This document shows, piece by piece, positions 1 through 64,000 of a stretch of DNA of 64,000 nucleotides. The notes under the pieces were generated by a model. It had not been told where the DNA came from. It searched no databases and was given only the letters and a program-made list of their open reading frames with translations. Origin of the DNA: Chloroflexota bacterium (GTDB taxonomy: Bacteria; Chloroflexota; UBA6077; FW602-bin22; JAMCVK01); assembly GCA_023475225.1 (NCBI GenBank), contig JAMCVK010000026.1, positions 1 to 64,000 of the forward strand, read 5' to 3'. Every line of letters starts with the position of its first letter. Position 1 is the stretch's first letter. Made by a program: the position numbers and the translations under genes.

Positions 1-76
1 CAGTTTCGCTGCCGAAGGCAACTAAGGCCAGTCCTTGGCGGCCTGCAGCTAATCATCCTTGGCGTAGGCAGGTAAT

Positions 77-122
77 GGTGACAAAATCACTGAACAATTA
101 GGGTGACATTTTCACTGGACAA
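77..122. repeat. Two 21-bp imperfect direct repeats
   Basis: Two copies (77-97 and 102-122) start with GGTGACA, contain TCACTG and end in ACAA, with a 25-base period. Each copy is also internally palindromic (GTGA...TCAC). Such multiple terminal repeats resemble the ends of IS21-type insertion sequences, but no transposase is in the window. This may be the edge of an element lying to the left, or a regulator-binding array. The identity is inference. Confidence 0.45.
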
Positions 123-182
123 CAACAGGTAACCAGCCACCCGCGCGCTAGCCTTAGCTGTCTTCCTCCTGCGAAGCACTTT

Positions 183-191
183 TGCTATAAT
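183..191 (+). promoter_or_regulatory. Extended -10 promoter of ruvB
   Basis: TGC followed directly by TATAAT (186-191) forms an extended -10 element 38 bases before the ruvB start. No good -35 hexamer is seen 17 bases upstream, which fits an extended -10 promoter. Confidence 0.5.
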
Positions 192-228
192 GGGGCTTGG
201 TTGTACTCAATATAAGCAGGAATAGAAG

Positions 229-1254
229 ATGATAGAGCGAGTTGTATCACCGAAACTGCGCGAAGAGGATATCGCCATCGACGCCAGCTTGAGGCCAAAG
301 CGGCTGGTGGAGTATATCGGACAGGAGAAGGTCAAGGAGAATCTCAAAATCCTGATCGAGGCAGCAAAAGCGCGGGGAGAGGCGCTGGATCACATCTTAA
401 TCTATGGTCCGCCCGGCTTAGGCAAGACGACCCTGGCCAACGTCATCGCCAACGAGATGGAGGTTAAAATCAAGATCAGCTCCGGGCCGGCCATCTTTAT
501 TCCGGGTGACCTGGCCTCGATCCTTACCAGCTTGCAGAAGGGTGATATCCTCTTCCTTGATGAGGTCCATCGCCTGAGTCGGGTGGTGGAGGAGGCCCTC
601 TATCCGGCGATGGAGGAGTTCGCCTGGGATATGATCTTGGGTAAAGGGATGGCCGCGAAGAGCATCCGTCTGAAGCTTCCCCATTTCACGGTCATTGGGG
701 CGACAACGCGCTATGCCCTACTCAGCTCCCCCTTACGCGACCGCTTTGGGGCCACCTATCGCCTCGACTTCTACGATGAGGAGTCAGTACGGAGGATCGT
801 TCATCGCTCGGCCCGCATCCTCGATGTGAAAATAGAGCCAGGAGGGACTAACGAAATCGCCCGCCGGGCGCGGGGGACGCCCCGCGTGGCTAATCGCCTC
901 CTGAAGCGGGTGCGCGATTATGCCGAGGTTCGCGCCGCCGGGGTGATTACCGAGGAGGTGGCCAAGCAGGCGTTGGCGATGCTTGAGATCGACGAGACAG
1001 GGCTGGATGACATTGACCGCAAGGTGCTGATGACGATCATCGAGAAATTCAATGGTGGGCCTGTTGGCATTGAGACCATCGCTGCCGCAGTCAGCGAAGA
1101 GGCAGATACCATTATGGATGTCTACGAACCGTATCTCTTGCAGCTCGGTTTCATCGCCCGTACCCCCCGAGGGCGTGTCGCCACTAAATTAGCCTACGAC
1201 CATTTAGGCATATCTTACAAGGATCGCTTGTCTCAACAGGCGACACTATGGTAG
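229..1254 (+). CDS. ruvB: Holliday junction branch migration DNA helicase RuvB
   Basis: RuvB is the hexameric AAA+ motor that drives branch migration of Holliday junctions with RuvA during recombinational repair. The 341-residue length is normal. The Walker A motif GPPGLGKTT is near residues 60-68, Walker B LFLDE near 108-112, and sensor 1 GATTR near 157-161, followed by the SPLRDRFG arginine-finger region and a C-terminal winged-helix domain. The ATG start is preceded by an extended -10 promoter. ruvA and ruvC are not adjacent here. The gene converges with queH downstream. Confidence 0.97.
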
Positions 1255-1307
1255 CTGTCCAAAAAACTTACTCTGACGGTACGGATGTTTTTTTTAGGGA
1301 TACCTCT

Positions 1308-1829
1308 TTAAGATCCACTGAGGCTGAAGGTGCAGCCACAATACTTTTGCCTGTAGAGTCCAGACTCCTTAGCCAGCATACGGCTTTGCCAATACCCTGC
1401 TTTGAAATCGGCGTAGTAAAATTGAAGCGCATACCTTTCGGCCAGCTCCTGTCCGATTTGGCCTAGGATCTCCTCATCCTGATAGGGACTGATCAGAAGT
1501 GTCGTTGTGAAACCTTCATATCCCAGCGCCTGGGCCTTAGCGGCCGTCCGCTCCAGCCGCAAACGATAACAATGCCGACAGCGCCCAGGCTTCTCGGTTT
1601 CCTGGCCAATGGCGGCAAAGTATTGTTGTGGATCATAGCTATCCTCCAGGATTGGGAGTCCGATTCGAATGGCAAAATCCTGTAAAGTCGCGCGGCGGCG
1701 CTCATACTCCTCTGCTGGGTGAATATTGGGGTTGTAAAAGTAAGCGGTGACTTCGTGTCCCTCTGCGGCCAGGACCTGGAGGACATAGGTGGCGCATGGG
1801 GCACAGCAGGTATGTAACAAGATCTTCAC
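1308..1829 (-). CDS. queH: Epoxyqueuosine reductase QueH
   Basis: QueH is the non-cobalamin epoxyqueuosine reductase (former DUF208) that makes the last step of queuosine synthesis in tRNA. The 173-residue protein starts KILLHTCCAPC, with the vicinal cysteines of the family, and then shows YFYNPNIHP, CRHCYRLRLERTA and KYCGCTFS near the C-terminus. These cysteines are expected to bind an iron-sulfur cluster and a second metal. The start codon is GTG. No other queuosine gene is nearby. The gene converges with ruvB, and the 50-base gap contains A- and T-runs that could serve as a weak bidirectional terminator. Confidence 0.9.
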   Translation of the reverse strand: MKILLHTCCAPCATYVLQVLAAEGHEVTAYFYNPNIHPAEEYERRRATLQDFAIRIGLPILEDSYDPQQYFAAIGQETEKPGRCRHCYRLRLERTAAKAQALGYEGFTTTLLISPYQDEEILGQIGQELAERYALQFYYADFKAGYWQSRMLAKESGLYRQKYCGCTFSLSGS

Positions 1830-1970
1830 GGCCGAAAAAATCCCTCTATCTTTTTAGGTAACCCTGTTATCTGAATCTATGTCTATTCCGGATTATAGGG
1901 ATTATTTGGGCAAATAACAACCTTCAAATCAATATCTCGAGGGGGTTGGCCTGGTCCACACTGGGGCATT

Positions 1971-1998
1971 TTGCCTTCCGCTCTTGCTCTGGTACAAT
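1971..1998 (+). promoter_or_regulatory. Candidate promoter of the two-component operon
   Basis: TTGCCT (1971-1976), a 16-base spacer and TACAAT (1993-1998) preceded by TGG make a plausible sigma70-type promoter with extended -10. It lies 59 bases before the kinase start. Confidence 0.45.
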
Positions 1999-2056
1999 GC
2001 TCTGAAGTGAAGATAAGAATCAAGGTTCGGCGAGTCTGACCCTCAAGAGCACGATT

Positions 2057-4180
2057 GTGAGAACCCTGTTCAGCCATAACATAGTTTTGGTCTTTTTCAT
2101 CTATGGGCTGGCCTTTTTCACTATGGGCGTAGCTGTGGCCCTGGAATGGCGCAGGTCCAGCGGCATGAAGATGGCCAGCGCTTTGGGTTACTTAGCTGGC
2201 TTCGGCTTACTCTCCGGCCTGAGTGGCTGGCTAGAGATGTTTCTGGCCATCTCCCGTTCAACCCCCGGCCCTACCACTGTTCTCCTTCACCAGATTCAGC
2301 CCACCAGTTGCCTCTCATGCCACGCCACTCCAGTTACGACCGGAGCGGCAGTAGTGTTGGGAGGCATCGAGGTTTCATCGTTGCTAAAAGCAATCCTTCT
2401 CGCTGCCGGGGCTTTTCTCCTTATTCAGTTCGGAGTGAGGCTGATTCTTATAACCACGGATAAGTACCGTTGGTTGTCCTGGATGCCGTTCATCCTCCTG
2501 GCCCTTTGGGTGGCAGGGCTGCTGTTGGTTTGCCTCCCTGCTAGAGCGATCGCTGCCGAGTGGCTGACCATGAGCGGAATTCTGACGCGTTATCTGCTCT
2601 ATTTGCCAGGGGCCATCCTGGCTGCTATAGCCCTGGCCTCTCAGCGTCCCCTCTTCCAGGCGATGGACCTATCTCAGATTGCGCGAGATTGTGGCTGGGC
2701 ATCTGCTCTCTTCGGCCTTGACGCTCTCATTACTGGGCTTGTTGTGCCCGGCGCGGCATTCTTCCCGGCCTCAGTGCTCAATTATGGAACATTCTTCGCC
2801 GCTGTTGGCGTACCGGTACAGGTATGGCAAGCCACATTCGCTACCTTGATTGCCTACTTTATCGTGCGCATTCTGCGCATCTTTGAGATCGAGCAGAACA
2901 GGCAGCTGGAAAAGGCGATCCAGGAGCGTTTCCAGGCTCAACAACAGACGCTTGAGGTACAGCGGCGGGCTCAGGAGGAGGCCGAGCGATGGAGCAAGGA
3001 ACTGGAAGGGAAAGTAGAAGAACGGACAAGGGAGCTTGAGCAGCGTCATAGGGAGACGGAGGCCCTCTATAACGTCGGTCTGGAGATCACGGCCTTGGCC
3101 GGCATTGATAAGATTTTGCATTCAGTTGTGGAGAAAGCGCATCAGCTCTTGGGCAGCGAGGTGGTCGCTCTCGCTCTCTTTGATGAGGAGCGCCAGGAGA
3201 TATTTATGAAGGCGACCAGTGGGGTTCGCACGGAGGAATTCAAGCAGATTCGGCTAAAACCGGGACAGGGATTGGCGGGCAAGGTCATCGGCAGTGGTGA
3301 GCCGGTTGAGATCGAGGATTACTGTACATCGCCGACGATCACCCACGAGATGGATCCGATAGTGATGGCGGAGGGATTGCGTTCTCACCTGGCTGTTCCT
3401 CTGAGAATCGGGGAAAGAGCGTTTGGAACGCTGTACGTTGCTTATCGAGAGGTGCATAAATTTACTCAAGCGGATATAATCCTGTTAACCCGTTTGGCTA
3501 ATCAGGCGGCCATCGCTATCGAGAACGCCAGACTTTATGATCAAGTGCAAAGACTAGCCGTTCTGGAAGAACGTGACCGGATCGGGCGCGAGATGCATGA
3601 CGGTTTGGCTCAAGTATTGGGCCTGCTGAGCCTGAAAAGCAGGATAGCTGGGGATCTACTCCTCCAGGGGGAGGTTGGGAAGGCCAGGGCAGAGATACAG
3701 GAGATGGAACGAGTCTCGGAAGACGCCTATGCTGATGTGCGTGAGGCTATCCTCGACCTGCGGACAACCGTATCGCCGGGTCGGGGGCTAATCTCTACCC
3801 TTACTGAGTATCTCCATAAGTTCAGTCGTCAACATGGTATCCATACCGAGCTTATCGTTGGTGATGGCTTTGACGCTAACTTTTCTCCTACCACTGAGAT
3901 TCAACTCATTCGCATCATACAGGAAGCGCTGACTAACGTGCGCAAGCACGCTCAATCTACCAGAGCTTGGGTCCGCCTTGATCTCATAGATGGCCAGCCC
4001 CAGATAAGCATCGGGGATGATGGGCAGGGATTTGATGTCACCCAAGTGGCCCTGGCGCGAGGAGAACATTTCGGGTTGGAGACGATGCGCGAGAGGGCTG
4101 AAAGCGTGGGGGGCGCGTTTGAGATACAATCAAGCCCTGGGCGGGGAACAAAGATCATTGTGAGCTTACCTATTGCCTAG
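2057..4180 (+). CDS. Membrane sensor histidine kinase (NarL-type) with a CXXCH motif and GAF domain
   Basis: The 707-residue protein has an N-terminal membrane region of several hydrophobic segments (about residues 8-290). A coiled coil follows (290-335), then a GAF domain (about 340-495), a HisKA_3 dimerisation domain with phospho-accepting His in RIGREMHDGLAQ, and a HATPase with N box EALTNVRKHA and G box DDGQGFD. Between the early membrane segments lies CLSCH (residues 85-89), a c-type haem attachment motif. If that loop is outside the membrane, the kinase could sense redox state or a gas through covalent haem; this is inference. The GTG start has no clear Shine-Dalgarno, and an internal ATG about 22 codons on is an alternative. 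The downstream response regulator is its likely partner. Confidence 0.88.
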   Translation: MRTLFSHNIVLVFFIYGLAFFTMGVAVALEWRRSSGMKMASALGYLAGFGLLSGLSGWLEMFLAISRSTPGPTTVLLHQIQPTSCLSCHATPVTTGAAVVLGGIEVSSLLKAILLAAGAFLLIQFGVRLILITTDKYRWLSWMPFILLALWVAGLLLVCLPARAIAAEWLTMSGILTRYLLYLPGAILAAIALASQRPLFQAMDLSQIARDCGWASALFGLDALITGLVVPGAAFFPASVLNYGTFFAAVGVPVQVWQATFATLIAYFIVRILRIFEIEQNRQLEKAIQERFQAQQQTLEVQRRAQEEAERWSKELEGKVEERTRELEQRHRETEALYNVGLEITALAGIDKILHSVVEKAHQLLGSEVVALALFDEERQEIFMKATSGVRTEEFKQIRLKPGQGLAGKVIGSGEPVEIEDYCTSPTITHEMDPIVMAEGLRSHLAVPLRIGERAFGTLYVAYREVHKFTQADIILLTRLANQAAIAIENARLYDQVQRLAVLEERDRIGREMHDGLAQVLGLLSLKSRIAGDLLLQGEVGKARAEIQEMERVSEDAYADVREAILDLRTTVSPGRGLISTLTEYLHKFSRQHGIHTELIVGDGFDANFSPTTEIQLIRIIQEALTNVRKHAQSTRAWVRLDLIDGQPQISIGDDGQGFDVTQVALARGEHFGLETMRERAESVGGAFEIQSSPGRGTKIIVSLPIA

Positions 4181-4199
4181 TAGAAGGGGAGTGAGAAAC

Positions 4200-4844
4200 T
4201 TGGAACTGATACGGCTGTTATTAGTTGACGATCACGTTCTCTTCCGCAAGGGACTGAGTAGCCTGATCGCTCAGCGTGAAGAGATGCAGGTGGTAGGTGA
4301 GGCTGGAGACGGACAGGAGGCATTAGAGAAGGCTAGGGAACTGAAACCAGGCCTCATCCTGATGGACATCCATATGCCTGGTTGCGATGGGCTGGAGGCT
4401 ACTAGACTGATTAAGCAAGAGATGTCTGACATTAAGATTCTGATGCTTACTGTCTCCGACGAAGATGAGGATCTCTTCGGTGCCATCAAGAATGGGGCCC
4501 AGGGCTACCTTCTGAAGAACATCCATCCTGAGCAACTGTTTGGAATGATCCAGAGTGTTTTTCAGGGGGAAGCTCCTATCTCCGGTACGATTGCGGCTAA
4601 GATCCTGCGCGAGTTCGTCCGTCAAGGAGCGGTCGAAATGGCGCCTGTAAGAGGAGAGCTATCCTTGCGAGAAAGGGAGGTGTTGCGACTGGTTGCTGAC
4701 GGAGCCACGAATCGCCAGATCGCCGTGCAGTTATGCATCACGGAGAATACAGTGAAAAATCATCTGTGCAACATCTTAGAGAAGCTACACGCTCAGAATA
4801 GGGCCCAGGCCGCAACTTACGCCTTGAGTAAGGGGCTTATCTAG
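4200..4844 (+). CDS. NarL/FixJ-family response regulator
   Basis: The protein has a receiver domain with acidic pair DD (LLLVDDH), phospho-acceptor Asp in LILMDIHMPG and Lys in GYLLKN, then a LuxR-type helix-turn-helix (LSLREREVLRLVADGATNRQIA, TENTVKNHL). It is the natural partner of the HisKA_3 kinase directly upstream. The reading frame is open back to 4173, overlapping the kinase stop. I chose the TTG at 4200 because AGGGGAG lies about 8 bases before it; the GTG at 4191 sits on that purine run and is less likely. Target genes cannot be read from the sequence. Confidence 0.88.
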   Translation: MELIRLLLVDDHVLFRKGLSSLIAQREEMQVVGEAGDGQEALEKARELKPGLILMDIHMPGCDGLEATRLIKQEMSDIKILMLTVSDEDEDLFGAIKNGAQGYLLKNIHPEQLFGMIQSVFQGEAPISGTIAAKILREFVRQGAVEMAPVRGELSLREREVLRLVADGATNRQIAVQLCITENTVKNHLCNILEKLHAQNRAQAATYALSKGLI

Positions 4845-5415
4845 TAGGCCTCGTCGTTCGCCAAACGTATAGGACGCGCTGCACTGCCGTTAGATTGACC
4901 AGGATGGCCAAAACCCAGAGGGTAAGGTAGACTTGATTGAGGAGCAACCCCAATCCCAATAAGATAACCCTTTCAGGGCGGGCGAACAATCCCACCTCGC
5001 AGCGCAGTCCTAATCCTTCAGCCCGTGCCCGCGTGTAACTCACCATCAATGAGCCAACAATCACAGCGTAAATGAGCAGGGCCTCGTGTCCCCGCCCGGC
5101 GTACAGCACCAGAAGGCCGAAATAGATAACAGCCTCAGAATAGCGATCGATGGTGGAATCCAGGAAGGCACCAAAGGTGGTCATCCTCTGAGTCACCCTA
5201 GCCAGGGCGCCATCTAGGATATCGAAGGCGCCCACCAACAGAACTAAGGTTCCACCGATAAGCTGCTGACCCGAGGCGATGATTGCGGCCACAAGAACAT
5301 TCAGAAGGAACCCCAGGATGGTGAGGGCGTCAGGACTCAGCCCTGTACGAGCGATGCCCCTGGCGACGTACTCGGCGCCTCGACGGACCCGCCGCTTGAG
5401 TCGGTCGCTTAACAT
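4837..5415 (-). CDS. pgsA: CDP-alcohol phosphatidyltransferase, probable phosphatidylinositol phosphate synthase
   Basis: This is a multi-pass membrane enzyme of 192 residues. It carries the complete family motif DG(x2)AR(x8)G(x3)D(x3)D, seen as DGALAR ... GAFLDSTID. Family members join CDP-diacylglycerol with an alcohol phosphate. Because the same operon contains inositol-3-phosphate synthase, acyltransferases and a PimA-like glycosyltransferase, inositol 3-phosphate is the likely acceptor, giving phosphatidylinositol phosphate as in actinobacteria. Substrate choice is inference; glycerol phosphate would be the alternative. It is the last gene of the operon and its end overlaps the convergent response regulator by 8 bases. 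Confidence 0.82.
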   Translation of the reverse strand: MLSDRLKRRVRRGAEYVARGIARTGLSPDALTILGFLLNVLVAAIIASGQQLIGGTLVLLVGAFDILDGALARVTQRMTTFGAFLDSTIDRYSEAVIYFGLLVLYAGRGHEALLIYAVIVGSLMVSYTRARAEGLGLRCEVGLFARPERVILLGLGLLLNQVYLTLWVLAILVNLTAVQRVLYVWRTTRPTR

Positions 5416-5432
5416 CTATTCCCTGGCCTAAG

Positions 5433-6638
5433 TTAAGTGAGGAGGATGAGTGGTAAGCCAGGCACCCGGAGAGGTGACGGTTGTGGCAGAGGACTTTGGA
5501 TGGGAGCCATACCACAACTGCGCATAACGCTCTGGTAATAATTCAGGACGCGACGGGCGACCTTCGACCAGGAATAATCCTGCGCTTTAAGTGCTCCTCG
5601 TTGACCCATCTCGTAACCCAATGATGGATCCTGTAAGAGGCGTATGAGTGTCTCAGCCAGGGCCTCCTCATCCTTAGGGGGCACAAGCAAGCCATCTACA
5701 CTGTCGCTGACTACCAAACGATAACCCTCAATGTCTGAGGCGACTACCGGTTTACCTGAGGCCATCGCCTCTAACAAGACGATACCAAAGCTCTCTCCTC
5801 CGGTGGAGGGGGCGCAGAAAACGTCGCATGTGCGGTAATAGCGAGGAAGCATATCTGCGGTGACATAGCCGGTAAAGATTATATCTTGAAGGTTATGGCG
5901 AGCCACGTAGGCCTCGTAACGAGCCTTTACTCCCTCGCTATAGGCCCCAACAACGATCAGCCTCGCCTGCGGTAGGGCTCGTTTTACCAGCGGGAAGGCC
6001 TTCAAAAGGTATTTAAATCCCTTTCGCTTCTCCAGACGTCCAACAAAAAGAATATTCAATTTCCCATCGCGCAGCTCAGCGATGGGGGGAACATCGCCCC
6101 CGAATCGTTGGAGGTTGATACCATTAGGAATGATCGTGTAGTCTCCTGGGAAGTGGCGGCTGACGAAGCCGAGCGCTGCTTCAGAGACAGCGATGCGCCC
6201 ATCGAGCTTATTGAAAAACCTTTTCAATATCGGTTTGGCGTAAAAGTAGGCTATGTTGGTGCCCCAATAGGCGTGAAAGGTGCCTATATTCAATGCTCGC
6301 GAGTGATGCAGCACCGTGAGAGGCAGCGCTGGCAGCATAGGCTCGTGTAGATGAACGACATCGAACTGCTCATGATCCAGGATACGCTTGACCCGACCTG
6401 ATAGACGAAGGGACAGGGTGATGCGCGCTACAGATCCATTAGCTGGTATAGAGACGACATTACCCACCTTGATGATATTCTCCCGGGCGAGCTCCTCCTT
6501 GTCACTGGAGGAGGGAGCGATAATCTTGACCTGATGCCCCAGCCGTCTAAATTCTTCTTCCAGGTGGTGGATATGCTGCGTCACACCCCCGGGATAGGGA
6601 TAGTCATAAGGTGAAACCAAAGCTATTTTCATAGTCAT
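5433..6638 (-). CDS. GT4 glycosyltransferase, PimA-like
   Basis: This GT-B fold transferase (401 residues) opens with KIALVSPYDYPYPGGVTQHI, the glycine-rich acceptor loop of the family. It has HLHEP and FHAYWG motifs, NGINLQRF, the VGRLEKRKG nucleotide-sugar site, and the retaining GT4 signature GGESFGIVLLEAMASG. This resembles phosphatidylinositol mannosyltransferase PimA. In this operon it probably puts a sugar, perhaps mannose from GDP-mannose, on phosphatidylinositol at the cytoplasmic membrane face. Its ATG overlaps the stop of the PHP gene (ATGA), so translation is coupled. The sugar donor is inferred. The final 25 residues are proline-rich and poorly conserved in appearance. Confidence 0.85.
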   Translation of the reverse strand: MTMKIALVSPYDYPYPGGVTQHIHHLEEEFRRLGHQVKIIAPSSSDKEELARENIIKVGNVVSIPANGSVARITLSLRLSGRVKRILDHEQFDVVHLHEPMLPALPLTVLHHSRALNIGTFHAYWGTNIAYFYAKPILKRFFNKLDGRIAVSEAALGFVSRHFPGDYTIIPNGINLQRFGGDVPPIAELRDGKLNILFVGRLEKRKGFKYLLKAFPLVKRALPQARLIVVGAYSEGVKARYEAYVARHNLQDIIFTGYVTADMLPRYYRTCDVFCAPSTGGESFGIVLLEAMASGKPVVASDIEGYRLVVSDSVDGLLVPPKDEEALAETLIRLLQDPSLGYEMGQRGALKAQDYSWSKVARRVLNYYQSVMRSCGMAPIQSPLPQPSPLRVPGLPLILLT

Positions 6639-7405
6639 TTACCCTGTCCCCAAATCCCATTGATCACCTTAGACACCTTCTGTCCAGGATGGATGACCAA
6701 GCTCTTAAATTGTTGACTGGCCATCCCTCGCAAGTGGTCCTCAGCGGTCCAGAAGCGGCCAGCGGCCTTCGTCTTCTTTTCGACTAAACTAAGTTTGAAG
6801 TCGGCTGCCGTACGCCCCTCGAAGAGTGTATAGGCAGTCCCGATGAGGGGGAGGTTATGGGAATCACTACCCCCAACCTCTGGTAACCCCAGAACAGCCT
6901 CATTAAACTGTCTGGCCTGCTGATAGGCCACCCTTCCAGCGATACTGGGATTCAACATCTCAATCCCATCTAAATATATCATACCACAATCGCCCGTACG
7001 GGTCATTATACGCTTCAGCACACGCCGTCCTACGCTGAGGGTAAGCCAGCTCATCGGGTGGGGTACGATGCAGACCCCTCCCTGTTCGTGGATGGCTTCG
7101 ATCGTCTTTTCCAACGATTGGAGCATTCGAACGGGTCTCTCAAGGAATAGGCCGATCAGGTGGCCATCGAGCGTCGTCACCTCCATCCCAATGACTACCT
7201 CGAAGCGGTAGTTGTATCTAGCAGCCAGCTCGCGTGACTCATAAGCCCCCATGATCTCATCATGATCGGTAATGGCGATTAGGTCCAGGTCGGTGTGCTC
7301 CTCGACATAGTCCATAATCTCCTGAACGCTGGCCACACCGTCTCCAGTGGCGCTGTGAATGTGCAGATCAGCTCGCCCGATCACCCTAGTATCACCCATT
7401 GTCAT
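6635..7405 (-). CDS. PHP-domain metal-dependent phosphoesterase
   Basis: This 256-residue PHP-family protein (polymerase and histidinol phosphatase fold) has its metal-binding motifs in order: DLHIHSATGDG, AITDHDE, GMEVTT with GHLIGLF, VPHP and GSDSHN. The set appears complete, so activity is likely. Relatives include RNase AM/YciV-type 3',5'-nucleotide phosphatases and other phosphate-ester hydrolases. The position between a PatA-like acyltransferase and a PimA-like glycosyltransferase, with ATGA coupling to the latter, suggests removal of phosphate from an inositol-lipid intermediate. That role is a hypothesis. Confidence 0.85.
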   Translation of the reverse strand: MTMGDTRVIGRADLHIHSATGDGVASVQEIMDYVEEHTDLDLIAITDHDEIMGAYESRELAARYNYRFEVVIGMEVTTLDGHLIGLFLERPVRMLQSLEKTIEAIHEQGGVCIVPHPMSWLTLSVGRRVLKRIMTRTGDCGMIYLDGIEMLNPSIAGRVAYQQARQFNEAVLGLPEVGGSDSHNLPLIGTAYTLFEGRTAADFKLSLVEKKTKAAGRFWTAEDHLRGMASQQFKSLVIHPGQKVSKVINGIWGQGK

Positions 7406-7439
7406 CTGTCCGCTCTCTCCTTAGCCGATATTGGAAGGC

Positions 7440-8300
7440 TCAGTCAGCCCAGATGGGTTCAAAAACTACCCATTGGTCTGGCTCTTGCCGGATGAACTCC
7501 TCTATGATTGTAGCTATCCGTTGGGTGTTCACCTGCGTGTCATAGGTCGGGTTGCCGGAAATCTCCAGTTCCAGCGGTGGGTAGATGTGGACAGCGTAGG
7601 CGTGATCCGCTAGACGCTCACTACGTGCTGGGAGGATCCTTGCCCCTGTCCGTAAGGATAATACTACTGGAGCATTGGAGATTTTCGTCGTTTCCCCAAA
7701 GAAACGAACGGAAACGCCGCTTTGCTGGATATCACGGTCGACGACGAGGCCCACGATCTCGTTCCGTCGCAGCGCCTGTTGCACAGCTTTCAATGCCCCC
7801 TGATCAAGAGGTATCAATCTTAGTCCTTTACTGGCTCTAGTTCTGTTCACCAGTTCGAAAAGACACTGAGGCTTGACATGCTCCACCGGTATAGTGATGG
7901 AATATGAATGAACCCTGGCCATTTGGGCGACCAGATCGAAGTTCCCCAGATGAGCCGAGACAATGATGACTCCCCGCCCCCCCTGCAATGCCTGCTCCAG
8001 ATATTCCCAACCGTGTACGGTGACAATCCGTGTGAGCTCAGCGAGGTTCAATCTTGGAATACGGAAAAGGTCGTAATAGTTCCTTGCTCCGCTGCGGAAG
8101 ACACCTCGTACAGTCTCCCGGAGCCGTCCATCTTCAGTTGGACCAAGGACGCGGTGTAGATTGCTCTCCACGTTATGACGCACTCTAGGTTGGCACCAGT
8201 AGGCGATGTCAGCCAATAGGGTAACCAGTCGATAACCCAAGCGCAAAGGTAATAGTGGCACGATGGCGCTGCCTAAACGGAAGAGGATATAGGTCAACAT
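7440..8300 (-). CDS. LPLAT-family acyltransferase, PatA/HtrB-like (second copy)
   Basis: The protein is a 286-residue member of the lysophospholipid/lipid A lauroyl acyltransferase family. The catalytic HxxxxD motif is HLGNFD, within IIVSAHLGNFDLVAQ. An N-terminal hydrophobic segment suggests membrane association. It lies 12 bases downstream of a second, related acyltransferase. In mycobacteria a family member (PatA) acylates the mannose of phosphatidylinositol mannosides, and the inositol-lipid context here favours such a role over lipid A synthesis. Which hydroxyl each copy acylates cannot be told. Confidence 0.85.
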   Translation of the reverse strand: MLTYILFRLGSAIVPLLPLRLGYRLVTLLADIAYWCQPRVRHNVESNLHRVLGPTEDGRLRETVRGVFRSGARNYYDLFRIPRLNLAELTRIVTVHGWEYLEQALQGGRGVIIVSAHLGNFDLVAQMARVHSYSITIPVEHVKPQCLFELVNRTRASKGLRLIPLDQGALKAVQQALRRNEIVGLVVDRDIQQSGVSVRFFGETTKISNAPVVLSLRTGARILPARSERLADHAYAVHIYPPLELEISGNPTYDTQVNTQRIATIIEEFIRQEPDQWVVFEPIWAD

Positions 8301-8312
8301 AGGTGGGTTTGC

Positions 8313-9269
8313 TTAACCGACCAGTTGCGCCATGGCCCCGCCGTGCGTCCACAGCTGCCTGAACACAAACCATTGATCCGGATACTGTTTAACCCACTCC
8401 TCAAGCCGATTCATCAGTTGTTGAGTGATCACCTGAATATCTTTAGCTATGTCGCCTGTCGGCTCCACTTCTACTGGTGGGGTTATTGCCCCATGGAAGG
8501 TGTTGTCGGGTTGGCGGATCAGGTAGCCAGGGAGCAGTTTGGCTCCCGTCTTAAGGGCGAGCAGGGCTGGGCCGGCAGGAATGGTGACCTGACCACCGCA
8601 GAAGTTGACGATGACCCCATTTTCGCCAGCCGGACAATCAATTAGTAGGGCTAAGACCTCATTCTGCCGCAGAGCGCGCACTATCCGCTTAGCGGCCATC
8701 TCGATGGGGATGATTCTCATCCCCATCTGCATGCGTTGGCCCTGAATCAACTCATCTAAGCGTTGAGGCTGAAAGGTCTCCGCGATCACATTCAGAGGGT
8801 AACCACGTAAAGCGATGGCCGCTCCGGCCAGGTCCCAATTGCCCAGATGGAATCCGCAAAAGATCGCTCCCTTACCCTCTTTAAGAGCGTGATCGAGGTG
8901 TTCCCAACCGGAAGAACAGATCAAGCGCTCCACATCGCTCTTCTTGAGCACGGGGAAGCGCAGAAATTCAACCATATATTTGAAGTAATTTCGGAAGGCG
9001 CTACGGGCCAGGCGAGCTATGGTCTTCTCATCAGTGCCATCGCCAAGTATCTGCCGAATGTTCTCCTTCGCTGTTTGGCGAAGGCGGTGCCAGGTCAGAT
9101 AGATGAGGTAGGAGATGCTCACGACGATGGCGTAGCTGACCCGAACGGGCAGAATTCGAGCTAAAAATCCGCTGAGGCGAATCACCCAATAAGTGAGGTT
9201 AAACTGATTGGCTAGCTCGATGAATCGCCTCCACCATTCCTTACGGTTCGCTTTAGGCTGCTCCTCCAC
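8313..9269 (-). CDS. LPLAT-family acyltransferase, PatA/HtrB-like (first copy)
   Basis: This is the first of two tandem acyltransferases, with catalytic HLGNWD inside [16 protein letters not shown] and the [11 protein letters not shown] ending typical of the family. The frame is open to 9329, but the best start is GTG at 9269. AGGAGG lies 7 bases upstream, and this removes 20 unlikely residues and leaves a 17-base overlap with the inositol-phosphate synthase gene. Divergence from the downstream copy suggests two acyl positions on one glycolipid rather than a recent duplication. Confidence 0.85.
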
Positions 9270-10353
9270 TTGTTCCCTCCTGCTCGCTCTGGCGGATGAA
9301 CTCCTCCACCATCTCCCTGGCCTGAGCATCGGTGTATTGCACAGGTGGCGATTTCATGAAGTAGGCTGATGGAGCCTCGATGGCTCCACTGAGTCCACGG
9401 TCGAGGGCCAGTTTACAACAACGGATGGCATCGATGACCACGCCAGCTGAGTTGGGCGAATCCCAAACCTCCAATTTCAGTTCCAGGTTCAAAGGAACAT
9501 CACCAAAGGTTCGTCCCTCCATCCGAATATAGCACCACTTACGGTCAGTTAACCAGGGCACATAGTCGCTCGGACCAACGTGGACGTTGTCCGAGCCTAA
9601 GTCGTAGTCCAGTTGGGAGGTAACCGCGTTTGTCTTAGAGATCTTTTTGGACTCCAGGCGGGAACGTTCAAGCATATTATAGAAGTCGGTGTTCCCCCCA
9701 AAGTTCAGCTGATAAGTACGCTCCAGCTTGACTCCTCTTTCGCGAAAGAGCCTGGTTAGAACGCGGTGGGTGATGGTGGCTCCTACCTGGGACTTAATAT
9801 CATCGCCGATAATCGGCAAGCCGCGATCCATGAATCGTTTCTGCCAGTACTTCTCCCGGGCGATAAAAACAGGAATGCAATTGATGAAACCACAACCGGC
9901 ATCGAGAACCTGTTCAACGTACCACTTGGTGGCTTCCTCACTACCGACCGGTAGGTAGCTGACCACCACGTCGGTCTTGGTCTCTTTCAGGATACCCACA
10001 ATATCGGCCGTGGAGCCAGGCGCCTTCTCGATTATCTCCAAGAGGTATTTGCCAAGCCCATCGTGGGTCATGCCTCGTTCAACGCGTAGCCCTAATGGTG
10101 GCACATCGGTGAACTTGATTGTATTATTGGGTTTGGTAAAGATGGCTTCGGCCAGGTCTTTGCCCACCTTATTCTTGTCGATGTCGAAAGCAGCGCTGAA
10201 CTCGATGTCACGGATGTGATATCCGCCGAGATTGACGTGCATCAACCCTGGAACGAAATCATCCTCTTTGGCATTACGGTAATAAGCGATTCCCTGCACA
10301 AGTGAAGAGGCACAGTTGCCTACGCCGATGATGGCTACTCTGATCTTACCCAA
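9253..10353 (-). CDS. ino1: Inositol-3-phosphate synthase (MIPS)
   Basis: The enzyme converts glucose 6-phosphate to 1L-myo-inositol 1(3)-phosphate using enzyme-bound NAD. The 366-residue length matches the short bacterial/archaeal Ino1 type. The Rossmann motif is [16 protein letters not shown] at residues 5-20. Other family motifs are [38 protein letters not shown] and the lysine/aspartate region [15 protein letters not shown]. It is the first biosynthetic gene of the inositol-lipid operon and supplies the head group for the CDP-alcohol phosphatidyltransferase at the other end. An ArsR-type regulator lies 48 bases upstream on the same strand. Confidence 0.95.
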
Positions 10354-10401
10354 GGTTCCAATCTCCTTTCTGTTTGATCCTTATCCCCTTTTACGCCCTT
10401 A

Positions 10402-10734
10402 TTAAAGGGGAACTGGGGATGGGGGGCAACGATATTCAGGGTCTTTTAGTGATAGGGGATCGCGGGTTTCCCCGCATAGCTCGTTCAAAGCGCCTTGGCA
10501 TTGGGCGAGGCGATTCCGATTCAAGGCGCAATATACCTGTCGCCCTTCGCGATGGGTACTCACCAGCCCTGATTTGCGCAATATGCGCAGGTGCCATGAC
10601 ATCAGTGGTTGACTGAGCTTGATCGACCTGGCCAGATCAGAAACATTCATTTCCTCATATTTGGCCAGCTCATAGAGAATACGCAAGCGGGTTACATCAG
10701 CCAGGGCGCGGAACGCCACCTTTAGCTCTTTCAC
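10402..10734 (-). CDS. ArsR/SmtB-family transcriptional regulator
   Basis: This small winged-helix repressor-type protein has FRALADVTRLRILYEL followed by the recognition region LARSIKLSQPLMSWHLRILRKSGLV and the wing REGRQVYC. The classical ELCVC metal site of ArsR/SmtB is absent, so it may sense something other than arsenite or zinc. The frame is open to an ATG at 10767, but a TATA-rich stretch lies directly before that ATG. GTG at 10734 has GGAG 9 bases upstream, so I prefer the shorter form of about 110 residues. It probably controls itself and the inositol-lipid operon behind it. Confidence 0.8.
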   Translation of the reverse strand: MKELKVAFRALADVTRLRILYELAKYEEMNVSDLARSIKLSQPLMSWHLRILRKSGLVSTHREGRQVYCALNRNRLAQCQGALNELCGETRDPLSLKDPEYRCPPSPVPL

Positions 10735-10832
10735 TTCGATTTGCTCCGTCAACACATAAAGAAGCATTTATATATTAGGCCATCCCAGGGCGATTGTCAA
10801 GCCCCCGTTTCTACAACCCAGCCCGCCGCATA

Positions 10833-10862
10833 TTGACTTTGCTCGCTATGGCATGGTATGGT
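10833..10862 (+). promoter_or_regulatory. Candidate promoter of the secreted-protein gene
   Basis: TTGACT (10833-10838), an 18-base spacer and TATGGT (10857-10862) form a moderate sigma70-like promoter 42 bases before the start of the secreted-protein gene. Confidence 0.35.
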
Positions 10863-10903
10863 CTTCACCGTAATCAAATACTACGGGCAACGGAGGCCAT
10901 AAA

Positions 10904-11764
10904 ATGCGCTGGTATGCTGCACCTTTCCTCCTGATCGTGCTTGCCGTTGTACTTACCCCACCAACTCTGGTAGCCAGCCAAAGTAAAGGACAACAGCCGG
11001 AGCAGCAGATCCTCAGTCTTACGCCGTCCCTTAGTTCTACGCCTGCAAAGGTCTATCTACCCCACATCGCTAAGTCCTATCAGTGGCCCTTTAGTGATGA
11101 TTTCAGCAATCCAGGCGGCGGCTGGCCTAGCGGAGATGATGCTGTAACCTCAGTGGGGTATGTCGATGGCGAGTATCGCATCCTGGTCAAGCAGGCGAAT
11201 TACGTTGTGCGCGCTGGGCACAGTCTTAGCACTGCTGACTTCAGGGCTGAGGTCGATGCGCGGGCTGTGGCGAGTACCAATGGGACTTATGGGCTGTACT
11301 TTGGCTCGGGAGATGCGGGTTTTTACCTGTATGAGGTCTACAACGGGCAATACCGGCTCGAACGTTACAACCGGTCGGCTAAAACCTGGACCACGCTCAC
11401 ATCAGGTGGGAACACGGTGATCAGGTCGGGCAACCAGACCAATCGTCTGAAGGTGGTTCGAAGGGGGACCTATATAGAGCTCTATGTGAATGGGCTGCAG
11501 ATTGGATCGACGTACGATAGCACGCTGGGGAGCGGCTACGTTGGCCTCGCCGCTGGCGCATTTCAAGCGAACTTTGAGGCCCGTTTCGACAACTTCCTTC
11601 TCGTGTTCGATGCGACAGATATGACCACACAGGCCGTCGGGCCGAGGGCCGAGACCGGGGCTGGGAGTAAACTGCACTTGATCGGGCCAGAGGAGAATAG
11701 TGCTGTGGAAGCACTGCCGTTCCGTATAATCACTGTGCCGATGGACATCCTGCAGCCAAAGTAA
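10904..11764 (+). CDS. Secreted protein with a LamG/concanavalin-like domain
   Basis: The 286-residue protein begins with a clear Sec signal peptide (RWYAAPFLLIVLAVVLTPPTLVASQ), then a Ser/Pro-rich linker of about 40 residues. A beta-rich domain follows (about 65-245) with DDFSNPGGGWP, GYVDGEYRI, LYFG, YRLERYN and the closing FDNFLL. This pattern is typical of extracellular concanavalin-like/DUF1080-type domains that bind or cleave glycans. No catalytic residues are recognised, so binding is as likely as hydrolysis. GGAGG sits 7 bases before the ATG. The DapA-family gene follows 14 bases later and may be co-transcribed. Confidence 0.72.
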   Translation: MRWYAAPFLLIVLAVVLTPPTLVASQSKGQQPEQQILSLTPSLSSTPAKVYLPHIAKSYQWPFSDDFSNPGGGWPSGDDAVTSVGYVDGEYRILVKQANYVVRAGHSLSTADFRAEVDARAVASTNGTYGLYFGSGDAGFYLYEVYNGQYRLERYNRSAKTWTTLTSGGNTVIRSGNQTNRLKVVRRGTYIELYVNGLQIGSTYDSTLGSGYVGLAAGAFQANFEARFDNFLLVFDATDMTTQAVGPRAETGAGSKLHLIGPEENSAVEALPFRIITVPMDILQPK

Positions 11765-11778
11765 TAACGAGGGAGACG

Positions 11779-12675
11779 ATGAACAGGGATTTTTCACTGG
11801 CTGGTATCTTTCCCCCCATCCCTACCCCTTTCGAGGGTGACGGCATAGCCCATCAACACCTGGCGCAAAACCTTGAACGCTGGAATCGTACCCCCCTGGC
11901 CGGTTTCGTCGTTCTAGGGTCCAATGGGGAATATGTTTACCTAACCGAGCAGGAAAAGGAGGCCGTGATCGCCACGGCCAGGCAACATATTCCGGCGGAT
12001 AAGTTGCTTATCGCCGGAACCGGCGCTGAGAGCACCCTGGCCGCTATCCGCCTAACCATGAGAGCGGCGGAGATGGGCGCTGATGCGGTCCTGGTAGTCA
12101 CCCCTCACTACTTCAAAGCGCAGATAACTACCAAGGCCCTTTGGGAACATTATCGAGCCATCGCCGACAGGTCGCCACGGCCGGTGATAGTCTACGACGT
12201 TCCCGCCTTTACGGGCATCGACCTTACGTCGGAACAGATTTTGACCCTAGCCCAGCATCCGAACATCAAGGGCATCAAGGTCAGCAGTCCCAACATCGTC
12301 AAAATAGGAGAAGTGTTACGGTCCTGTCCCCTGCACTTCGTCGTACTGGCTGGGTCACAGAGCCTGCTCTACCCCGCCCTCTGCCTGGGAGCCATCGGGG
12401 GAATCTTAGCCCTGGCTAACATCGCCCCTCACGCCTGTGTACAGATACTTCGGTTGTTCCAATCTGGGCAGCACGAGGAGGCGAGGGCTCTGCACTTGCG
12501 GATGTTACCGCTTAACCGGGCCGTAACGGCCAAATATGGGGTAGCCGGTTTGAAGGTGGCCCTGGATCTCCTCGGCTATTTCGGGGGTGAACCACGGCTG
12601 CCCCTTCAGCCCCTAACCAGTGAACAGAAGGAAGAGATCAAAGAGCTCCTTAAAGACAGCGGGCTATTGGACTGA
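11779..12675 (+). CDS. DapA/NAL-family class I aldolase
   Basis: This is a (beta/alpha)8 enzyme of the dihydrodipicolinate synthase / N-acetylneuraminate lyase superfamily, 298 residues. GSNGEY at 48-53 is the substrate carboxylate loop. Tyr139 (VIVYDVPA) and Schiff-base Lys167 (GIKVSS) are in place. Family members condense or cleave a 2-keto acid with an aldehyde. The sequence departs from true DapA (GSNGEY rather than GTTGE), so lysine synthesis is uncertain and a sugar-acid or 4-hydroxy-2-oxoglutarate-type aldolase is as likely. The Shine-Dalgarno GAGGGAG lies 4 bases before the ATG. Confidence 0.82.
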   Translation: MNRDFSLAGIFPPIPTPFEGDGIAHQHLAQNLERWNRTPLAGFVVLGSNGEYVYLTEQEKEAVIATARQHIPADKLLIAGTGAESTLAAIRLTMRAAEMGADAVLVVTPHYFKAQITTKALWEHYRAIADRSPRPVIVYDVPAFTGIDLTSEQILTLAQHPNIKGIKVSSPNIVKIGEVLRSCPLHFVVLAGSQSLLYPALCLGAIGGILALANIAPHACVQILRLFQSGQHEEARALHLRMLPLNRAVTAKYGVAGLKVALDLLGYFGGEPRLPLQPLTSEQKEEIKELLKDSGLLD

Positions 12676-12708
12676 GGGGAGACCGCAGGGGCTGAGGTGA
12701 CGGTTGAC

Positions 12709-12971
12709 TCACACAGCTGTCTTTTCGGTAGAGAGGGGCAAACTGAAATAAAAAGTGCTCCCTTTGCCCACCTCGCTCTCTGCCCAGATATGGCCACCGT
12801 GGGCCTCTATGATGTATTTACAAAGGGTTAAACCAAGTCCTATTCCTCTTATCCTGTATCCAGATTCAGGCTGGCATTTATTCTGGTGATGAGCTCACTT
12901 AACAGTGTCAACTGTTCCAGGTGTTGCGAGGGCGTTTGCCTTTGCAGTTCTATCTTGTCCTCGATCTCCAT
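12709..12971 (-). pseudogene. Histidine kinase remnant with central deletion
   Basis: Reading the minus strand, the end of this stretch encodes [33 protein letters not shown] and a stop at 12709-12711. These are the G2 box and C-terminus of a histidine-kinase ATPase domain. About 40 bases upstream the other frame reads [23 protein letters not shown], the linker that leads into a GAF domain. An ATG with AAGGGAG before it (12969-12971) begins MEIEDKIELQRQ in a third frame. The pieces sit in different frames and the GAF, phospho-acceptor and most of the ATPase domain are missing, so this is a decayed kinase with an internal deletion. Confidence 0.72.
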
Positions 12972-13392
12972 ACCCCATACTCCCTTATCTCAGCGATGGA
13001 GGCCTTTCGTTCTCTCCACCCTTTATCCAAAGCCTGCTCCACGATGAGGTCGTTTGCCCACCTGTCGCTTGGGGTGATGGGGTTACGGCCTCATTGTTCG
13101 ATGAGGAGTATACACCTCCCAGGCTGCCTGTCAAGAGGGTGTCGAACAACAGCAGGGTCTTTTCATTCTCTCGGTCCGTCGCTATATGGGGTTCCAAGGG
13201 GGCGTCCGCCGAAGGCGGATTTGGGGGGATATTCAGCACTCTATGCTCTATGCCCCAGTATGATTGCCCCACTCCTCAATAAAATGTTAGAATCGGGAGA
13301 CGCTTGAGGAACGAGAGACGCTCACCTCGAAGCCAACACCCGGATGGTGGAGAAACCGCCCCCGTTGTAGGGCCTTGACCCCCGGAGGATTG
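12972..13392. other. Gene-free spacer with short hairpin repeat
   Basis: No convincing gene is seen; open frames here lack Shine-Dalgarno sites and recognisable motifs. The segment contains the phrase GGTTCCAAGGGGGCG (about 13190-13204), which recurs at 42846-42860. A GTCCGCC GAA GGCGGA hairpin follows. The last 100 bases before the alanyl-tRNA editing gene are GC-rich and might form a leader structure, but match no riboswitch I recognise. Confidence 0.5.
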
Positions 13393-14592
13393 ATGACAGA
13401 GAGATTATATCTGCAGGACGCCTATCTACGGGCATTTACAGCCACAATCGTCAAACAGACGGTTGTGGAAGAGCGAACAGAACTCATCCTGGATCGTACC
13501 TGCTTCTACCCAACGTCGGGAGGGCAGCCGTGTGATCTGGGTACCCTGAACGACCTCCCTGTGCTTGACGTCTTCGAGAGGGAGGGGGAGGTCGTACACA
13601 TCTTACCGGCTAAGATTGAGGGGGAAACCGTCTACGGTTGTATCGATTGGTCCAGGCGGTTTGACCACATGCAACAACACTCCGGTCAACATATCCTCTC
13701 TCAGAGCTTTCTCTCCGTCCTGCAAGCAGAGACGGTCTCCTTTCACCTGGGGAGTGAGGATTCCACCATCGATATCGCCGTAGCTTCGTTTTCGCCCCAG
13801 GCACTAAGCGCGGTCGAAGATTTGGCTAATAGCATCGTTTTTGAGAATCGAGCCATCAAAGCCTATATCGTGGACGAGGGCGAACTGAACCATCTTTCGT
13901 TGCGCAAGAGGCCAACGAAGGCGGAGAGGATCAGGATCGTCGAGGTAGAGGGTTTTGACCTTTCCCCTTGTGGGGGCACGCACTGCACGGCCAGCGGCGT
14001 CATTGGTCTGATCAAGGTGACCCGCTGCGAGCGAAAAGGAAGGGAAAATCGCATTCATTTCCTCTGCGGGTGGAGAGCGTTACGGGATTACCACTGGAAG
14101 AATAAGGTGGTGAACACCGTTTCAGAAAAACTGAGCACGCCTGAGCCGGTCGAGGCGGTGACACGGTTGCTGGAGGAGAATAGCGAGCTAAGGAAAGAGG
14201 CTAACCTTCTGAAAGACCGGCTGTTGGATTATGAGGCTATCCAGTTGGTCGCAGAGGCGCCCAAGGCTGGTGAGGTTAGGGTAGTGAGCAGAATCTTTGT
14301 GGGACGGGAAACGGAGGAGATACGCAGATTGGCTGCTAAAGTGGTCGTGGCCGGAAAGTGCGTGGCCCTTCTCGGATTAGGGGATGACAAAGCCCACCTC
14401 TTCTTCGCTCGCTCGGCTGATCTGGGTTGCGATATGAACCGCCTCTTGCGGGAAGTGGCCCCGCTCATCGGGGGGCAGGGTGGTGGTCAATCTAATCTGG
14501 CCCAGGGCGGTGGCCCGAATGTCTCCAGACTTTCTGAGGCTATCGGGTTGGCCACTGAGCGACTGTTGGACGACCTGGGACGAAGGGAGTGA
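13393..14592 (+). CDS. Alanyl-tRNA editing protein with DHHA1 domain (AlaX-L type)
   Basis: This free-standing editing enzyme hydrolyses mischarged Ser- or Gly-tRNA(Ala). The N-terminal part resembles the AlaRS editing module, with FYPTSGGQPCD, the zinc motif HSGQH (residues 96-100) and CGGTHC. The C-terminus is a DHHA1 domain ending GGQGGGQSNLAQGGG. The 400-residue length fits the long AlaX form. I use ATG at 13393 because GGAGG lies just before it and the alternative TTG starts encode no conserved residues. The MFS gene starts one base after its stop. Confidence 0.88.
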   Translation: MTERLYLQDAYLRAFTATIVKQTVVEERTELILDRTCFYPTSGGQPCDLGTLNDLPVLDVFEREGEVVHILPAKIEGETVYGCIDWSRRFDHMQQHSGQHILSQSFLSVLQAETVSFHLGSEDSTIDIAVASFSPQALSAVEDLANSIVFENRAIKAYIVDEGELNHLSLRKRPTKAERIRIVEVEGFDLSPCGGTHCTASGVIGLIKVTRCERKGRENRIHFLCGWRALRDYHWKNKVVNTVSEKLSTPEPVEAVTRLLEENSELRKEANLLKDRLLDYEAIQLVAEAPKAGEVRVVSRIFVGRETEEIRRLAAKVVVAGKCVALLGLGDDKAHLFFARSADLGCDMNRLLREVAPLIGGQGGGQSNLAQGGGPNVSRLSEAIGLATERLLDDLGRRE

Positions 14593-14593
14593 C

Positions 14594-15784
14594 ATGCATT
14601 TGCTGAAGGTCCTGCAGAAAAATAGGTCACTGCTCCTCGTCTCCTCTGGTCACTTCACCGTGGACATATTCGGCAACCTCTGGCCAGTGATGTTTCCCCT
14701 GCTGGCGCTCTCCTTCGGCCTCTCCTATGCTCAGGTAGGCTTGATCGCCACCCTTTACCAAACAAGCTCCTCCCTCGGACAGCCACTATTCGGCTATCTG
14801 GGCGACCGTTTCGGAAGTCGATTTCTGGCTTCTGGGGGTATCATGTCGACCGCCTGCTGTGTAAGCCTGGTCGGGTATATCCCCAGTTACCCCGCTCTTC
14901 TGACTTTGGCGGCCATTGCTGGACTGGGTTCGGCTGCCTTCCATCCCCAAGGAGCGCTGAGCACGGCCTATATGGGGGGTGAACATAAGGGCACGAATAT
15001 GTCTATCTTCACTATGGGTGGCACGACTGGCTTTGCCCTGGGACCGCTCATCGGTGCGGCCTTAATTATTAGACATGGTTTGCAAGGGCTTGTCTTCCTA
15101 GCGTTGCCGGCCTCGCTCTATGGACTCTGGCTATATAGGACGATGAAAGAGCTGGATAGACGGAGAGTCGCTGTGGCTGTGCCCTCTGACGATGCCCCTC
15201 GAGGGGCGATTCCATTTGGGAAGCTGAGTATTGTCATCCTTATCAGCACGTTGCGCGCCTGGGCTATCGCTGGTGTGATCACCTATATTCCACTGCTATA
15301 TAAAGAGAGGGGCTTTGGCGTAGACTTCTCCAGTCAGATCATCTTCCTCATTATCGGGTTTTCGGTATTCGGCATGTTTGGAGGTGGCTTCCTGGCCGAT
15401 CGCTTCAGCCCTAAACTGGTCGTATCAGCTTCGCTTCTTTTGGCCACGCCGGCCATCCTGCTCTTTCTCCATACACCGTTCCCTTCTCTGATAGTCTTCG
15501 CCGTGCTCACGGGGATACTCCTGGAGGCATCGTTACCCATCACCCTGGTCGCCGCTCAGGAGCTATTGCCTCGCTATGTGGGGATGGCCTCAGGCTTGGC
15601 GCTCGGTCTCAGCTTCACGGTCGGAGCCATCGGTATACTTTTAACTGGTCTTCTTGCGGATAGACATGGCCTGCTTATGGCGCTAAGCCTGCTGGCTATG
15701 CCTTCGTTCTTGGGGGCCCTTCTCTCCCTGGGATTTCCTGAGATAGCCAGGACAAGGGAGAGAAGGATTAAGGTGGTCGTCTAA
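14594..15784 (+). CDS. MFS transporter, fosmidomycin-resistance-like
   Basis: This 12-helix major facilitator protein of about 396 residues has the loop 2-3 signature GYLGDRFGSRFL and the repeat-like ADRFSPKLV in the second half. The N-terminus (GHFTVDIFGNLWPVMFPLL) resembles the Fsr family, which exports fosmidomycin and similar compounds. Substrate is unknown. The frame is open to 14480, but ATG at 14594 with AGGGAG before it is the right start and avoids overlap with the AlaX gene. Its stop overlaps the convergent lpd stop by 4 bases. Confidence 0.85.
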   Translation: MHLLKVLQKNRSLLLVSSGHFTVDIFGNLWPVMFPLLALSFGLSYAQVGLIATLYQTSSSLGQPLFGYLGDRFGSRFLASGGIMSTACCVSLVGYIPSYPALLTLAAIAGLGSAAFHPQGALSTAYMGGEHKGTNMSIFTMGGTTGFALGPLIGAALIIRHGLQGLVFLALPASLYGLWLYRTMKELDRRRVAVAVPSDDAPRGAIPFGKLSIVILISTLRAWAIAGVITYIPLLYKERGFGVDFSSQIIFLIIGFSVFGMFGGGFLADRFSPKLVVSASLLLATPAILLFLHTPFPSLIVFAVLTGILLEASLPITLVAAQELLPRYVGMASGLALGLSFTVGAIGILLTGLLADRHGLLMALSLLAMPSFLGALLSLGFPEIARTRERRIKVVV

Positions 15785-17190
15785 CCTCGATAGTAATGAA
15801 TCGGCCCATCGAGCTGGCCGAGGGCCGCCTCTCGAAGGGCTTCAGATAACGTTGGGTGGGCATGGATGGTATGGACGATATCCTCGGCCGTGGCCCTTTG
15901 TTGCACGGCCAGGGTAGCCTCGGCGATTAGCTCCGTAGCCCCGGGGCCCATGAGATGCACACCGAGCACCTCGCCGCCTGGTTCCGCACAAAGCAACTTG
16001 ACCAGCCCCATTGTTTCCCCCATACTGAGAGCCCGACCGTTAGCTGAGAAGGGAAACTTACTGACGCGGTAGGGGACCCCCGCCTCTTTGATCTGTCTCT
16101 CGGTCATACCCACACCAGCGATCTCCGGGTGGGAAAAGATGCAATTGGGCACTGCCCTGTAATCTGCTTTTCGCCGGCGTCCCAACGCATTCTCTGCCGC
16201 AATCTCCCCCTGGTAGGAAGCGACGTGGGCCAGCAGCATGCCCCCCGTGACATCGCCGATGGCATAGATATCCTCCAGGGAAGTTTGCAAATACTCATTG
16301 ATCCCAATCGAGCGCCTGTCCATCTTCAGTCCGAGCTCAGACAATCCTAGCCCATCCGTGTAGGGGATACGGCCGGTCGCTAGCAAGACTACCTCGCCTT
16401 TAACTGTTCCTTCCCCTGTAGGAGTCTTGAAGACGACCTTCGGCTCCCTTGATTGTGCCTCGCCTTCCTCTATCCTTTGTACCGGTGAGTTTAAATATAT
16501 GGTGACCCCAGCGCGCCGCAGGAGCTGGTGATAACGTTGGGCTAACTCCTCATCTACGGGGGGTAGGATCATAGGTAGCATCTCGACAATGGTGACCTCG
16601 CTGCCCAGGGGTCTAAAAATATTGGCTATCTCGATGCCAATGACTCCACCACCAATGATGACCATACGACGCGGGATCGTTTCCAGCTCCAGTACCTCAT
16701 CAGAGGTGATCACGCCAGGCAGTACCGCTCCGGGGATAGGAAGCGGGGCCGGTATGGAGCCGCTGGCGATGATCGTCTTTGGGGAGGTTACCTCTCGTAC
16801 CGCTCCATCCGCAGCCGTGATGCGGATTAGCCCTGGTCTCAAGATGCTGCCCTTACCCTTGATGATAGTCACTTTATGGGCGGCCAACAGCTGTTCGACC
16901 CCTCCGACCAGTTGGTCAACTACCTGGCGCTTGCGGGCCATCATCTTGGGGAAATCGATGCCAGGCTCACTAATCTGAACTCCGAACTCAGCGGCCCTCC
17001 GTGCCTCCCGTAACACCTCGATGCTCCGCAGGAGGGCCTTCGTTGGGATACAACCACGATTAAGGCAGGTACCCCCAAGGCGGTCTTTTTCGATGAGGGC
17101 GACCCGCGCCCCTAGCTGGGCAGCCCGGATGGCGGCGACGTAGCCTCCCGGACCCCCACCGATGATCGTAAGGTCAAACTGTTCCATCAC
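15781..17190 (-). CDS. lpdA: Dihydrolipoyl dehydrogenase
   Basis: This flavoprotein disulfide reductase (E3; 469 residues) reoxidises protein-bound dihydrolipoamide with NAD+. The FAD motif is IIGGGPGGYVAAIRAAQ. The redox disulfide is GGTCLNRGCIPTKALL near residue 40, the NAD motif is IIGGGVIGIEIA near 180, and the catalytic His-Glu pair is in HAHPTLSEAL near the C-terminus. It is the last gene after lipM and two LipS-type genes, so the cluster makes and uses lipoyl groups. No E1/E2 or glycine cleavage genes are in the window. Confidence 0.95.
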   Translation of the reverse strand: MMEQFDLTIIGGGPGGYVAAIRAAQLGARVALIEKDRLGGTCLNRGCIPTKALLRSIEVLREARRAAEFGVQISEPGIDFPKMMARKRQVVDQLVGGVEQLLAAHKVTIIKGKGSILRPGLIRITAADGAVREVTSPKTIIASGSIPAPLPIPGAVLPGVITSDEVLELETIPRRMVIIGGGVIGIEIANIFRPLGSEVTIVEMLPMILPPVDEELAQRYHQLLRRAGVTIYLNSPVQRIEEGEAQSREPKVVFKTPTGEGTVKGEVVLLATGRIPYTDGLGLSELGLKMDRRSIGINEYLQTSLEDIYAIGDVTGGMLLAHVASYQGEIAAENALGRRRKADYRAVPNCIFSHPEIAGVGMTERQIKEAGVPYRVSKFPFSANGRALSMGETMGLVKLLCAEPGGEVLGVHLMGPGATELIAEATLAVQQRATAEDIVHTIHAHPTLSEALREAALGQLDGPIHYYRG

Positions 17191-17210
17191 CCTTCTCCAT
17201 CACTCGACGA

Positions 17211-18026
17211 TCAGCGCCTAAAATTCCAGTCCCTTGTCCCGTACTTATTATGGCGGAGCTCCTCGGCCAACTCTCCTTCGTCCTCAGTGAGCTCACCAGA
17301 CACAAGAGTGATGCCGAATGCCTGTTCAAACCCTTCCTTGAGTGCCTTGGCCACCGTGGCGAAGGAGACGGCCCGCCCTGCCGCCTCTCGTACAGAGATA
17401 ACCCGCTGTCTGAACTCTTGCTCGAAGCGCGAACGATCCCCATCGGAAGGCATCCTCAACACAGCAGACATCCGCCTCACATCAATGTCGAGCGGAATGG
17501 CCCCGTGCTGAAGAAGGACATTCCCTCGGCGCATCTGAGCGCTTCCCACGATCTTTCGCCCAGCTACTTTGACCTCATAGTCGGAGAGGGAGTCAAAGCA
17601 GGCAGATGTCTTCGGCCTCATCTTGGGGGTTCTCGCTCTTGATTCGGCCGTAGCGGTGATACCCAATCCGCGCAATCCGGCCACGATCCCACGGCTGATG
17701 CAGCGATAGGACTCCACGATCTCCCCGCTCCCCAGAGGATTATCGAGTGAGGCGACCACACTGTAGGTCAGTTCGATATCGTGGAGGATGGCCCTCCCAC
17801 CGGTGGGACGACGCACATAATCGATGGCCATCTCTCGACAGCGTTCCAGGTTGATCTCCCCTTCCAGTGATTGAAAATAGCCGATGGAGACGCAGGGGGG
17901 ACGCCAGCCATAGAAACGGAGCGTGGGGGGAACCCTGCCTTCGGCGTGATGGTGCATAATGGCTTCGTCAATGGCCATATTAGTATAGCCATCGGCATAG
18001 TCGGTCTGAAGTAGTCGCCATTGCAT
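17211..18026 (-). CDS. lipM: Octanoyltransferase LipM / lipoate ligase family
   Basis: This 271-residue protein of the biotin/lipoate A/B ligase fold has RRPTGGRAILHD and VAGRKIVGSAQMRRGNVLLQHGAI. The cysteine in SACFDSLSDYEV occupies the position of the catalytic Cys of LipM-type octanoyl-ACP:protein octanoyltransferases, which favours LipM over an ATP-dependent LplA. It would move octanoate from ACP to lipoyl domains, giving the substrate for the two radical SAM proteins directly upstream (4-base gap). A lipoate-salvage ligase role is the alternative. Confidence 0.85.
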   Translation of the reverse strand: MQWRLLQTDYADGYTNMAIDEAIMHHHAEGRVPPTLRFYGWRPPCVSIGYFQSLEGEINLERCREMAIDYVRRPTGGRAILHDIELTYSVVASLDNPLGSGEIVESYRCISRGIVAGLRGLGITATAESRARTPKMRPKTSACFDSLSDYEVKVAGRKIVGSAQMRRGNVLLQHGAIPLDIDVRRMSAVLRMPSDGDRSRFEQEFRQRVISVREAAGRAVSFATVAKALKEGFEQAFGITLVSGELTEDEGELAEELRHNKYGTRDWNFRR

Positions 18027-18030
18027 TGAG

Positions 18031-19029
18031 CTAAACGACCTCCATCTGAGAGAAGGCTGTCTGAGCCTCCTCCGGCGTAAGCGGCCGGGGGTAGTTGTAG
18101 ATTAGTCCAGCGGGCCGTTCGTTATAGTACGGTCGATTACAGCCAGGACAGCCAGAGGTCCGAAAGGCTTCCCCATCAGCCAGGGCTGCCCTTAAAGACA
18201 CCTTATCCAGTCCAAAATCCACGATCCGACCCTCGACGAAATGAAATTGGTTCGCTGAACCGAGTCCCTGCTTTAACAGATAGTGGGCAGCCTGGATGCG
18301 TCGATATTGGCCGATAGGTGGTGGGGAAGCGCTCTCCATCGCTGTGCCGCGTATGGGGGTGAAGGCGAAGAGTCCCACGATCACCCCTCGCTCGACGAGC
18401 CATCGGATCATGGTGACCATCTCTTCTTCACTCTCATCCAGGCCAACGATGAGGTGAGTGGCGATATGTCCCCTGAAATGGGCTGCCGCTTGTTCAATGA
18501 GTTGTAACCCCTTGTGCCACCGTACCCTCGCTGCATTCGGGGCTACGGCCTTTATCCGGGCGAAGACGCGCTCGCAGGCAGCATCCAGGCTCAGTCCAAC
18601 GATGTCTACCCCGGCCTTAAGGAACTCCTCCACCTGCTTGAGACTGGATAGACTGATGGAGGCACAGAGGGGCACCTCTGATGCCTGTCGAATAGCGGCT
18701 ACTACCTCCCTGGTCTGCCCTAAGTAATCCTGGCTGGCTATCACCTGAAGGCAGCAGCGCTCAATCGATCGTGCTTGATAGGCCCGTTGCACTTGCTCTA
18801 CTGTATCGTTTAAGGGATGGGTAGGCCAGGTGATGCGGGAGAGGGCGTCGGCCCGACTGTGACTGCTCCGCGCTTGGGCACAGAAATGGCAATCAAAGCG
18901 GCAGCGCTCCCCCACCATAAGATAGGCCGTGGTCGGATGAACCAGTACCTGTTCATCGTCTAGACTGAGCCGGGTGGCCGTGCCAGATGAAACCCTGACT
19001 AGCCTTGGCCTATCCTTATCAAAAGACAC
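18031..19029 (-). CDS. Radical SAM protein, LipS-type lipoyl synthase subunit
   Basis: This 332-residue radical SAM enzyme has CRFDCHFC (C43, C47, C50) as the SAM-cluster motif, plus a C-terminal GCPGCNRPYYNERP that could bind the auxiliary cluster. Such proteins are often called biotin-synthase-like. Together with a second radical SAM protein (LipS1/LipS2, first shown in Thermococcus kodakarensis) they insert two sulfurs into octanoyl groups, replacing LipA. The neighbours here, another radical SAM gene, lipM and lpdA, point to that role. I cannot say which of the two is LipS1. Confidence 0.8.
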   Translation of the reverse strand: MSFDKDRPRLVRVSSGTATRLSLDDEQVLVHPTTAYLMVGERCRFDCHFCAQARSSHSRADALSRITWPTHPLNDTVEQVQRAYQARSIERCCLQVIASQDYLGQTREVVAAIRQASEVPLCASISLSSLKQVEEFLKAGVDIVGLSLDAACERVFARIKAVAPNAARVRWHKGLQLIEQAAAHFRGHIATHLIVGLDESEEEMVTMIRWLVERGVIVGLFAFTPIRGTAMESASPPPIGQYRRIQAAHYLLKQGLGSANQFHFVEGRIVDFGLDKVSLRAALADGEAFRTSGCPGCNRPYYNERPAGLIYNYPRPLTPEEAQTAFSQMEVV

Positions 19030-19867
19030 AGCATTCCTCCCGGCGTACTGTTCTCAAGCCCAACTCCTCTGCTAGCTGTATGGCTTCCCGACAAGGGGAA
19101 ACAATCTTATTGAGGCCACAACGTATGGCCAGGCAATCCAGTTCCACCCTATAGGCGCCGTGCGGACGCATGCAACCCAAGTAGATCGGTTTATCCGGAA
19201 AAGATAACCTGGCCTCGATCATAAGGTCGGTCACCGCTTCGATGAGCGGCGGCTGACGATGTGAGTAACGGGTGCCCGGCGTCGGGATGAAAACGATTAC
19301 GACTAGCTCCTCCAGTCCTAACTCTTGTAACAGGGTCAGGGCGTGGTACTCACCGCCGATTTCACCACCACGCAGGCCGATGGTGATATGTGGTATCACC
19401 CTGGTCGCCCGGCGGAGAAGCAGGTAAGTGTTGATGTAATCTTCAACCGTCCGGTCCAGTCCATAGACCTCACGAATCGTCTCATCGTCGGCCACAAAGT
19501 CGAAGGATACGACATCTGTGTAGGGAGTGATAGCCCTTAGGTCCTCTTCAGCGATGAGCCCCACATGCCAATTGAAATGCCGGCCAGCGTGTAGTGACTT
19601 CACCTTTTCCAATTGTTCCAGGACGAGGACTCTCCCTGAGCTGTCGCAGCCACCGGAGATCAGACAGCTGGTGGCCCCGGCTATGTTCGCTTGCCAGATG
19701 GGCATCATCCCTCGTAGATAATGACCTCCGCAGTGGGCGCAATCCAGTTCGCAGTGGGTGCCGGTGAGGCTGATGACAGCCGTCTTCTCCGGGAAATAGA
19801 ACTCAATCTCGGGTGGAAAATGAGCCATTCGCGTTTGCCAGGCCTCTGCCAGTCTTGTCTGCCTCAT
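19019..19867 (-). CDS. Radical SAM protein, partner LipS-type lipoyl synthase subunit
   Basis: This second radical SAM protein (282 residues) has CELDCAHC (C39, C43, C46) after GTH, several C-terminal cysteines (CMRPHG, CLAIRCGLN, SPC, EECCVF) that could hold an auxiliary iron-sulfur cluster, and conserved SGGCDSSG. It overlaps the next LipS-type gene by 11 bases and its ATG overlaps the stop of the multihaem cytochrome gene (ATGA). The pair looks like the LipS1/LipS2 lipoyl synthase, with both proteins needed for the two sulfur insertions. Confidence 0.78.
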   Translation of the reverse strand: MRQTRLAEAWQTRMAHFPPEIEFYFPEKTAVISLTGTHCELDCAHCGGHYLRGMMPIWQANIAGATSCLISGGCDSSGRVLVLEQLEKVKSLHAGRHFNWHVGLIAEEDLRAITPYTDVVSFDFVADDETIREVYGLDRTVEDYINTYLLLRRATRVIPHITIGLRGGEIGGEYHALTLLQELGLEELVVIVFIPTPGTRYSHRQPPLIEAVTDLMIEARLSFPDKPIYLGCMRPHGAYRVELDCLAIRCGLNKIVSPCREAIQLAEELGLRTVRREECCVF

Positions 19868-21462
19868 ATAGTACCCCGTTTATCGATCTCCCTCTTGACC
19901 ATTATAAGGACAATGACGATTAAGGCGATCGCCAGGACTACCACTACCATGGCCAGACGCCGCAGGTTACTCTCGGCGATGGCCTGTTCGGCAGCGTGGC
20001 GTGCCTCCTCGCTGATCGAGACAGACTTTTTGGTGTGCTCCTCAATCGTGGCCAGGCTTACGGTGTGCTGAACAGCCCGGGACTGGATTAACTCGGTTCT
20101 GGCTGCATCCATTTTCCCTTGCTCTTGCACAACAATCATGCGGTTGGCCTCTGCCTCTTTGATCATCTTCTCTGCCCCTTGAAACGCCTCGGCGGCACCG
20201 CTGATGGCTGCATAAATCTTAGCGGCCGTTTCCCTTTGAGACGAACCGCTTGGATGGCAACGGCCGCAATGCCTTGGCTGGTCACCGATGAGCATTGTCT
20301 CTCCAGGGGGTTCCACATCGTGTTGCCCGTGACAGGTGATGCACTCAGGTGCTCCGGGGAGCGCTCCTCCCTGGTGGCCACCTTTCACGAATAGGTCGCG
20401 AGTGGCACTATGACAGCGGCCACAAACGTTGCGCACCTCCTTAAAACCTGGAGGGGCAGCACCGTGGGTCCCGTGACAATCGGCACAGTTAGGGGCGCGC
20501 CTATCCTGTTTCTCTAAGAGGGCTACACCGTGCACGCTCTTTTTATAGTGATCATACTGGTCGGTCGGTATACCATAAGGGGCCATCAAGGAGCGATTGG
20601 CATGGCACTTGGCGCAAGTAGCGGGCACATTAGCGAAGTAGACTGTCGAGGAGGGGTCATCCCGTTTCTTAATGGCGTGACCCCCGTGACAATCAAAACA
20701 GGTGGCGACGTTGTTATCTCCCTTGGCCAGCAGTTTACCGTGTTCGCTCTCCAGGTATTGGGAGAGCTGATCAGTGGGTAGACCATACTGGCGCATCAGG
20801 GAAATCTCGGCGTGGCAGGAGCCACAGAGTGTGGGTATATCCTGCTTCTTGATGTGCCCTTTGAAGCCGGCTTGAGGCGACATCGCCCCAGCCATATCCG
20901 AGACCCGTGGGTTACCACCGTGACAGGTCGCACAGCCTATGCCTCGCCTCTGGTGAACGCTCTCTTGCCACTCTTTGACGATCTCAGCCTGTTTGCCACC
21001 CTGCGACGTATGACAGCGCACACAGGTATCTTCTCCCGCTGGTACGATGGCTGTCGGCGATGGTGTGCGCAGCGGTGTTGGAGCGGCTGGTACCGTAGCT
21101 GTTGGCGGTGCCGCCTTAATTGGTGTCGGGGTGGCTGGGGTGGCAACCGTTGGAGAGGGAAGCGCGGCTGACGTGGCCGTCGGGGGGAACGGTGTAGGAG
21201 GTGCGGCCAAGGCGGTCTGATGACACCCCGTACACATCGCATCGGTGCGGCCGCTGTGATCGGCGGGGACCTTCGGTGCACCAGCCACCCCGCTTTGATG
21301 GCAGGCCAGGCAGGCAGAGCGTCCCTCCAAAGGGTGGGGGATCTTCGGTTGGGCGCTCACTTCAGCGCTGACGCTGGCCACACCCAAATAGGCGATGACC
21401 AGGAAGGCACCGAGGATCGAGCCCAATAACCAGGGTGATGAAGGTTTCATTCCGACCTCCAA
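19864..21462 (-). CDS. Membrane-anchored 11-haem cytochrome c of a bc-type complex
   Basis: I count eleven CXXCH haem-attachment motifs in 532 residues. After a signal peptide come CLACH and CTGCH, then a Pro/Thr-rich linker of about 70 residues. CVRCH, CATCH, CGSCH, CFDCH, CAKCH, CADCH, CGRCH, CITCH and CGRCH follow, then a helical stretch and a C-terminal membrane anchor ending KREIDKRGTI. The repeated CHAxxSLMxxYGxPTDQ units resemble NrfB/NapC-type multihaem proteins. It follows Rieske, cytochrome b6 and subunit IV genes, so it probably takes the place of cytochrome c1/f and carries electrons outward to a periplasmic or external acceptor. The acceptor is unknown. Confidence 0.9.
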   Translation of the reverse strand: MEVGMKPSSPWLLGSILGAFLVIAYLGVASVSAEVSAQPKIPHPLEGRSACLACHQSGVAGAPKVPADHSGRTDAMCTGCHQTALAAPPTPFPPTATSAALPSPTVATPATPTPIKAAPPTATVPAAPTPLRTPSPTAIVPAGEDTCVRCHTSQGGKQAEIVKEWQESVHQRRGIGCATCHGGNPRVSDMAGAMSPQAGFKGHIKKQDIPTLCGSCHAEISLMRQYGLPTDQLSQYLESEHGKLLAKGDNNVATCFDCHGGHAIKKRDDPSSTVYFANVPATCAKCHANRSLMAPYGIPTDQYDHYKKSVHGVALLEKQDRRAPNCADCHGTHGAAPPGFKEVRNVCGRCHSATRDLFVKGGHQGGALPGAPECITCHGQHDVEPPGETMLIGDQPRHCGRCHPSGSSQRETAAKIYAAISGAAEAFQGAEKMIKEAEANRMIVVQEQGKMDAARTELIQSRAVQHTVSLATIEEHTKKSVSISEEARHAAEQAIAESNLRRLAMVVVVLAIALIVIVLIMVKREIDKRGTI

Positions 21463-21475
21463 TCAGAGTGGCAGA

Positions 21476-21880
21476 TCAGCTGACCTGTCCCCAGATCGTT
21501 AGGGCTATAATGGTCGCCAGGATCAGAGCAGTCACCCCCATGGCCAGCGGTCTGCGGCCAGGGTGACGGCGAGGGTTGCGATCCAGAAAGGGCAACAAGA
21601 GTAACAGTATGCTCCCCACAATAGGGGCGAGGATGCCAACTACCCGTGGCACCAGTTTCAGCGCTTGATAGAGGGAGAGAAAATACCATTCTGGCTTGAT
21701 ATGTGCTGGAGTGCTGAGCGGGTTGGCCTTCGCCTCCAGACCGGCTGGAAAGAGGGAGGCTAGGATGACTAACAAGGCCAGCATTATGTAAGCGATGATC
21801 ACCTCGATCAGAAAGTGGTCGGGAAAAAAGGGATAGGTGTCCCTTCTATTTTTTGATCCGCTGCCCTTCTCACCACTCAT
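21476..21880 (-). CDS. Cytochrome b C-terminal subunit (subunit IV-like)
   Basis: This 134-residue membrane protein has three hydrophobic segments and the quinol-oxidation-site motif PEWYFLSLYQALK, as in the C-terminal half of cytochrome b or PetD. FPDHFLIEVIIAY at the start is typical of the split b6/IV arrangement. The ATG overlaps the cytochrome b6 stop (ATGA). It completes the Qo site together with the b6 subunit and Rieske protein. Confidence 0.92.
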   Translation of the reverse strand: MSGEKGSGSKNRRDTYPFFPDHFLIEVIIAYIMLALLVILASLFPAGLEAKANPLSTPAHIKPEWYFLSLYQALKLVPRVVGILAPIVGSILLLLLPFLDRNPRRHPGRRPLAMGVTALILATIIALTIWGQVS

Positions 21881-22581
21881 TGGCGTTCACCCTCAGCGTC
21901 TGTGAAGTCAGCCGGGGGTTCGCTGACTCCTTGTAAACGGACAAGCAAGATATGGAGAGCCACCAAGCCCATAAGGACGGCCGGTAAAACGAGCATGTGT
22001 GTGCCATAGAAACGTGTAAGCGTCAGATCACTGACTTCACTACCGGCTCGCAGGAGACGCAGGAGAGCCGTTCCAATCAGCGGAACGGAACCGGCCATCT
22101 CCGTGCCAACCGTCGTTGCCCAGTAAGCACGTTGGTCCCAGGGTAGTAAATAGCCGGTGAAGCCAAAGGCTAACGTGATGAAGAAAAGGAAGACGCCTAC
22201 CACCCAGGTCAGCTCTCGTGGTCGCTTATAGGCCCCACTGACGAGGACGCGCAACATATGAAGGATGACGCTGATGATCATCAGTTGAGCTGACCAGGAG
22301 TGTATACTGCGGATAAGCCAGCCGAAGCGGACATCACCCATGATGAAGAGGATGCTTTCATAGGCCCCCTCAGGGGTGGGCTTATAATAGAAAGAGAGCA
22401 GGATACCTGTAATAACTTGGACAATGAAGAAGAACAGTACTGTTCCCCCCAGCCCTAAGTACCACCACCTGGGCTGCTTGGGGATCGGTTCCTTGAGAAG
22501 GTATTTATAAACGTCTGGCAGCCCCTCATAGCGTTCATTCAGCCAGCTCAGTATGCTGGCCGTGATTGACCTTCTCTGCAC
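21877..22581 (-). CDS. Cytochrome b6-type subunit
   Basis: This 234-residue diheme cytochrome b N-terminal half has four main helices. Haem-ligand histidines are seen in HSWSAQLMIISVILHML (a His pair 14 apart) and GTHMLVLPAVLMGLVALHILL (again a His pair 14 apart). FTGYLLPWDQRAYWATTV is the conserved b6 motif. GTG at 22581 directly follows the Rieske stop, with GGAGGGG before it. It would pass electrons from quinol across the membrane between the two b haems. Confidence 0.94.
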   Translation of the reverse strand: MQRRSITASILSWLNERYEGLPDVYKYLLKEPIPKQPRWWYLGLGGTVLFFFIVQVITGILLSFYYKPTPEGAYESILFIMGDVRFGWLIRSIHSWSAQLMIISVILHMLRVLVSGAYKRPRELTWVVGVFLFFITLAFGFTGYLLPWDQRAYWATTVGTEMAGSVPLIGTALLRLLRAGSEVSDLTLTRFYGTHMLVLPAVLMGLVALHILLVRLQGVSEPPADFTDAEGERQ

Positions 22582-23049
22582 CTAGGCCCCTCCGGCAAAG
22601 ATCTTATCCCCTTCGACGCTCACTGAGACGGATGGTAAGGGGCTTGGTGGGGGACCGGAGATGACGCTGCCGTTGAGGGGGTTGAAGAGCCCGTCGTGGC
22701 AGGGACAGTGGATCACTTGGCGCGACTCGTCCCACTTGACGATACAGCCCAAGTGAGTGCAAATGGCTGAGAAGCCCTTCATCCCGCTGGCCAGATGGAT
22801 GACTATCACCGGTTTGTTGGCCACGGGGATCACTTTGGCCTTACCGATGGGCAGCTCACTGAGAGTACCGACGAGCACACGAGCGCCCTGGCTACCGGCC
22901 GCACGGACTGGTGGCCAGAGGAAGCTGATGATGGGAGCTAGCAGGCCGGCCAGGGTGGCTAAAATAGAGAAACCCAAGGCCATCCGCAGGAAATTCCTCC
23001 TGGTGGTCCCTGGCTTACCATCACCGCTCGCCAGGTTATTGTTTGGCAC
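22582..23049 (-). CDS. Rieske iron-sulfur protein
   Basis: This 155-residue protein has a twin-arginine-like N-terminus (TTRRNFLRMAL) followed by one transmembrane anchor and the Rieske domain. The [2Fe-2S] ligands are CTHLGC and CPCHDG, about 16 residues apart, with the PPSPLP loop afterwards. GTG start with AAGGAG 8 bases upstream. It is the first gene of the bc-complex operon and has a good promoter just upstream. Confidence 0.95.
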   Translation of the reverse strand: MPNNNLASGDGKPGTTRRNFLRMALGFSILATLAGLLAPIISFLWPPVRAAGSQGARVLVGTLSELPIGKAKVIPVANKPVIVIHLASGMKGFSAICTHLGCIVKWDESRQVIHCPCHDGLFNPLNGSVISGPPPSPLPSVSVSVEGDKIFAGGA

Positions 23050-23124
23050 AGCTGTTACTCCTTATAAGTGGGGCTGGTCTACGATACCAAATATTACCTA
23101 GGCGCAAGAACTATGACAGACAAC

Positions 23125-23154
23125 ATTTTACATTGGAAAGAAAAACGATGTCAA
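23125..23154 (-). promoter_or_regulatory. Promoter of the Rieske/bc operon
   Basis: On the minus strand, perfect TTGACA (23149-23154) and TAAAAT (23125-23130) are separated by 18 bases. It lies about 75 bases before the Rieske start, in an otherwise gene-free 142-base gap. Confidence 0.6.
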
Positions 23155-23191
23155 GGCTCTCCAGGTTCCTGGCCTGGGAAAGCGTGCTCCC

Positions 23192-24286
23192 TTATCTGTG
23201 GGCCCGTCTTTGCGCCTGCCGTCGGGCCATCAGATCCACGAAGGCTTCCAACCTGGTTCGTAGACCAGCCTCGCCCATCTGCTCATCTAGGATTATCGAG
23301 AGCACTGGGATGTCGTGGTCACGGCTGACCTGGGGCAACATGTTCTGGGCGATGATCTCAGGCATGCAGGTGAATGGCTGGAGGTGGATGATCCCATGGA
23401 AGCCCTCCTGTGAGTGCAATACCGTTTCTCCCAACGACTGCATAGCATCGCCGCTCACGTCACGCTTCAGGTAGGGACTGGCCGCCCTCTTCACCTTTTG
23501 ACCATGGCTCAGGCCGAGTGCCTCCAGAAAAAGCCATATCTTGGCCCAATCGCTTATGAAGGCAGCGCGGGTCACTTCTACCCCCATGTTCCCCAGCGTT
23601 TCTTCCAGGTTCATATTGCAAAAAGACTCCATGGCCATGAAGAACTCGCCGAGTATACCCACGCGCAGCGGCTGGAAATTTGGCTCAAGTTCAATGGCTG
23701 CAAATTCGGCCAAAATCTCCTTCTTCGCCTTTTTCAGCTCGGCTGGCCCGTGCGCCGCACAGATACGTTGGGGAGCTGTGCTCCACACCTTCGACGTTTC
23801 TCCCTTCCGTCTTTCACGAGCACGCAGGTAGTGCGTATGTCTTTCAAGGTCGTCCAGGAGGAATAACTGGGAGAGTCCATACTTTATATCGCCAATTATC
23901 GTCATCCACGAACGATGTCCCAGGAGACGCTTCAAGAATTCGGCCAGCCCCACGATCTGCTTCTCTTGCCAGTCAAAACAAAGCATTTCAAAATTGAAGC
24001 CGAGATCACGCAGGATACTCTCGTGTAACTTATGGTAATAGCCAAGCCGACAAAGCCCCGGCCCACCGACCCCCAGAAGGGTATCAGCTCCGAGCTCCAG
24101 GGCTTCGATGTAGTTGCCCAGATTAACCTTGAAGGGCATACACATCCATTCCGGCGAGTACTTGGTGCCCAGAGATAACGTGCGCTTGCTGGTCGGCGGG
24201 GGCACGATCGTCTCTACCCCTGCTTTAGTAAAGAGGGTTTTCAGAGCCACCCAGATATTTCCCATACGGGGAAAACTTACCTTCAT
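23192..24286 (-). CDS. Acyl-CoA dehydratase activase-related protein (DUF2229 type)
   Basis: This 364-residue protein resembles the C-terminal region of large 2-hydroxyacyl-CoA dehydratase activase-like proteins: KVSFPRMGNIWVALKTLF, EWMCMPFKVNLGNYIEAL, GVGGPGLCRLGYYHKL and ERTLGN-like EETLGNMGVE segments. Conserved cysteines suggest an iron-sulfur cluster. The ATPase (BcrA/BadF) domain that usually accompanies it is absent both in this protein and nearby. It is coupled to murE by an ATGA overlap, an unusual partner. The biochemical role is unknown. Confidence 0.75.
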   Translation of the reverse strand: MKVSFPRMGNIWVALKTLFTKAGVETIVPPPTSKRTLSLGTKYSPEWMCMPFKVNLGNYIEALELGADTLLGVGGPGLCRLGYYHKLHESILRDLGFNFEMLCFDWQEKQIVGLAEFLKRLLGHRSWMTIIGDIKYGLSQLFLLDDLERHTHYLRARERRKGETSKVWSTAPQRICAAHGPAELKKAKKEILAEFAAIELEPNFQPLRVGILGEFFMAMESFCNMNLEETLGNMGVEVTRAAFISDWAKIWLFLEALGLSHGQKVKRAASPYLKRDVSGDAMQSLGETVLHSQEGFHGIIHLQPFTCMPEIIAQNMLPQVSRDHDIPVLSIILDEQMGEAGLRTRLEAFVDLMARRQAQRRAHR

Positions 24287-25797
24287 TCATACTCCCTTGT
24301 TAGAGTTCCAGCGCTCAATACCTTCCTTACGATCTCCTGATCGCTCCAGGGGAAATCGGTGGACCCAACGATCATTGTCCGTTCATGCCCCTTGCCAGTG
24401 ATGATAACCACGTCCCCCGATCTAGCCGAGCGAAGGGCAAAGGCGATGGCCTCAGCCCGATCAACGATGCGCTGGTAATCCACCCCCTCCCGGCGACCGA
24501 CCCGCTCACACCCCACGGCGATCTCAGCCATGATGTCCCGCGGATCCTCGGTGCGCGGATCCTCCGTTGTTAGAACGATCACCTCAGCCAGCCTTGCGGC
24601 GATCTCGCCCATTATTGGTCGCTTGGTGCGGTCTCGTAGCCCTGTGCAACCGAAAACTGCTATCACTCGTCCCTGGGTCAGCCTCCGGGCTAATTCTAAC
24701 ACCTGTCTTAAGGCATTGGGCGTATGGGCAAAATCAACGATGACCCGGAAATCCTGGCCACAATCCACCTCCTCCATCCTCCCCTCCACCCCCTTGAACG
24801 CATGCACCCCCTCCTGGACGGCCTCCTGAGGCACTTCCTGGGCTATGGCTACGCTGACTGCTGCCAGAATATTATACACATTAAAGACGCCTAACAGCCT
24901 GCTATCTATAGGGAACGAGCCCTCGGGCGAGCGCAGGACGAACTGTGTCCGAGACGGGGTGAAGGTGATATCCGTCGCCCTCACCTCGGCTCCCGCTTCA
25001 AGTCCATAACTGAGGATGAGGTCCGTCTCTATTCTGCTCAGCACCGCGAAGGAGGGATCATCTCTGTTGAGCACGCTCACCTTGGGCGTATTCGGTTTGC
25101 GATAGGATGACCGCAGCGACTGGAAGAGCTTGGCCTTTGCCGTCAGGTAACGTTCGTATGTTCCATGGTAATCGAAATGCTCGTGGGTCACATTAGTGAT
25201 GACGGCTACGTCATAATCACAAGCGTAGGTCCGCTCCTGATCCAGCGCATGCGACGTTGTCTCAATCACAGCATATTCCGTACCCACCTGGCGCATTTCC
25301 GCCAGAATGCGCTGGATATCCGGTGCCTCAGGGGTAGTCGTGTGCGGGCGAGCATCGATCAGGCGATCACCGACCTTCGCCTTCACCGTGCTGATTAGCC
25401 CTATCTTATGGCCGGCCGTCTCCAGGATGGCACAGATCAGGTTGACTGTAGTCGTCTTGCCATCCGTGCCGGTTACACCGATGAGGCGAAGGTCTCTGGC
25501 TGGAAAGTGGTAAAAGGCAGCGGACAGAAGGGCCAGAGCCTTTCGGGAATCGGCGACTATGACCTGGGGAATGTGAGCGGGCAGTGGCATTTGTCTCTCC
25601 CCCACCACTGCTACGGCGCCTCTGGCTAGAGCGGCCAGGGCGAAATTGTGTCCATCGTGCTCCAGACCGACGATGGCCACAAACAGATCACCCGGCTGCA
25701 CCAGGCGGGAATCGGCGACGATACGGCTCACCTCTACGTTGGTTCTCCCCCCGATCTCTTTGTAGGGCATGTGTGTCAGCAAGTGAGTCAGGTTCAC
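24283..25797 (-). CDS. murE: UDP-N-acetylmuramyl-tripeptide synthetase MurE
   Basis: MurE adds the third residue to UDP-MurNAc-L-Ala-D-Glu in peptidoglycan synthesis. The 504-residue protein has the ATP loop GVTGTDGKTTT, TPEAPDIQ, ETTSHALDQER, NVTHEHFDYHGT, the carbamylated-Lys region YLTAKAKLF and DFAHTPNALRQVL. The specificity loop reads TTEDPRTEDP rather than the DNPR motif linked with diaminopimelate, so another diamino acid such as ornithine or lysine is possible. It is preceded 2 bases upstream by a FemAB-like gene that would extend the peptide bridge. Confidence 0.93.
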   Translation of the reverse strand: MNLTHLLTHMPYKEIGGRTNVEVSRIVADSRLVQPGDLFVAIVGLEHDGHNFALAALARGAVAVVGERQMPLPAHIPQVIVADSRKALALLSAAFYHFPARDLRLIGVTGTDGKTTTVNLICAILETAGHKIGLISTVKAKVGDRLIDARPHTTTPEAPDIQRILAEMRQVGTEYAVIETTSHALDQERTYACDYDVAVITNVTHEHFDYHGTYERYLTAKAKLFQSLRSSYRKPNTPKVSVLNRDDPSFAVLSRIETDLILSYGLEAGAEVRATDITFTPSRTQFVLRSPEGSFPIDSRLLGVFNVYNILAAVSVAIAQEVPQEAVQEGVHAFKGVEGRMEEVDCGQDFRVIVDFAHTPNALRQVLELARRLTQGRVIAVFGCTGLRDRTKRPIMGEIAARLAEVIVLTTEDPRTEDPRDIMAEIAVGCERVGRREGVDYQRIVDRAEAIAFALRSARSGDVVIITGKGHERTMIVGSTDFPWSDQEIVRKVLSAGTLTREYE

Positions 25798-25799
25798 TC

Positions 25800-26909
25800 T
25801 TACTCCTCAGCCCCACTCCTCTGAATCCGCTGCGATGCACGGTGTCGGCCAAGCCTGCTGATCATTCGTTGCAATTTCGGCAGGGCCGTAGACCATACCC
25901 AATAACGCCTGGGATTGTAGACATAATCATAGGCACCGCTATAACGTACGATCCGGCCACCGAACCCTCGTTTGAACTGATAGACACCCCACAAGGGGGA
26001 GAGCAGCATGCTCTGTTGTTCCTGTAGATCTTCCATCTCTCCGTTCTCTGCTCGCTGCCCCACCTCATCGGGGATCCCCCAGAGATCGTACGAGGTGCAA
26101 CCAGCCCTTTTGGCCCACTTTATCGCTTCCCATTGTAGCAGCTCATTGGGCTTGAGGTTACGGTATCTACCACTGGAAGCGCTATACATATAGTAGGCGT
26201 GCTGCCCTATAACGAAGATCATCGTTCCTGCCAAAACCTCCCCTTGATATGAGGCCAGGAGGAGCTGGGCCATCCCTTTTCTCTCCAGGCAGCGCCACAC
26301 TTGCTGATAGTACGAGAAGCCATGGACTAAAAAACTTGCCCGCCGGCTCGTCTCCTCCAGCAGCCGGTAGAAGAGCGGTAAATCGGCCTCGCTGCCCTCG
26401 TACACGCTGATCCCTTTGCGGCCAGCCAGGCCAATATTATAGCGTGTTTTGATGTGCATGTGGGCGGAGAGGGTGGCCAGGTCAGGGGTGAGGTCGATGA
26501 TGATGGTACTGCGCGGTTGAACTGGGATGCTTGGTCGAAAGCCATAGCTGCCTAATCGGGCGGCTATGGCCGGTGAGTTCAGCCAATCCGGCTCTATCTT
26601 CAGGAAGATCACTCTCTGGTGTTGCACTATATCGTGTAAAGCCGCCAGCATCTTGGCCACAAGGTCCGCTTGCTTGAAATCAACCAGCGGACCTCTCGGT
26701 ACATAAGCGATGCTGCCTAAGGGGGTGCGGCGGACCAACACCTGTGCTCCGGCTAGTAGGCGATCACCATCGCTGAGCACCACCCGAATAGGCTGCCAGC
26801 CAAACCTGGCTTTGAATTCTCCCCACTCATATGACTGGAGGATATTCCCCTCGGAAGAGATCAGCCAGTTATTCCAGGTTTGGTCATCATCGAGTAAACG
26901 AACGTCCAC
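25800..26909 (-). CDS. FemAB-like peptidoglycan bridge aminoacyltransferase
   Basis: This protein has two GNAT-like halves typical of FemABX enzymes, with SYEWGEFKARFGWQP, YVPRGPLVD, FLKIEPDW, the segment TRYNIGLAGRKGISV, YYMYSASSGRYRNLKPNELLQWEAIKWAK and YDLWGIPD. Such enzymes move amino acids from aminoacyl-tRNA to the lipid II side chain. GTG at 26909 with GGAG upstream is chosen; the frame extends to 26975 without conserved sequence. The adjacency to murE supports cell-wall function and suggests cross-bridged peptidoglycan. The amino acid added is unknown. Confidence 0.85.
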   Translation of the reverse strand: MDVRLLDDDQTWNNWLISSEGNILQSYEWGEFKARFGWQPIRVVLSDGDRLLAGAQVLVRRTPLGSIAYVPRGPLVDFKQADLVAKMLAALHDIVQHQRVIFLKIEPDWLNSPAIAARLGSYGFRPSIPVQPRSTIIIDLTPDLATLSAHMHIKTRYNIGLAGRKGISVYEGSEADLPLFYRLLEETSRRASFLVHGFSYYQQVWRCLERKGMAQLLLASYQGEVLAGTMIFVIGQHAYYMYSASSGRYRNLKPNELLQWEAIKWAKRAGCTSYDLWGIPDEVGQRAENGEMEDLQEQQSMLLSPLWGVYQFKRGFGGRIVRYSGAYDYVYNPRRYWVWSTALPKLQRMISRLGRHRASQRIQRSGAEE

Positions 26910-27059
26910 AGCGACTCCGCAGTGAGACGGCTTGTCCTGGGTTGGCCTCGATAGTCTGGTGCTATGATAGCACAAGCAGGAGCCCTCTCAAAGTTGCGTC
27001 AGGCCCCTGCCTGTGGACGGTGAAAGTGATGACCAGCGCTGGCCTTTCACTCTGGGCCA

Positions 27060-28028
27060 CTAATGGCTTCGCTCAACCACATAGTTGGCTATAGCCAGCA
27101 GTGCCTCACGACACTCATTGGCTGGTAGGATGGCCAAACAGGATTTTGCCCTATCTCCGAATCTACGCGCCTCAGCGATGGTGAGTCGAATAGCCAAGGA
27201 GTTCGTCACCATCTCCACACCCCTCTGTATCCATTCCTCTCCCTCCACCCTCCGCTCAAGGATGGCCGCGATGGGGTTGTCATTTGGATATTGCTCCAAG
27301 GCATAGATAGCTGGCAGCGTCAATGTTCCCTGACGTAGGTCGCTTCCTATGGGCTTCCCCAGCTCTCCTTCCTGGCCAACGAAATCCAGCACATCGTCAA
27401 CGATCTGGAAGGCCATCCCCAGGTTGTAGCCGAATTCTCGTAAGGCTTCGATGGCCATCTCCGGGGCTGAACTCAATACTGCCCCTGACTCCGTAGAAGC
27501 GGCAAACAGGGAGGCCGTCTTTCTACCTATCTTCTGAAAATATTCCTCTTTTGTCTGTCGCCAATTCCCTCTATTGAACGCCTGACGCAGCTCTCCATCA
27601 CATATAGTCATCAGCGTCCTGGCGAATATGTGCATAGCCCTTATATTGTTGATCTGTGCTCCGTGGGCTGCTGCCCGGGCGAATAGATAATCGCCGACGA
27701 GAACGGCTGCACTGGCATCAGCAATGCTGTTCAAGGTGGGACTACCGCGGCGTATTAGGGTTCGGTCGATAATATCGTCGTGAACCAGGGTGGCCGTGTG
27801 CAGCAGCTCCACGGCTACGGCTATGGGGAGAAGACGGTCGAGATCATAATGGTGAAACTTGGCCGCCAGGAGGACCAGGGCCGGTCGTATGCGCTTCCCC
27901 TTGGTGTGTAAGACATGTTTCAGTAGGAGGGAGAGAGGCGGATAATCCGCCTCCGCGGTCTGTATGAGCATGTCTTCCACCTTGCTCAGCTCTGGTAGTA
28001 CCGGACCGAACATCGCCGTTGTTTGCAA
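27060..28028 (-). CDS. Trans-polyprenyl diphosphate synthase
   Basis: This all-helical prenyltransferase of 322 residues elongates an allylic diphosphate with isopentenyl diphosphate. The first aspartate-rich motif is LVHDDIIDRT, the second is QIVDDVLDF, and GKRIRPALVLL and GKPIGSDLRQGTLTLP are conserved. The residues before the first motif (HTATL) are small, suggesting a long-chain product such as octa- or nonaprenyl diphosphate for a quinone side chain. This would serve the bc complex in the same window. Chain length is inferred. Confidence 0.9.
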   Translation of the reverse strand: MQTTAMFGPVLPELSKVEDMLIQTAEADYPPLSLLLKHVLHTKGKRIRPALVLLAAKFHHYDLDRLLPIAVAVELLHTATLVHDDIIDRTLIRRGSPTLNSIADASAAVLVGDYLFARAAAHGAQINNIRAMHIFARTLMTICDGELRQAFNRGNWRQTKEEYFQKIGRKTASLFAASTESGAVLSSAPEMAIEALREFGYNLGMAFQIVDDVLDFVGQEGELGKPIGSDLRQGTLTLPAIYALEQYPNDNPIAAILERRVEGEEWIQRGVEMVTNSLAIRLTIAEARRFGDRAKSCLAILPANECREALLAIANYVVERSH

Positions 28029-28038
28029 GTATTGCCTC

Positions 28039-28824
28039 TCAGTTCAGGGCGAATAACCGCTGCGCGTTCTCTGTAGTGATCATATTCAAGGTTTCCGTGG
28101 CCATCTTCTTTAGCTCAGCCACTCTGCTGAGGACATACGTGAGATTAGCTGGCTCGTTGCGTCGGCCACGCCAAGGATGGGGCGTCAGATAGGGACTATC
28201 GGTCTCCAACAATAAATGCGTCAGAGGGACACCTCGTACCACTTCCACTAACCGGCGCGCGTTGTTGAAGGTGACCACCCCTCCTATCCCGAGGTGGAAC
28301 CCTAGGAAAATGGCAGACTCGGCCATAGCCATGTCGCCCGAAAAGTTGTGTAGGACACCGCCTATGGTCAGCCCTTTCGTACGTTTATTTTCCTCTGCCC
28401 AGCCGCTTAGAATGGCCAGCACGTCGTCGTGCGCCTCACGGTCGTGGACGATAACAGGCAACGCCAACTCCCTGGCCAGGGCGAGATGGGCCTCAAAGGA
28501 TAGCCGCTGTTTTTCCTTTGAAGAAAGGGTTCGATAGTAATCGAGACCGGTTTCACCAATAGCCACCACCTTGGAATGTCTGGCCAATCTGGCTATGGCC
28601 TCCATTTCCGCTGGACTCCAGGCTGAAGCACTATGGGGATGGATGCCTACAGCAGCATACACCCCCTTATGGCTTTCAGCCAGGGCTATGGCCATTCGAC
28701 TCGATTTCAGATCGACCCCAACGGTGATGATCTGCTCTACACCAGCGGCGCTGGCCTGCTTCAGAACGGAGTCACGGTCAGAATCAAATTCCGGTGCATC
28801 CAGATGTACGTGTGTATCAATCAT
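28039..28824 (-). CDS. tatD: TatD-family metal-dependent deoxyribonuclease
   Basis: This 261-residue TIM-barrel hydrolase has metal ligands in DTHVHLD at the N-terminus, GETGLDYYR, VIVHDREAH, LHNFSG and LETDSPYLTPHPWRG. TatD proteins act as 3'-5' exonucleases in DNA repair and turnover. It follows metG 27 bases downstream, a common arrangement in bacteria. Confidence 0.92.
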   Translation of the reverse strand: MIDTHVHLDAPEFDSDRDSVLKQASAAGVEQIITVGVDLKSSRMAIALAESHKGVYAAVGIHPHSASAWSPAEMEAIARLARHSKVVAIGETGLDYYRTLSSKEKQRLSFEAHLALARELALPVIVHDREAHDDVLAILSGWAEENKRTKGLTIGGVLHNFSGDMAMAESAIFLGFHLGIGGVVTFNNARRLVEVVRGVPLTHLLLETDSPYLTPHPWRGRRNEPANLTYVLSRVAELKKMATETLNMITTENAQRLFALN

Positions 28825-28851
28825 GGGCTCTCCACCTTTACACTCTGGAGA

Positions 28852-30390
28852 TCAAGACACCCTGGGGAATAAGGGCGCCGGTTTGGCCCTGACCCTTGTT
28901 CCGGGGACCATACCGCCCCACTGGATGACCTGGTCCCACGGAATCGATTGCTCCAGATCAATACCTAGCTGTCTGGACAGCTCTGTCACTGCCTCCGGCA
29001 TAAAGGGCCATAAAGCGACAGCGATCAGGCGCAGCGACTCAGCTAAATTATATATAACTGTGTCCAGTCGTGCTCGATCCCGTTTGGCCAGGTTCCAAGG
29101 GGCATTCTCCTCGACATACTTGTTGGCCCTGGCCACCAATCTCCAGATGGCCGCTGTCGCCTCGCTGAAGGCCAGATCATCCATAGCTGTGCTCATGTCT
29201 GCAAACATCTGCTCAGCGGAGTCGATCAGTTCTCCGTCAACCCCTTCGACTCCATCCTGGCTGGCGGCTGGCACGGCGCCATTATAGTATCTATTAATCA
29301 TGCTCAGGGTTCGATTCAATAGATTCCCCAGATCGTTGGCCAGGTCGGCGTTGTAACGCTCGCTGAAGGCGGCCAGGGAGACATCGCCATCCGTCCCGAA
29401 GGGAAAATGGGAGAGCAGGAGATAACGGGTGGCGCTGGCCCCAAGTCTATCGATCAGCTGTTGGGGACGGAGCACGTTACCGAGCGTTTTACTCATTTTC
29501 TGTCCCTCAACGGTGAAGAAGCCATGCGCAAAAACCTTCCGGGGTGGCTTAAGTCCGGCCGAGATCAGTAGGGCTGGCCAGACGATGGCGTGAAACCAGA
29601 GGATATCCTTGGCCATAAGATGTACATCGGCCGGCCAGAAATGGGCGAAATGCTGCGGATCATGCTTATAGCCGATGGCGCTGATGTAGTTCAGAAGGGC
29701 ATCGATCCAAACGTAGGTAGTGTGGGTGGGATCGAAGGGGAGGGGTACTCCCCAGGACAGGCTGGCTCGGGATATGCTGATATCCGACAGTCCCGCCCTT
29801 ATCTTACCGAGAACTTCATTTCGTCTGCTTAAGGGGGCGATATCATAGTGGTTGGGATCAGAAGCGTCCAGGATGGCCTTGATCAATATATCCTGATACT
29901 TACTGAGCGTGAAGAAGTAATTCTCCTCTGAATACCAGACGGGCTCGCTGCGGTGATCCGGACAAAGCCCATCGACCAGATCCTCCTCGGTGAGGAATCG
30001 TTCACAGGCCAGGCAGTATTTCCCTTCGTACTTGCCCTTGTAGATTTCGCCCCGCTCATATAAGTGGCTCATAAAGACCTGAACGGCTTCCTCGTGAAGG
30101 GGATCAGTGGTGCGAATAAAGAAGTCATTGGTGATGTGCAGCGCCCGCCACGCCTTCTGGAAGTGCTCCACTATCTTATCACAGAACTCCTTGGGGCTCT
30201 TCCCATGCGCTTTAGCCACCTGAGCCACATTTGCCCCATGCTCATCCGTGCCTGTAAGGAAGAAAACGTCGTCCCCTCGACGCCGATGGTAACGAGCCAG
30301 CACATCGGCAGCGATCGTGGTATAGGCGTGCCCGACGTGCGGCACATCGTTGACATAGTAGATTGGGGTAGTGATATAGAATTTACCCAT
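28852..30390 (-). CDS. metG: Methionyl-tRNA synthetase
   Basis: This class I synthetase of about 512 residues starts GKFYITTPIYYVNDVPHVGHAYTT (HIGH-like VGHA) and has KMSKTLGNV as the KMSKS loop. A partial zinc-finger insert (CLACERFLTEEDLVDGLCPDH) and an anticodon-binding helical domain follow; the C-terminal dimerisation domain is absent. The frame is open to 30453, but homology fixes the start at ATG 30390. An AGGAGG lies unusually far (19 bases) upstream. An extended -10-like TGTTATTAT sits at about 30427-30435 on the same strand. Confidence 0.95.
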   Translation of the reverse strand: MGKFYITTPIYYVNDVPHVGHAYTTIAADVLARYHRRRGDDVFFLTGTDEHGANVAQVAKAHGKSPKEFCDKIVEHFQKAWRALHITNDFFIRTTDPLHEEAVQVFMSHLYERGEIYKGKYEGKYCLACERFLTEEDLVDGLCPDHRSEPVWYSEENYFFTLSKYQDILIKAILDASDPNHYDIAPLSRRNEVLGKIRAGLSDISISRASLSWGVPLPFDPTHTTYVWIDALLNYISAIGYKHDPQHFAHFWPADVHLMAKDILWFHAIVWPALLISAGLKPPRKVFAHGFFTVEGQKMSKTLGNVLRPQQLIDRLGASATRYLLLSHFPFGTDGDVSLAAFSERYNADLANDLGNLLNRTLSMINRYYNGAVPAASQDGVEGVDGELIDSAEQMFADMSTAMDDLAFSEATAAIWRLVARANKYVEENAPWNLAKRDRARLDTVIYNLAESLRLIAVALWPFMPEAVTELSRQLGIDLEQSIPWDQVIQWGGMVPGTRVRAKPAPLFPRVS

Positions 30391-30426
30391 AACAGACTGC
30401 TTCGCTTCGCCTCCTAAAGCAGCCGT

Positions 30427-30435
30427 ATAATAACA
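30427..30435 (-). promoter_or_regulatory. Candidate extended -10 promoter of metG
   Basis: On the minus strand TG-T-TATTAT ends at 30427, about 37 bases before the metG ATG. No -35 match is evident. Confidence 0.35.
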
Positions 30436-30497
30436 TACTTGAGGGGAAAACAAAACGAGCCGCTAGCGGGGGCCACCGATGCTATGACGGCTTTAGT

Positions 30498-30525
30498 AGG
30501 GACGAACCTACGTGTTCGCCCCTCT
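30498..30525. repeat. Short GC-rich palindromic repeat
   Basis: AGGGACGAAC-CTAC-GTGTTCGCCCCT forms an imperfect hairpin between metG and the ClpP-like gene. A related palindrome (GTAGGGGTGACTGG with its inverse) occurs at 34435-34462, so this looks like a dispersed intergenic hairpin family. Confidence 0.5.
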
Positions 30526-30605
30526 GCTGTTTCCGTAGTTGCTGAAGTCGCCAAAGGCGATTTGCACGAAGCATAGCGAAGGAGGCAACCCCGTGTTAGG
30601 CGCTG

Positions 30606-31175
30606 TTACCTACTTGGCTGTTGCTGAAACTGGATAGAAATGACCTCAGAGCCAAGCTCAAATAACTCGGACTTGATTTCATGTACCAACCCCCATGCTT
30701 GTGCTTCGTCAGGGTTGAGGGTGGTCCTTTCAAGCATTGCGTCGGTAACTTCTTGAACCGTCTTGCCAGTATTTGCAGCAATTACCTTAGCAATATTCTC
30801 GATGTCTATTCTTAGTCCCTTAAGCCTTTCTTCGAGCTGCTTCTCTTCAAAACTTTCGTTCTGGAAGTTAGCATTCACACCGTGGAGTAGGAATCTTGCT
30901 TGTGGAACGGACAACCGTCTGCTGCCACCACAGTAAAGAACAACGCCAATAGAATCTACGCTTCCAAAATTGTGTGTGGTCAAGGTTACTGGCATTCCTT
31001 TCAAGTAGTTATAAGCACTCAGGCCGTGAAAGACAGTGCCTCCCGGTGATGAAATGAGGAGAATGAACTCTCTAGCACCTTGCTTTATCTTTTCGTCAAT
31101 AGCGTTCATCAGCGCGTTAATGGTCACGTCTATCACTGGGGCGAAGAACTTAATGACGATTGGCTTAACGGGCAT
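30606..31175 (-). CDS. ClpP-like serine protease family protein
   Basis: The 189-residue protein has the ClpP/crotonase fold: LLISSPGGTV oxyanion region, candidate nucleophile Ser75 in GSVDSIGV and His98 in FLLHG. In the ClpP C-terminal region (ERDRFLSAPEA in E. coli) this protein reads ERTTLNPDEAQAWGLV, so the usual catalytic Asp is not evident. It may use another acidic residue, or be inactive as a canonical protease. The Shine-Dalgarno TAAGGAGG is very strong. Flanking hairpin repeats and the isolated position suggest late arrival. A housekeeping clpP would be expected elsewhere. Confidence 0.78.
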   Translation of the reverse strand: MPVKPIVIKFFAPVIDVTINALMNAIDEKIKQGAREFILLISSPGGTVFHGLSAYNYLKGMPVTLTTHNFGSVDSIGVVLYCGGSRRLSVPQARFLLHGVNANFQNESFEEKQLEERLKGLRIDIENIAKVIAANTGKTVQEVTDAMLERTTLNPDEAQAWGLVHEIKSELFELGSEVISIQFQQQPSR

Positions 31176-31341
31176 GTGATAACCTCCTTAGCGATAAGAT
31201 TAGATACGTGATTCCCACCGGCCGCCGAAGGAAAGAAGCACCCCCGCCAGCGACAACAATGGTCAGGCCGATGATAGCACAGGAAGCTGCTATGAAGAAG
31301 AGCCGCCTGATCTTTTCAGGGTCGATCCAACCGGTCCTCAT
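31165..31341 (-). CDS. Possible small single-span membrane protein
   Basis: A 58-codon frame starts with ATG inside the end of rsmI (26-base overlap) and ends 11 bases into the ClpP-like gene. It encodes MRTGWIDPEKIRRLFF followed by a hydrophobic stretch (IAASCAIIGLTIVVAG) and a basic tail. The basic-hydrophobic-basic pattern looks like a real membrane segment, and it fills the gap between two co-directional genes. No family is recognised and the ribosome binding site is weak, so it may be fortuitous. Confidence 0.35.
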   Translation of the reverse strand: MRTGWIDPEKIRRLFFIAASCAIIGLTIVVAGGGASFLRRPVGITYLILSLRRLSHAR

Positions 31342-32170
31342 CAAGACTGGCTGACACCTCTGTCAATATTTTATATATCTCCCTTTTAGATACGCCGGTC
31401 GCCGCGGCTATTTGGGATACAGCCTCCTTGCCACTCATCCCCTCGTCCATCAAGGCCAGTAGCTGCTCCTTGATCGTCTCTCGATCAACGGGCGGACGCC
31501 GCCGCTCTACCCCGGCGATCACCAGGGTAAATTCTCCCAAAGGTGGTTTCTCCGTAAAATAGGCGATGGCCTGTTCGATGGATCCCCGCCATATCTCCTC
31601 ATGGACCTTCGTCAGTTCCCGGGCCACAGCGATGGGGCGCTCGCCCAAAACCTCCAGGGCATCCTGCAGCGAACGCAAGAGCCGATGTGGTGACTCAAAG
31701 GCGACGATGGTGCGCGGTTCCTCTCGAAGAGTGGTGAGAAGCCTCCGCCTATCGCTTTGTCGGCGTGGTAGGTAGCCAACATAAGCGAACTGGTCGGTAG
31801 GCAACCCGGAGGCGGCCAGGGCCGCCAGGAGGGCCGACGCCCCGGGGATGGGTACAACGGCGAAGCCACGCTCGATGGCGGCGCACACCAGCTCGTAGCC
31901 GGGGTCTGAAATGCCGGGCATTCCCGCCTCTGAGACGAGGGCAATATCCTTTTCCTCCAGTCGGGTGCAAAGGTAGGGCAATCTGCTGCGCTTGTTATGC
32001 TCATGGTAGCTGATCAGCGGTGTCGAGATATGATAACGGGCGAACAGTTTCTTAGTCTGGCGCGTGTCCTCGGCGGCGACGAGGGACACCTCTCTCAGGA
32101 TGCGCAGAGCACGTAAGGAGATGTCTTCCAGGTTGCCAATCGGTGTCCCTACCAGATAGAGAATTCCCAT
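31316..32170 (-). CDS. rsmI: 16S rRNA (cytidine1402-2'-O)-methyltransferase RsmI
   Basis: RsmI methylates the ribose of C1402 in 16S rRNA using SAM. The protein has YLVGTPIGNLEDIS at the N-terminus, AAEDTRQTKKL, SEAGMPGISDPGYELV, PGASALLAALAASGLP and FESPHRLL, all typical of the tetrapyrrole-methylase-like fold, and a C-terminal RsmI helix-turn-helix. I use ATG at 32170, which has GGTGA 5 bases upstream; a GTG at 32179 is the alternative. Confidence 0.95.
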   Translation of the reverse strand: MGILYLVGTPIGNLEDISLRALRILREVSLVAAEDTRQTKKLFARYHISTPLISYHEHNKRSRLPYLCTRLEEKDIALVSEAGMPGISDPGYELVCAAIERGFAVVPIPGASALLAALAASGLPTDQFAYVGYLPRRQSDRRRLLTTLREEPRTIVAFESPHRLLRSLQDALEVLGERPIAVARELTKVHEEIWRGSIEQAIAYFTEKPPLGEFTLVIAGVERRRPPVDRETIKEQLLALMDEGMSGKEAVSQIAAATGVSKREIYKILTEVSASLDEDRLDRP

Positions 32171-32281
32171 CAGTCTCACCAGGCCACATTCGTTTTCGTT
32201 GTAGGACCTCCCGCACGAGACCGCATCCTAGCTTCGGATCACCATCCAGGCGATGAGCATCTTGGCGCTTCCCAGTGAAAA

Positions 32282-33421
32282 TCACTCTTCGCTGTTTGCA
32301 GGTGTCCCAACTGGATGACTAGCCTCGGCCCAGGCCGCCTCGATGAGGGCCAGCAGACCACCAGATACTAGAGAGTGCCCGCCCAGGATGATCGGTATCG
32401 CAGCTGCCCTGGCCGCAGCGGTGAACTCGCGGACAAACGGGTCAACAATGTTCTCTGGCTGAAGCAGGTCGGAGTAGAAGCGATCTGCCCTTGAGGGCTG
32501 CAAGCCCAGGTGGGCAAAGAGCACGCGGCTGTCCAGGAAAGCAGCGTCACCCAGCTCGGTCAGGGCGGCAAGGAACCCGGCTATCCCGACGCCTTGCAAA
32601 TAGAAGCCCAAAAGGGATCGCACCTCCCCTCGCTCCTCGCGTCCACTGGCCCGCATACCCCGTTCCTCAGAATAGATACGGGTGCGACAGGCACAATCCT
32701 TCTCCAGGCGTGACCACAAATGGGCACCGACCCGACCGGCCACTACCACCTGTTTTTCTTGGGACTTAAGAACCGCCGCAGCCGCCTCCAGGCGCGAGGC
32801 GTCTAACCTGAGTCCACCCAGATACGCCGCGGTATGTCGACCGATGCCCGGATGCGTTTGGAGCACCATAAGATCTGTAGGTGTGTCTATATCAAAGAGG
32901 GTTCCGGCTGTCGGGGATAGGGGGAGGCTTCGTAGTGCGCCCACTCGCTCCAACAGGAAGGCCAGATTATTATCATTATACGGAAGAGGAATATGTTCGA
33001 TGGCCGTACCGGGGGTAAAAGCGACGAAGTCCGCTGAGAATAGATTGTTGGGAATAACGACGCCATCATTAGTGAGGAGCAAGCGACAGATCTCAGCCAT
33101 CTCCTTGGCTGTCAGTAAGGGGGCGGCCCCACCACCGATATAAAACGGATGCTCCAGCTCATAGCGCCGAATAAGACGTCGCAGCGTATCTCCGAAATGA
33201 AACTGTCCCGTATCGAAGGCGATAGTTACCGGCCAGTCGACCAGACGTTGGGCCAGGTCGGGCGAATCGGTGGCCACGATTAACGGATCACAAAGTCCAC
33301 AGGCTATCGCTCTCTCGATGGTATCGAGAGCGATGGCCTGTTGAGCATGAAACACCATCCTCTCAACGGGGGTAGCGAACTCCCCTCCCACAAAGACCAA
33401 CAAGGCCACTTTATCAGACAT
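32282..33421 (-). CDS. GT-A-fold nucleotidyltransferase-like protein
   Basis: The first 200 residues look like a CobY/MobA/IspD-type nucleotidyltransferase: ALDTIERAIACG, IVATDSPDLAQRL, YIGGGAAPLLTAKEM and FDIDTPTDLMVL. The usual LAGGxSxRMG phosphate-binding loop is replaced by LLVFVGGEFATP, so substrate binding must differ. A second domain (about 200-379) is rich in Arg, Leu and Ala with GVGIAGFLAALTELGDAAFLDSRVLFAHLG; I do not recognise it. It may be a two-domain enzyme of nucleotide-linked cofactor or sugar metabolism. rsmI follows about 110 bases downstream. Confidence 0.5.
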   Translation of the reverse strand: MSDKVALLVFVGGEFATPVERMVFHAQQAIALDTIERAIACGLCDPLIVATDSPDLAQRLVDWPVTIAFDTGQFHFGDTLRRLIRRYELEHPFYIGGGAAPLLTAKEMAEICRLLLTNDGVVIPNNLFSADFVAFTPGTAIEHIPLPYNDNNLAFLLERVGALRSLPLSPTAGTLFDIDTPTDLMVLQTHPGIGRHTAAYLGGLRLDASRLEAAAAVLKSQEKQVVVAGRVGAHLWSRLEKDCACRTRIYSEERGMRASGREERGEVRSLLGFYLQGVGIAGFLAALTELGDAAFLDSRVLFAHLGLQPSRADRFYSDLLQPENIVDPFVREFTAAARAAAIPIILGGHSLVSGGLLALIEAAWAEASHPVGTPANSEE

Positions 33422-33470
33422 GTGGCTAACTGGCTCCTCTAGCTTAACCAGGTTGAGAATGGTGGTCGTC

Positions 33471-34031
33471 TCAGATCAACTCTGGCTCAATCAGGCCGTA
33501 ATTGCCATCCCGGCGGCGATAGAGGACGTTGATTTGCTCTGTAGCGGCGTTCAGGAAAACGAAGAAGTCGTGGCCAAGGGCCTCCATCTCCGCTGCGGCC
33601 TCTTCCACCGCCATCGGTTTCATAAGGAACCGCTTGATCTTGACCACGTGGGGTTTCTCCTCTTGAAGTGCCTCCTCTAGAATAGCCGATTCGACCTCGG
33701 CAGCTACAGCTTTAGCCACCGATGTCTTCGCCCGGCTATATAATTTCTCCTTATGCCGCACGAGCTGCCGCTGCATCACATTGAGAACGGCATCAACGGC
33801 GGTATAGATGTCCCCGGCCTTCTCCTCAGCGCGCAACACAGTGTTATTAGTTGTAAGCAACATCTGAATAACGTAGCGGTCCCCACTGCTTTTCGTCTTC
33901 TCTTCCGATAGCTCTGCTGTGACATCCATAATGTGATCCAGGTAACGAGCTAATTTGCTGGCCTTCTTTTCTACATAAGAGCGCAAGGTCTCATTTACGT
34001 CGATATTCTTACCTTTCACTACGATTTGCAT
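33471..34031 (-). CDS. hpf: Ribosome hibernation promoting factor (long form)
   Basis: Long HPF joins 70S ribosomes into inactive 100S dimers in slow growth. The 186-residue protein has the N-terminal HPF/RaiA domain (QIVVKGKNIDVNETLRSYVEKKASKLARY) and a C-terminal dimerisation domain (VVKIKRFLMKPMAVEEAAAEMEALGHDFFVFLNAATEQINVLYRRRDGNYGLIEP). AAGGAGAG sits 8 bases before the ATG. A strong hairpin terminator lies 63-96 bases upstream and insulates the gene. Confidence 0.95.
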   Translation of the reverse strand: MQIVVKGKNIDVNETLRSYVEKKASKLARYLDHIMDVTAELSEEKTKSSGDRYVIQMLLTTNNTVLRAEEKAGDIYTAVDAVLNVMQRQLVRHKEKLYSRAKTSVAKAVAAEVESAILEEALQEEKPHVVKIKRFLMKPMAVEEAAAEMEALGHDFFVFLNAATEQINVLYRRRDGNYGLIEPELI

Positions 34032-34093
34032 TCTGGCTGCTCTCCTTAAGTGATTCGGATAAAAACGATGTCCTTAAATGAAGATGAGGAACG

Positions 34094-34127
34094 AAAAAAC
34101 TCTCCTGAATCCTCAGCAGAGTTTTTT
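34094..34127. terminator. Bidirectional rho-independent terminator
   Basis: AAAAAACTCT (34094-34103) pairs perfectly with AGAGTTTTTT (34118-34127). An inner CTGA/TCAG stem with an ATCC loop is separated by one C-C mismatch. A and U tracts on both sides allow it to work on either strand. It probably stops minus-strand transcripts from the repeat region or the cyclase gene before they reach hpf. Confidence 0.75.
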
Positions 34128-34788
34128 GTCATTCTACTCCTTTCAGCTCGTTTGATTTTAGGATACTATAAGCCACCCTATGGTGTCAACCTCCCCCCTT
34201 GGGAGGAAGACACCCTCACCCCCTTAATCCCCCTCTCCCGCACGGCGGGAGAGGGGGAGAATAGCTAGGGCGGAGCCCTAGAACCCTCCAAGGAGGGTGT
34301 TCCCTCCTTGACCACCCCTTACTCGCGTGGGGGAGAAGGGGGGATTAAGTCCAGGCTGTGTCCCCATTCACTCTAAGTAGTGGGGCTGTGCCCCCTCCTT
34401 GATCTCCCCTGCCCCGGCGGAAGAAGGGAGGAATGTAGGGGTGACTGGCCAGTCGCCCCTACTAGGGCGGAGCCCTATCCTTCTTCGAAGGACTCCAAGG
34501 AGGGAGCGCCCCCCTTGAACCCCCCTTGGGAGGAAGATGTCCTCACCCTCTGCTCCCCTCTCCCGTCCTTCCCGGACGGGAGAGGGGAGCAGAATTTTGG
34601 GGAGACCCCAAACCCCTGCCTGCGGCAGGCAGGCCAGCAGAAGGGCTTCGCCCCTCGGCACTCCCCCTCCGGCGGAGGGTAGTAATTACCTATAGGCTGT
34701 GTCCCAAGCCATCCCAGCGGCGGGGCTGCACTCCCTTGGAAGCCCTGTTGTTCAAACCCCTTGATCTCCCCGTGGGATGCGGGATTCG
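34128..34788. repeat. Repeat-rich GC spacer without genes
   Basis: This 660-base spacer contains duplicated blocks. CCCCCTTGGGAGGAAGA occurs near 34195 and 34524. CTAGGGCGGAGCCCTA hairpins occur at 34265-34280 and 34462-34477. CTCTCCCG...CGGGAGAGGGG hairpins occur near 34231-34258 and 34558-34585. A 28-base near-perfect palindrome sits at 34435-34462. Open frames here run through these repeats on both strands and are not credible genes. It looks like nested miniature repeats. Confidence 0.7.
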
Positions 34789-37700
34789 TCAGGCTAGCTG
34801 TTGGCCTGCGCTCAGGCTCGAGTGGAGATTCCTTGCCTTCTCCAAGTCTTTGGTTGTCCCCAACTTCTGGAGTGAAGCAATGGCCTGGGAGAGATATTCC
34901 TGGGCCTTGGCCGGCTCCCCTTGACCGATACAAAAAAGGGCTCTCTCATAGAGGGCCAAAGCCGTCTCGCGCTCACTGCCCAGCTCCTGTAATAGCTGTT
35001 CACAGGACGACAGATGCTCGGCGGCCGAAGCCCAGTCACCTCGCAGGCGGTATGTCGTAGAGAGCACCCGATGAGCGATAGCCTCTTCTAATCTATTCCC
35101 CGTCTGCTGTGCCTGGTGGAGAGCGCGTAAGGCGTAATCAAAGGCCGTCGTCTGGTCTCCGAGCTCTATATAGCTTTCGCCCAGCTGTCGGCAGATCTCG
35201 GTCAATGCCTCACCAGCCCCAATCCCTTGAGCCATCTGGAGACTTCGTTTGAGGCTCTCTATAGATTCAGGTGCCCGTCCGAGCTCCCGATAGGCTTCGC
35301 CCAGATTCAGAAGATTGCGCACCACGCCCCGCGCGTCGCCAATCTTCTCTTTCATACTCAGACTCTTCTGGTAATGTTCGATGGCCCGGGGTAAATCCCC
35401 CCTCATCCGATGGCTACCGCCTAAATTGGTATAGGCATCAGCAATAGCGGAGGTATAGCCCAATTTATCCGCAACGCGCAAGTAATCCTCAAAACAGGCC
35501 GTGCCTCGCCCATAGTCCCCCTTGCGGATGTAGGCTGCACCAAGGTTATTGTAGAGTGCTCCCACCTCCCAGGGGTCACCGGTACGCTTGGCTTCGCTGA
35601 TTCCTTTTTCCCAACACCCGATGGCCTCATCCCAGTTGCCCGAGAGATAGTGGACATATCCTAACTGACGCCAGGCCTGCGCCAGCTCACGGTGATGCTC
35701 ACTTCCCCGGAGCAGTTCGATGCTGTCGAGGCTGAACTGCCTGGCTAGCTCATAGCGTCCCTGGCGCAAGTATACTTTAGCAATAGAGGCACGAATGCGC
35801 GCTAACAAAGCTATGTGGGACGGCTCCTCACCCACAGCTGAGACGGCTGCTCCAAAGACCCCCAGGGACAGGTCATATTTGCCCCGCTTTTCATGAACGT
35901 TTTCACCGATGCGCCATAAGATATCAGCGTATTTTAGCGGCTCCCAACAATGGGCTAGGGCCCCTTCATAACTGGTTAAGGCATCGTCGTACTCCCCAAG
36001 GAGAGCATAGACATCGCCCCGATTGGTCAAGATCTCCACCCGCTGCCCGCGCAGCATCTCTGGGGACACGGCCATCTCCTCCGGAGATAAGCCGACCACT
36101 GCTTGATCCGGCTGTTTCTCCAGATGATCCACCGCCTCAAGGGCCTGGCTATAGTAATGCAATGCCTCGCGGTTGGCATACAGTCTCTTAGCCTTATCGC
36201 CAGCCAGGGCAGAGAATCGCAGGGCTTTCGCCCATACCTCCCCACGGTGATAGTGATGGGCCAGCGCCTCTACGTGTGGCTCCAACCGATCGCTATAACG
36301 GCGCTCCAGGCGCTCAGCCACCTTCTGGTGCAACTCCCTCCGTGAGCGGAGGAGTAAACTATTGTAAGCGACCTCCTGAGTAAGGATATGTTTGAAGGTA
36401 TACTCTGGCTCACGGGCATGGCGGTCGCGCAAGAAGATAAATTCGCCCTCCTCCAGCTGGCTAAGGCAAGGGTTAAGTTCGGCCACATCAGAGATTTCCC
36501 TCAGTAAACCAAGACTGAAGCGGCGGCCGATCACGGCGGCCTGCTGCAAGACCCGCTTAGGTTTTTCCTCGAGTCGATCCAGGCGGGACATTATTACCCC
36601 CTGCACACTTTCCGGAATAATAGTGGGGGTGATCGGCCCATCAGCCCGCCAGGTATGATTCTCCCTCACGAGCAACTTGCTCTCGATAAGCGACCTGATT
36701 ATCTCCTCTACATAGAACGGATTGCCCCCGGACCGTTGCACGATAAGCTCTCTTGTTTCATCTGGCAAGCTGGTTACACTGAGCAAAGAAACAATCAGCT
36801 CAGAGCCCTGCTCCACAGTCAGCGGTTGCAGAGCGATGCGGGTATGTCCTGGGTGTGTCCACCAGTGTTCCGGTTCCTGTAAATCGGGTCGGTGGAGCAG
36901 ACAGAAAAAGATGGGTACGTCCTTGAGCTGTTCAGTGAGGAAATCAAGCAGTTCAAAGGATGATGGATCAACCCAATGCAAATCCTCAACGACGATGAGT
37001 AATGGCGCCTTCCCTGCCTCACGTTCGAGGAGCTGGCGCACGGCGGCAAACGTCTCCTTCTTCCACTGTTGGGGAGAAAGGTGGGACGGGCTGACATCCT
37101 TCGCCCCAGAGAGAAGATGATTAATGGGCACTCTTAGCTCAGATGCCTCCAGACGAGCAGCCATCTTTGTCTGGATATCCTCCTCTGTATCCTCATCGGT
37201 GAGGTGAAAGTAATCGCGCAGGAGATCGGAAACAGCGCTGTAGGTGTTACCCTGAGTGTAGGGTAAGCAGCGGCCCTTCAGGTAGGTGACCGTCTCCAGA
37301 CGACCGCTCTCCTCCAGGTATTTGCGGAATTCGAAGAGAAGACGCGACTTGCCCAGGCCAGCCTCACCTACGATACAAACGAGCTGCGCCTTGCCCATCA
37401 TCGCCAGGGTAAAGGAGGACTTCAACTGCTCCAGCTCGGTCGTTCTACCGATGAATTTCGATTCTAGCCCTTCTATCCCCCGCATAGGGCGGCGCTGCTT
37501 GGCCAGCCCTATCACCTCATAGACCTGGAGTGGTTTCTCTTTGCCTTTAACGTACAACGGCTCAAGGGGTGTAAAATCGAAAACTCCCTGGGTAAGGGAG
37601 TAGGTGCTATGGCTGACCAGAACCTTGCCCACTCCGGCTGAGTGCTCTAGCCTGGAGGCTACATTGACGGCATCGCCCATTACGGTATAGTCTATCTTAG

Positions 37701-38286
37701 CCTCTGACCCAATGCCTCCGGCGATCACCTCACCGGTGTTAATGCCGATGCGCATGGCTAATGGTCGTCCGATCCTCTTCTCCAGTCCCACGCTGATCTG
37801 CTTAAGTTCCTCCTGCATCTCCAGGGCAGCCCTGATCGCCCGCTCCGCATCATTTTCGTGGGCGATGGGGGCCCCGAAGAGGGCCATGATGTTGTCACCG
37901 ATGTATTTATCAATCGTACCCTCATATTTGGTGATCCTGGCCCCCAGACGTTGGAAGCAATCGTTCATTATATCCCTGAATTCCTCGGGATCCAGCCGCT
38001 CGGTTATAGCTGTTGAGCCGCTCACGTCGCTGAACAGGACGGTCACCTGGCGGCGCTCGGCTTCTAACGAGGGGCGCACTGGCTCGGCCGCAGGGGGAGG
38101 GGGTTGAGGAGGAGGCGCCGCAGGCGTCTCTGGGGCGCCGAGAGGGGCACCACATCCACCACAGAAGCGGAACTGAGGCGGGTTGACAAAGGCGCACTGG
38201 CCACAAGTGATAGGCAGCTTGGCGCCGCAACCACCACAGAAACGCATGCTCTCCGGGTTCTCGAAACCACATGTGCCACAGCGCAT
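34789..38286 (-). CDS. Class III nucleotide cyclase with AAA ATPase and TPR domains
   Basis: This 1165-residue signalling protein is built as follows. Two zinc ribbons come first (CGTCG...CGGCG and CGQC...CGGCG), then a proline-rich linker. A class III cyclase domain follows (about 78-270) with metal Asp in LFSDVSGSTA and GDNIMALFG, Lys in DKYIGDN, Asp in KIDYTVMGD and Asn/Arg in NVASRLE, a set typical of active adenylyl cyclases. An ATPase has Walker A CIVGEAGLGKSR and Walker B LLIVVEDLHWVD. About a dozen TPR-like repeats end the protein. The input signal is unknown. It lies alone, divergent from the rib operon. Confidence 0.88.
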   Translation of the reverse strand: MRCGTCGFENPESMRFCGGCGAKLPITCGQCAFVNPPQFRFCGGCGAPLGAPETPAAPPPQPPPPAAEPVRPSLEAERRQVTVLFSDVSGSTAITERLDPEEFRDIMNDCFQRLGARITKYEGTIDKYIGDNIMALFGAPIAHENDAERAIRAALEMQEELKQISVGLEKRIGRPLAMRIGINTGEVIAGGIGSEAKIDYTVMGDAVNVASRLEHSAGVGKVLVSHSTYSLTQGVFDFTPLEPLYVKGKEKPLQVYEVIGLAKQRRPMRGIEGLESKFIGRTTELEQLKSSFTLAMMGKAQLVCIVGEAGLGKSRLLFEFRKYLEESGRLETVTYLKGRCLPYTQGNTYSAVSDLLRDYFHLTDEDTEEDIQTKMAARLEASELRVPINHLLSGAKDVSPSHLSPQQWKKETFAAVRQLLEREAGKAPLLIVVEDLHWVDPSSFELLDFLTEQLKDVPIFFCLLHRPDLQEPEHWWTHPGHTRIALQPLTVEQGSELIVSLLSVTSLPDETRELIVQRSGGNPFYVEEIIRSLIESKLLVRENHTWRADGPITPTIIPESVQGVIMSRLDRLEEKPKRVLQQAAVIGRRFSLGLLREISDVAELNPCLSQLEEGEFIFLRDRHAREPEYTFKHILTQEVAYNSLLLRSRRELHQKVAERLERRYSDRLEPHVEALAHHYHRGEVWAKALRFSALAGDKAKRLYANREALHYYSQALEAVDHLEKQPDQAVVGLSPEEMAVSPEMLRGQRVEILTNRGDVYALLGEYDDALTSYEGALAHCWEPLKYADILWRIGENVHEKRGKYDLSLGVFGAAVSAVGEEPSHIALLARIRASIAKVYLRQGRYELARQFSLDSIELLRGSEHHRELAQAWRQLGYVHYLSGNWDEAIGCWEKGISEAKRTGDPWEVGALYNNLGAAYIRKGDYGRGTACFEDYLRVADKLGYTSAIADAYTNLGGSHRMRGDLPRAIEHYQKSLSMKEKIGDARGVVRNLLNLGEAYRELGRAPESIESLKRSLQMAQGIGAGEALTEICRQLGESYIELGDQTTAFDYALRALHQAQQTGNRLEEAIAHRVLSTTYRLRGDWASAAEHLSSCEQLLQELGSERETALALYERALFCIGQGEPAKAQEYLSQAIASLQKLGTTKDLEKARNLHSSLSAGQQLA

Positions 38287-38326
38287 GCCTTTGTCACTCC
38301 CCCTCAGTGAAATTCTACCCCAAACG

Positions 38327-38335
38327 TGGTATAAT
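38327..38335 (+). promoter_or_regulatory. Extended -10 promoter of the riboflavin operon
   Basis: TGG-TATAAT (TATAAT at 38330-38335) is an extended -10 element about 47 bases before the FMN riboswitch. The -35 position (GTGAAA) is weak, as is common with extended -10. Confidence 0.6.
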
Positions 38336-38381
38336 TGACAAGGAAAATCAAAAGCAGTAGACTAGAGTCAATAGAAAACTA

Positions 38382-38504
38382 CCTTCAGGGCAGGGTGAGG
38401 CACGAAGGGTGCCAATTCCTGATCGGCGGTACAGCCCGCGAGCCAGTTTACTGGCAGATCTGGGGAAGGTCCAGAGCCGACGGTACAGTCCGGATGGAAG
38501 AAGG
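38382..38504 (+). promoter_or_regulatory. FMN riboswitch (RFN element)
   Basis: The conserved RFN blocks appear in order: CTTCAGGGCAGGGTG, ATTCCTGATCGGCGGT, ACAGCCCGCGAGCC, GGTCCAGAGCCGACGGT and ACAGTCCGGATGGAAG. The closing P1 helix pairs CCTTC (38382-38386) with GAAGG (38500-38504). This aptamer binds FMN and shuts off downstream riboflavin genes. It is followed by a strong terminator and then ribD, so control is probably by premature termination. Confidence 0.95.
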
Positions 38505-38519
38505 CGGTGGAGACACTCG

Positions 38520-38558
38520 ACGACCCGAAGTGCTCTAGGCCTTCGGGTCGTATTTTAT
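38520..38558 (+). terminator. Riboswitch-controlled intrinsic terminator
   Basis: ACGACCCGAAG pairs perfectly with CTTCGGGTCGT (11 bp; 38520-38530 with 38541-38551) around a 10-base loop, followed by ATTTTATT. It lies between the FMN aptamer and ribD, as expected for the expression platform. Confidence 0.85.
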
Positions 38559-38577
38559 TCCAGACGGGGAGAATACG

Positions 38578-39690
38578 ATGGACTATATGGCCCGTGCGCT
38601 CGCTTTAGCGCGTCTGGCCCTGGGGCGGACCAGTCCCAACCCGGCCGTAGGGGCGGTGCTGGTCAAGAGTGGTCAGGTTGTTGGTGAGGGTTATACCCAG
38701 CCAGCCGGCTCCTGGCACGCTGAGGTCGTGGCCTTGCAAAAGGCAGGGGAGATGGCCAGGGGGGCTACCCTCTACGTGACCTTAGAACCGTGTGCTCACT
38801 TTGGGCGCACCCCTCCTTGCACTCAAGCCATCATCAGAGCGGGTGTAGCCGAAGTGCATATGGCTATGCTCGACCCGAACCCGCTCGTTGGGGGGCGCGG
38901 ACGTCGACAGCTGGAGGAGGCGGGCATCCCTACCCAGGTGGGCGAATACGAGGCTGAGGCCAGGGAACTAAATGAGTCCTTCATCAAGTACATTACGACC
39001 GGGTTGCCGTTCGTCGTAGCTAAATGGGCGATGACGTTGGATGGGAAGATTGCCACCGCCTCTGGTCATTCGAAATGGATCACTGGGGAGACGGCCAGGA
39101 AAAGGGCCCACGAACTACGAGATGTCAGCGATGTCATCCTCGTTGGGGTGAACACGGTCATCACCGACGATCCCCAACTGACCATAAGGCTGGTGGGCGA
39201 AAGTGGCCGACCGCCTCGGACGCGAGACCCATGGCGCGTCATCGTCGATAGCCGGGGGAGGATTCCCCTTACGGCACGGGTCCTTTCGCCAGCCCTGGCC
39301 CAGGGCACGATAATCGCCTCGACGGAGCTCAGCGACCCGCTTAAACGAAAACAGATGGAGGAGAGCGGAGCGGAGGTGCTTCTCCTACCGGAGAAGGATG
39401 GGCATGTCGACTTAAGCGAACTTATCGCGCTCTTAGGTAAACGCGGCGTCACCAACGTATTGGCCGAAGGGGGTGGCGAACTGCTGGCTTCGCTCTTCAC
39501 CGCCGGATTGGTCGACAAGGTATATGCCTTCATTGCCCCCAAGATCATTGGAGGCAGCAGGGCCCCGACGCCCGTGGGCGGGCTGGGAATCAAGTCTATG
39601 GCTGAGGCTCTCACCCTGAAGGATAGACGAGTAGAGATACTGGACGATGATGTGCTGATCCAGGGTTACCCACGCCGTAACGGAGGCTAA
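38578..39690 (+). CDS. ribD: Bifunctional riboflavin deaminase/reductase RibD
   Basis: RibD deaminates the pyrimidine made from GTP and then reduces its ribose. The N-terminal deaminase has zinc ligands in WHAEVV (H47, E49), PCAHFGRTPPC (C72, C81). The C-terminal reductase starts near residue 150 with KWAMTLDGKIATASGHSKWI and has DSRGRIPL and NVLAEGGGELLASL. First gene of the operon under the FMN riboswitch; GGGGAG lies 6 bases before the ATG. ribE follows 2 bases after the stop. Confidence 0.97.
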   Translation: MDYMARALALARLALGRTSPNPAVGAVLVKSGQVVGEGYTQPAGSWHAEVVALQKAGEMARGATLYVTLEPCAHFGRTPPCTQAIIRAGVAEVHMAMLDPNPLVGGRGRRQLEEAGIPTQVGEYEAEARELNESFIKYITTGLPFVVAKWAMTLDGKIATASGHSKWITGETARKRAHELRDVSDVILVGVNTVITDDPQLTIRLVGESGRPPRTRDPWRVIVDSRGRIPLTARVLSPALAQGTIIASTELSDPLKRKQMEESGAEVLLLPEKDGHVDLSELIALLGKRGVTNVLAEGGGELLASLFTAGLVDKVYAFIAPKIIGGSRAPTPVGGLGIKSMAEALTLKDRRVEILDDDVLIQGYPRRNGG

Positions 39691-39692
39691 TC

Positions 39693-40325
39693 GTGTTTAC
39701 GGGGATTGTTGAAGAGGTAGGCAAAGTCCGCGAGGTTCGGGCGGACCGTTTAACCATAAAGGCCAGACTGGTCCTCACCGATTTAAAGCCAGGGGATAGT
39801 ATCGCCGTCAATGGCGCCTGCCTTACGGTGGCAAGGCGAGGCGAGGATTGGTTTGCGGTGGCTGTGATGCCTGAGACGATCAAACGCACCAACCTCTCCC
39901 AGCTCGTGAGTGGCGACCGGGTAAACCTGGAACGGGCCCTTCCCCTGGGTGGTCGCCTGGGAGGTCACTTTGTGCAGGGCCATATCGATGATGTAGGCCG
40001 GGTACTCACTTTGAGGCGAGAGAAGGAGGCGATCGTGATGCGCTTCGCCGCGCCGCCAGAGGTGATGCGTTACATCGTCGAGAAGGGCTTCATCGCTGTA
40101 GACGGTGTTAGCCTGACTGTCACTGCTTGTGATGATGCCTTTTTTGACGTCTCGTTAGTAAAATATACCCGGGAGAATACCAATCTAGGGGAGAAAAGGT
40201 CGGGTGACCTGGTCAACCTGGAGGTAGATATACTGGCCAAGTATATAGAGAAGTTCACCCAGGAACGTACCTCTAAGGCGTCCATCACCGCCGAACTTTT
40301 GGCCACTTACGATTATAAGCCCTAG
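39693..40325 (+). CDS. ribE: Riboflavin synthase alpha subunit
   Basis: The enzyme dismutates two 6,7-dimethyl-8-ribityllumazine molecules into riboflavin. The 210 residues hold two lumazine-binding repeats, the first beginning FTGIVEEVG and the second [12 protein letters not shown], with NGACLTV and DGVSLTV as repeat-equivalent loops. GTG start directly after ribD. A typical homotrimer is expected. Confidence 0.96.
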
Positions 40326-40339
40326 GAAGGAGACCGCTT

Positions 40340-41551
40340 ATGCCCTTAGCCACTATCCAGGAAGCCATAGAGGATTTCAAAGCAGGCAAATTCGTTATTA
40401 TCGTGGACGATGAAGACCGCGAAAACGAGGGCGATCTGGCCATCGCCGCGGAGAAGGTTACACCAGAGGCGATCAATTTCATGGCTAAGTACGGCCGGGG
40501 CTTGATCTGTCTGCCTATCATCGGCCAACGTCTTGATGAATTGCAAATACCGCTAATGGTGCAGAATAACACCGCTGTCTTTGGGACAGGCTTCACCGTC
40601 TCGGTGGAGGCCAAGCATCTGGTAACAACTGGTATCTCCGCTTACGATCGGGCGGCAACCGTCAAGGCCATCCTGGATTCAAGAACGAAGCCGGAGGATT
40701 TGGCCCGTCCCGGGCATATGTTCCCTCTGCGCGCCAGGGACGGGGGGGTTCTGGTACGGGCTGGTCAGACGGAGGCGGCCGTTGATCTGGCCAGACTGGC
40801 CGGCTTGTATCCGGCCGGGGTTATCTGCGAAATAATGAACGACGACGGCACCATGGCCCGCCGCCCCCAGCTGGAGGAATTCTCGGCTAAACATGGGATC
40901 AGGATCATCAGCGTGGCCCAACTGATCGAATATCGTCAACGACACGAGAAGCTGATCAGACGCGTGGCCGAGGCGAGCCTGCCCACGAAATATGGCGATT
41001 TCACGACTATCGCCTACGAAAGCATTATCAGCAAAGAACCCCATATCGCCCTGGTCAAAGGAGATGTGGCTACAGACGACCCTGTCCTCGTCCGGGTGCA
41101 CTCCGAGTGCCTAACGGGAGACGTGTTTGGCTCCCTGCGCTGCGACTGCGGAGAGCAAAGGGATCTTGCCCTGGGGATGATTGGAAAGGAAGGACGCGGT
41201 GTCTTCCTCTATATGCGCCAGGAGGGACGGGGCATCGGACTGCATAACAAGCTGAGAGCCTATGCCCTCCAGGATGAAGGGCTGGATACGGTAGAGGCTA
41301 ACCTCAAGCTGGGCTTTGCGCCCGACCTGCGTGATTACGGCATCGGCGCTCAGATCCTGGTTGATCTGGGCCTAAAAAATATCCGCTTGATGACCAATAA
41401 TCCCCGTAAGGTAGTCGGACTTGAGGGCTACGGATTGACCATTGTTGAACGTGTCCCCTTGCTGGTTGTGCCTAACCCATTAAATGCGCGCTACCTGGCC
41501 ACAAAACAGACGAAGTTGGGTCATCTTCTAAATATGGAGGAAAAGGGATGA
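40340..41551 (+). CDS. ribBA: RibBA: DHBP synthase and GTP cyclohydrolase II fusion
   Basis: The N-terminal half (about 1-200) is 3,4-dihydroxy-2-butanone 4-phosphate synthase with [11 protein letters not shown] and GHMFPLRAR. The C-terminal half is GTP cyclohydrolase II with zinc site [19 protein letters not shown] and [18 protein letters not shown]. The two supply both branches of riboflavin synthesis. The 403-residue length is normal. Its stop overlaps the ribH start by 4 bases. Confidence 0.97.
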
Positions 41552-42033
41552 GAAGGATCTACGAGGGGAATCTACTTGGCGCCGGCTTACACATGGGCGT
41601 GGTTCTTTCCCGGGTTAACGATTTTGTCGGGAACAGGCTCCTGGAGGGGGCGATGGATGCCCTCCTGCGACACGGGGTGCGTGAGGAGGATGTAGACATC
41701 GCCCTCGTGCCGGGTGCCTTCGAACTACCTCTGGTGGCCAAAAAGATGGCTCAGAGTGATCGGTTCGATGCTGTGATCTGCCTTGGTGTCGTCATCAGGG
41801 GAGACACGCCTCATTTCGAATACATCGCTGCTGAGGTGTCTAAGGGCATCGCCAATACCGCCCTGGAAACTGGCGTGCCGATCACCTTTGGCGTCATCAC
41901 GGCCGATAGTCTGGAACAGGCCATCGAGAGAGCCGGGGCTAAGGCCGGTAATAAGGGATTCGATGCCGCGGTGAGCGCCGTCGAGATGGCCAACCTGATG
42001 AAGAAGCTGGGAGGCCCGGGCTTACCGGCCTGA
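41548..42033 (+). CDS. ribH: 6,7-dimethyl-8-ribityllumazine synthase
   Basis: This 161-residue enzyme condenses the RibD product with dihydroxybutanone phosphate. [35 protein letters not shown] and [14 protein letters not shown] with NKGFDAA are the family motifs, including the active-site His in TPHF. Last gene of the riboswitch-controlled operon. It forms pentamers or 60-mers in other bacteria. Confidence 0.97.
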
Positions 42034-42105
42034 GCGCAGCGCTGAAGCGAACCTGGTGCGCTAGATGTTAGATACCGCCAGCGATAACTTCGTAGGAGGT
42101 TTCAT

Positions 42106-42804
42106 ATGGATACGGTTCTCCCCTTTCTATCGAGTGCGATCAGTTTTGTGTTCGCAGCGGCCGTCTTCGCTCAGTACCTGGCTAGACGGAAGCCTTACCA
42201 GCTGCTCTGGAGCCTAGGGCTACTTTTTTACGGACTCAGCGCTGGTTGCGAATTTCTAGCCGGCGTAAGCGGCTGGAACGTGACCGTTTATCGAGTCTGG
42301 TACGTCACGGGGGCTTTCTTCGTCGCTGCCTATCTGGGCATGGGCACGGTCTATCTACTGGCACCGCGGCGGGTTGCTCACCTGGTTATGCTCATCCTGG
42401 GCTTAGGCTCGCTCATGGCCATCTACCTGGTGTTCACTGCCTCGGTCAACGTGGCGCTCCTGCCCACCTCCTCCAAAGTCAGTGGTGTGGCTATGCCGAA
42501 TTACGTGCGGCTGCTGACCCCTATATTTAATATCTTCGGCACCGTCGCCCTGGCCGGTGGAGCCCTCTACAGTGCCTGGCTCTTTTGGCGTCGGCAGATC
42601 CTGCCCCATCGCGTCGTGGCCAATATCCTGATCGCCATCGGCGCCTTCATGCCAGCCATCGGGGGCACGCTGGCCCGCTTCAATATTCCTGAGTTCTTCT
42701 ATCTTGGGGAATTGCTTGGGGCTGTAATCATCTTCATCGGTTTCCTGAAGAGCCTGGAACCACGCACAGCCGGGGCGAGCGCCGAAGCCAGGTCTGGGGG
42801 TTAG
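42106..42804 (+). CDS. Seven-helix membrane protein of unknown function
   Basis: The 232-residue protein has about seven hydrophobic segments spread over its whole length, with short charged loops (LARRKPYQLLW, LAPRRVAH, FWRRQILPHR) placing positives inside. YRVWYVTGAFF and TLARFNIPEFFYLGELLGA are the most distinctive segments. I do not recognise a family. AGGAGG lies 8 bases before the ATG and it follows ribH by 72 bases on the same strand, so it may be read with the rib operon. A flavin or precursor transport role is only a guess. Confidence 0.65.
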   Translation: MDTVLPFLSSAISFVFAAAVFAQYLARRKPYQLLWSLGLLFYGLSAGCEFLAGVSGWNVTVYRVWYVTGAFFVAAYLGMGTVYLLAPRRVAHLVMLILGLGSLMAIYLVFTASVNVALLPTSSKVSGVAMPNYVRLLTPIFNIFGTVALAGGALYSAWLFWRRQILPHRVVANILIAIGAFMPAIGGTLARFNIPEFFYLGELLGAVIIFIGFLKSLEPRTAGASAEARSGG

Positions 42805-42880
42805 TACCCAAAGTCAAGGGCGTGGATGAGAGTGACGAACAGTGGGGGTTCCAAGGGGGCGCAGCCCCTTCCCAACGGCT

Positions 42881-42910
42881 GCCGAGTGTAGCCCGTTTCT
42901 TGCACTCGGC
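42881..42910 (-). terminator. Hairpin after the YgiT-type gene
   Basis: GCCGAGTG (42881-42888) pairs with CACTCGGC (42903-42910), 8 bp with a 14-base loop, directly after the stop codon. There is no clear U-run, so it could be a processing or protective stem rather than a full terminator. Confidence 0.4.
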
Positions 42911-43138
42911 CTACGCCGCCACATACTCACGGATGTCTACCTGGACGCCAGCCCGGGAGGCTTCCTCTGCGGCCTGAAGGAGCCATGCAGTGATTTCTTC
43001 GTCTACGTATTCCTCCCCGCAGTTTGGGCAGACCCTCGCCGGCACACCCTTGATCACCAGGGTGACGCTATCTCGCTCCAGAGTCACCGTCGCCTTGCCA
43101 GGAAGGGTTTCTGCTTGCTTACAAACGACACACTTCAT
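42911..43138 (-). CDS. YgiT-type zinc-finger protein
   Basis: This 75-residue protein has CVVC at the N-terminus and CPNCGEEYVDEE about 35 residues later, the zinc-binding module of YgiT/MqsA-type antitoxins, without the HTH domain of full MqsA. ATG at 43138 has AGGAGGAGACA before it. Members usually pair with a small DUF4258 toxin, which is absent here. Instead it follows an MNT/HEPN pair by 39 bases. It may be a third component or an orphan antitoxin. Confidence 0.78.
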   Translation of the reverse strand: MKCVVCKQAETLPGKATVTLERDSVTLVIKGVPARVCPNCGEEYVDEEITAWLLQAAEEASRAGVQVDIREYVAA

Positions 43139-43177
43139 TGTCTCCTCCTCTTGAATCCGGGCTCCCATTGGGTCAGG

Positions 43178-43561
43178 TCAGGTTCGCGCGTCCAGCTTCT
43201 CTCGGATGAGACGGCGCGCTTGCAAGGCGGCCTGCCAGCATCCTTCTGCGTCTTGCCTTTGGGCAAAGGTGCTGGGATAGCGAATCTCTACAGCAAAGCT
43301 GGTCAGGAAACGCAGTCCGTCCATCAGCAAAGCCAGTTCCGGCAGCGAGGGCAGACAAAGTTTTGCCAGTGCTTCCAAATCGTGGGTCTTGGGAAAGTCT
43401 ACATCCCGTTCCACCAACCACGCCTTGAGATACCTTTCCACGCATTGCTGAGCGTGAAAGCAAATCGCATCGTAGACAGGGTCGTTGGTATGCCACTGAG
43501 CGGTTGCTACTTTGTAGTCGCCCTCTGCTTTTTCAGTCCACTCCTGTGTCATTGGCTTCAT
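43178..43561 (-). CDS. HEPN-domain protein (COG1895-like toxin)
   Basis: This helical protein of 127 residues has AEGDYKVA, CFHAQQCVERYLKAWLVE and FPKTHDLEALAKLC, the usual HEPN pattern of COG1895 proteins. Many HEPN partners are RNases silenced by the neighbouring nucleotidyltransferase. The RX4HXY motif of the HepT/DUF86 type is not seen; the His in THDL is the conserved one here. I start at ATG 43561, inside the end of the MNT gene (29-base overlap); the open frame to 43675 reads through the MNT gene in the wrong frame. Confidence 0.82.
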   Translation of the reverse strand: MKPMTQEWTEKAEGDYKVATAQWHTNDPVYDAICFHAQQCVERYLKAWLVERDVDFPKTHDLEALAKLCLPSLPELALLMDGLRFLTSFAVEIRYPSTFAQRQDAEGCWQAALQARRLIREKLDART

Positions 43562-43880
43562 AGAGCACCACGCCTTTCGTGAGCACCTCTCGCAGAAAGA
43601 CATCCCCCACTGCCAAGCGCTCAGCAATTTGCTGGGGGGTACGAACCAGCAAGTCGGTTGGGAACGGGAAGTCAACCGCCTTACGAATCTCCACGGCCTG
43701 TTCCACGTTCCGCAGCAGTGTCTCCATCATTACCAGCAAATCCACATCGCTGTCGGGCGTCGGTTTTCCGTAGGCGTAGGAACCGAACAAGAACACCTTC
43801 TGGGGGTGGAATCGCTCCACGATCTGCTGGACTACTCGCTGGATATCCGCTAGTGTCGCCGACGTTTTCGGCTCAGCCAT
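43533..43880 (-). CDS. MNT-type nucleotidyltransferase (antitoxin-like)
   Basis: This 115-residue minimal nucleotidyltransferase has VFLFGSYAYGKPTPDSDVDLLV, which fits the GS-x10-DxD catalytic motif exactly. ATG 43880 has GGGAG 7 bases upstream. In studied MntA-HepT systems such proteins AMPylate the HEPN toxin and neutralise it. The overlap with the HEPN gene supports a toxin-antitoxin module. The target in this host is unknown. Confidence 0.85.
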   Translation of the reverse strand: MAEPKTSATLADIQRVVQQIVERFHPQKVFLFGSYAYGKPTPDSDVDLLVMMETLLRNVEQAVEIRKAVDFPFPTDLLVRTPQQIAERLAVGDVFLREVLTKGVVLYEANDTGVD

Positions 43881-44031
43881 CTTGCTTGATCTCCCTCGGT
43901 GCCCTAAGTATAGAATATAGGTTGGATAAATCAAGCACAATCGTCGCCCCAGCCATAGCCTACGTATTGCCTCAATAGAAACTGTTACTTATTTACCTCG
44001 TTATCCCTGAAAAGGAGCGTAGCGACCTTAG

Positions 44032-45234
44032 CTAATACTGAATTTCCACCCGTTTCCCCGTCCTCGCTGATTCAGCGATGGCGTCACAGATCACAGCGCA
44101 CTTGTAGCCGTCCTCGAAAGTGGCGCCATAGGGAGCTACGCTCTTATCGTTAACGATGGCGTCGATCAGATGATATAGCTCATGAACGAAGCTGTGTTCC
44201 CATCCGATCATATGTCCAGGTGGCCACCAGCTCGCCCAGAAGGGATGGTATGACTCACTCACTAGAACCTCGCGGAAACCTGTTATCTCCCTAGGTTGGG
44301 TATCGATCAGGTAAACCCTTAGCTCATTGAGCCTCTCCAGATCGAAGGCGATGCTCCCTTTGGAGCCGTTGATTTCAATGACCTCATAGTTCTTCCTGCC
44401 AGGGCAGAAGCGGGAGGCCTCTAGGGTGCCCACTGCGCCGTTCTGAAACTCGATGACTGCTGCAAAGGCATCATCCACGTCTACCCTACCCATTCTTTCT
44501 GGATCACCCGGTAGTGGTCGCTCCTTGACGAAGGTCGTCAGCAATCCACTGACCGCCTTAGGCTCGTCCACCAGAAAACGAGCCAGGTCGATGATGTGAG
44601 CTCCAAGGTCCCCCAATGCCCCACTACCAGCAATCCTTCTGTCCAACCGCCAGACCAAAGGGTACTTGGGATCAGTGAGCCATTCTTGGAGGTAGCATGC
44701 CCGGAAGTGATGGATATGTCCCAAGGCTCCTTGCTCGATGAGCAACCGTGCCTGGCGGATGGCTGGGACAAACCGGTAGTTGAAGGCGCAAGCGTGCTTC
44801 ACTCCGGCCTTGTTCACCGCCTCTAACATTCTCAGCGCTTCGGGTGCAGATCCAGCCAGTGGCTTCTCACAAAAGACATGCTTGCCCGCCTCAGCGGCAG
44901 CGATACAGGGATCGGCGTGCATATCGTTGGAGGCACAGTTATCGAAAAGCTGGATACGGTCATCCCTGAGCATCTCCCGCCAATCCATGTAGTAGCCCTC
45001 GAAGCCGTACCTGCGTGTTGCTTCGCGCACGGCTTCCTCGGATCGGCCACAGATGGCCACCAGTTTGGGTATGGCGGGCGGTGGCCAGAAGATGTACGGC
45101 ATCTTCTTGTAGGCGTTTGAATGCGCTTTACCCATGAAGGCATAGCCAAGCATACCTACACCGATCTCAGGGATCTCTACAGCCAAGGGCTGTGTCTCAC
45201 CCCTAGTCATGAAGTCCGTCTTTTCCTCACCCAT
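44032..45234 (-). CDS. Gfo/Idh/MocA-family oxidoreductase
   Basis: The NAD(P)-dependent sugar or inositol-type dehydrogenase has about 400 residues. The Rossmann region is VGMLGYAFMGKAHSNAY. CEKPLAGSAPEALRML is the EKP catalytic motif, and GALGDLGAHIIDLARFL carries the substrate-binding Asp/His. ATG 45234 is chosen with GGAGG about 8 bases upstream. It is the last gene of a large minus-strand catabolic cluster and follows an isomerase/epimerase-like TIM-barrel gene, a pairing typical of polyol or keto-sugar degradation. Substrate unknown. Confidence 0.88.
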   Translation of the reverse strand: MGEEKTDFMTRGETQPLAVEIPEIGVGMLGYAFMGKAHSNAYKKMPYIFWPPPAIPKLVAICGRSEEAVREATRRYGFEGYYMDWREMLRDDRIQLFDNCASNDMHADPCIAAAEAGKHVFCEKPLAGSAPEALRMLEAVNKAGVKHACAFNYRFVPAIRQARLLIEQGALGHIHHFRACYLQEWLTDPKYPLVWRLDRRIAGSGALGDLGAHIIDLARFLVDEPKAVSGLLTTFVKERPLPGDPERMGRVDVDDAFAAVIEFQNGAVGTLEASRFCPGRKNYEVIEINGSKGSIAFDLERLNELRVYLIDTQPREITGFREVLVSESYHPFWASWWPPGHMIGWEHSFVHELYHLIDAIVNDKSVAPYGATFEDGYKCAVICDAIAESARTGKRVEIQY

Positions 45235-45264
45235 GTCTAGCCTCCTCCCCCTCAAGGCGCTGAT

Positions 45265-46236
45265 TTACCACCAAACCACCTCCAAGGGCTTCTTGATGAT
45301 CAGCGGTTTCAGGTACTGGATGCATTTCTCGACACCGTCCTCCCTGGACATCACCGGATCCTCATGCTCGTAGGAGAGGACATAATCATATCCCACAGCG
45401 AGCAAGGCGGTCATAACGCGCCGCCAGTTCACCTCACCCCAACCGGGGCAACGGAAGCGAAACCCTCGGTCAGGGCGTGTCCAAGCACCGGTGGGGATAA
45501 CACCTGACCTAGGCAACTCGTCCGCTTGGAGTTCTGAATCTTTGGCATGGGCGTGATAGATCCGCTTGCCGAATTTCTTGATGAAGATCACGGGATCGAT
45601 CAACTGCCAGACGAGGTGGCTGGGATCGAAGTTAAAACCAAACTCAGGGCGACCATCGAGGGCCTTAACGGCCCGTTCGGCCGTCTCAATGTTGTAGGCT
45701 ATCTCGGTGGGGTGCACCTCCAGGGCAAACTTTACCCCGTACTCCTTGAAAGTGTCGAGGATACTGTTCCAACGCTCAGCAAATAGCTCCCATCCACGCT
45801 CGTATATCTGCTCATTGGCTGGCGGGAAGATGTACCAGTGCCCCCACACATGGGAACCAGTGAAACCATTAACCACGGGCACCCCCAAGGCAGAGGCGGC
45901 TTGAGCAGTCTTCTTCATCCGCTCCATGCCATACCTAACCTTCTCGTCAGGGTCCTTGATCGGCGCCCAGCCGTCGGTGCTTTCGTTCAGAGGCCCAAGG
46001 ACCAGTTGCCCTTCCAAGTGGTTACTGACGGCGGAGATGGTAAGGTTATATCGAGCCAACATGTCCTTAATGCTCCTCACGTAGACTCTATCGCTGACTG
46101 TCCGATCGATATCTAGATGGTTGCTACCCCGCCAGGCCGCCAGTTCTACCATCTCGTAGCCTAAGCTAGCGACGTACCGCGCCACCTCTTCCAGCGGCTT
46201 CTCGTTGAAGAGCACCGTAAAAATTCCTATCTTCAT
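45265..46236 (-). CDS. Sugar phosphate isomerase/epimerase-like TIM barrel protein
   Basis: This xylose-isomerase-like TIM-barrel protein (AP endonuclease 2 family) of 323 residues has KIGIFTVLFNEKPLEEVARYVASLGYEMVELA at the N-terminus. Metal-site motifs are ALEVHPTEIAYN, GFNFDPSHLVWQ, IYHAHAKDSEL and VLSYEHEDP. Such enzymes isomerise or epimerise keto-sugars or dehydrate inosose. It overlaps the small upstream gene by 4 bases and is followed by a Gfo/Idh dehydrogenase. Confidence 0.87.
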   Translation of the reverse strand: MKIGIFTVLFNEKPLEEVARYVASLGYEMVELAAWRGSNHLDIDRTVSDRVYVRSIKDMLARYNLTISAVSNHLEGQLVLGPLNESTDGWAPIKDPDEKVRYGMERMKKTAQAASALGVPVVNGFTGSHVWGHWYIFPPANEQIYERGWELFAERWNSILDTFKEYGVKFALEVHPTEIAYNIETAERAVKALDGRPEFGFNFDPSHLVWQLIDPVIFIKKFGKRIYHAHAKDSELQADELPRSGVIPTGAWTRPDRGFRFRCPGWGEVNWRRVMTALLAVGYDYVLSYEHEDPVMSREDGVEKCIQYLKPLIIKKPLEVVWW

Positions 46237-46547
46237 TTTTGCCCAACTTCCTCTGCGTAGATGATCTGAAAATCAGCGTTAACTTGGGCAAGCCATTCGC
46301 CGCTGGTCTTCCGCACCTCAGGTGTCTGCAAGTCTCTCTCAAAATCCTGTAGACTGCTTACATCAATGACCTCGATATACTTGCGTTTTTCCATCTCTCC
46401 CGCTTTAGGTAGCACTTTGTACAGGGTGAGGCCCAAGACCGATGCAGCCGCCCTCATGGTTGGCTGATCAGATTCGGTCGACCATTCTTCGTATTTCCTT
46501 GGGTCCGTTTCGGGCTTTAACTCATATATCACAAAGACCTTAGGCAC
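46233..46547 (-). CDS. Small alpha/beta protein, HapK/REDY-like
   Basis: The 104-residue protein reads PKVFVIYELKPETDPRKYEEW ... TLYKVLPKAGEMEKRKYIEVIDVSSLQDFERDLQTPEV, a ferredoxin-like alpha/beta-barrel pattern similar to small REDY/HapK proteins. GTG at 46547 has AGGAGG 6 bases upstream; the longer frame to 46610 lacks conserved sequence. Its stop overlaps the isomerase start (ATGA), so it belongs to the catabolic operon. Function unknown. Confidence 0.6.
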   Translation of the reverse strand: MPKVFVIYELKPETDPRKYEEWSTESDQPTMRAAASVLGLTLYKVLPKAGEMEKRKYIEVIDVSSLQDFERDLQTPEVRKTSGEWLAQVNADFQIIYAEEVGQK

Positions 46548-46691
46548 TGTAGACCTCCTCAAGCAAGTTTTTTCAACAACCCCTGCCCCGGTCTTAGGGT
46601 TTTGAAGCAAGGGGCATATCTAGAACCTGCCCAAAAGGCGCTATCCCTCCCCCCGTTTTTCGATCCCTTTCTCGCCTTGAAACCTAACAGG

Positions 46692-47687
46692 TCAAAATGG
46701 CAATACACGCTTAGGGTTCTCGTGTAGAATAGTGTGCACAGTAAACGTATCAATACCTGCCGCCAGCAGTTTAGGGATGAAGCCCCTTAGAATATATGCA
46801 AACCGGAAACGGCCCAGAGTCTCAGGATTAAGTTTCTGCTCTTCCTCATATTTTTCCATCATGATGTCCGAAGAAAAGAACAATCGGTTTGCATATCCCA
46901 TTTTCACCATGGCCGTGATCAGGCGAATCCTTTGGTCATCCGGGACATTATAAATCCGGCCATTCAAGTTGCTCCATTTCTCCTTCCCTATCGTATCATA
47001 TTCAAGGTTCGCCCCACGCTGCACGATAGCTAGATGATAATCAAGATCAGGATTGATATCAGAATGTCCGATAATTACACGCCTCAAATCAGCACCCTCA
47101 TTCTCTAGAATATCCAGCTGCTCTAGCCCCATCGTGCCATAGCCCGTGTGCGTAGAGATGGCTGCTCCGGTTCTCAGGTGGGCCCTCGCCGCAGCGCGCA
47201 GAACCTTTTCTTCGAGCGCGGTGATCTGGTTGATGGAACTGCCGATTTCGCCGATAATGCCAGCCTTAATACTAGTGCCATCGATCCCATCGGCGAGATC
47301 ATGAGTGAAAATTTGGGCGATTTCATCGATACTCATCTCTTTCAAATAGTTGGGGAGGAAGGGGCCTTGATAAAAGCCGGTGCCAGCAACAATATGCACT
47401 CCTGTCGCCTTGCTGACACTGTGTAGAAAGTGGGCGTCCCGGCCCATGCCGATGCTCGTTACACTAACTACTGTTTTTCCCCCGGCTGCTTTAAATTCTT
47501 GCATACCGTTAATCGCAAACTCCAGCTCCTGTGCCCTTCTTTCAGCACTACTTGGTCTCCTCCCCAAATCAATGTGGAGGTGTTCATGCATCGCCGTGGC
47601 ACCAAGTTCCTCCGGCAAGCAGCCCCCGAGTACCGTTTGTATCCTTTTGACCTTAGCTTGAGCTCTTTGCTTAACTACAATACCCAT
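46692..47687 (-). CDS. Phosphotriesterase-family hydrolase
   Basis: This TIM-barrel amidohydrolase of about 331 residues has binuclear metal ligands MHEHLHID (HxH near residue 34), the candidate carbamylated-Lys segment SIKAGIIGEIG, THTGYG, IIGHSDINPD and FSSDIMM. This is the phosphotriesterase/lactonase (PHP) family. Most members hydrolyse lactones or esters rather than organophosphates. The frame opens at a TTG at 47699; ATG 47687 is preferred, 10 bases after the nitrilase-like stop codon. It probably acts on an intermediate of the cluster. Confidence 0.85.
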   Translation of the reverse strand: MGIVVKQRAQAKVKRIQTVLGGCLPEELGATAMHEHLHIDLGRRPSSAERRAQELEFAINGMQEFKAAGGKTVVSVTSIGMGRDAHFLHSVSKATGVHIVAGTGFYQGPFLPNYLKEMSIDEIAQIFTHDLADGIDGTSIKAGIIGEIGSSINQITALEEKVLRAAARAHLRTGAAISTHTGYGTMGLEQLDILENEGADLRRVIIGHSDINPDLDYHLAIVQRGANLEYDTIGKEKWSNLNGRIYNVPDDQRIRLITAMVKMGYANRLFFSSDIMMEKYEEEQKLNPETLGRFRFAYILRGFIPKLLAAGIDTFTVHTILHENPKRVLPF

Positions 47688-47699
47688 ACACCCACTCAA

Positions 47700-48695
47700 T
47701 CACGGATCAATCTGGCGATCAGGAGGATAGATGAGATTCGGATCGCTGATAGCCCCATACAGCTCAGGTACACGATCCGCCAGTATGTTAAGTCCAGCAA
47801 AGTAGCTGGTCCTGGCCGCCAGGATCTCCTCTTTGATCTTGAGCCCGTGAGCTATGGCCATCCCTTCCTCGTCTGCTATTTCGGCGATGACTATCCCACT
47901 GGGATTGATGATCCGGCTATGTCCATAGAAGTGCCATGGCATCTTACAATCCCGCCCGGCACAGTCGGAGGCAACGAACCATATTTGGTTCTCCGCAGCT
48001 CGACATTTTACGAAAGTATCATAGAGATACCCCTGATAGTCCTCTACCGTGATACCATTTACCGTTAGAGGGCCCGAGTACGTCCAGGCCGTGGAGAACA
48101 CAAGTATATCAGTCCCCTTTATGGCATAAATGAGGCACGTCTCGGAAAAAGCTACATCGTAGCAGATCAGCATGCCAATCCGCCCCAGAGGAGTGTCATA
48201 GACATCGAGGGCGTTACCGGCTCGATAGATATGGAGCTCCGCTCCCGGCTGATGAACTTTTCTATACACTCCTATAACACCACCTGGGCCTATCAACGCT
48301 GTGCTATTAAATAGGGCTCCTGTACCTCCAGCATATGTAGGCGAAACTTCGGTAAGTCCCATGACTATGTAGAGATCGTATTGTTTTGCATATTGCCTCA
48401 GGATCGCTGTCGCTTCCCCTGGGATCGTTTCAGCATTCTGATAGTGATACTGGAAAACTTCTGGGCTCAGTGTCAAAGTGTGTTCCGTTTCCCATAAATA
48501 TCCTTGCAAAGCCTGCTCTGGGAACACGATCAGGTTCGCCCCTAACTCCCCAGCCTTGCGTATGAACGACACATATTTTTCTAGGTTCGCTTCCTTGTTA
48601 TGGATCGGTGTCACGTTTACTGTAGCAATGGCTATACCGCCGGCAGAGGCGTCACCCGTCTGCACAAGCGCGTATTCGAAGTCATTCATGCTCAT
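47700..48695 (-). CDS. Carbon-nitrogen hydrolase (nitrilase/amidase superfamily)
   Basis: The catalytic triad is visible as Glu60 (IVFPEQAL), Lys146 (VYRKVHQP) and Cys178 (MLICYDVAFSE). The 331-residue protein belongs to the aliphatic amidase/beta-ureidopropionase side of the superfamily. It would split an amide or ureido bond in the compound imported by the neighbouring transporter. The downstream phosphotriesterase-family gene is almost contiguous. Confidence 0.88.
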   Translation of the reverse strand: MSMNDFEYALVQTGDASAGGIAIATVNVTPIHNKEANLEKYVSFIRKAGELGANLIVFPEQALQGYLWETEHTLTLSPEVFQYHYQNAETIPGEATAILRQYAKQYDLYIVMGLTEVSPTYAGGTGALFNSTALIGPGGVIGVYRKVHQPGAELHIYRAGNALDVYDTPLGRIGMLICYDVAFSETCLIYAIKGTDILVFSTAWTYSGPLTVNGITVEDYQGYLYDTFVKCRAAENQIWFVASDCAGRDCKMPWHFYGHSRIINPSGIVIAEIADEEGMAIAHGLKIKEEILAARTSYFAGLNILADRVPELYGAISDPNLIYPPDRQIDP

Positions 48696-48751
48696 CTTGA
48701 CCTCCTACGCCGCCTAAAGCCACAAGGCGAGGTATACTCGTTTTACCAGCG

Positions 48752-48832
48752 CTAGTCACGTCGCAGATAAGCCAGATACCCTCCATCAATCAAGATAGTA
48801 ACGCCATGGATATAGGTACACTCCTCGGAGGC
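48752..48832 (-). pseudogene. C-terminal remnant of a short-chain dehydrogenase
   Basis: Minus-strand translation gives ASEECTYIHGVTILIDGGYLAY and a stop at 48752-48754. This is the standard SDR ending (S-x-Y-I-x-G-x-x-x-x-x-DGG). Just upstream the frame breaks: ATTTTG (IL) joins through one extra base. No Rossmann or YxxxK region remains. The relic lies between the nitrilase-like and transporter genes, so the cluster once held a dehydrogenase here. Confidence 0.6.
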
Positions 48833-48894
48833 TCAAAATCCACAATATTCTCGACTCAATCACCATTATTGCACACCATAGCTAGCGAAGAGTG

Positions 48895-49794
48895 CTAGGC
48901 TTCCATCAAGGTCCGCAGCCGTGGATCTAGGATGTCTCTCAAGGTGTCTCCCAGTAAATTGAACCCTAATACGGTGACCATGATCGCTGCTCCTGGAAAT
49001 ATCGCTGTCCAAGGAGCCGTCAGCATAAATTGTCGACTCGCGCTCAGCATTGCTCCCCAAGACGGCGTAGGGGGTTGTGTACCAAGCCCTAGAAAGCTTA
49101 AAGCCGCCTCGGTCAAAATTGCCCAAGAAAAACTAAGGGTCGCCTGTACAATTAAAGGGGTGACGACATTGGGGAAGATATGAAAAAGAATAATACGGGC
49201 GTCTGTAGCCCCTATTGTTCTGGCCGCCTCAACGAACTCCTTTCGTTTCTCTGAGAGCACCGAACCCTGCGCTAACCTGGCGAATGTGGGTATAAACACT
49301 ATCCCGATCGCTAGCATAGCATTTGTAGTGTTGGGTCCCAAGATAGCCGTCACAAATAGGGCCAGTAAAATGGCCGGAAAGGAAAGAATCACGTCCATCG
49401 TTCGCATGAGCACCATACCGATGATCCCCTCATAGTATCCAGCTATCAAGCCAACCCAAGCGCCAGCAGTCAAGGCTATGGCCACTGCTAATATACCTAC
49501 CCAGAGGGAAATCCGCGCCCCGTATATCAGTCTAACGAGGATATCCCGGCCGAAGCTATCTGTGCCCAGCGGAAAGGTTGCACTTGGTGGCTGTAATCGA
49601 CACTGGATGTTCATAGCGTTCGGGTCCTGAGGTGCGATATAAGGCGCTAAGATTGCCACCAGTACCGTTATTAAGACGACGATACCTCCCGCGGTGCCGA
49701 TAGAATTCCGCTGGATCATTAAAAACAACAATCTAATCCTGCTTAGATCTCCCCTACGCCATTCAGTGGTCTGCGCCTTAAGGATAGTTGACAT
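48895..49794 (-). CDS. ABC transporter permease, DppC/OppC family
   Basis: The 299-residue permease has an N-terminal OppC-type helix (RNSIGTAGGIVVLITVLVAILAPYIAP), PLGTDSFGRDILVRLIYGARISLWVG and the EAA loop EAARTIGATDARIILFHIFPNVVTPLI. AALSFLGLGTQPPTPSWG is the usual signature. It pairs with the DppB-type permease 15 bases upstream. The ATPases of the system are not in the window. Confidence 0.92.
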   Translation of the reverse strand: MSTILKAQTTEWRRGDLSRIRLLFLMIQRNSIGTAGGIVVLITVLVAILAPYIAPQDPNAMNIQCRLQPPSATFPLGTDSFGRDILVRLIYGARISLWVGILAVAIALTAGAWVGLIAGYYEGIIGMVLMRTMDVILSFPAILLALFVTAILGPNTTNAMLAIGIVFIPTFARLAQGSVLSEKRKEFVEAARTIGATDARIILFHIFPNVVTPLIVQATLSFSWAILTEAALSFLGLGTQPPTPSWGAMLSASRQFMLTAPWTAIFPGAAIMVTVLGFNLLGDTLRDILDPRLRTLMEA

Positions 49795-49809
49795 AGAAGT
49801 TCACCAGAC

Positions 49810-50760
49810 CTACTCGTAAGTAATGCGGGGATCTAAATAGGCATACAGGATATCCACCACCAGGTTTACTAACACAAAGACTACGGTCACAAACAACACG
49901 CCCCCCTGAACGAGGGGGTAGTCACGCTGGTAGATCGCATACAGAACCAATCGTCCTACGCCAGGAAGTCCAAATATCTCCTCAACTATGATAGTCCCAC
50001 CTAATAGATAACCCATCTGAACGCCTACAACGGTGACGACAGGGATGAGAGCATTCTTCAAAGCATGTCGGTATATCACTATTCGCTCTGTCAAGCCCTT
50101 CGCTCTGGCCGTAAGTATGTAATCTCGGGTGTATACATCTAGGAAAGAGGATCTAACCATACGCATTACAATGGCTGCGGTTACCACACCTAAGGCAAGC
50201 GATGGCAAAATAATTATCTGGATATTTTCGACAGGGCTTTCCAGCAAGCCCACCCAGCCCAGGTGGGGAAGCCAATGAAACAGATAGGATACAAGGAGAA
50301 TCAACATGGTCGCTAGCCAAAAGTTAGGCAAGGATAAGCCCACTAAACTGACAAGTCGGGTTACCAGATCCACAAGACTGTTACGTTTCACAGCGGATAT
50401 GATACCAGCAGGCAGGCCAATGCTCAGGGCAATGATTAAGGAAGCGATAGCAATCTCAGCAGTGAGTGGCAGCCTTTGCAGGATGTCGGCCAGTACTGGC
50501 CGCCCAGTTCTTAGCGAGTGACCCAGGTCGCCTCTTATTACATGCGATAGCCAATCAAAATACTGGATATAGAGAGGCCTGTGCAGACCGAGCATTCTCT
50601 CGAACTCAAGGATTCGCTCGCGGGGTATATCAGGGTTAGTACCGATGAGTACCTCTACCACATTACCAGGTAGCAGACGCATAACAAGGAAAGTTATTAT
50701 GGAGACACCCAGCAGAATGGGTATCATCATCAATAGACGCTTAGCAATATACGCGGTCAT
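49810..50760 (-). CDS. ABC transporter permease, DppB/OppB family
   Basis: This 316-residue permease has six hydrophobic segments, RLLMMIPILLGVSIITFLVMRLLPG at the start, GDLGHSLRTGRPV and the coupling loop LTARAKGLTERIVIYRHALKNALIPVVTVVG. FGLPGVGRLVLYAIYQRDYPLVQG is typical of the family. It lies downstream of the substrate-binding gene across a strong hairpin. Confidence 0.93.
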   Translation of the reverse strand: MTAYIAKRLLMMIPILLGVSIITFLVMRLLPGNVVEVLIGTNPDIPRERILEFERMLGLHRPLYIQYFDWLSHVIRGDLGHSLRTGRPVLADILQRLPLTAEIAIASLIIALSIGLPAGIISAVKRNSLVDLVTRLVSLVGLSLPNFWLATMLILLVSYLFHWLPHLGWVGLLESPVENIQIIILPSLALGVVTAAIVMRMVRSSFLDVYTRDYILTARAKGLTERIVIYRHALKNALIPVVTVVGVQMGYLLGGTIIVEEIFGLPGVGRLVLYAIYQRDYPLVQGGVLFVTVVFVLVNLVVDILYAYLDPRITYE

Positions 50761-50845
50761 CTCGAGAACCTGTCTGTTTGGTTAATATGGCTATGGCCCA
50801 ATCGCACCATATGACTGTAGTTGAGCTGACAAGGAGCCCACTATT

Positions 50846-50884
50846 CGGCTCGCTTGCATCGTGTTTCACGATGCAAGCGAGCCG
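50846..50884. other. Perfect 18-bp stem-loop between binding protein and permease genes
   Basis: CGGCTCGCTTGCATCGTG (50846-50863) pairs perfectly with 50867-50884 around a 3-base TTT loop. There is no U-tract after it on either strand, so it is not a standard terminator. It lies 41 bases after the binding-protein stop and is a likely RNA-protecting or partial-termination stem that lets the binding protein be made in excess over the permeases. Confidence 0.7.
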
Positions 50885-50925
50885 ATACCCCACTTTACTA
50901 GAGGGCAAAGTGCCAGGCTAGTTCT

Positions 50926-52584
50926 CTAGGCCTCAAGCCACGCCTTCCGCAGGAGCAACCTCCACTCAAGGGCCAACGGCTTGTAACCCTTCAATTTGGG
51001 TGAAGCTATTTCGACGACAGGAGGAGAGTACAACCACAGTTTTGGAGCCTGTTGTACAAGAACCTTTTGAAGCTCGTTGTAGATTTTCTTGCGTTCCGCA
51101 GGATCCACCGTGGTTTGCCCCTTCCGCATCAACGCATCAGCCTCCGGACTCTTCAGTCCATACACGTTCGCTGGTCCCCAAGAGGCATAATGGTGGGCTA
51201 GCTCGCCGGGTTCAGGAGAAAGGCTATCGAGCGCGCTAAACAAATTGAAATCTCTGGCACGCCAATTCTTGATGTACTGGGCCCACTCTGTGAGAACTAT
51301 CTCCGCCTCAATGCCCACCTCCTTCAACTGGCGTTGAATTATCTGAGCATTTGCAACCTGGAGAGGATACTGCTGGGAGGCCATAATGGTGGTCTTAAAG
51401 CCAGCTGGGTAGCCAGCTTTCGCCAGTAGCTCCTTGGCCTTGGCCACATTGCGCTTGTAGGATGGATATGCATCGGCTGGCAACGACCACTCAGCATACG
51501 CCGGAGGAATAGGGCCCAGGAGGGTGGCTCTGCCACCAACTGCCCCTGCGATGATCTCCTGTCTATCAATAGCCCAACTGAGGGCCTCCCTCACCTCCTG
51601 TTTATCAAATGGGGATCGCGCGCAATTGATGCCCAGGGCATAATAGTTTCCGGCCATCTGCTCGATGAGAACTACACTCGGATCTCCCTTCACTGCTGCC
51701 ACGCTCTCCGGCAAACGAGCGAGGGTTAGCTGAGCTCTTCCAGTACGTACGGCGGCTATCCTTGAGGTCTCATCTGGCATGATTTGGAAGGTGAGGCCAT
51801 CCAGGTAGGGGAGCCCCTTCTCAAAGTAATCCTTGAACTTCACCAACTTAGTGAAGTTGTCACGGACGAACTCGGAAAGCATGAAGGGCCCTGCACCACC
51901 ATCATGCTCCAATAGGTTCCCATACTGTTTCACCACTTCATGGGCTACCACCATGGGTTGCGTTCCGCCAACTCCACCGGCTAAGAAGCCCAGAAAAGGA
52001 GCATAAGGCTCCTTGAGTGTGAACCGCACGGTATACTTGTCAGTAGCCTCGTACTTACTAACCAGGTCGAACCGACTGGTGTAGTACGACTTGAGCGCGG
52101 GATCCCTTATGCGATCGATGCTGTAGATGACGTCTTCCGCCGTAACCTCCCGACCATTGTGAAACTTGGCCCCTTTGCGCAGGTGAAAGGTGTAGTTCAA
52201 CCCGTCTGGTGAAGTATCCCAAGATTCAGCCAGGTCAGGAATGACCTTATTCCCCTCATCCAACCGCACCAGACCGCTATACAGGTGCTCGATGATCTCG
52301 CGTGCAGAAAAGCCTATGGATGTGTGTGCATCAAAGCCCACCGCTTCAGCCTCTTTGGCTATAACTAACGCACCTCCCGCTCGCGGCGCAGGTACCGTAG
52401 TAGGTGTAGGGGCCTTGGGAGGCACAGGCGTCGGTGTCGGTGCGGCCGGCGGTGGGGCACAGGCTGAGAGAAAGGCCGCTATACTAGATACGGAGAGACC
52501 CAAGGCCGCAGCTCGCACGATGAACTCTCGGCGGCTTATCTTCCCTTGGCTGAACAAACCTTGTAGCCTATCAACCTCTTCCAT
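50926..52584 (-). CDS. ABC transporter substrate-binding lipoprotein, OppA/DppA family
   Basis: This 552-residue solute-binding protein of cluster C has a twin-arginine-like KISRREFIVRAAALG leading to lipobox LSAC, then a Pro/Thr/Ala-rich linker. SBP_bac_5 motifs are DLAESWDTSPDGLNYTFHLRKGAKFHNGREVTAEDVIYS and AREVREALSWAIDR-like KQEVREALSWAIDRQEI. It would bind a peptide, glycoside or other small amide outside the membrane. The amidase-like and sugar-type enzymes downstream suggest a substrate other than a plain peptide. Confidence 0.92.
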   Translation of the reverse strand: MEEVDRLQGLFSQGKISRREFIVRAAALGLSVSSIAAFLSACAPPPAAPTPTPVPPKAPTPTTVPAPRAGGALVIAKEAEAVGFDAHTSIGFSAREIIEHLYSGLVRLDEGNKVIPDLAESWDTSPDGLNYTFHLRKGAKFHNGREVTAEDVIYSIDRIRDPALKSYYTSRFDLVSKYEATDKYTVRFTLKEPYAPFLGFLAGGVGGTQPMVVAHEVVKQYGNLLEHDGGAGPFMLSEFVRDNFTKLVKFKDYFEKGLPYLDGLTFQIMPDETSRIAAVRTGRAQLTLARLPESVAAVKGDPSVVLIEQMAGNYYALGINCARSPFDKQEVREALSWAIDRQEIIAGAVGGRATLLGPIPPAYAEWSLPADAYPSYKRNVAKAKELLAKAGYPAGFKTTIMASQQYPLQVANAQIIQRQLKEVGIEAEIVLTEWAQYIKNWRARDFNLFSALDSLSPEPGELAHHYASWGPANVYGLKSPEADALMRKGQTTVDPAERKKIYNELQKVLVQQAPKLWLYSPPVVEIASPKLKGYKPLALEWRLLLRKAWLEA

Positions 52585-52765
52585 TGTCTTACTCCTTCCG
52601 TTGGGTCGATCAAAAAACTATCCTTTGGGCCGACTGCCTCCATGCGCTACGCGCTGTTGTCACCCCTCTTCAACTGTTCGCCTCAACTTAAATTCCCTAT
52701 CTCACCTCCCCTGCGTGCTACCCATCGCCTCCTGAAAGCCGCGCCCAACCACGAAGTATAGCCAA

Positions 52766-53122
52766 CTACAGTATGGCCTTAGCCGCAATAGCAGTAGCAG
52801 GCTCTAGATATGGGTTTGCGAAACGATGTGGAGTGCCACGTGGCGTAAAAAACACATCACCCCTCTTCAATGGGACTCGGATCTCACCCTCTGATGACTG
52901 CTTGAACGCATCCAAGACCCCATCCACGACGATAACAGCCTCATCTAAATCCTCATGGACGTGATAATCATGCGTGGAGCCCCCTGATCCAAAGATGACG
53001 TATGCAACCGACAGTTTCCCAGCCCCCAGTTCTGGGGACACCACAACCTTTTCCTGCCAGTTCCCCTCGCCATAGTACCATTCTACTTTGTCGAAATCGA
53101 TGTACACGCTGCCCTCAGTCAT
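52766..53122 (-). CDS. Cupin-domain protein
   Basis: This single-domain cupin of 118 residues has motif 1 as HDYHVHEDLDEAVIVVDG and motif 2 as GDVFFTPRGTPHRFAN; the histidines and glutamate/aspartate fit a metal site. Small cupins act as isomerases, dioxygenases or sensors. It sits between the AsnC-type regulator and the binding protein in the catabolic cluster, so it may modify the imported compound. Confidence 0.8.
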   Translation of the reverse strand: MTEGSVYIDFDKVEWYYGEGNWQEKVVVSPELGAGKLSVAYVIFGSGGSTHDYHVHEDLDEAVIVVDGVLDAFKQSSEGEIRVPLKRGDVFFTPRGTPHRFANPYLEPATAIAAKAIL

Positions 53123-53161
53123 CTTTACCTTCTCCGAGCGGCCACAATCAAATTCGGGAGG

Positions 53162-53635
53162 TTAGCTCCCAGATTGACTAACAGGTACCCAGTCATATGT
53201 TCGCTTAGTTACCTTCAGATATTGGGAGGTCTCTACGCCCTTGATCCCGGGGATCGCGGCTAGTTTCTTGGTTAGGAAGTCGAGAAGGTCATCACTCGAA
53301 GTGAATAGGACAACAGCAACTATGTTGTACCTACCAGCCGAGATGCTCACAAACCTGACCTGCCTCAGCTCAGCGATTTTGTGCGCAATTTCCTCTAGGT
53401 GAGCCGGCTCCGCCTGGATGCCTACGAGCATGTTAACGTTGTAGCCCAAGTGGAAGGGATTGGTTAGAGCAGCAATGTGCATACTCCCCCGCTCGATTAA
53501 GCCTCTTATGCGTTTGCGTATGGTTGCCTCTGTGACCCCTATCTCCCGGGCCAAATCCCTGTTACTCTTCCGCCCATTTTCGCGCAGAGAGGCTATAATC
53601 TTTTGATCCAGGCCATCGATGCGTTTATTAGCCAT
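53162..53635 (-). CDS. Lrp/AsnC-family transcriptional regulator
   Basis: This protein of about 157 residues has an N-terminal HTH (RIDGLDQKIIASLRENGRKSNRDLAREIGVTEATIRKRIRGL) and a C-terminal RAM ligand-binding domain (VGIQAEPAHLEEIAHKIAELRQVRFVSISAGRYNIVAVV). ATG 53635 is the start by homology although the frame extends to 53734. There is no Shine-Dalgarno, and the -10 element ends 6 bases before the ATG, so the mRNA is probably leaderless. It is the likely regulator of the downstream importer and catabolic genes. Confidence 0.87.
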   Translation of the reverse strand: MANKRIDGLDQKIIASLRENGRKSNRDLAREIGVTEATIRKRIRGLIERGSMHIAALTNPFHLGYNVNMLVGIQAEPAHLEEIAHKIAELRQVRFVSISAGRYNIVAVVLFTSSDDLLDFLTKKLAAIPGIKGVETSQYLKVTKRTYDWVPVSQSGS

Positions 53636-53641
53636 ATCAAT

Positions 53642-53670
53642 AATATACCACTTAATTCGCAAATAGTCAA
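53642..53670 (-). promoter_or_regulatory. Promoter of the AsnC-type regulator (leaderless)
   Basis: On the minus strand TTGACT (53665-53670), a 17-base spacer and TATATT (53642-53647) lie directly before the ATG at 53635, placing the transcription start at or next to the A of ATG. Three TTGCGAA/T repeats in and upstream of this promoter (about 53656-53693) are candidate operator half-sites for autoregulation. Confidence 0.6.
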
Positions 53671-53795
53671 CATTATCGCAAAATTGGTTCGCAATTACAT
53701 ATAGTTTAGCGCGATAAATGCTATATTTCGACAATTACAGCCTGTAGGGTTTTTCAGGCCAGATTTTTATGTTAAACTTCAAGGGGAGGCAGCCA

Positions 53796-56231
53796 ATGTT
53801 TTTGCCCACATTTCTCAGCCGCATGGGACTACAAAAGAAGATCATCCTCTATGTTCTTTTGGGGATGGCTCTCAACCTCAGCTTTTTCACCTTCCTGGCC
53901 ATGCGCTCTATAAACGAGAGCATAAGCGAAATTACGCAAGGCCGCCTCACCATCGCTGAGCAAGCCGCCCGATACCTCGACCGCAACTTCCAGCAGTCCC
54001 TCGACCTGCTAGAAAGGACGGCCTCCCTTGAGCCCAGCGATCTCCATCAAGACGATGGTCCTAAATCAGCCAGGATGATGCTCAAGGACCTCTATCACTA
54101 TTCCGGCATCTTTAGCGGTGGCATCGTTCTTATTAACACCGGGGGCACAGTACTCTTGACCGAACCCTACTCCCCCCAAACAATAGGGTCGAATGTTCTA
54201 GAACTTCCCTACATCAATACCATCCTCCTTTCAGGAAGAGGTGGTATCGCCGGCCCGGTCGCCTCTCTAGTCAACCAAAGGGCGGCCCTCTCCCTTACCA
54301 CTCCTCTCCGAGATAGCGCCGGCCGCATCTCAGGGGTGATCATCGGGTACATTGACCTCACCCAGCCCAGCCTCGCCGACCTCATCCAGCCTTTAGCTCC
54401 AGGGAAGACCGGTTACGCTCAGATCATCGATATGAACGGGACTATTCTAGCCAGCACCAGTGCGGAGCGCTTGTTTGAGCGCAGCGATCACGGTGGCCGT
54501 TTCGCTGCCCTCATCAGCGAGAGGAAAACGATGGTGGGAACGTGCCACGATTGTCACCATGTCGGTGGGAATCAGGCTAGAAGTGAGGAATTGCTGGCCT
54601 TTGCCCCCTTATCTACTGTTCCCTGGGGTGTAACTATCCAACAGAGCGAAGAGGAGGCTTTCGCCCCCACCAAAAGGTTCCAGTGGCAAATGTTAGCCTT
54701 CGGCATAATTGCCCTCCTGAGCGCTATACTGCTGGCCTGGGCGACCACCCGTAGCGTGGTGCATCCCTTGAATGCCCTTACTGTAGCGGCCCATAGGATT
54801 ACCGCTGGCCAGCTCGATGGCCAGCTTACAGTAGGAGGAGCTGATGAGATTGGGAGGCTGAGCCGTGCCTTCGAGGAAATGAGAGGGAGATTGAAGAGGT
54901 CCCGGGAAGAAATAGAGGCATGGAATAGGGAGCTGGAAAATAGAGTGAAGCAGCGAACAAGAGAGCTGGCCGCCTTATTGGAGATCGCTATGACGTTGAC
55001 CACCAGCTTTGATCTGGAAACCCTCTTCGCCAAGGTGTTAGAGAGGGCTGTAGACGCCTTCGACGTCGCCGACGCAGGAGCCCTTTTCCTGTATGATCCA
55101 GAAAAGGAGGCCTTGGTAGCTAAGTCCTCTCTTGGCTATCAAGTGGAGCCACTCTCTCAAGCAAGATTGAAGCCGGGCGAGGCCATCGTAGGTAAGACCT
55201 TTCAGGCCGGACAGGCTATGCTTTACTGTACCCCTCGGGATGTGGCCCTCGCCATCGAAAACATGAGCAGCGAAAACCAAATCCTTTTTGAAAGAGCACG
55301 AACCGGTTTACGCCAGCCACAAAGCGCCATATGCGCCCCCCTGCAAGCCCACGACGGCAGCAGTGGGTGCCTTCTCCTGATCAATTTGAGACAGCCGGGT
55401 GCCTTCCAGCCGGAAGACCTGCAACTGTTACAGGCTATAGCGGCCCACATCGCTATCGTCCTGGAGAACGCTCGCTTACTCAAGGAAGCTAGTCAAGCCA
55501 AAGCTTGGGAGGAGGCTGACCGATTAAAATCGGAGTTTCTAATGGCCATCTCTCATGATCTGCTCACTCCCCTTACCTCAATCAAGGCCTCGACCGATCT
55601 CCTCCTGGCAGAGAAAGCGGATGGCTTCAGCGAAGCCGAGGCCAAGTTGCTGCATAACATCAGCCGCAACACCGAACGTTTGAAGGGGCTGGTGGCCGAC
55701 CTGCTCGATATGGCCTGGCTGCAAAGCCGACAGGTAAATCTAAGGCTGGAGCCTCTCGATCTCAAACAAGTCATTGGCGATGTGAGTGAACTTTTCAAGC
55801 CGCTTATGGTCGCCAAGGAGCAAACCCTGGATCTTGCACTGTCCCTCACCCTTCTGCCAGTTAGGGCCGATCGACGCAGGGTAGAACAGATTCTGACCAA
55901 CCTTCTCTCCAACGCCCACAGGTACACCCCCAGGGGTGGATCCATTCGTATTGCGGCCCACGCCGGGGATGGGGACATCATAGTTCAGGTCAGCGATACT
56001 GGCCCAGGTATCCCTCTAGCTGAGCGAGAGCACATCTTTATGAAGTTTTATCGCGGTCGGCGGGCCAAGACCGCTCCACGCGGCGGAACGGGCTTGGGAC
56101 TCTCCATCGCCAAGGCCATCGTGGAGCTGCATGGGGGCAGGATATGGCTGGGGGATGAGACAGAGCAAGGCACCACCATTTTCTTCACCTTACCGCAAGG
56201 AGGAGACGATGAAAGTCCTGGTAGTCGATGA
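53796..56231 (+). CDS. Sensor histidine kinase with extracytoplasmic CXXCH (haem c) motif, HAMP and GAF
   Basis: The 811-residue kinase has a first membrane helix at about 15-35 and a Cache-like extracytoplasmic domain at 40-295. CHDCH (residues 250-254) is a c-type haem motif in this outside domain. A second helix follows at 299-317, then HAMP (318-370), coiled coil, GAF (395-565), HisKA with FLMAISHDLLTPL (phospho-His 587) and HATPase (TGPGIP, GGTGLGLSIAK). ATG 53796 is chosen with AGGGGAGG 6 bases upstream; the frame begins 9 codons earlier. The overlapping OmpR-type regulator gene is its partner. Covalent haem would let it sense redox potential, NO, CO or O2; that is inference. Confidence 0.9.
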   Translation: MFLPTFLSRMGLQKKIILYVLLGMALNLSFFTFLAMRSINESISEITQGRLTIAEQAARYLDRNFQQSLDLLERTASLEPSDLHQDDGPKSARMMLKDLYHYSGIFSGGIVLINTGGTVLLTEPYSPQTIGSNVLELPYINTILLSGRGGIAGPVASLVNQRAALSLTTPLRDSAGRISGVIIGYIDLTQPSLADLIQPLAPGKTGYAQIIDMNGTILASTSAERLFERSDHGGRFAALISERKTMVGTCHDCHHVGGNQARSEELLAFAPLSTVPWGVTIQQSEEEAFAPTKRFQWQMLAFGIIALLSAILLAWATTRSVVHPLNALTVAAHRITAGQLDGQLTVGGADEIGRLSRAFEEMRGRLKRSREEIEAWNRELENRVKQRTRELAALLEIAMTLTTSFDLETLFAKVLERAVDAFDVADAGALFLYDPEKEALVAKSSLGYQVEPLSQARLKPGEAIVGKTFQAGQAMLYCTPRDVALAIENMSSENQILFERARTGLRQPQSAICAPLQAHDGSSGCLLLINLRQPGAFQPEDLQLLQAIAAHIAIVLENARLLKEASQAKAWEEADRLKSEFLMAISHDLLTPLTSIKASTDLLLAEKADGFSEAEAKLLHNISRNTERLKGLVADLLDMAWLQSRQVNLRLEPLDLKQVIGDVSELFKPLMVAKEQTLDLALSLTLLPVRADRRRVEQILTNLLSNAHRYTPRGGSIRIAAHAGDGDIIVQVSDTGPGIPLAEREHIFMKFYRGRRAKTAPRGGTGLGLSIAKAIVELHGGRIWLGDETEQGTTIFFTLPQGGDDESPGSR

Positions 56232-56901
56232 TGAACCTGACGTAGTTGAGGTGGTTACACTGACCTTCAAGCTGCACTGGCCGGATTGCCAGGTTATAGC
56301 GGCCCATAGCGGCGAGTCTGCCTTAGACCTGTTTTGTGTCGAATGCCCAGATGTAGTGATCCTCGATATTGGGCTGCCAGGAATGAACGGCTTTGAGGTC
56401 TGCCGTCGTCTTCGCCAAATATCCGATATTCCTATATTGATGCTCACCGTAAGGGGCGAAGAATTGAACAAGGTGAAGGGCTTAGAGATCGGGGCCGACG
56501 ATTACATAACAAAGCCTTTCAGTCCGTTGGAGCTGCTGGCACGGGTGAGGGCTGTGCTTCGCCGCGCTGAGATGCCTCTTCCACTGACCGCTGCCCCCGA
56601 TTTCAGCAGCGGCGACTTGACGATCAACTTTGCTTCTCACGAGGTAACCCTCCGGGGGAAGCCAGTGAAACTTACGGCCATCGAATATAGTTTGTTGTTT
56701 CATCTGGTGCGCAATGCAGGACGCATCCTCCCCTACGGTACTTTGCTGACCAAGGTCTGGGGTTATGGCTATCGGGATGAGACGGATACCCTGAAGGTGC
56801 ATATCGCCCGCTTGCGCGAAAAGATTGAGGACGATCCACACGATCCCAAATACATCCGAACAGCCCGAGGGATCGGCTACCAATTTTGTAAAATCCCCTA
56901 A
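56209..56901 (+). CDS. OmpR/PhoB-family response regulator
   Basis: This 230-residue regulator has receiver motifs VVDDEPD, VILDIGLPG (phospho-Asp), MLTVRG and DDYITKPFS (Lys), then a winged-helix DNA-binding domain with LTAIEYSLLFHLVRNAG and VHIARLREKIEDDP. ATG 56209 has AAGGAGGAG upstream and overlaps the kinase gene by 23 bases. Family members bind tandem repeats spaced 10-11 bases; such an array lies 98 bases downstream, before hdrC. Confidence 0.92.
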   Translation: MKVLVVDDEPDVVEVVTLTFKLHWPDCQVIAAHSGESALDLFCVECPDVVILDIGLPGMNGFEVCRRLRQISDIPILMLTVRGEELNKVKGLEIGADDYITKPFSPLELLARVRAVLRRAEMPLPLTAAPDFSSGDLTINFASHEVTLRGKPVKLTAIEYSLLFHLVRNAGRILPYGTLLTKVWGYGYRDETDTLKVHIARLREKIEDDPHDPKYIRTARGIGYQFCKIP

Positions 56902-56998
56902 TGCCCCCTTTCCCCAGTCGACTCCCTCCTACGGTGGCCATAAACCCTTCCCACAACAGCCCCCGGCGATAGTCAGGTTTTTCTTAGAGCGAAATTTG

Positions 56999-57051
56999 TT
57001 ACCAATCCTTAACCTTTATTAACCCCAAATGTTACTTTCATATGCTATCTT
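56999..57051 (+). promoter_or_regulatory. OmpR-type binding repeats and promoter upstream of hdrC
   Basis: TTACC (56999-57003), TTAACC (57009-57014) and TTAACC (57019-57024) repeat with an exact 10-base period, followed by TTACTT at 57032. TGC-TATCTT (TATCTT at 57046-57051) is an extended -10. The repeats occupy the -35 region, as in PhoB-type activated promoters. The adjacent OmpR-family regulator is the obvious candidate binder. Confidence 0.55.
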
Positions 57052-57124
57052 GTAAGAGAAGGATGGCGCGTCCCCATACAGTAAGACCTTGATGATAGGG
57101 GAAAAGCCCCGAAGGAGTTGGGCG

Positions 57125-57700
57125 ATGAATCTACAAACCTTCGAGCTAGAGAGGGAGATGCTCGATCACCACTTCGCCGAAACGGTTACGCCGGATCGGG
57201 AGAAGCTGCTCACCTGCATCCAATGCGGCACCTGTACCGCCTCTTGCCCAACCGCTTATGCGATGGATTATACCCCTCGTCAGTTATGGAGGCTGATTCA
57301 GGTGGGGATGAGGGAGGCTGTACTCAACAGCACCACTTTTTGGCTGTGTACCTCCTGCTATTCCTGCACCATTCGCTGCCCCCGGGGGATCGCCTTGACC
57401 GAGACGATGAGCAGCCTGAAACGGTTAGCCATGGCTGAGGGGATCAGGGGACGGGAGAGGATAGCCCGTTTCTACAAAGCTTTTGTGGAAACGATACGCC
57501 GACACGGTCGTATGCACGAAGTAGAATTCATAGCTATCTATCTGGGGAGAAAAGATCCCTTCTCTCTGTTGGAGCGGGCACCTCTGGGGTTGGCCCTTTG
57601 GCGTAAGGGTAAGTTATCCTTGATCCCTATCGAAATGAAAAGGAAGAACGACCTGGCAATCCTTTTCCGTAAGGTCGCCGAGCTGGAGGGACAAAAATGA
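57125..57700 (+). CDS. hdrC: Heterodisulfide reductase subunit C-like protein
   Basis: This 191-residue iron-sulfur protein has two [4Fe-4S] motifs, CIQCGTCTASCP and CTSCYSCTIRCP, in an all-helical frame, as in HdrC. It passes electrons between HdrA and HdrB. ATG 57125 has GAAGGAG 7 bases upstream; the frame opens 12 codons earlier. Its stop overlaps the hdrB ATG (ATGA). Confidence 0.93.
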   Translation: MNLQTFELEREMLDHHFAETVTPDREKLLTCIQCGTCTASCPTAYAMDYTPRQLWRLIQVGMREAVLNSTTFWLCTSCYSCTIRCPRGIALTETMSSLKRLAMAEGIRGRERIARFYKAFVETIRRHGRMHEVEFIAIYLGRKDPFSLLERAPLGLALWRKGKLSLIPIEMKRKNDLAILFRKVAELEGQK

Positions 57701-58605
57701 AATACTCCTACTTTCCTGGCTGCTCGCTACAGGTTATGGCCAGCGAGTACAACACTTCGGCTAGAGCGGTGATGCGCGAACTGGATGTTGAACTGAAGGA
57801 GCTGGAGGATTGGAACTGCTGCGGAGCCACCAACGTTGAGGCTGTCAGTTATCTGCTTTCCATCGCCCTGCCCGCCCGCAACCTGGCTCTGGCTGAGGCG
57901 AAGGGGTATGAACTGGTGGCCACGTGCAGCTCCTGCTTTCTGAATCTCTTTCGGGTCAAGGAGCACATTCGGCGTGATCCCACTTTGCAGCAGAAACTGG
58001 ATATTATCCTGGGCGCTATGAAACTGCACTATGCCGGGACGGTACGGGTGCGTCATCTGCTGGATGTCCTGGTTAACGACATAGGACTGGAAAAGATAGC
58101 CAAAAGGATGCGACGAAAGCTTACGGGACTAAGAGTAGTCCCTTATTATGGCTGCCAGATCGTCCGCCCTTATGCCGAATTCGATGGCCCTGATCTTCCG
58201 GTGACAATGGATCGGCTTATCATCGCCCTGGGGGCGGAAGTTGTGCCTTACCTCTTAAAAACGAAGTGTTGCGGCGGCGCCTTGACCACGACGCGCAAGG
58301 AGATCGGTTTGAAGTTGATCGGCGACCTTCTGCTTCCGGCCGTAGGCACCGACTGTGTCATCACGGTCTGTCCTCTTTGTCAATTGAATCTGGATGCCTT
58401 CCAGTCTCAAGCAGCGGCCAAGCTCAAGGTCTCATTCAACATCCCCATCCTATACTTCACCCAGCTCATCGGTTTGGCCTTCGGCCTGGGAGAGGAGGAT
58501 CTGCAACTTGCCCATAACATCGTCTCTGTGGACAGGCTGTTGACCAAGCTGAAAGCGAGCCGCTCCCCCGCCTTCCAGGGAGCCGATCTCGCCGCCAGTC
58601 CTTAA
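57697..58605 (+). CDS. hdrB: Heterodisulfide reductase subunit B-like protein
   Basis: This 302-residue CCG-domain protein has two cysteine-rich modules: PGCSLQ, WNCCGATN and CSSCFLN in the first; YYGCQIV, TKCCGGA and CPLCQLN in the second. In methanogens these hold two non-cubane [4Fe-4S] clusters that cleave CoM-S-S-CoB. In this bacterium the disulfide substrate is unknown. It is directly coupled to hdrC and followed by hdrA. Confidence 0.93.
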   Translation: MKYSYFPGCSLQVMASEYNTSARAVMRELDVELKELEDWNCCGATNVEAVSYLLSIALPARNLALAEAKGYELVATCSSCFLNLFRVKEHIRRDPTLQQKLDIILGAMKLHYAGTVRVRHLLDVLVNDIGLEKIAKRMRRKLTGLRVVPYYGCQIVRPYAEFDGPDLPVTMDRLIIALGAEVVPYLLKTKCCGGALTTTRKEIGLKLIGDLLLPAVGTDCVITVCPLCQLNLDAFQSQAAAKLKVSFNIPILYFTQLIGLAFGLGEEDLQLAHNIVSVDRLLTKLKASRSPAFQGADLAASP

Positions 58606-58624
58606 AGAGGAGGTATAGACGGTT

Positions 58625-61600
58625 ATGCGTAAGGCAAAGGTAGGCGTTTATATCTGTCACTGCGGCACCAATATTGCCGGGACGGTCGCTGTAACTGACG
58701 CAGCCCAGTTCGCTGCTAGGTTGGACAACGTCGTGGTGGCTCGTGACTATAGATATATGTGCTCGAGCACTGGACAGGAGATAATTAAGCAAGACATTAA
58801 AGATTTAGGGCTAGAACGAGTCGTTGTCGCTGCCTGTTCTCCCCTGATGCATGAGTTCACCTTCAGGGCCGTCATCGCCGAAGCCGGGCTTAACCCCTAT
58901 TTCCTGGGCATCGCTAATATTCGGGAACAGTGTTCCTGGATCACGCACGACGTGGGCATGGCCACACAAAAGGCCAAGCAACTGATTCGTGCCGCTGTAG
59001 CACGCGTGGTCTGGCAGGAACCGCTAGAGGAGAGAGAGGTCGAGGTAGAACCGGCCGCGCTGGTGGTAGGGGGTGGCATCGCTGGCATCCAGGCCGCCCT
59101 GAGCATTGCTACGCCTGGCTATAAAGTGTATCTGGTGGAGCAAGAGTCCTCCATCGGAGGGCGCATGGCCCAGCTAGACAAGACCTTCCCCACCCTTGAT
59201 TGCTCCGCCTGTATCCTGACCCCGAAGATGGTGAACCTGGCCAGAGAGAAAAATATCGAGCTCCTGACCTGTAGCGAGGTCGTAGCGGTGACAGGATACG
59301 TGGGAAACTTCGAGGTCAAGGTCAAAAAGAACCCTCGCTATGTGGACCTGGAGAAATGTACTGGCTGTGGAGAGTGCGTCTCGCCTTGTCCGGTAGAGGT
59401 GCCACACCATTTTGACCACGGTTTGGGGCAAAGGAAAGCCATCTACCGTCTGTTCCCCCAAGCTGTACCCGGCGCCTATATCATTCAAAAGGAGGGTATA
59501 CCACCCTGTCGCGCTGCTTGCCCGGCAGAGGTGAATGCCCAGGGCTATGTGGCTCTTATCGGTCAGGGCAAGATTAAGGAGGCCCTCGATCTGATCCGGC
59601 GGGACAATCCCTTTCCAGCCGTCTGCGGGCGGGTGTGCCATCATCCCTGTGAGGATAAATGTACCAGGAGAGAGGCGGATGAACCCATTGCCATCTGTGC
59701 CCTCAAACGCTTCGTCACCGACCATACCGATGGACGTTCCGTCCCCTTAGAGAGGACTAAGGCAGAGAGGGTGGCCGTCATCGGGGCAGGACCAGCAGGA
59801 CTATCGGCCGCCTATCATCTCCTCCAAAAGGGCTATGGCGTCACTGTCTTTGAAGCCCTGCCCCTGGCGGGAGGCATGCTGGCTACGAGCATCCCGCCCT
59901 ATCGTCTGCCTAAGGAGATATTGGCGAAAGAGATCGCCTATATCGAGGGCTTAGGGGCAGAGATCAGGACCAACAGCCCTATCGGCCGGGAGGTGAAGCT
60001 TTCCAGTCTCTTCGAACAGGGCTATAGTGCGATCTTCATCGCTGTCGGTGCCCAGAGAAGCCAGCGCCTCGCTATCGCTGGCGAGAACCTGAACGGGGTC
60101 TTTGACGGCCTAACCTTTCTCAGGGAGGTGAATCTGGGGAAACAGATTGATCTGACCGGGCAGAGGGTGGGCGTTATCGGCGGGGGCAATACGGCTATAG
60201 ATGCTGCTCGTTCTGCCCTTCGCCTGGGGGCGAAGGAGGTGGCCATCATCTACCGCCGCACCCAAGAGGAGATGCCAGCGCTCAGAGAAGAGGTTGTGGA
60301 GGCAGTAAAAGAGGGGGTACAATTTCATATTCTAGCTGCCCCAACGAAGGTGTTGGGGCAGAACGGGAAGGTGGTGGGGATAGAATGCCTCCGCATGGCC
60401 CTGGGCGAGATAGACGAAAGCGGCCGGCGACGGCCGATACCCATCCCAGGTTCTGAGTTCACCCTGGGAATGGATACCCTCATTATAGCCATCGGTCAAT
60501 CGCCTGACCTATCCTTCCTGGATATGGACCTGGCCACTACCCCACAGGGGACCATCACCGTGGATCCCCAGACCCTGGCCACCAATGTGCCTGGCATCTT
60601 CGCCGGTGGTGACGTGGTGAGCGGCCCGGCGACGGTGATCGAGGCCATCGCTGCTGGGAAGAGGGCCGCAGAGTCTATAGACAGATACCTGAGTCTGGAA
60701 GATCTAATAGAAGGGCGGGTCTTTGAGATCCCAGCTGAGAAGATCGTCAAGAAGAAGGTAACAGAGGAGATCGAGTGTAAGCCAAGAGCCCAGATAGCCG
60801 AGCTGAGCCTCAAAGAGAGAGTCCATAATTTCCAGGAAACCACCCTGGGGCTCAGTCAGGAGGTGGCCCTCAAGGAGGCCGGACGATGCCTGAATTGTGC
60901 TGTATGCGCAGAGTGTCTCCAGTGTGAGGCCGTTTGCGGTCCGAAGGCGATAGCCCACGATATGAAGGAAGAGTATGTTGACCTGAAAGTGGGAACGATC
61001 ATCCTGGCTACCGGCCATGACTTCTTCGATCCACGCGTCCTACCTCAATACAACTATGGGCGTTTCCCTAACATCATCGATAGCATGGCCTTTGAGCGAA
61101 TGTGCAGTGCCTCCGGCCCCACCGGAGGGAACATTGTCCTGTCCAACGGCGAAGTACCCAAGAGTGTGGCCTTCATCCACTGCGTGGGATGTCGTGACTC
61201 CCACGCTCTCCCCTACTGTTCCAGGCTCTGCTGCATGCATGCCATGAAGCAGGCCCATCTGGTGAAAGAAAAGACAGGCGCCGATGTCTATGAGCTGTAC
61301 ATAGACATCCGGGCTGGGGGTAAGGGATATGAGGAGTTTTATGAACGGGTGCAGCGGGAGGGAGTGATTTTCATCCGCGGCAGAGGAGCTGAAGTAGTCC
61401 AGCAGGATGGACACCTGGTAGTGAAAGCCGAAGATACCGGCCTAGGACGACCATTGATTCTGCGCGTTGATCTGGTAGTCTTAGTAGTTGGTCTGATCCA
61501 TCGGGCTGATACAGCGCAGGTGGCCAGGATCTTCCGTGTGTCGCGTGATAAGGATGGCTTCTTCATGGAAGCACATCCCAAATTGCGCCCCTTCCACACC

Positions 61601-61987
61601 AATACCGACGGTATCTTCCTCGCTGGCACCTGCCAAAGCCCAAAGGATATACCCGATACTGTAGCTCACGCCAACGCCGCTGCGGCGGAAGCCCTTTCCC
61701 TCCTGGGTCGTGGTCGGGTGCTTATCGAGCCACTAGTGGCCGAGATCAACGCCGAGATTTGCAGTGGTTGCAAGACCTGTCTGGAACTGTGTGCTTATTC
61801 GGCCATCACCTTCGACGAGGAAAAGAGGATCTCTCAAGTCAATACGGCCTTATGTAGAGGTTGCGGCACGTGTGCAGCAGCTTGCCCATCCGGGGCCATC
61901 ACGGCTAGCCATTTCACCGATCAACAGATTCTGGCCGAGATAGAGGCCTTGTTGATGGAAAGTGAACCGGTTTCGATCGCCACTTAG
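58625..61987 (+). CDS. hdrA: HdrA-type flavoprotein with an inserted GltD/NfnB-like flavoprotein module
   Basis: This is a 1120-residue fusion. Residues 1-260 are HdrA N-terminus: CHCGTNIAG, the FAD motif VVGGGIAGIQAA (147-158), LDCSACILTP and a ferredoxin CTGCGECVSPCP. Residues about 285-690 form an inserted GltD/NfnB-like module with its own Fe-S motifs (CRAACP, CGRVC, CEDKC), FAD motif VIGAGPAGLSAA and NAD(P)-type VIGGGNTAIDAARSAL. HdrA then resumes with CLNCAVCAECLQC, HCVGCRD and a C-terminal 2x[4Fe-4S] ferredoxin (CSGCKTCLELC, CRGCGTCAAACP). Two FAD sites suggest electron bifurcation with NAD(P)H as an extra partner. Substrates are inferred. Confidence 0.93.
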   Translation: MRKAKVGVYICHCGTNIAGTVAVTDAAQFAARLDNVVVARDYRYMCSSTGQEIIKQDIKDLGLERVVVAACSPLMHEFTFRAVIAEAGLNPYFLGIANIREQCSWITHDVGMATQKAKQLIRAAVARVVWQEPLEEREVEVEPAALVVGGGIAGIQAALSIATPGYKVYLVEQESSIGGRMAQLDKTFPTLDCSACILTPKMVNLAREKNIELLTCSEVVAVTGYVGNFEVKVKKNPRYVDLEKCTGCGECVSPCPVEVPHHFDHGLGQRKAIYRLFPQAVPGAYIIQKEGIPPCRAACPAEVNAQGYVALIGQGKIKEALDLIRRDNPFPAVCGRVCHHPCEDKCTRREADEPIAICALKRFVTDHTDGRSVPLERTKAERVAVIGAGPAGLSAAYHLLQKGYGVTVFEALPLAGGMLATSIPPYRLPKEILAKEIAYIEGLGAEIRTNSPIGREVKLSSLFEQGYSAIFIAVGAQRSQRLAIAGENLNGVFDGLTFLREVNLGKQIDLTGQRVGVIGGGNTAIDAARSALRLGAKEVAIIYRRTQEEMPALREEVVEAVKEGVQFHILAAPTKVLGQNGKVVGIECLRMALGEIDESGRRRPIPIPGSEFTLGMDTLIIAIGQSPDLSFLDMDLATTPQGTITVDPQTLATNVPGIFAGGDVVSGPATVIEAIAAGKRAAESIDRYLSLEDLIEGRVFEIPAEKIVKKKVTEEIECKPRAQIAELSLKERVHNFQETTLGLSQEVALKEAGRCLNCAVCAECLQCEAVCGPKAIAHDMKEEYVDLKVGTIILATGHDFFDPRVLPQYNYGRFPNIIDSMAFERMCSASGPTGGNIVLSNGEVPKSVAFIHCVGCRDSHALPYCSRLCCMHAMKQAHLVKEKTGADVYELYIDIRAGGKGYEEFYERVQREGVIFIRGRGAEVVQQDGHLVVKAEDTGLGRPLILRVDLVVLVVGLIHRADTAQVARIFRVSRDKDGFFMEAHPKLRPFHTNTDGIFLAGTCQSPKDIPDTVAHANAAAAEALSLLGRGRVLIEPLVAEINAEICSGCKTCLELCAYSAITFDEEKRISQVNTALCRGCGTCAAACPSGAITASHFTDQQILAEIEALLMESEPVSIAT

Positions 61988-62002
61988 AGGAGGTGTGCCC
62001 TT

Positions 62003-62473
62003 ATGTCCACGAACTTTGAACCCAGGATCATCGGTTTCTTATGTAATTGGTGCGCCTATAGTGGGGCGGACCTGGCTGGGACATCGCGGATGGTTCATGC
62101 TCCCAATGTGCGCGTTGTGCGCATGATGTGTACAGGGAGGATTGATTCGACCTTCGTGGTGAGAGCCTTCGCCGCAGGCGCCGATGGCATCATAATCGCC
62201 GGATGCCATCCCGGTGATTGTCACTACAGTGAGGGCAACTACAAGGCCATGCGTCGCTTCTTTCTGATGAAGAAGATGCTGGCTCAATTCGGACTCGAGC
62301 CAGAGCGCCTGCGCCTGGAGTGGGTCTCAGCTGGTGAGGGGGCGAAATGGGCTAAGGTAGTCGGCGAGATGACCGAGGCCATAAGGTCCTTAGGCCCACT
62401 GGATTGGGGCCAAAACCTGATAGTTGAGGAGCATCATGAGCAAGCTCAAGTTGGCGTTTTACTGGGCCGCTAG
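62003..62473 (+). CDS. mvhD: MvhD-type iron-sulfur linker protein
   Basis: MvhD joins the hydrogenase MvhAG to HdrA. The 156-residue protein has FLCNWCAYSGADLAGTSR, MMCTGR, GCHPGDCHYSEGNY and a helical C-terminus, the normal [2Fe-2S] pattern, all with cysteine rather than selenocysteine. It lies 15 bases after hdrA with GGAGGTG upstream of ATG, and overlaps mvhG. Confidence 0.94.
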   Translation: MSTNFEPRIIGFLCNWCAYSGADLAGTSRMVHAPNVRVVRMMCTGRIDSTFVVRAFAAGADGIIIAGCHPGDCHYSEGNYKAMRRFFLMKKMLAQFGLEPERLRLEWVSAGEGAKWAKVVGEMTEAIRSLGPLDWGQNLIVEEHHEQAQVGVLLGR

Positions 62474-63392
62474 CTGTGGCGGCTGCGACGTAGCCGTACT
62501 CGATCTGAATGAAAAGATCCTCGATGTGGCTGCTGTAGCCGACATCCTTCTCTGGCCGATCGCTATGGACTTCAAGTATACCGATGTGGAGGCCATCGAG
62601 GATAAAGGGATAGATATCTGCTTCTACAACGGAGCGATTCGCTTCTCCGAACACGAACACCTTGCCGCGCTCCTGCGCGCGAAGTCAAAAGTGATGGTCG
62701 CCTTCGGTTCCTGCGCCTGGCTGGGAGGTATTCCCGGACTGGCTAACGTGGCCGGCCGCCAAAGCATCTTTCAGTTGGTATATAAGGATACCCCCTCTAC
62801 CGATAATAAAGAGGGGGTATTCCCTCAAGTGCGCTGGCCGATCCCCGCCGGGGAATTAACGCTCCCCCAATTCTACGATACGGTTAAAACTTTACCTCAG
62901 ATCATTCCGGTCGAATATTACCTGCCGGGGTGTCCTCCGGCCGTCCACCAGATTGAGGCAGTGATAGCGGCTATCGTCGAGGGACGGTTGCCCCCACCAC
63001 CAGCCGTTATCGGCGCTTCGGACAAAACAGTCTGCGATGAGTGCAAACGGCTCAAGGAAGAAAAGAAGGTTAGATCTTTTGTGCGCCCGCACCTGGTCGT
63101 CCCTGATCCCGAAAGATGTCTTCTGGAACAGGGAATCGTTTGTTGTGGGCCAGCCACGCGTGGTGGCTGTGGGACCAGATGCTTGAATGCCAATCTACCC
63201 TGCCGAGGGTGTTATGGGCCACCACCTGGCGCAGTGGATCAAGGAAGTAAGCTCCTCAGTGCGGTAGCTTCCATCATTGACAGCAACGATCCCGAGGAGA
63301 TCGCCAAGATTGTGGATCAAATCGAGGACCCTCTGGGAACCTTTTATCGTTTTGGACTACCAAGCTCCACCTTAAGGAGGGCAAGGGTATGA
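62436..63392 (+). CDS. mvhG: [NiFe]-hydrogenase small subunit, MvhG-like (group 3c)
   Basis: This small subunit of 318 residues passes electrons from the Ni-Fe site through Fe-S clusters. Proximal-cluster motifs are ASCGGCD, FGSCAWLGG and LPGCPP. The C-terminal part has CDECKRL, CLLEQGIVCCGPATRGGCGTRCLN and PCRGCYGPP for further clusters. No Tat signal, so cytoplasmic. ATG 62436 has GAGGAG 5 bases upstream, overlapping mvhD by 38 bases; its stop overlaps mvhA (ATGA). Confidence 0.93.
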   Translation: MSKLKLAFYWAASCGGCDVAVLDLNEKILDVAAVADILLWPIAMDFKYTDVEAIEDKGIDICFYNGAIRFSEHEHLAALLRAKSKVMVAFGSCAWLGGIPGLANVAGRQSIFQLVYKDTPSTDNKEGVFPQVRWPIPAGELTLPQFYDTVKTLPQIIPVEYYLPGCPPAVHQIEAVIAAIVEGRLPPPPAVIGASDKTVCDECKRLKEEKKVRSFVRPHLVVPDPERCLLEQGIVCCGPATRGGCGTRCLNANLPCRGCYGPPPGAVDQGSKLLSAVASIIDSNDPEEIAKIVDQIEDPLGTFYRFGLPSSTLRRARV

Positions 63393-64000
63393 GAACGATC
63401 ACCATCGATCCCATAACCAGGCTTGAGGGACACGGCAAGATTGAAATTTTTCTGGACGAGGCCGGAGATGTAGCTGAGGCCTACTTTCAGGTACCTGAGC
63501 TACGTGGCTTCGAGCGATTTTGCCAGGACCGGCCAGTAGAAGAGCTGCCACGTATCACCCCTCGTATCTGTGGTGTCTGACCAGGGGCACATCATATGGC
63601 CTCGTGTAAGGCCACAGACGCTGTTTACCACGTGGAGCCACCGCCGGCGGCCAAGAAACTAAGAGAGCTGTTTTACTCCGCTCACTATATTCACAGCCAC
63701 ATCGCCCATTTCTATGCCCTGGCCGCCCCCGATTTCGTGGTTGGGCCCCAGGCTGATCCGACCCAGCGTAACATCCTGGGGGTGATCTCCAAAGTCGGGT
63801 TGGAGACCGGCCGCGAGGTGATCAAACATCGCGCCTATGCCCAGCAGATACAGGCCCTACTGGCCGGCAAGGCCACCCATCCTACCTGGGGATTACCAGG
63901 TGGTGTGAGTAAGGGACTGAGCGAGGAGGAGCGCCGTGAGATCGAGGAGAAGGCCGCATCTTGCGTGGCATTTGCCAATCTCTCGCTTAAAATATTTGAT
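63389..64000 (+). CDS. mvhA: [NiFe]-hydrogenase large subunit, MvhA-like, with in-frame TGA (possible selenocysteine), cut by window end
   Basis: The large subunit holds the Ni-Fe active site. The first 63 residues (MRTITIDPITRLEGHGKIEI...) end with RICGV, then comes TGA at 63578-63580. The same frame continues PGAHHMASCKATDAV, LFYSAHYIHSHIAHFYAL and THPTWGLPGG with no other stop through 64000 (204 codons in all). The L1 motif RxCGxCxxxH is complete only if codon 64 is read as Cys or Sec. A SECIS-like stem-loop follows. TGA otherwise acts as stop in this genome. Selenocysteine at this Ni-Fe bridging position is the favoured reading; a nonsense mutation or base error (TGC to TGA) is the alternative. 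Gene continues beyond the window. Confidence 0.85.
63575..63619 (+). promoter_or_regulatory. SECIS-like stem-loop at the in-frame TGA
   Basis: GTCTG (63575-63579, overlapping the TGA) pairs with CAGAC (63615-63619). TGGCC (63597-63601) pairs with GGCCA (63610-63614) around the 8-base loop TCGTGTAA. The two helices are continuous on the 3' side and separated by a 17-base bulge on the 5' side. The apical loop lies 22-29 bases after TGA and contains GU, as bacterial SECIS elements do. The structure is hand-folded. Confidence 0.5.

Follow-up and report, generated by a model that had tools for sequence, protein, structure and literature searches.

The closest described counterparts of the sensor analysed here carry a c-type haem in a Cache domain. 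GSU0582 and GSU0935 of Geobacter, Tll0287, and their relatives belong to the DUF3365/Tll0287 family (PF11845), renamed sCache_heme in a 2026 preprint that describes it as the first case of a covalent cofactor in a Cache domain and as rare or absent in Chloroflexota (PMC12889525). In these proteins an extracytoplasmic domain of the Cache type, which has a single CxxCH close to its end, is fused to HAMP and a kinase or to other signalling outputs (PMC12889525, PMC8396549). In GSU0582 the motif was described between strands 3 and 4 (PMC3460858). Experiments have shown such haem-c sensors to be responsive to redox or to NO (PMC8396549, PMC12889525): GSU0582 and GSU0935 bind NO and CO and display a redox-linked ligand switch (PMC8396549), and a signalling sCache_heme of P. 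azotoformans binds NO tightly and does not bind O2 (PMC12889525). DcrA of Desulfovibrio vulgaris likewise senses redox potential and oxygen through a periplasmic c-type haem (PMC8396549), but it is a chemoreceptor and not a kinase, and we compare it by description alone.

We studied a sensor histidine kinase encoded in a stretch of 64,000 nucleotides of a Chloroflexota genome (hereafter the window; Table 1). It shares with sCache_heme proteins the extracytoplasmic Cache-type domain, the single CxxCH near the end of this domain, and the fusion to HAMP and kinase modules. The two differ in that sCache_heme has a single Cache, matched by PF11845, with a CLxCH motif in the Chloroflexota members examined, whereas the kinase and its relatives have a double Cache, matched by dCache_1, with a CHxCH motif. 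We propose that the kinase is probably a haem-c sensor of redox state or of a gas. Elsewhere, the window encodes a protein of 1165 aa (34789-38286, minus strand) that resembles, below the cut-off, the model of a TOMM kinase/cyclase fusion and has TPR-like repeats, and a riboflavin operon (38578-42033, plus strand) with RibD, riboflavin synthase, RibBA, and lumazine synthase.

Table 1. Features of the kinase locus, in positions of the window.
Feature	Position	Strand	Remarks
Sensor histidine kinase	53796..56231	+	811 aa; TM1, double Cache, TM2, HAMP, GAF, HisKA, HATPase
dCache_1 domain	53934..54635	+	Residues 47-280; Pfam PF02743, 61.8 bits; fold matches PctA, Mlp37, 3lif
CHDCH, predicted haem c attachment site	54543..54557	+	C250, C253; predicted proximal ligand H254
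OmpR/PhoB-type response regulator P0002	56209..56901	+	Predicted phospho-acceptor D53
Candidate response-regulator operator	56998..57036	+	GTTACC/TTAACC/TTAACC/GTTACT; start-to-start spacing 11/10/12
Candidate extended -10 element TGCTATCTT	57043..57051	+	Just 3' of the operator; found by eye
HdrC-like iron-sulfur subunit	57125..57700	+	Likely ATG 57125; TTG 57089 in the ORF list
HdrB-like protein	57697..58605	+	CCG domains
HdrA2-like protein	58625..61987	+	1120 aa; N- and C-terminal HdrA parts with an NAD(P)-binding module of the GltD/PRK12771 type between them
MvhD/VhuD-like subunit	62003..62473	+	
MvhG/VhuG-like small [NiFe] hydrogenase subunit	62424..63392	+	

A conserved CHxCH motif in a double Cache domain

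The ATG at position 53796 was preferred to a longer alternative at 53769 because GGGGAGG, a strong ribosome-binding sequence, lies immediately 5' of it. A gene for an Lrp/AsnC-family regulator (53162-53734, minus strand) is divergently oriented, about 60 bases away. The dCache_1 score of the kinase exceeds the curated cut-off of 45 bits, and Pfam profiles also matched HAMP (residues 317-367), GAF (406-557), HisKA (578-644), and HATPase_c (692-801). With HAMP, HisKA, and HATPase_c in the kinase, and a receiver and Trans_reg_C in the adjacent regulator, the pair has the make-up of a HisKA/OmpR two-component system, in which H587 would be, judging from the motif, the phospho-acceptor of the kinase. 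The nearest NCBIfam models of the regulator, MtrA and RpaB, both scored below their cut-offs.

Translation of the reading frame placed CHDCH at residues 250-254, exactly as in the original prediction. There are no more than five cysteines in the whole kinase, and two of these belong to the motif. Shuffling of the first 330 residues produced a CxxCH in 5e-5 of the trials, and its presence in the outside domain is thus more than chance. The AlphaFold2 model (15 sequences, pLDDT 86) has long helices at residues 12-76 and 290-336 flanking two Cache modules in tandem. The motif occupies the last part of strand 246-251 and the loop leading into strand 264-271. This is a position between strands three and four of the membrane-proximal module, the second of the two, and the confidence of the loop itself is low (54). 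The original prediction had spoken of a Cache-like outside domain with the motif shortly before the second membrane helix. Both points hold, and the domain can be named more precisely as a double Cache, given the PF02743 match and the two modules between the membrane helices.

Foldseek searches with this model returned the dCache receptors PctA, Mlp37, and 3lif at the top (E ~1e-11 to 1e-12), and sCache_heme structures were absent among the best 50 matches. The membrane-proximal module alone gave a weaker model (pLDDT 73) that matched WalK/YycG and dCache modules. The kinase thus shares its fold and PF02743 with dCache_1 receptors such as PctA, Mlp37, and rpHK1S-Z16. Receptors of the PctA and Mlp37 type have no covalent cofactor, their ligands being amino acids or other soluble compounds, whereas the family of the kinase has a predicted haem motif in the membrane-proximal module.

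The 24 distinct homologues that make up what we call the heme clade all come from Chloroflexota, and every one of them has C250, H251, C253, and H254. In 35 non-haem dCache relatives the positions of the cysteines are occupied by gaps or other residues. Loss of the motif in orthologues, named in the original prediction as one of the observations that would speak against it, was not what we found: CHxCH is kept throughout the heme clade, a near relative (L028) has no motif, and two others (L052 and L055, in genomes G247 and G054) have CxxC only. The latter are nested among haem-type sequences and carry GCLGC, with both cysteines and no histidine, possibly a variant for thiol chemistry or another cofactor. 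The motif-bearing sequences still group together when the columns of the motif are left out of the tree (2 changes, against 16.7 when shuffled). The simplest history would be one gain followed by losses, the direction not being given by the tree alone.

The same genome encodes two paralogues with the motif at the same position: one with CHDCH (L002), and one with CHNCH, whose gene lies partly at the end of contig C35 and partly at that of contig C30 (the two pieces, L003 and L005, overlap in sequence). Further members were found by class- and phylum-level searches. We also scanned 84,980 named species genomes with two peptide patterns, both lying outside CHxCH; the query was a four-sequence alignment, so distant members may be missed. 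The scan gave 15 loci, all in Chloroflexota, where 16 of 16 haem-type proteins have CHxCH; two of these loci (L068 and L074) repeat ones already found (L012 and L040). Patterns that exclude the motif recruited 16 of the 24 heme-clade sequences. Outside Chloroflexota there were six weak plasmid matches in Azospirillum and Variovorax, at about 25% identity.

It is likely that haem is covalently attached at CHDCH. Where an invariant extracytoplasmic CxxCH occurs in a genome with cytochrome c maturation genes, here of the CcmF/NrfE, CcsB, and CcmC types, the simplest interpretation is a c-type haem. Such genes permit haem attachment but prove nothing, because they are too common in the phylum: PF01578 was found in 16 of 17 genomes with the kinase and in 355 of 400 background genomes, and we rejected this co-occurrence as evidence for haem since it does not discriminate.

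Neighbouring operons, candidate operator, and signal

The kinase was predicted to lie next to a hydrogenase operon, and the gene order bears this out: kinase, response regulator, HdrC, HdrB, HdrA, MvhD, and MvhG, with the large subunit MvhA and a maturation protease just past the end of the window (L092:7597-9332). The paralogues also adjoin redox operons. The second haem-type kinase (L089), which has HisKA_3, is encoded with a LuxR-type regulator directly 5' of dsrA, dsrB, dsrC, dsrM, and dsrK. This cluster (L089:8063-16882, contig C36) provides the Chloroflexota genome with a dissimilatory-type sulfite reductase. The third (the split gene, L090/L091) precedes NrfH-like and ExtM-like cytochromes with 6 and 13 CxxCH, respectively (L091:6298-8626). 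Kinases of relatives cluster with CcmF and with cytochromes of the multihaem or NapC/NrfH type (L082, L075, L080, L093), or have Hdr genes (L098) or the gene of a molybdopterin enzyme (L079) nearby. Multihaem-cytochrome neighbours are not enriched, being found for 5 of 22 haem-type kinases and 3 of 18 non-haem dCache relatives (p = 0.71).

We considered and rejected the idea that haem kinases head all redox operons of this genome. Two LuxR-type two-component systems with non-haem kinases, devoid of CxxCH, adjoin molybdopterin oxidoreductase/Fer4 operons (L141:495-7139 and L143:1-6205), and the association of haem kinases with redox operons is therefore only suggestive.

Between the regulator and hdrC lies an array of four repeats (Table 1). 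At least three TWAC(C/T) repeats spaced by 10-12 bases were found, in 422 kb searched on both strands, only in the hdrC promoter, in a duplicated copy of it on contig C29, and in another genome (G011, locus L098); shuffled windows contained 0.03 such arrays per strand. The array in the window is not independent evidence, because the motif was defined after seeing this site. The L098 array is independent, though its spacing pattern was viewed by eye before the scan, and it lies 5' of hdrC, beside a haem-type kinase and an OmpR-type regulator. A promoter scan did not list the candidate -10 element, which is conserved in the duplicated copy. The sequence TTAACCNNNNTTAACC occurs twice in the genome, in the hdrC promoter and in this copy. 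The copy (L134, region of G000:C29:10419) aligns with positions 56987-57279 of the window; it holds the four repeats and approximately the first 50 codons of hdrC, is then cut off, and is followed by a membrane-protein gene.

We propose the following chain of events. The haem would be held outside the membrane by C250 and C253. H254 would supply one axial ligand, and the sixth position would be exchangeable or taken by a non-conserved residue. A change in the state of the haem, by redox or by a small ligand such as NO, would shift the haem-bearing Cache module next to the membrane, and TM2, HAMP, and GAF would relay this shift to the catalytic HisKA/HATPase core. Phosphorylation of the OmpR-type regulator, the product of the next gene, would follow. 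This regulator would bind the TWAC(C/T) array and thereby match the expression of HdrCBA-MvhDGA to the redox conditions outside, its binding and the direction of regulation being part of the proposal. Taken as a whole, from dCache-haem sensor to redox control of the operon, we regard this scheme as reasonably likely.

The most serious alternative keeps the haem and changes the signal: the kinase would sense NO or CO, as proposed for sCache_heme, and the operon would belong to a nitrosative or gas response instead of being under redox control. The ligands bound by GSU0582, GSU0935, and the P. azotoformans protein (PMC8396549, PMC12889525) favour it, as does the NrfH-like cytochrome next to the third paralogue. 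Yet the operons found nearby are those of Hdr-Mvh, dsr, and multihaem cytochromes, with none for denitrification or for the detoxification of NO, and the domain of the kinase falls outside the family for which NO binding was measured, so that we consider this reading unlikely, if worth keeping in view. We infer that redox sensing fits the operons best, whereas NO sensing fits those relatives, the only ones studied biochemically.

The motif histidine and the distinction from sCache_heme

The first variable residue of CxxCH is a histidine in 24 of 24 sensors and in none of 89 CxxCH motifs from 13 multihaem ORFs of the fetched loci. A histidine at this position is not needed for haem attachment. 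Since H251 is nevertheless invariant, the site may have a role beyond haem binding, and H251 may serve to adjust the haem pocket or may point to a different cofactor. In the alignment of the 24 heme-clade sequences with non-haem relatives we found no clade-specific distal residue that could serve as sixth ligand; H232 is invariant in the clade but also present in most non-haem relatives.

The invariance of all four residues, the absence of a histidine at the place of H251 from the 89 cytochrome motifs, and the retention of CxxC without the histidine in L052 and L055, could also indicate a metal (C2H2-type) or thiol-disulfide site, with the kinase sensing metal or thiol redox state. We judge this improbable: an exact extracytoplasmic CxxCH is normally haemylated where cytochrome c maturation genes exist, four ligands within five residues do not easily coordinate one metal, and the position is also fixed in the other haem-c Cache family, as leucine in 12 of 12 Chloroflexota members of PF11845 examined (CLxCH).

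A c-type haem being the preferred reading, its carrier appears to form a family of its own. All 24 heme-clade homologues match dCache_1 and none matches PF11845, even at E = 10; the whole genome of the kinase has no PF11845 match. Alignment of the two families with hhalign covered 10 columns around CxxCH and nothing else, and with the motif masked there was no alignment at all. PF11845 occurs in 13 of 400 sampled Chloroflexota genomes, none of them among the five with the present family, a disjointness that is not significant with such small numbers. Two strands follow the motif in the AlphaFold2 model of the kinase family and apparently one in sCache_heme, as judged from its sequence. This comparison of strand counts tentatively suggests different insertion points and an independent origin. 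The analogy with Geobacter in the original prediction hence holds for function but not for family, the Geobacter proteins being DUF3365/sCache_heme. That the kinase is merely a divergent sCache_heme member, with the same chemistry at a similar place near the second membrane helix and, as in GSU0582, between strands 3 and 4, is hard to credit given the profile matches, the hhalign results, and the strand counts.

Implications for Chloroflexota

We give even weight to the broader idea that a second haem-c Cache family arose independently in Chloroflexota. CHxCH would have appeared in a double Cache, within the module nearer the membrane, and members of the family would then have specialised, in a single genome, each on the control of a different operon of anaerobic energy metabolism (for Hdr-hydrogenase, for dissimilatory sulfite reductase, and for multihaem cytochromes). 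What is probably new is a separate double-Cache haem family, together with a candidate DNA target, in a phylum reported to be nearly free of haem-Cache sensors. If such a family exists, this would suggest that Cache sensors gained haem more than once. A hydrogenase operon of the electron-bifurcating type would then be preceded by a defined sensor, its response regulator, and a candidate DNA site, and dsrAB by a paralogue of the sensor. To our knowledge, the regulation of Hdr-hydrogenase and dsr pathways in these lineages has been little studied. For the cell, the kinase probably provides a means to adjust an operon of hydrogen metabolism to outside conditions.
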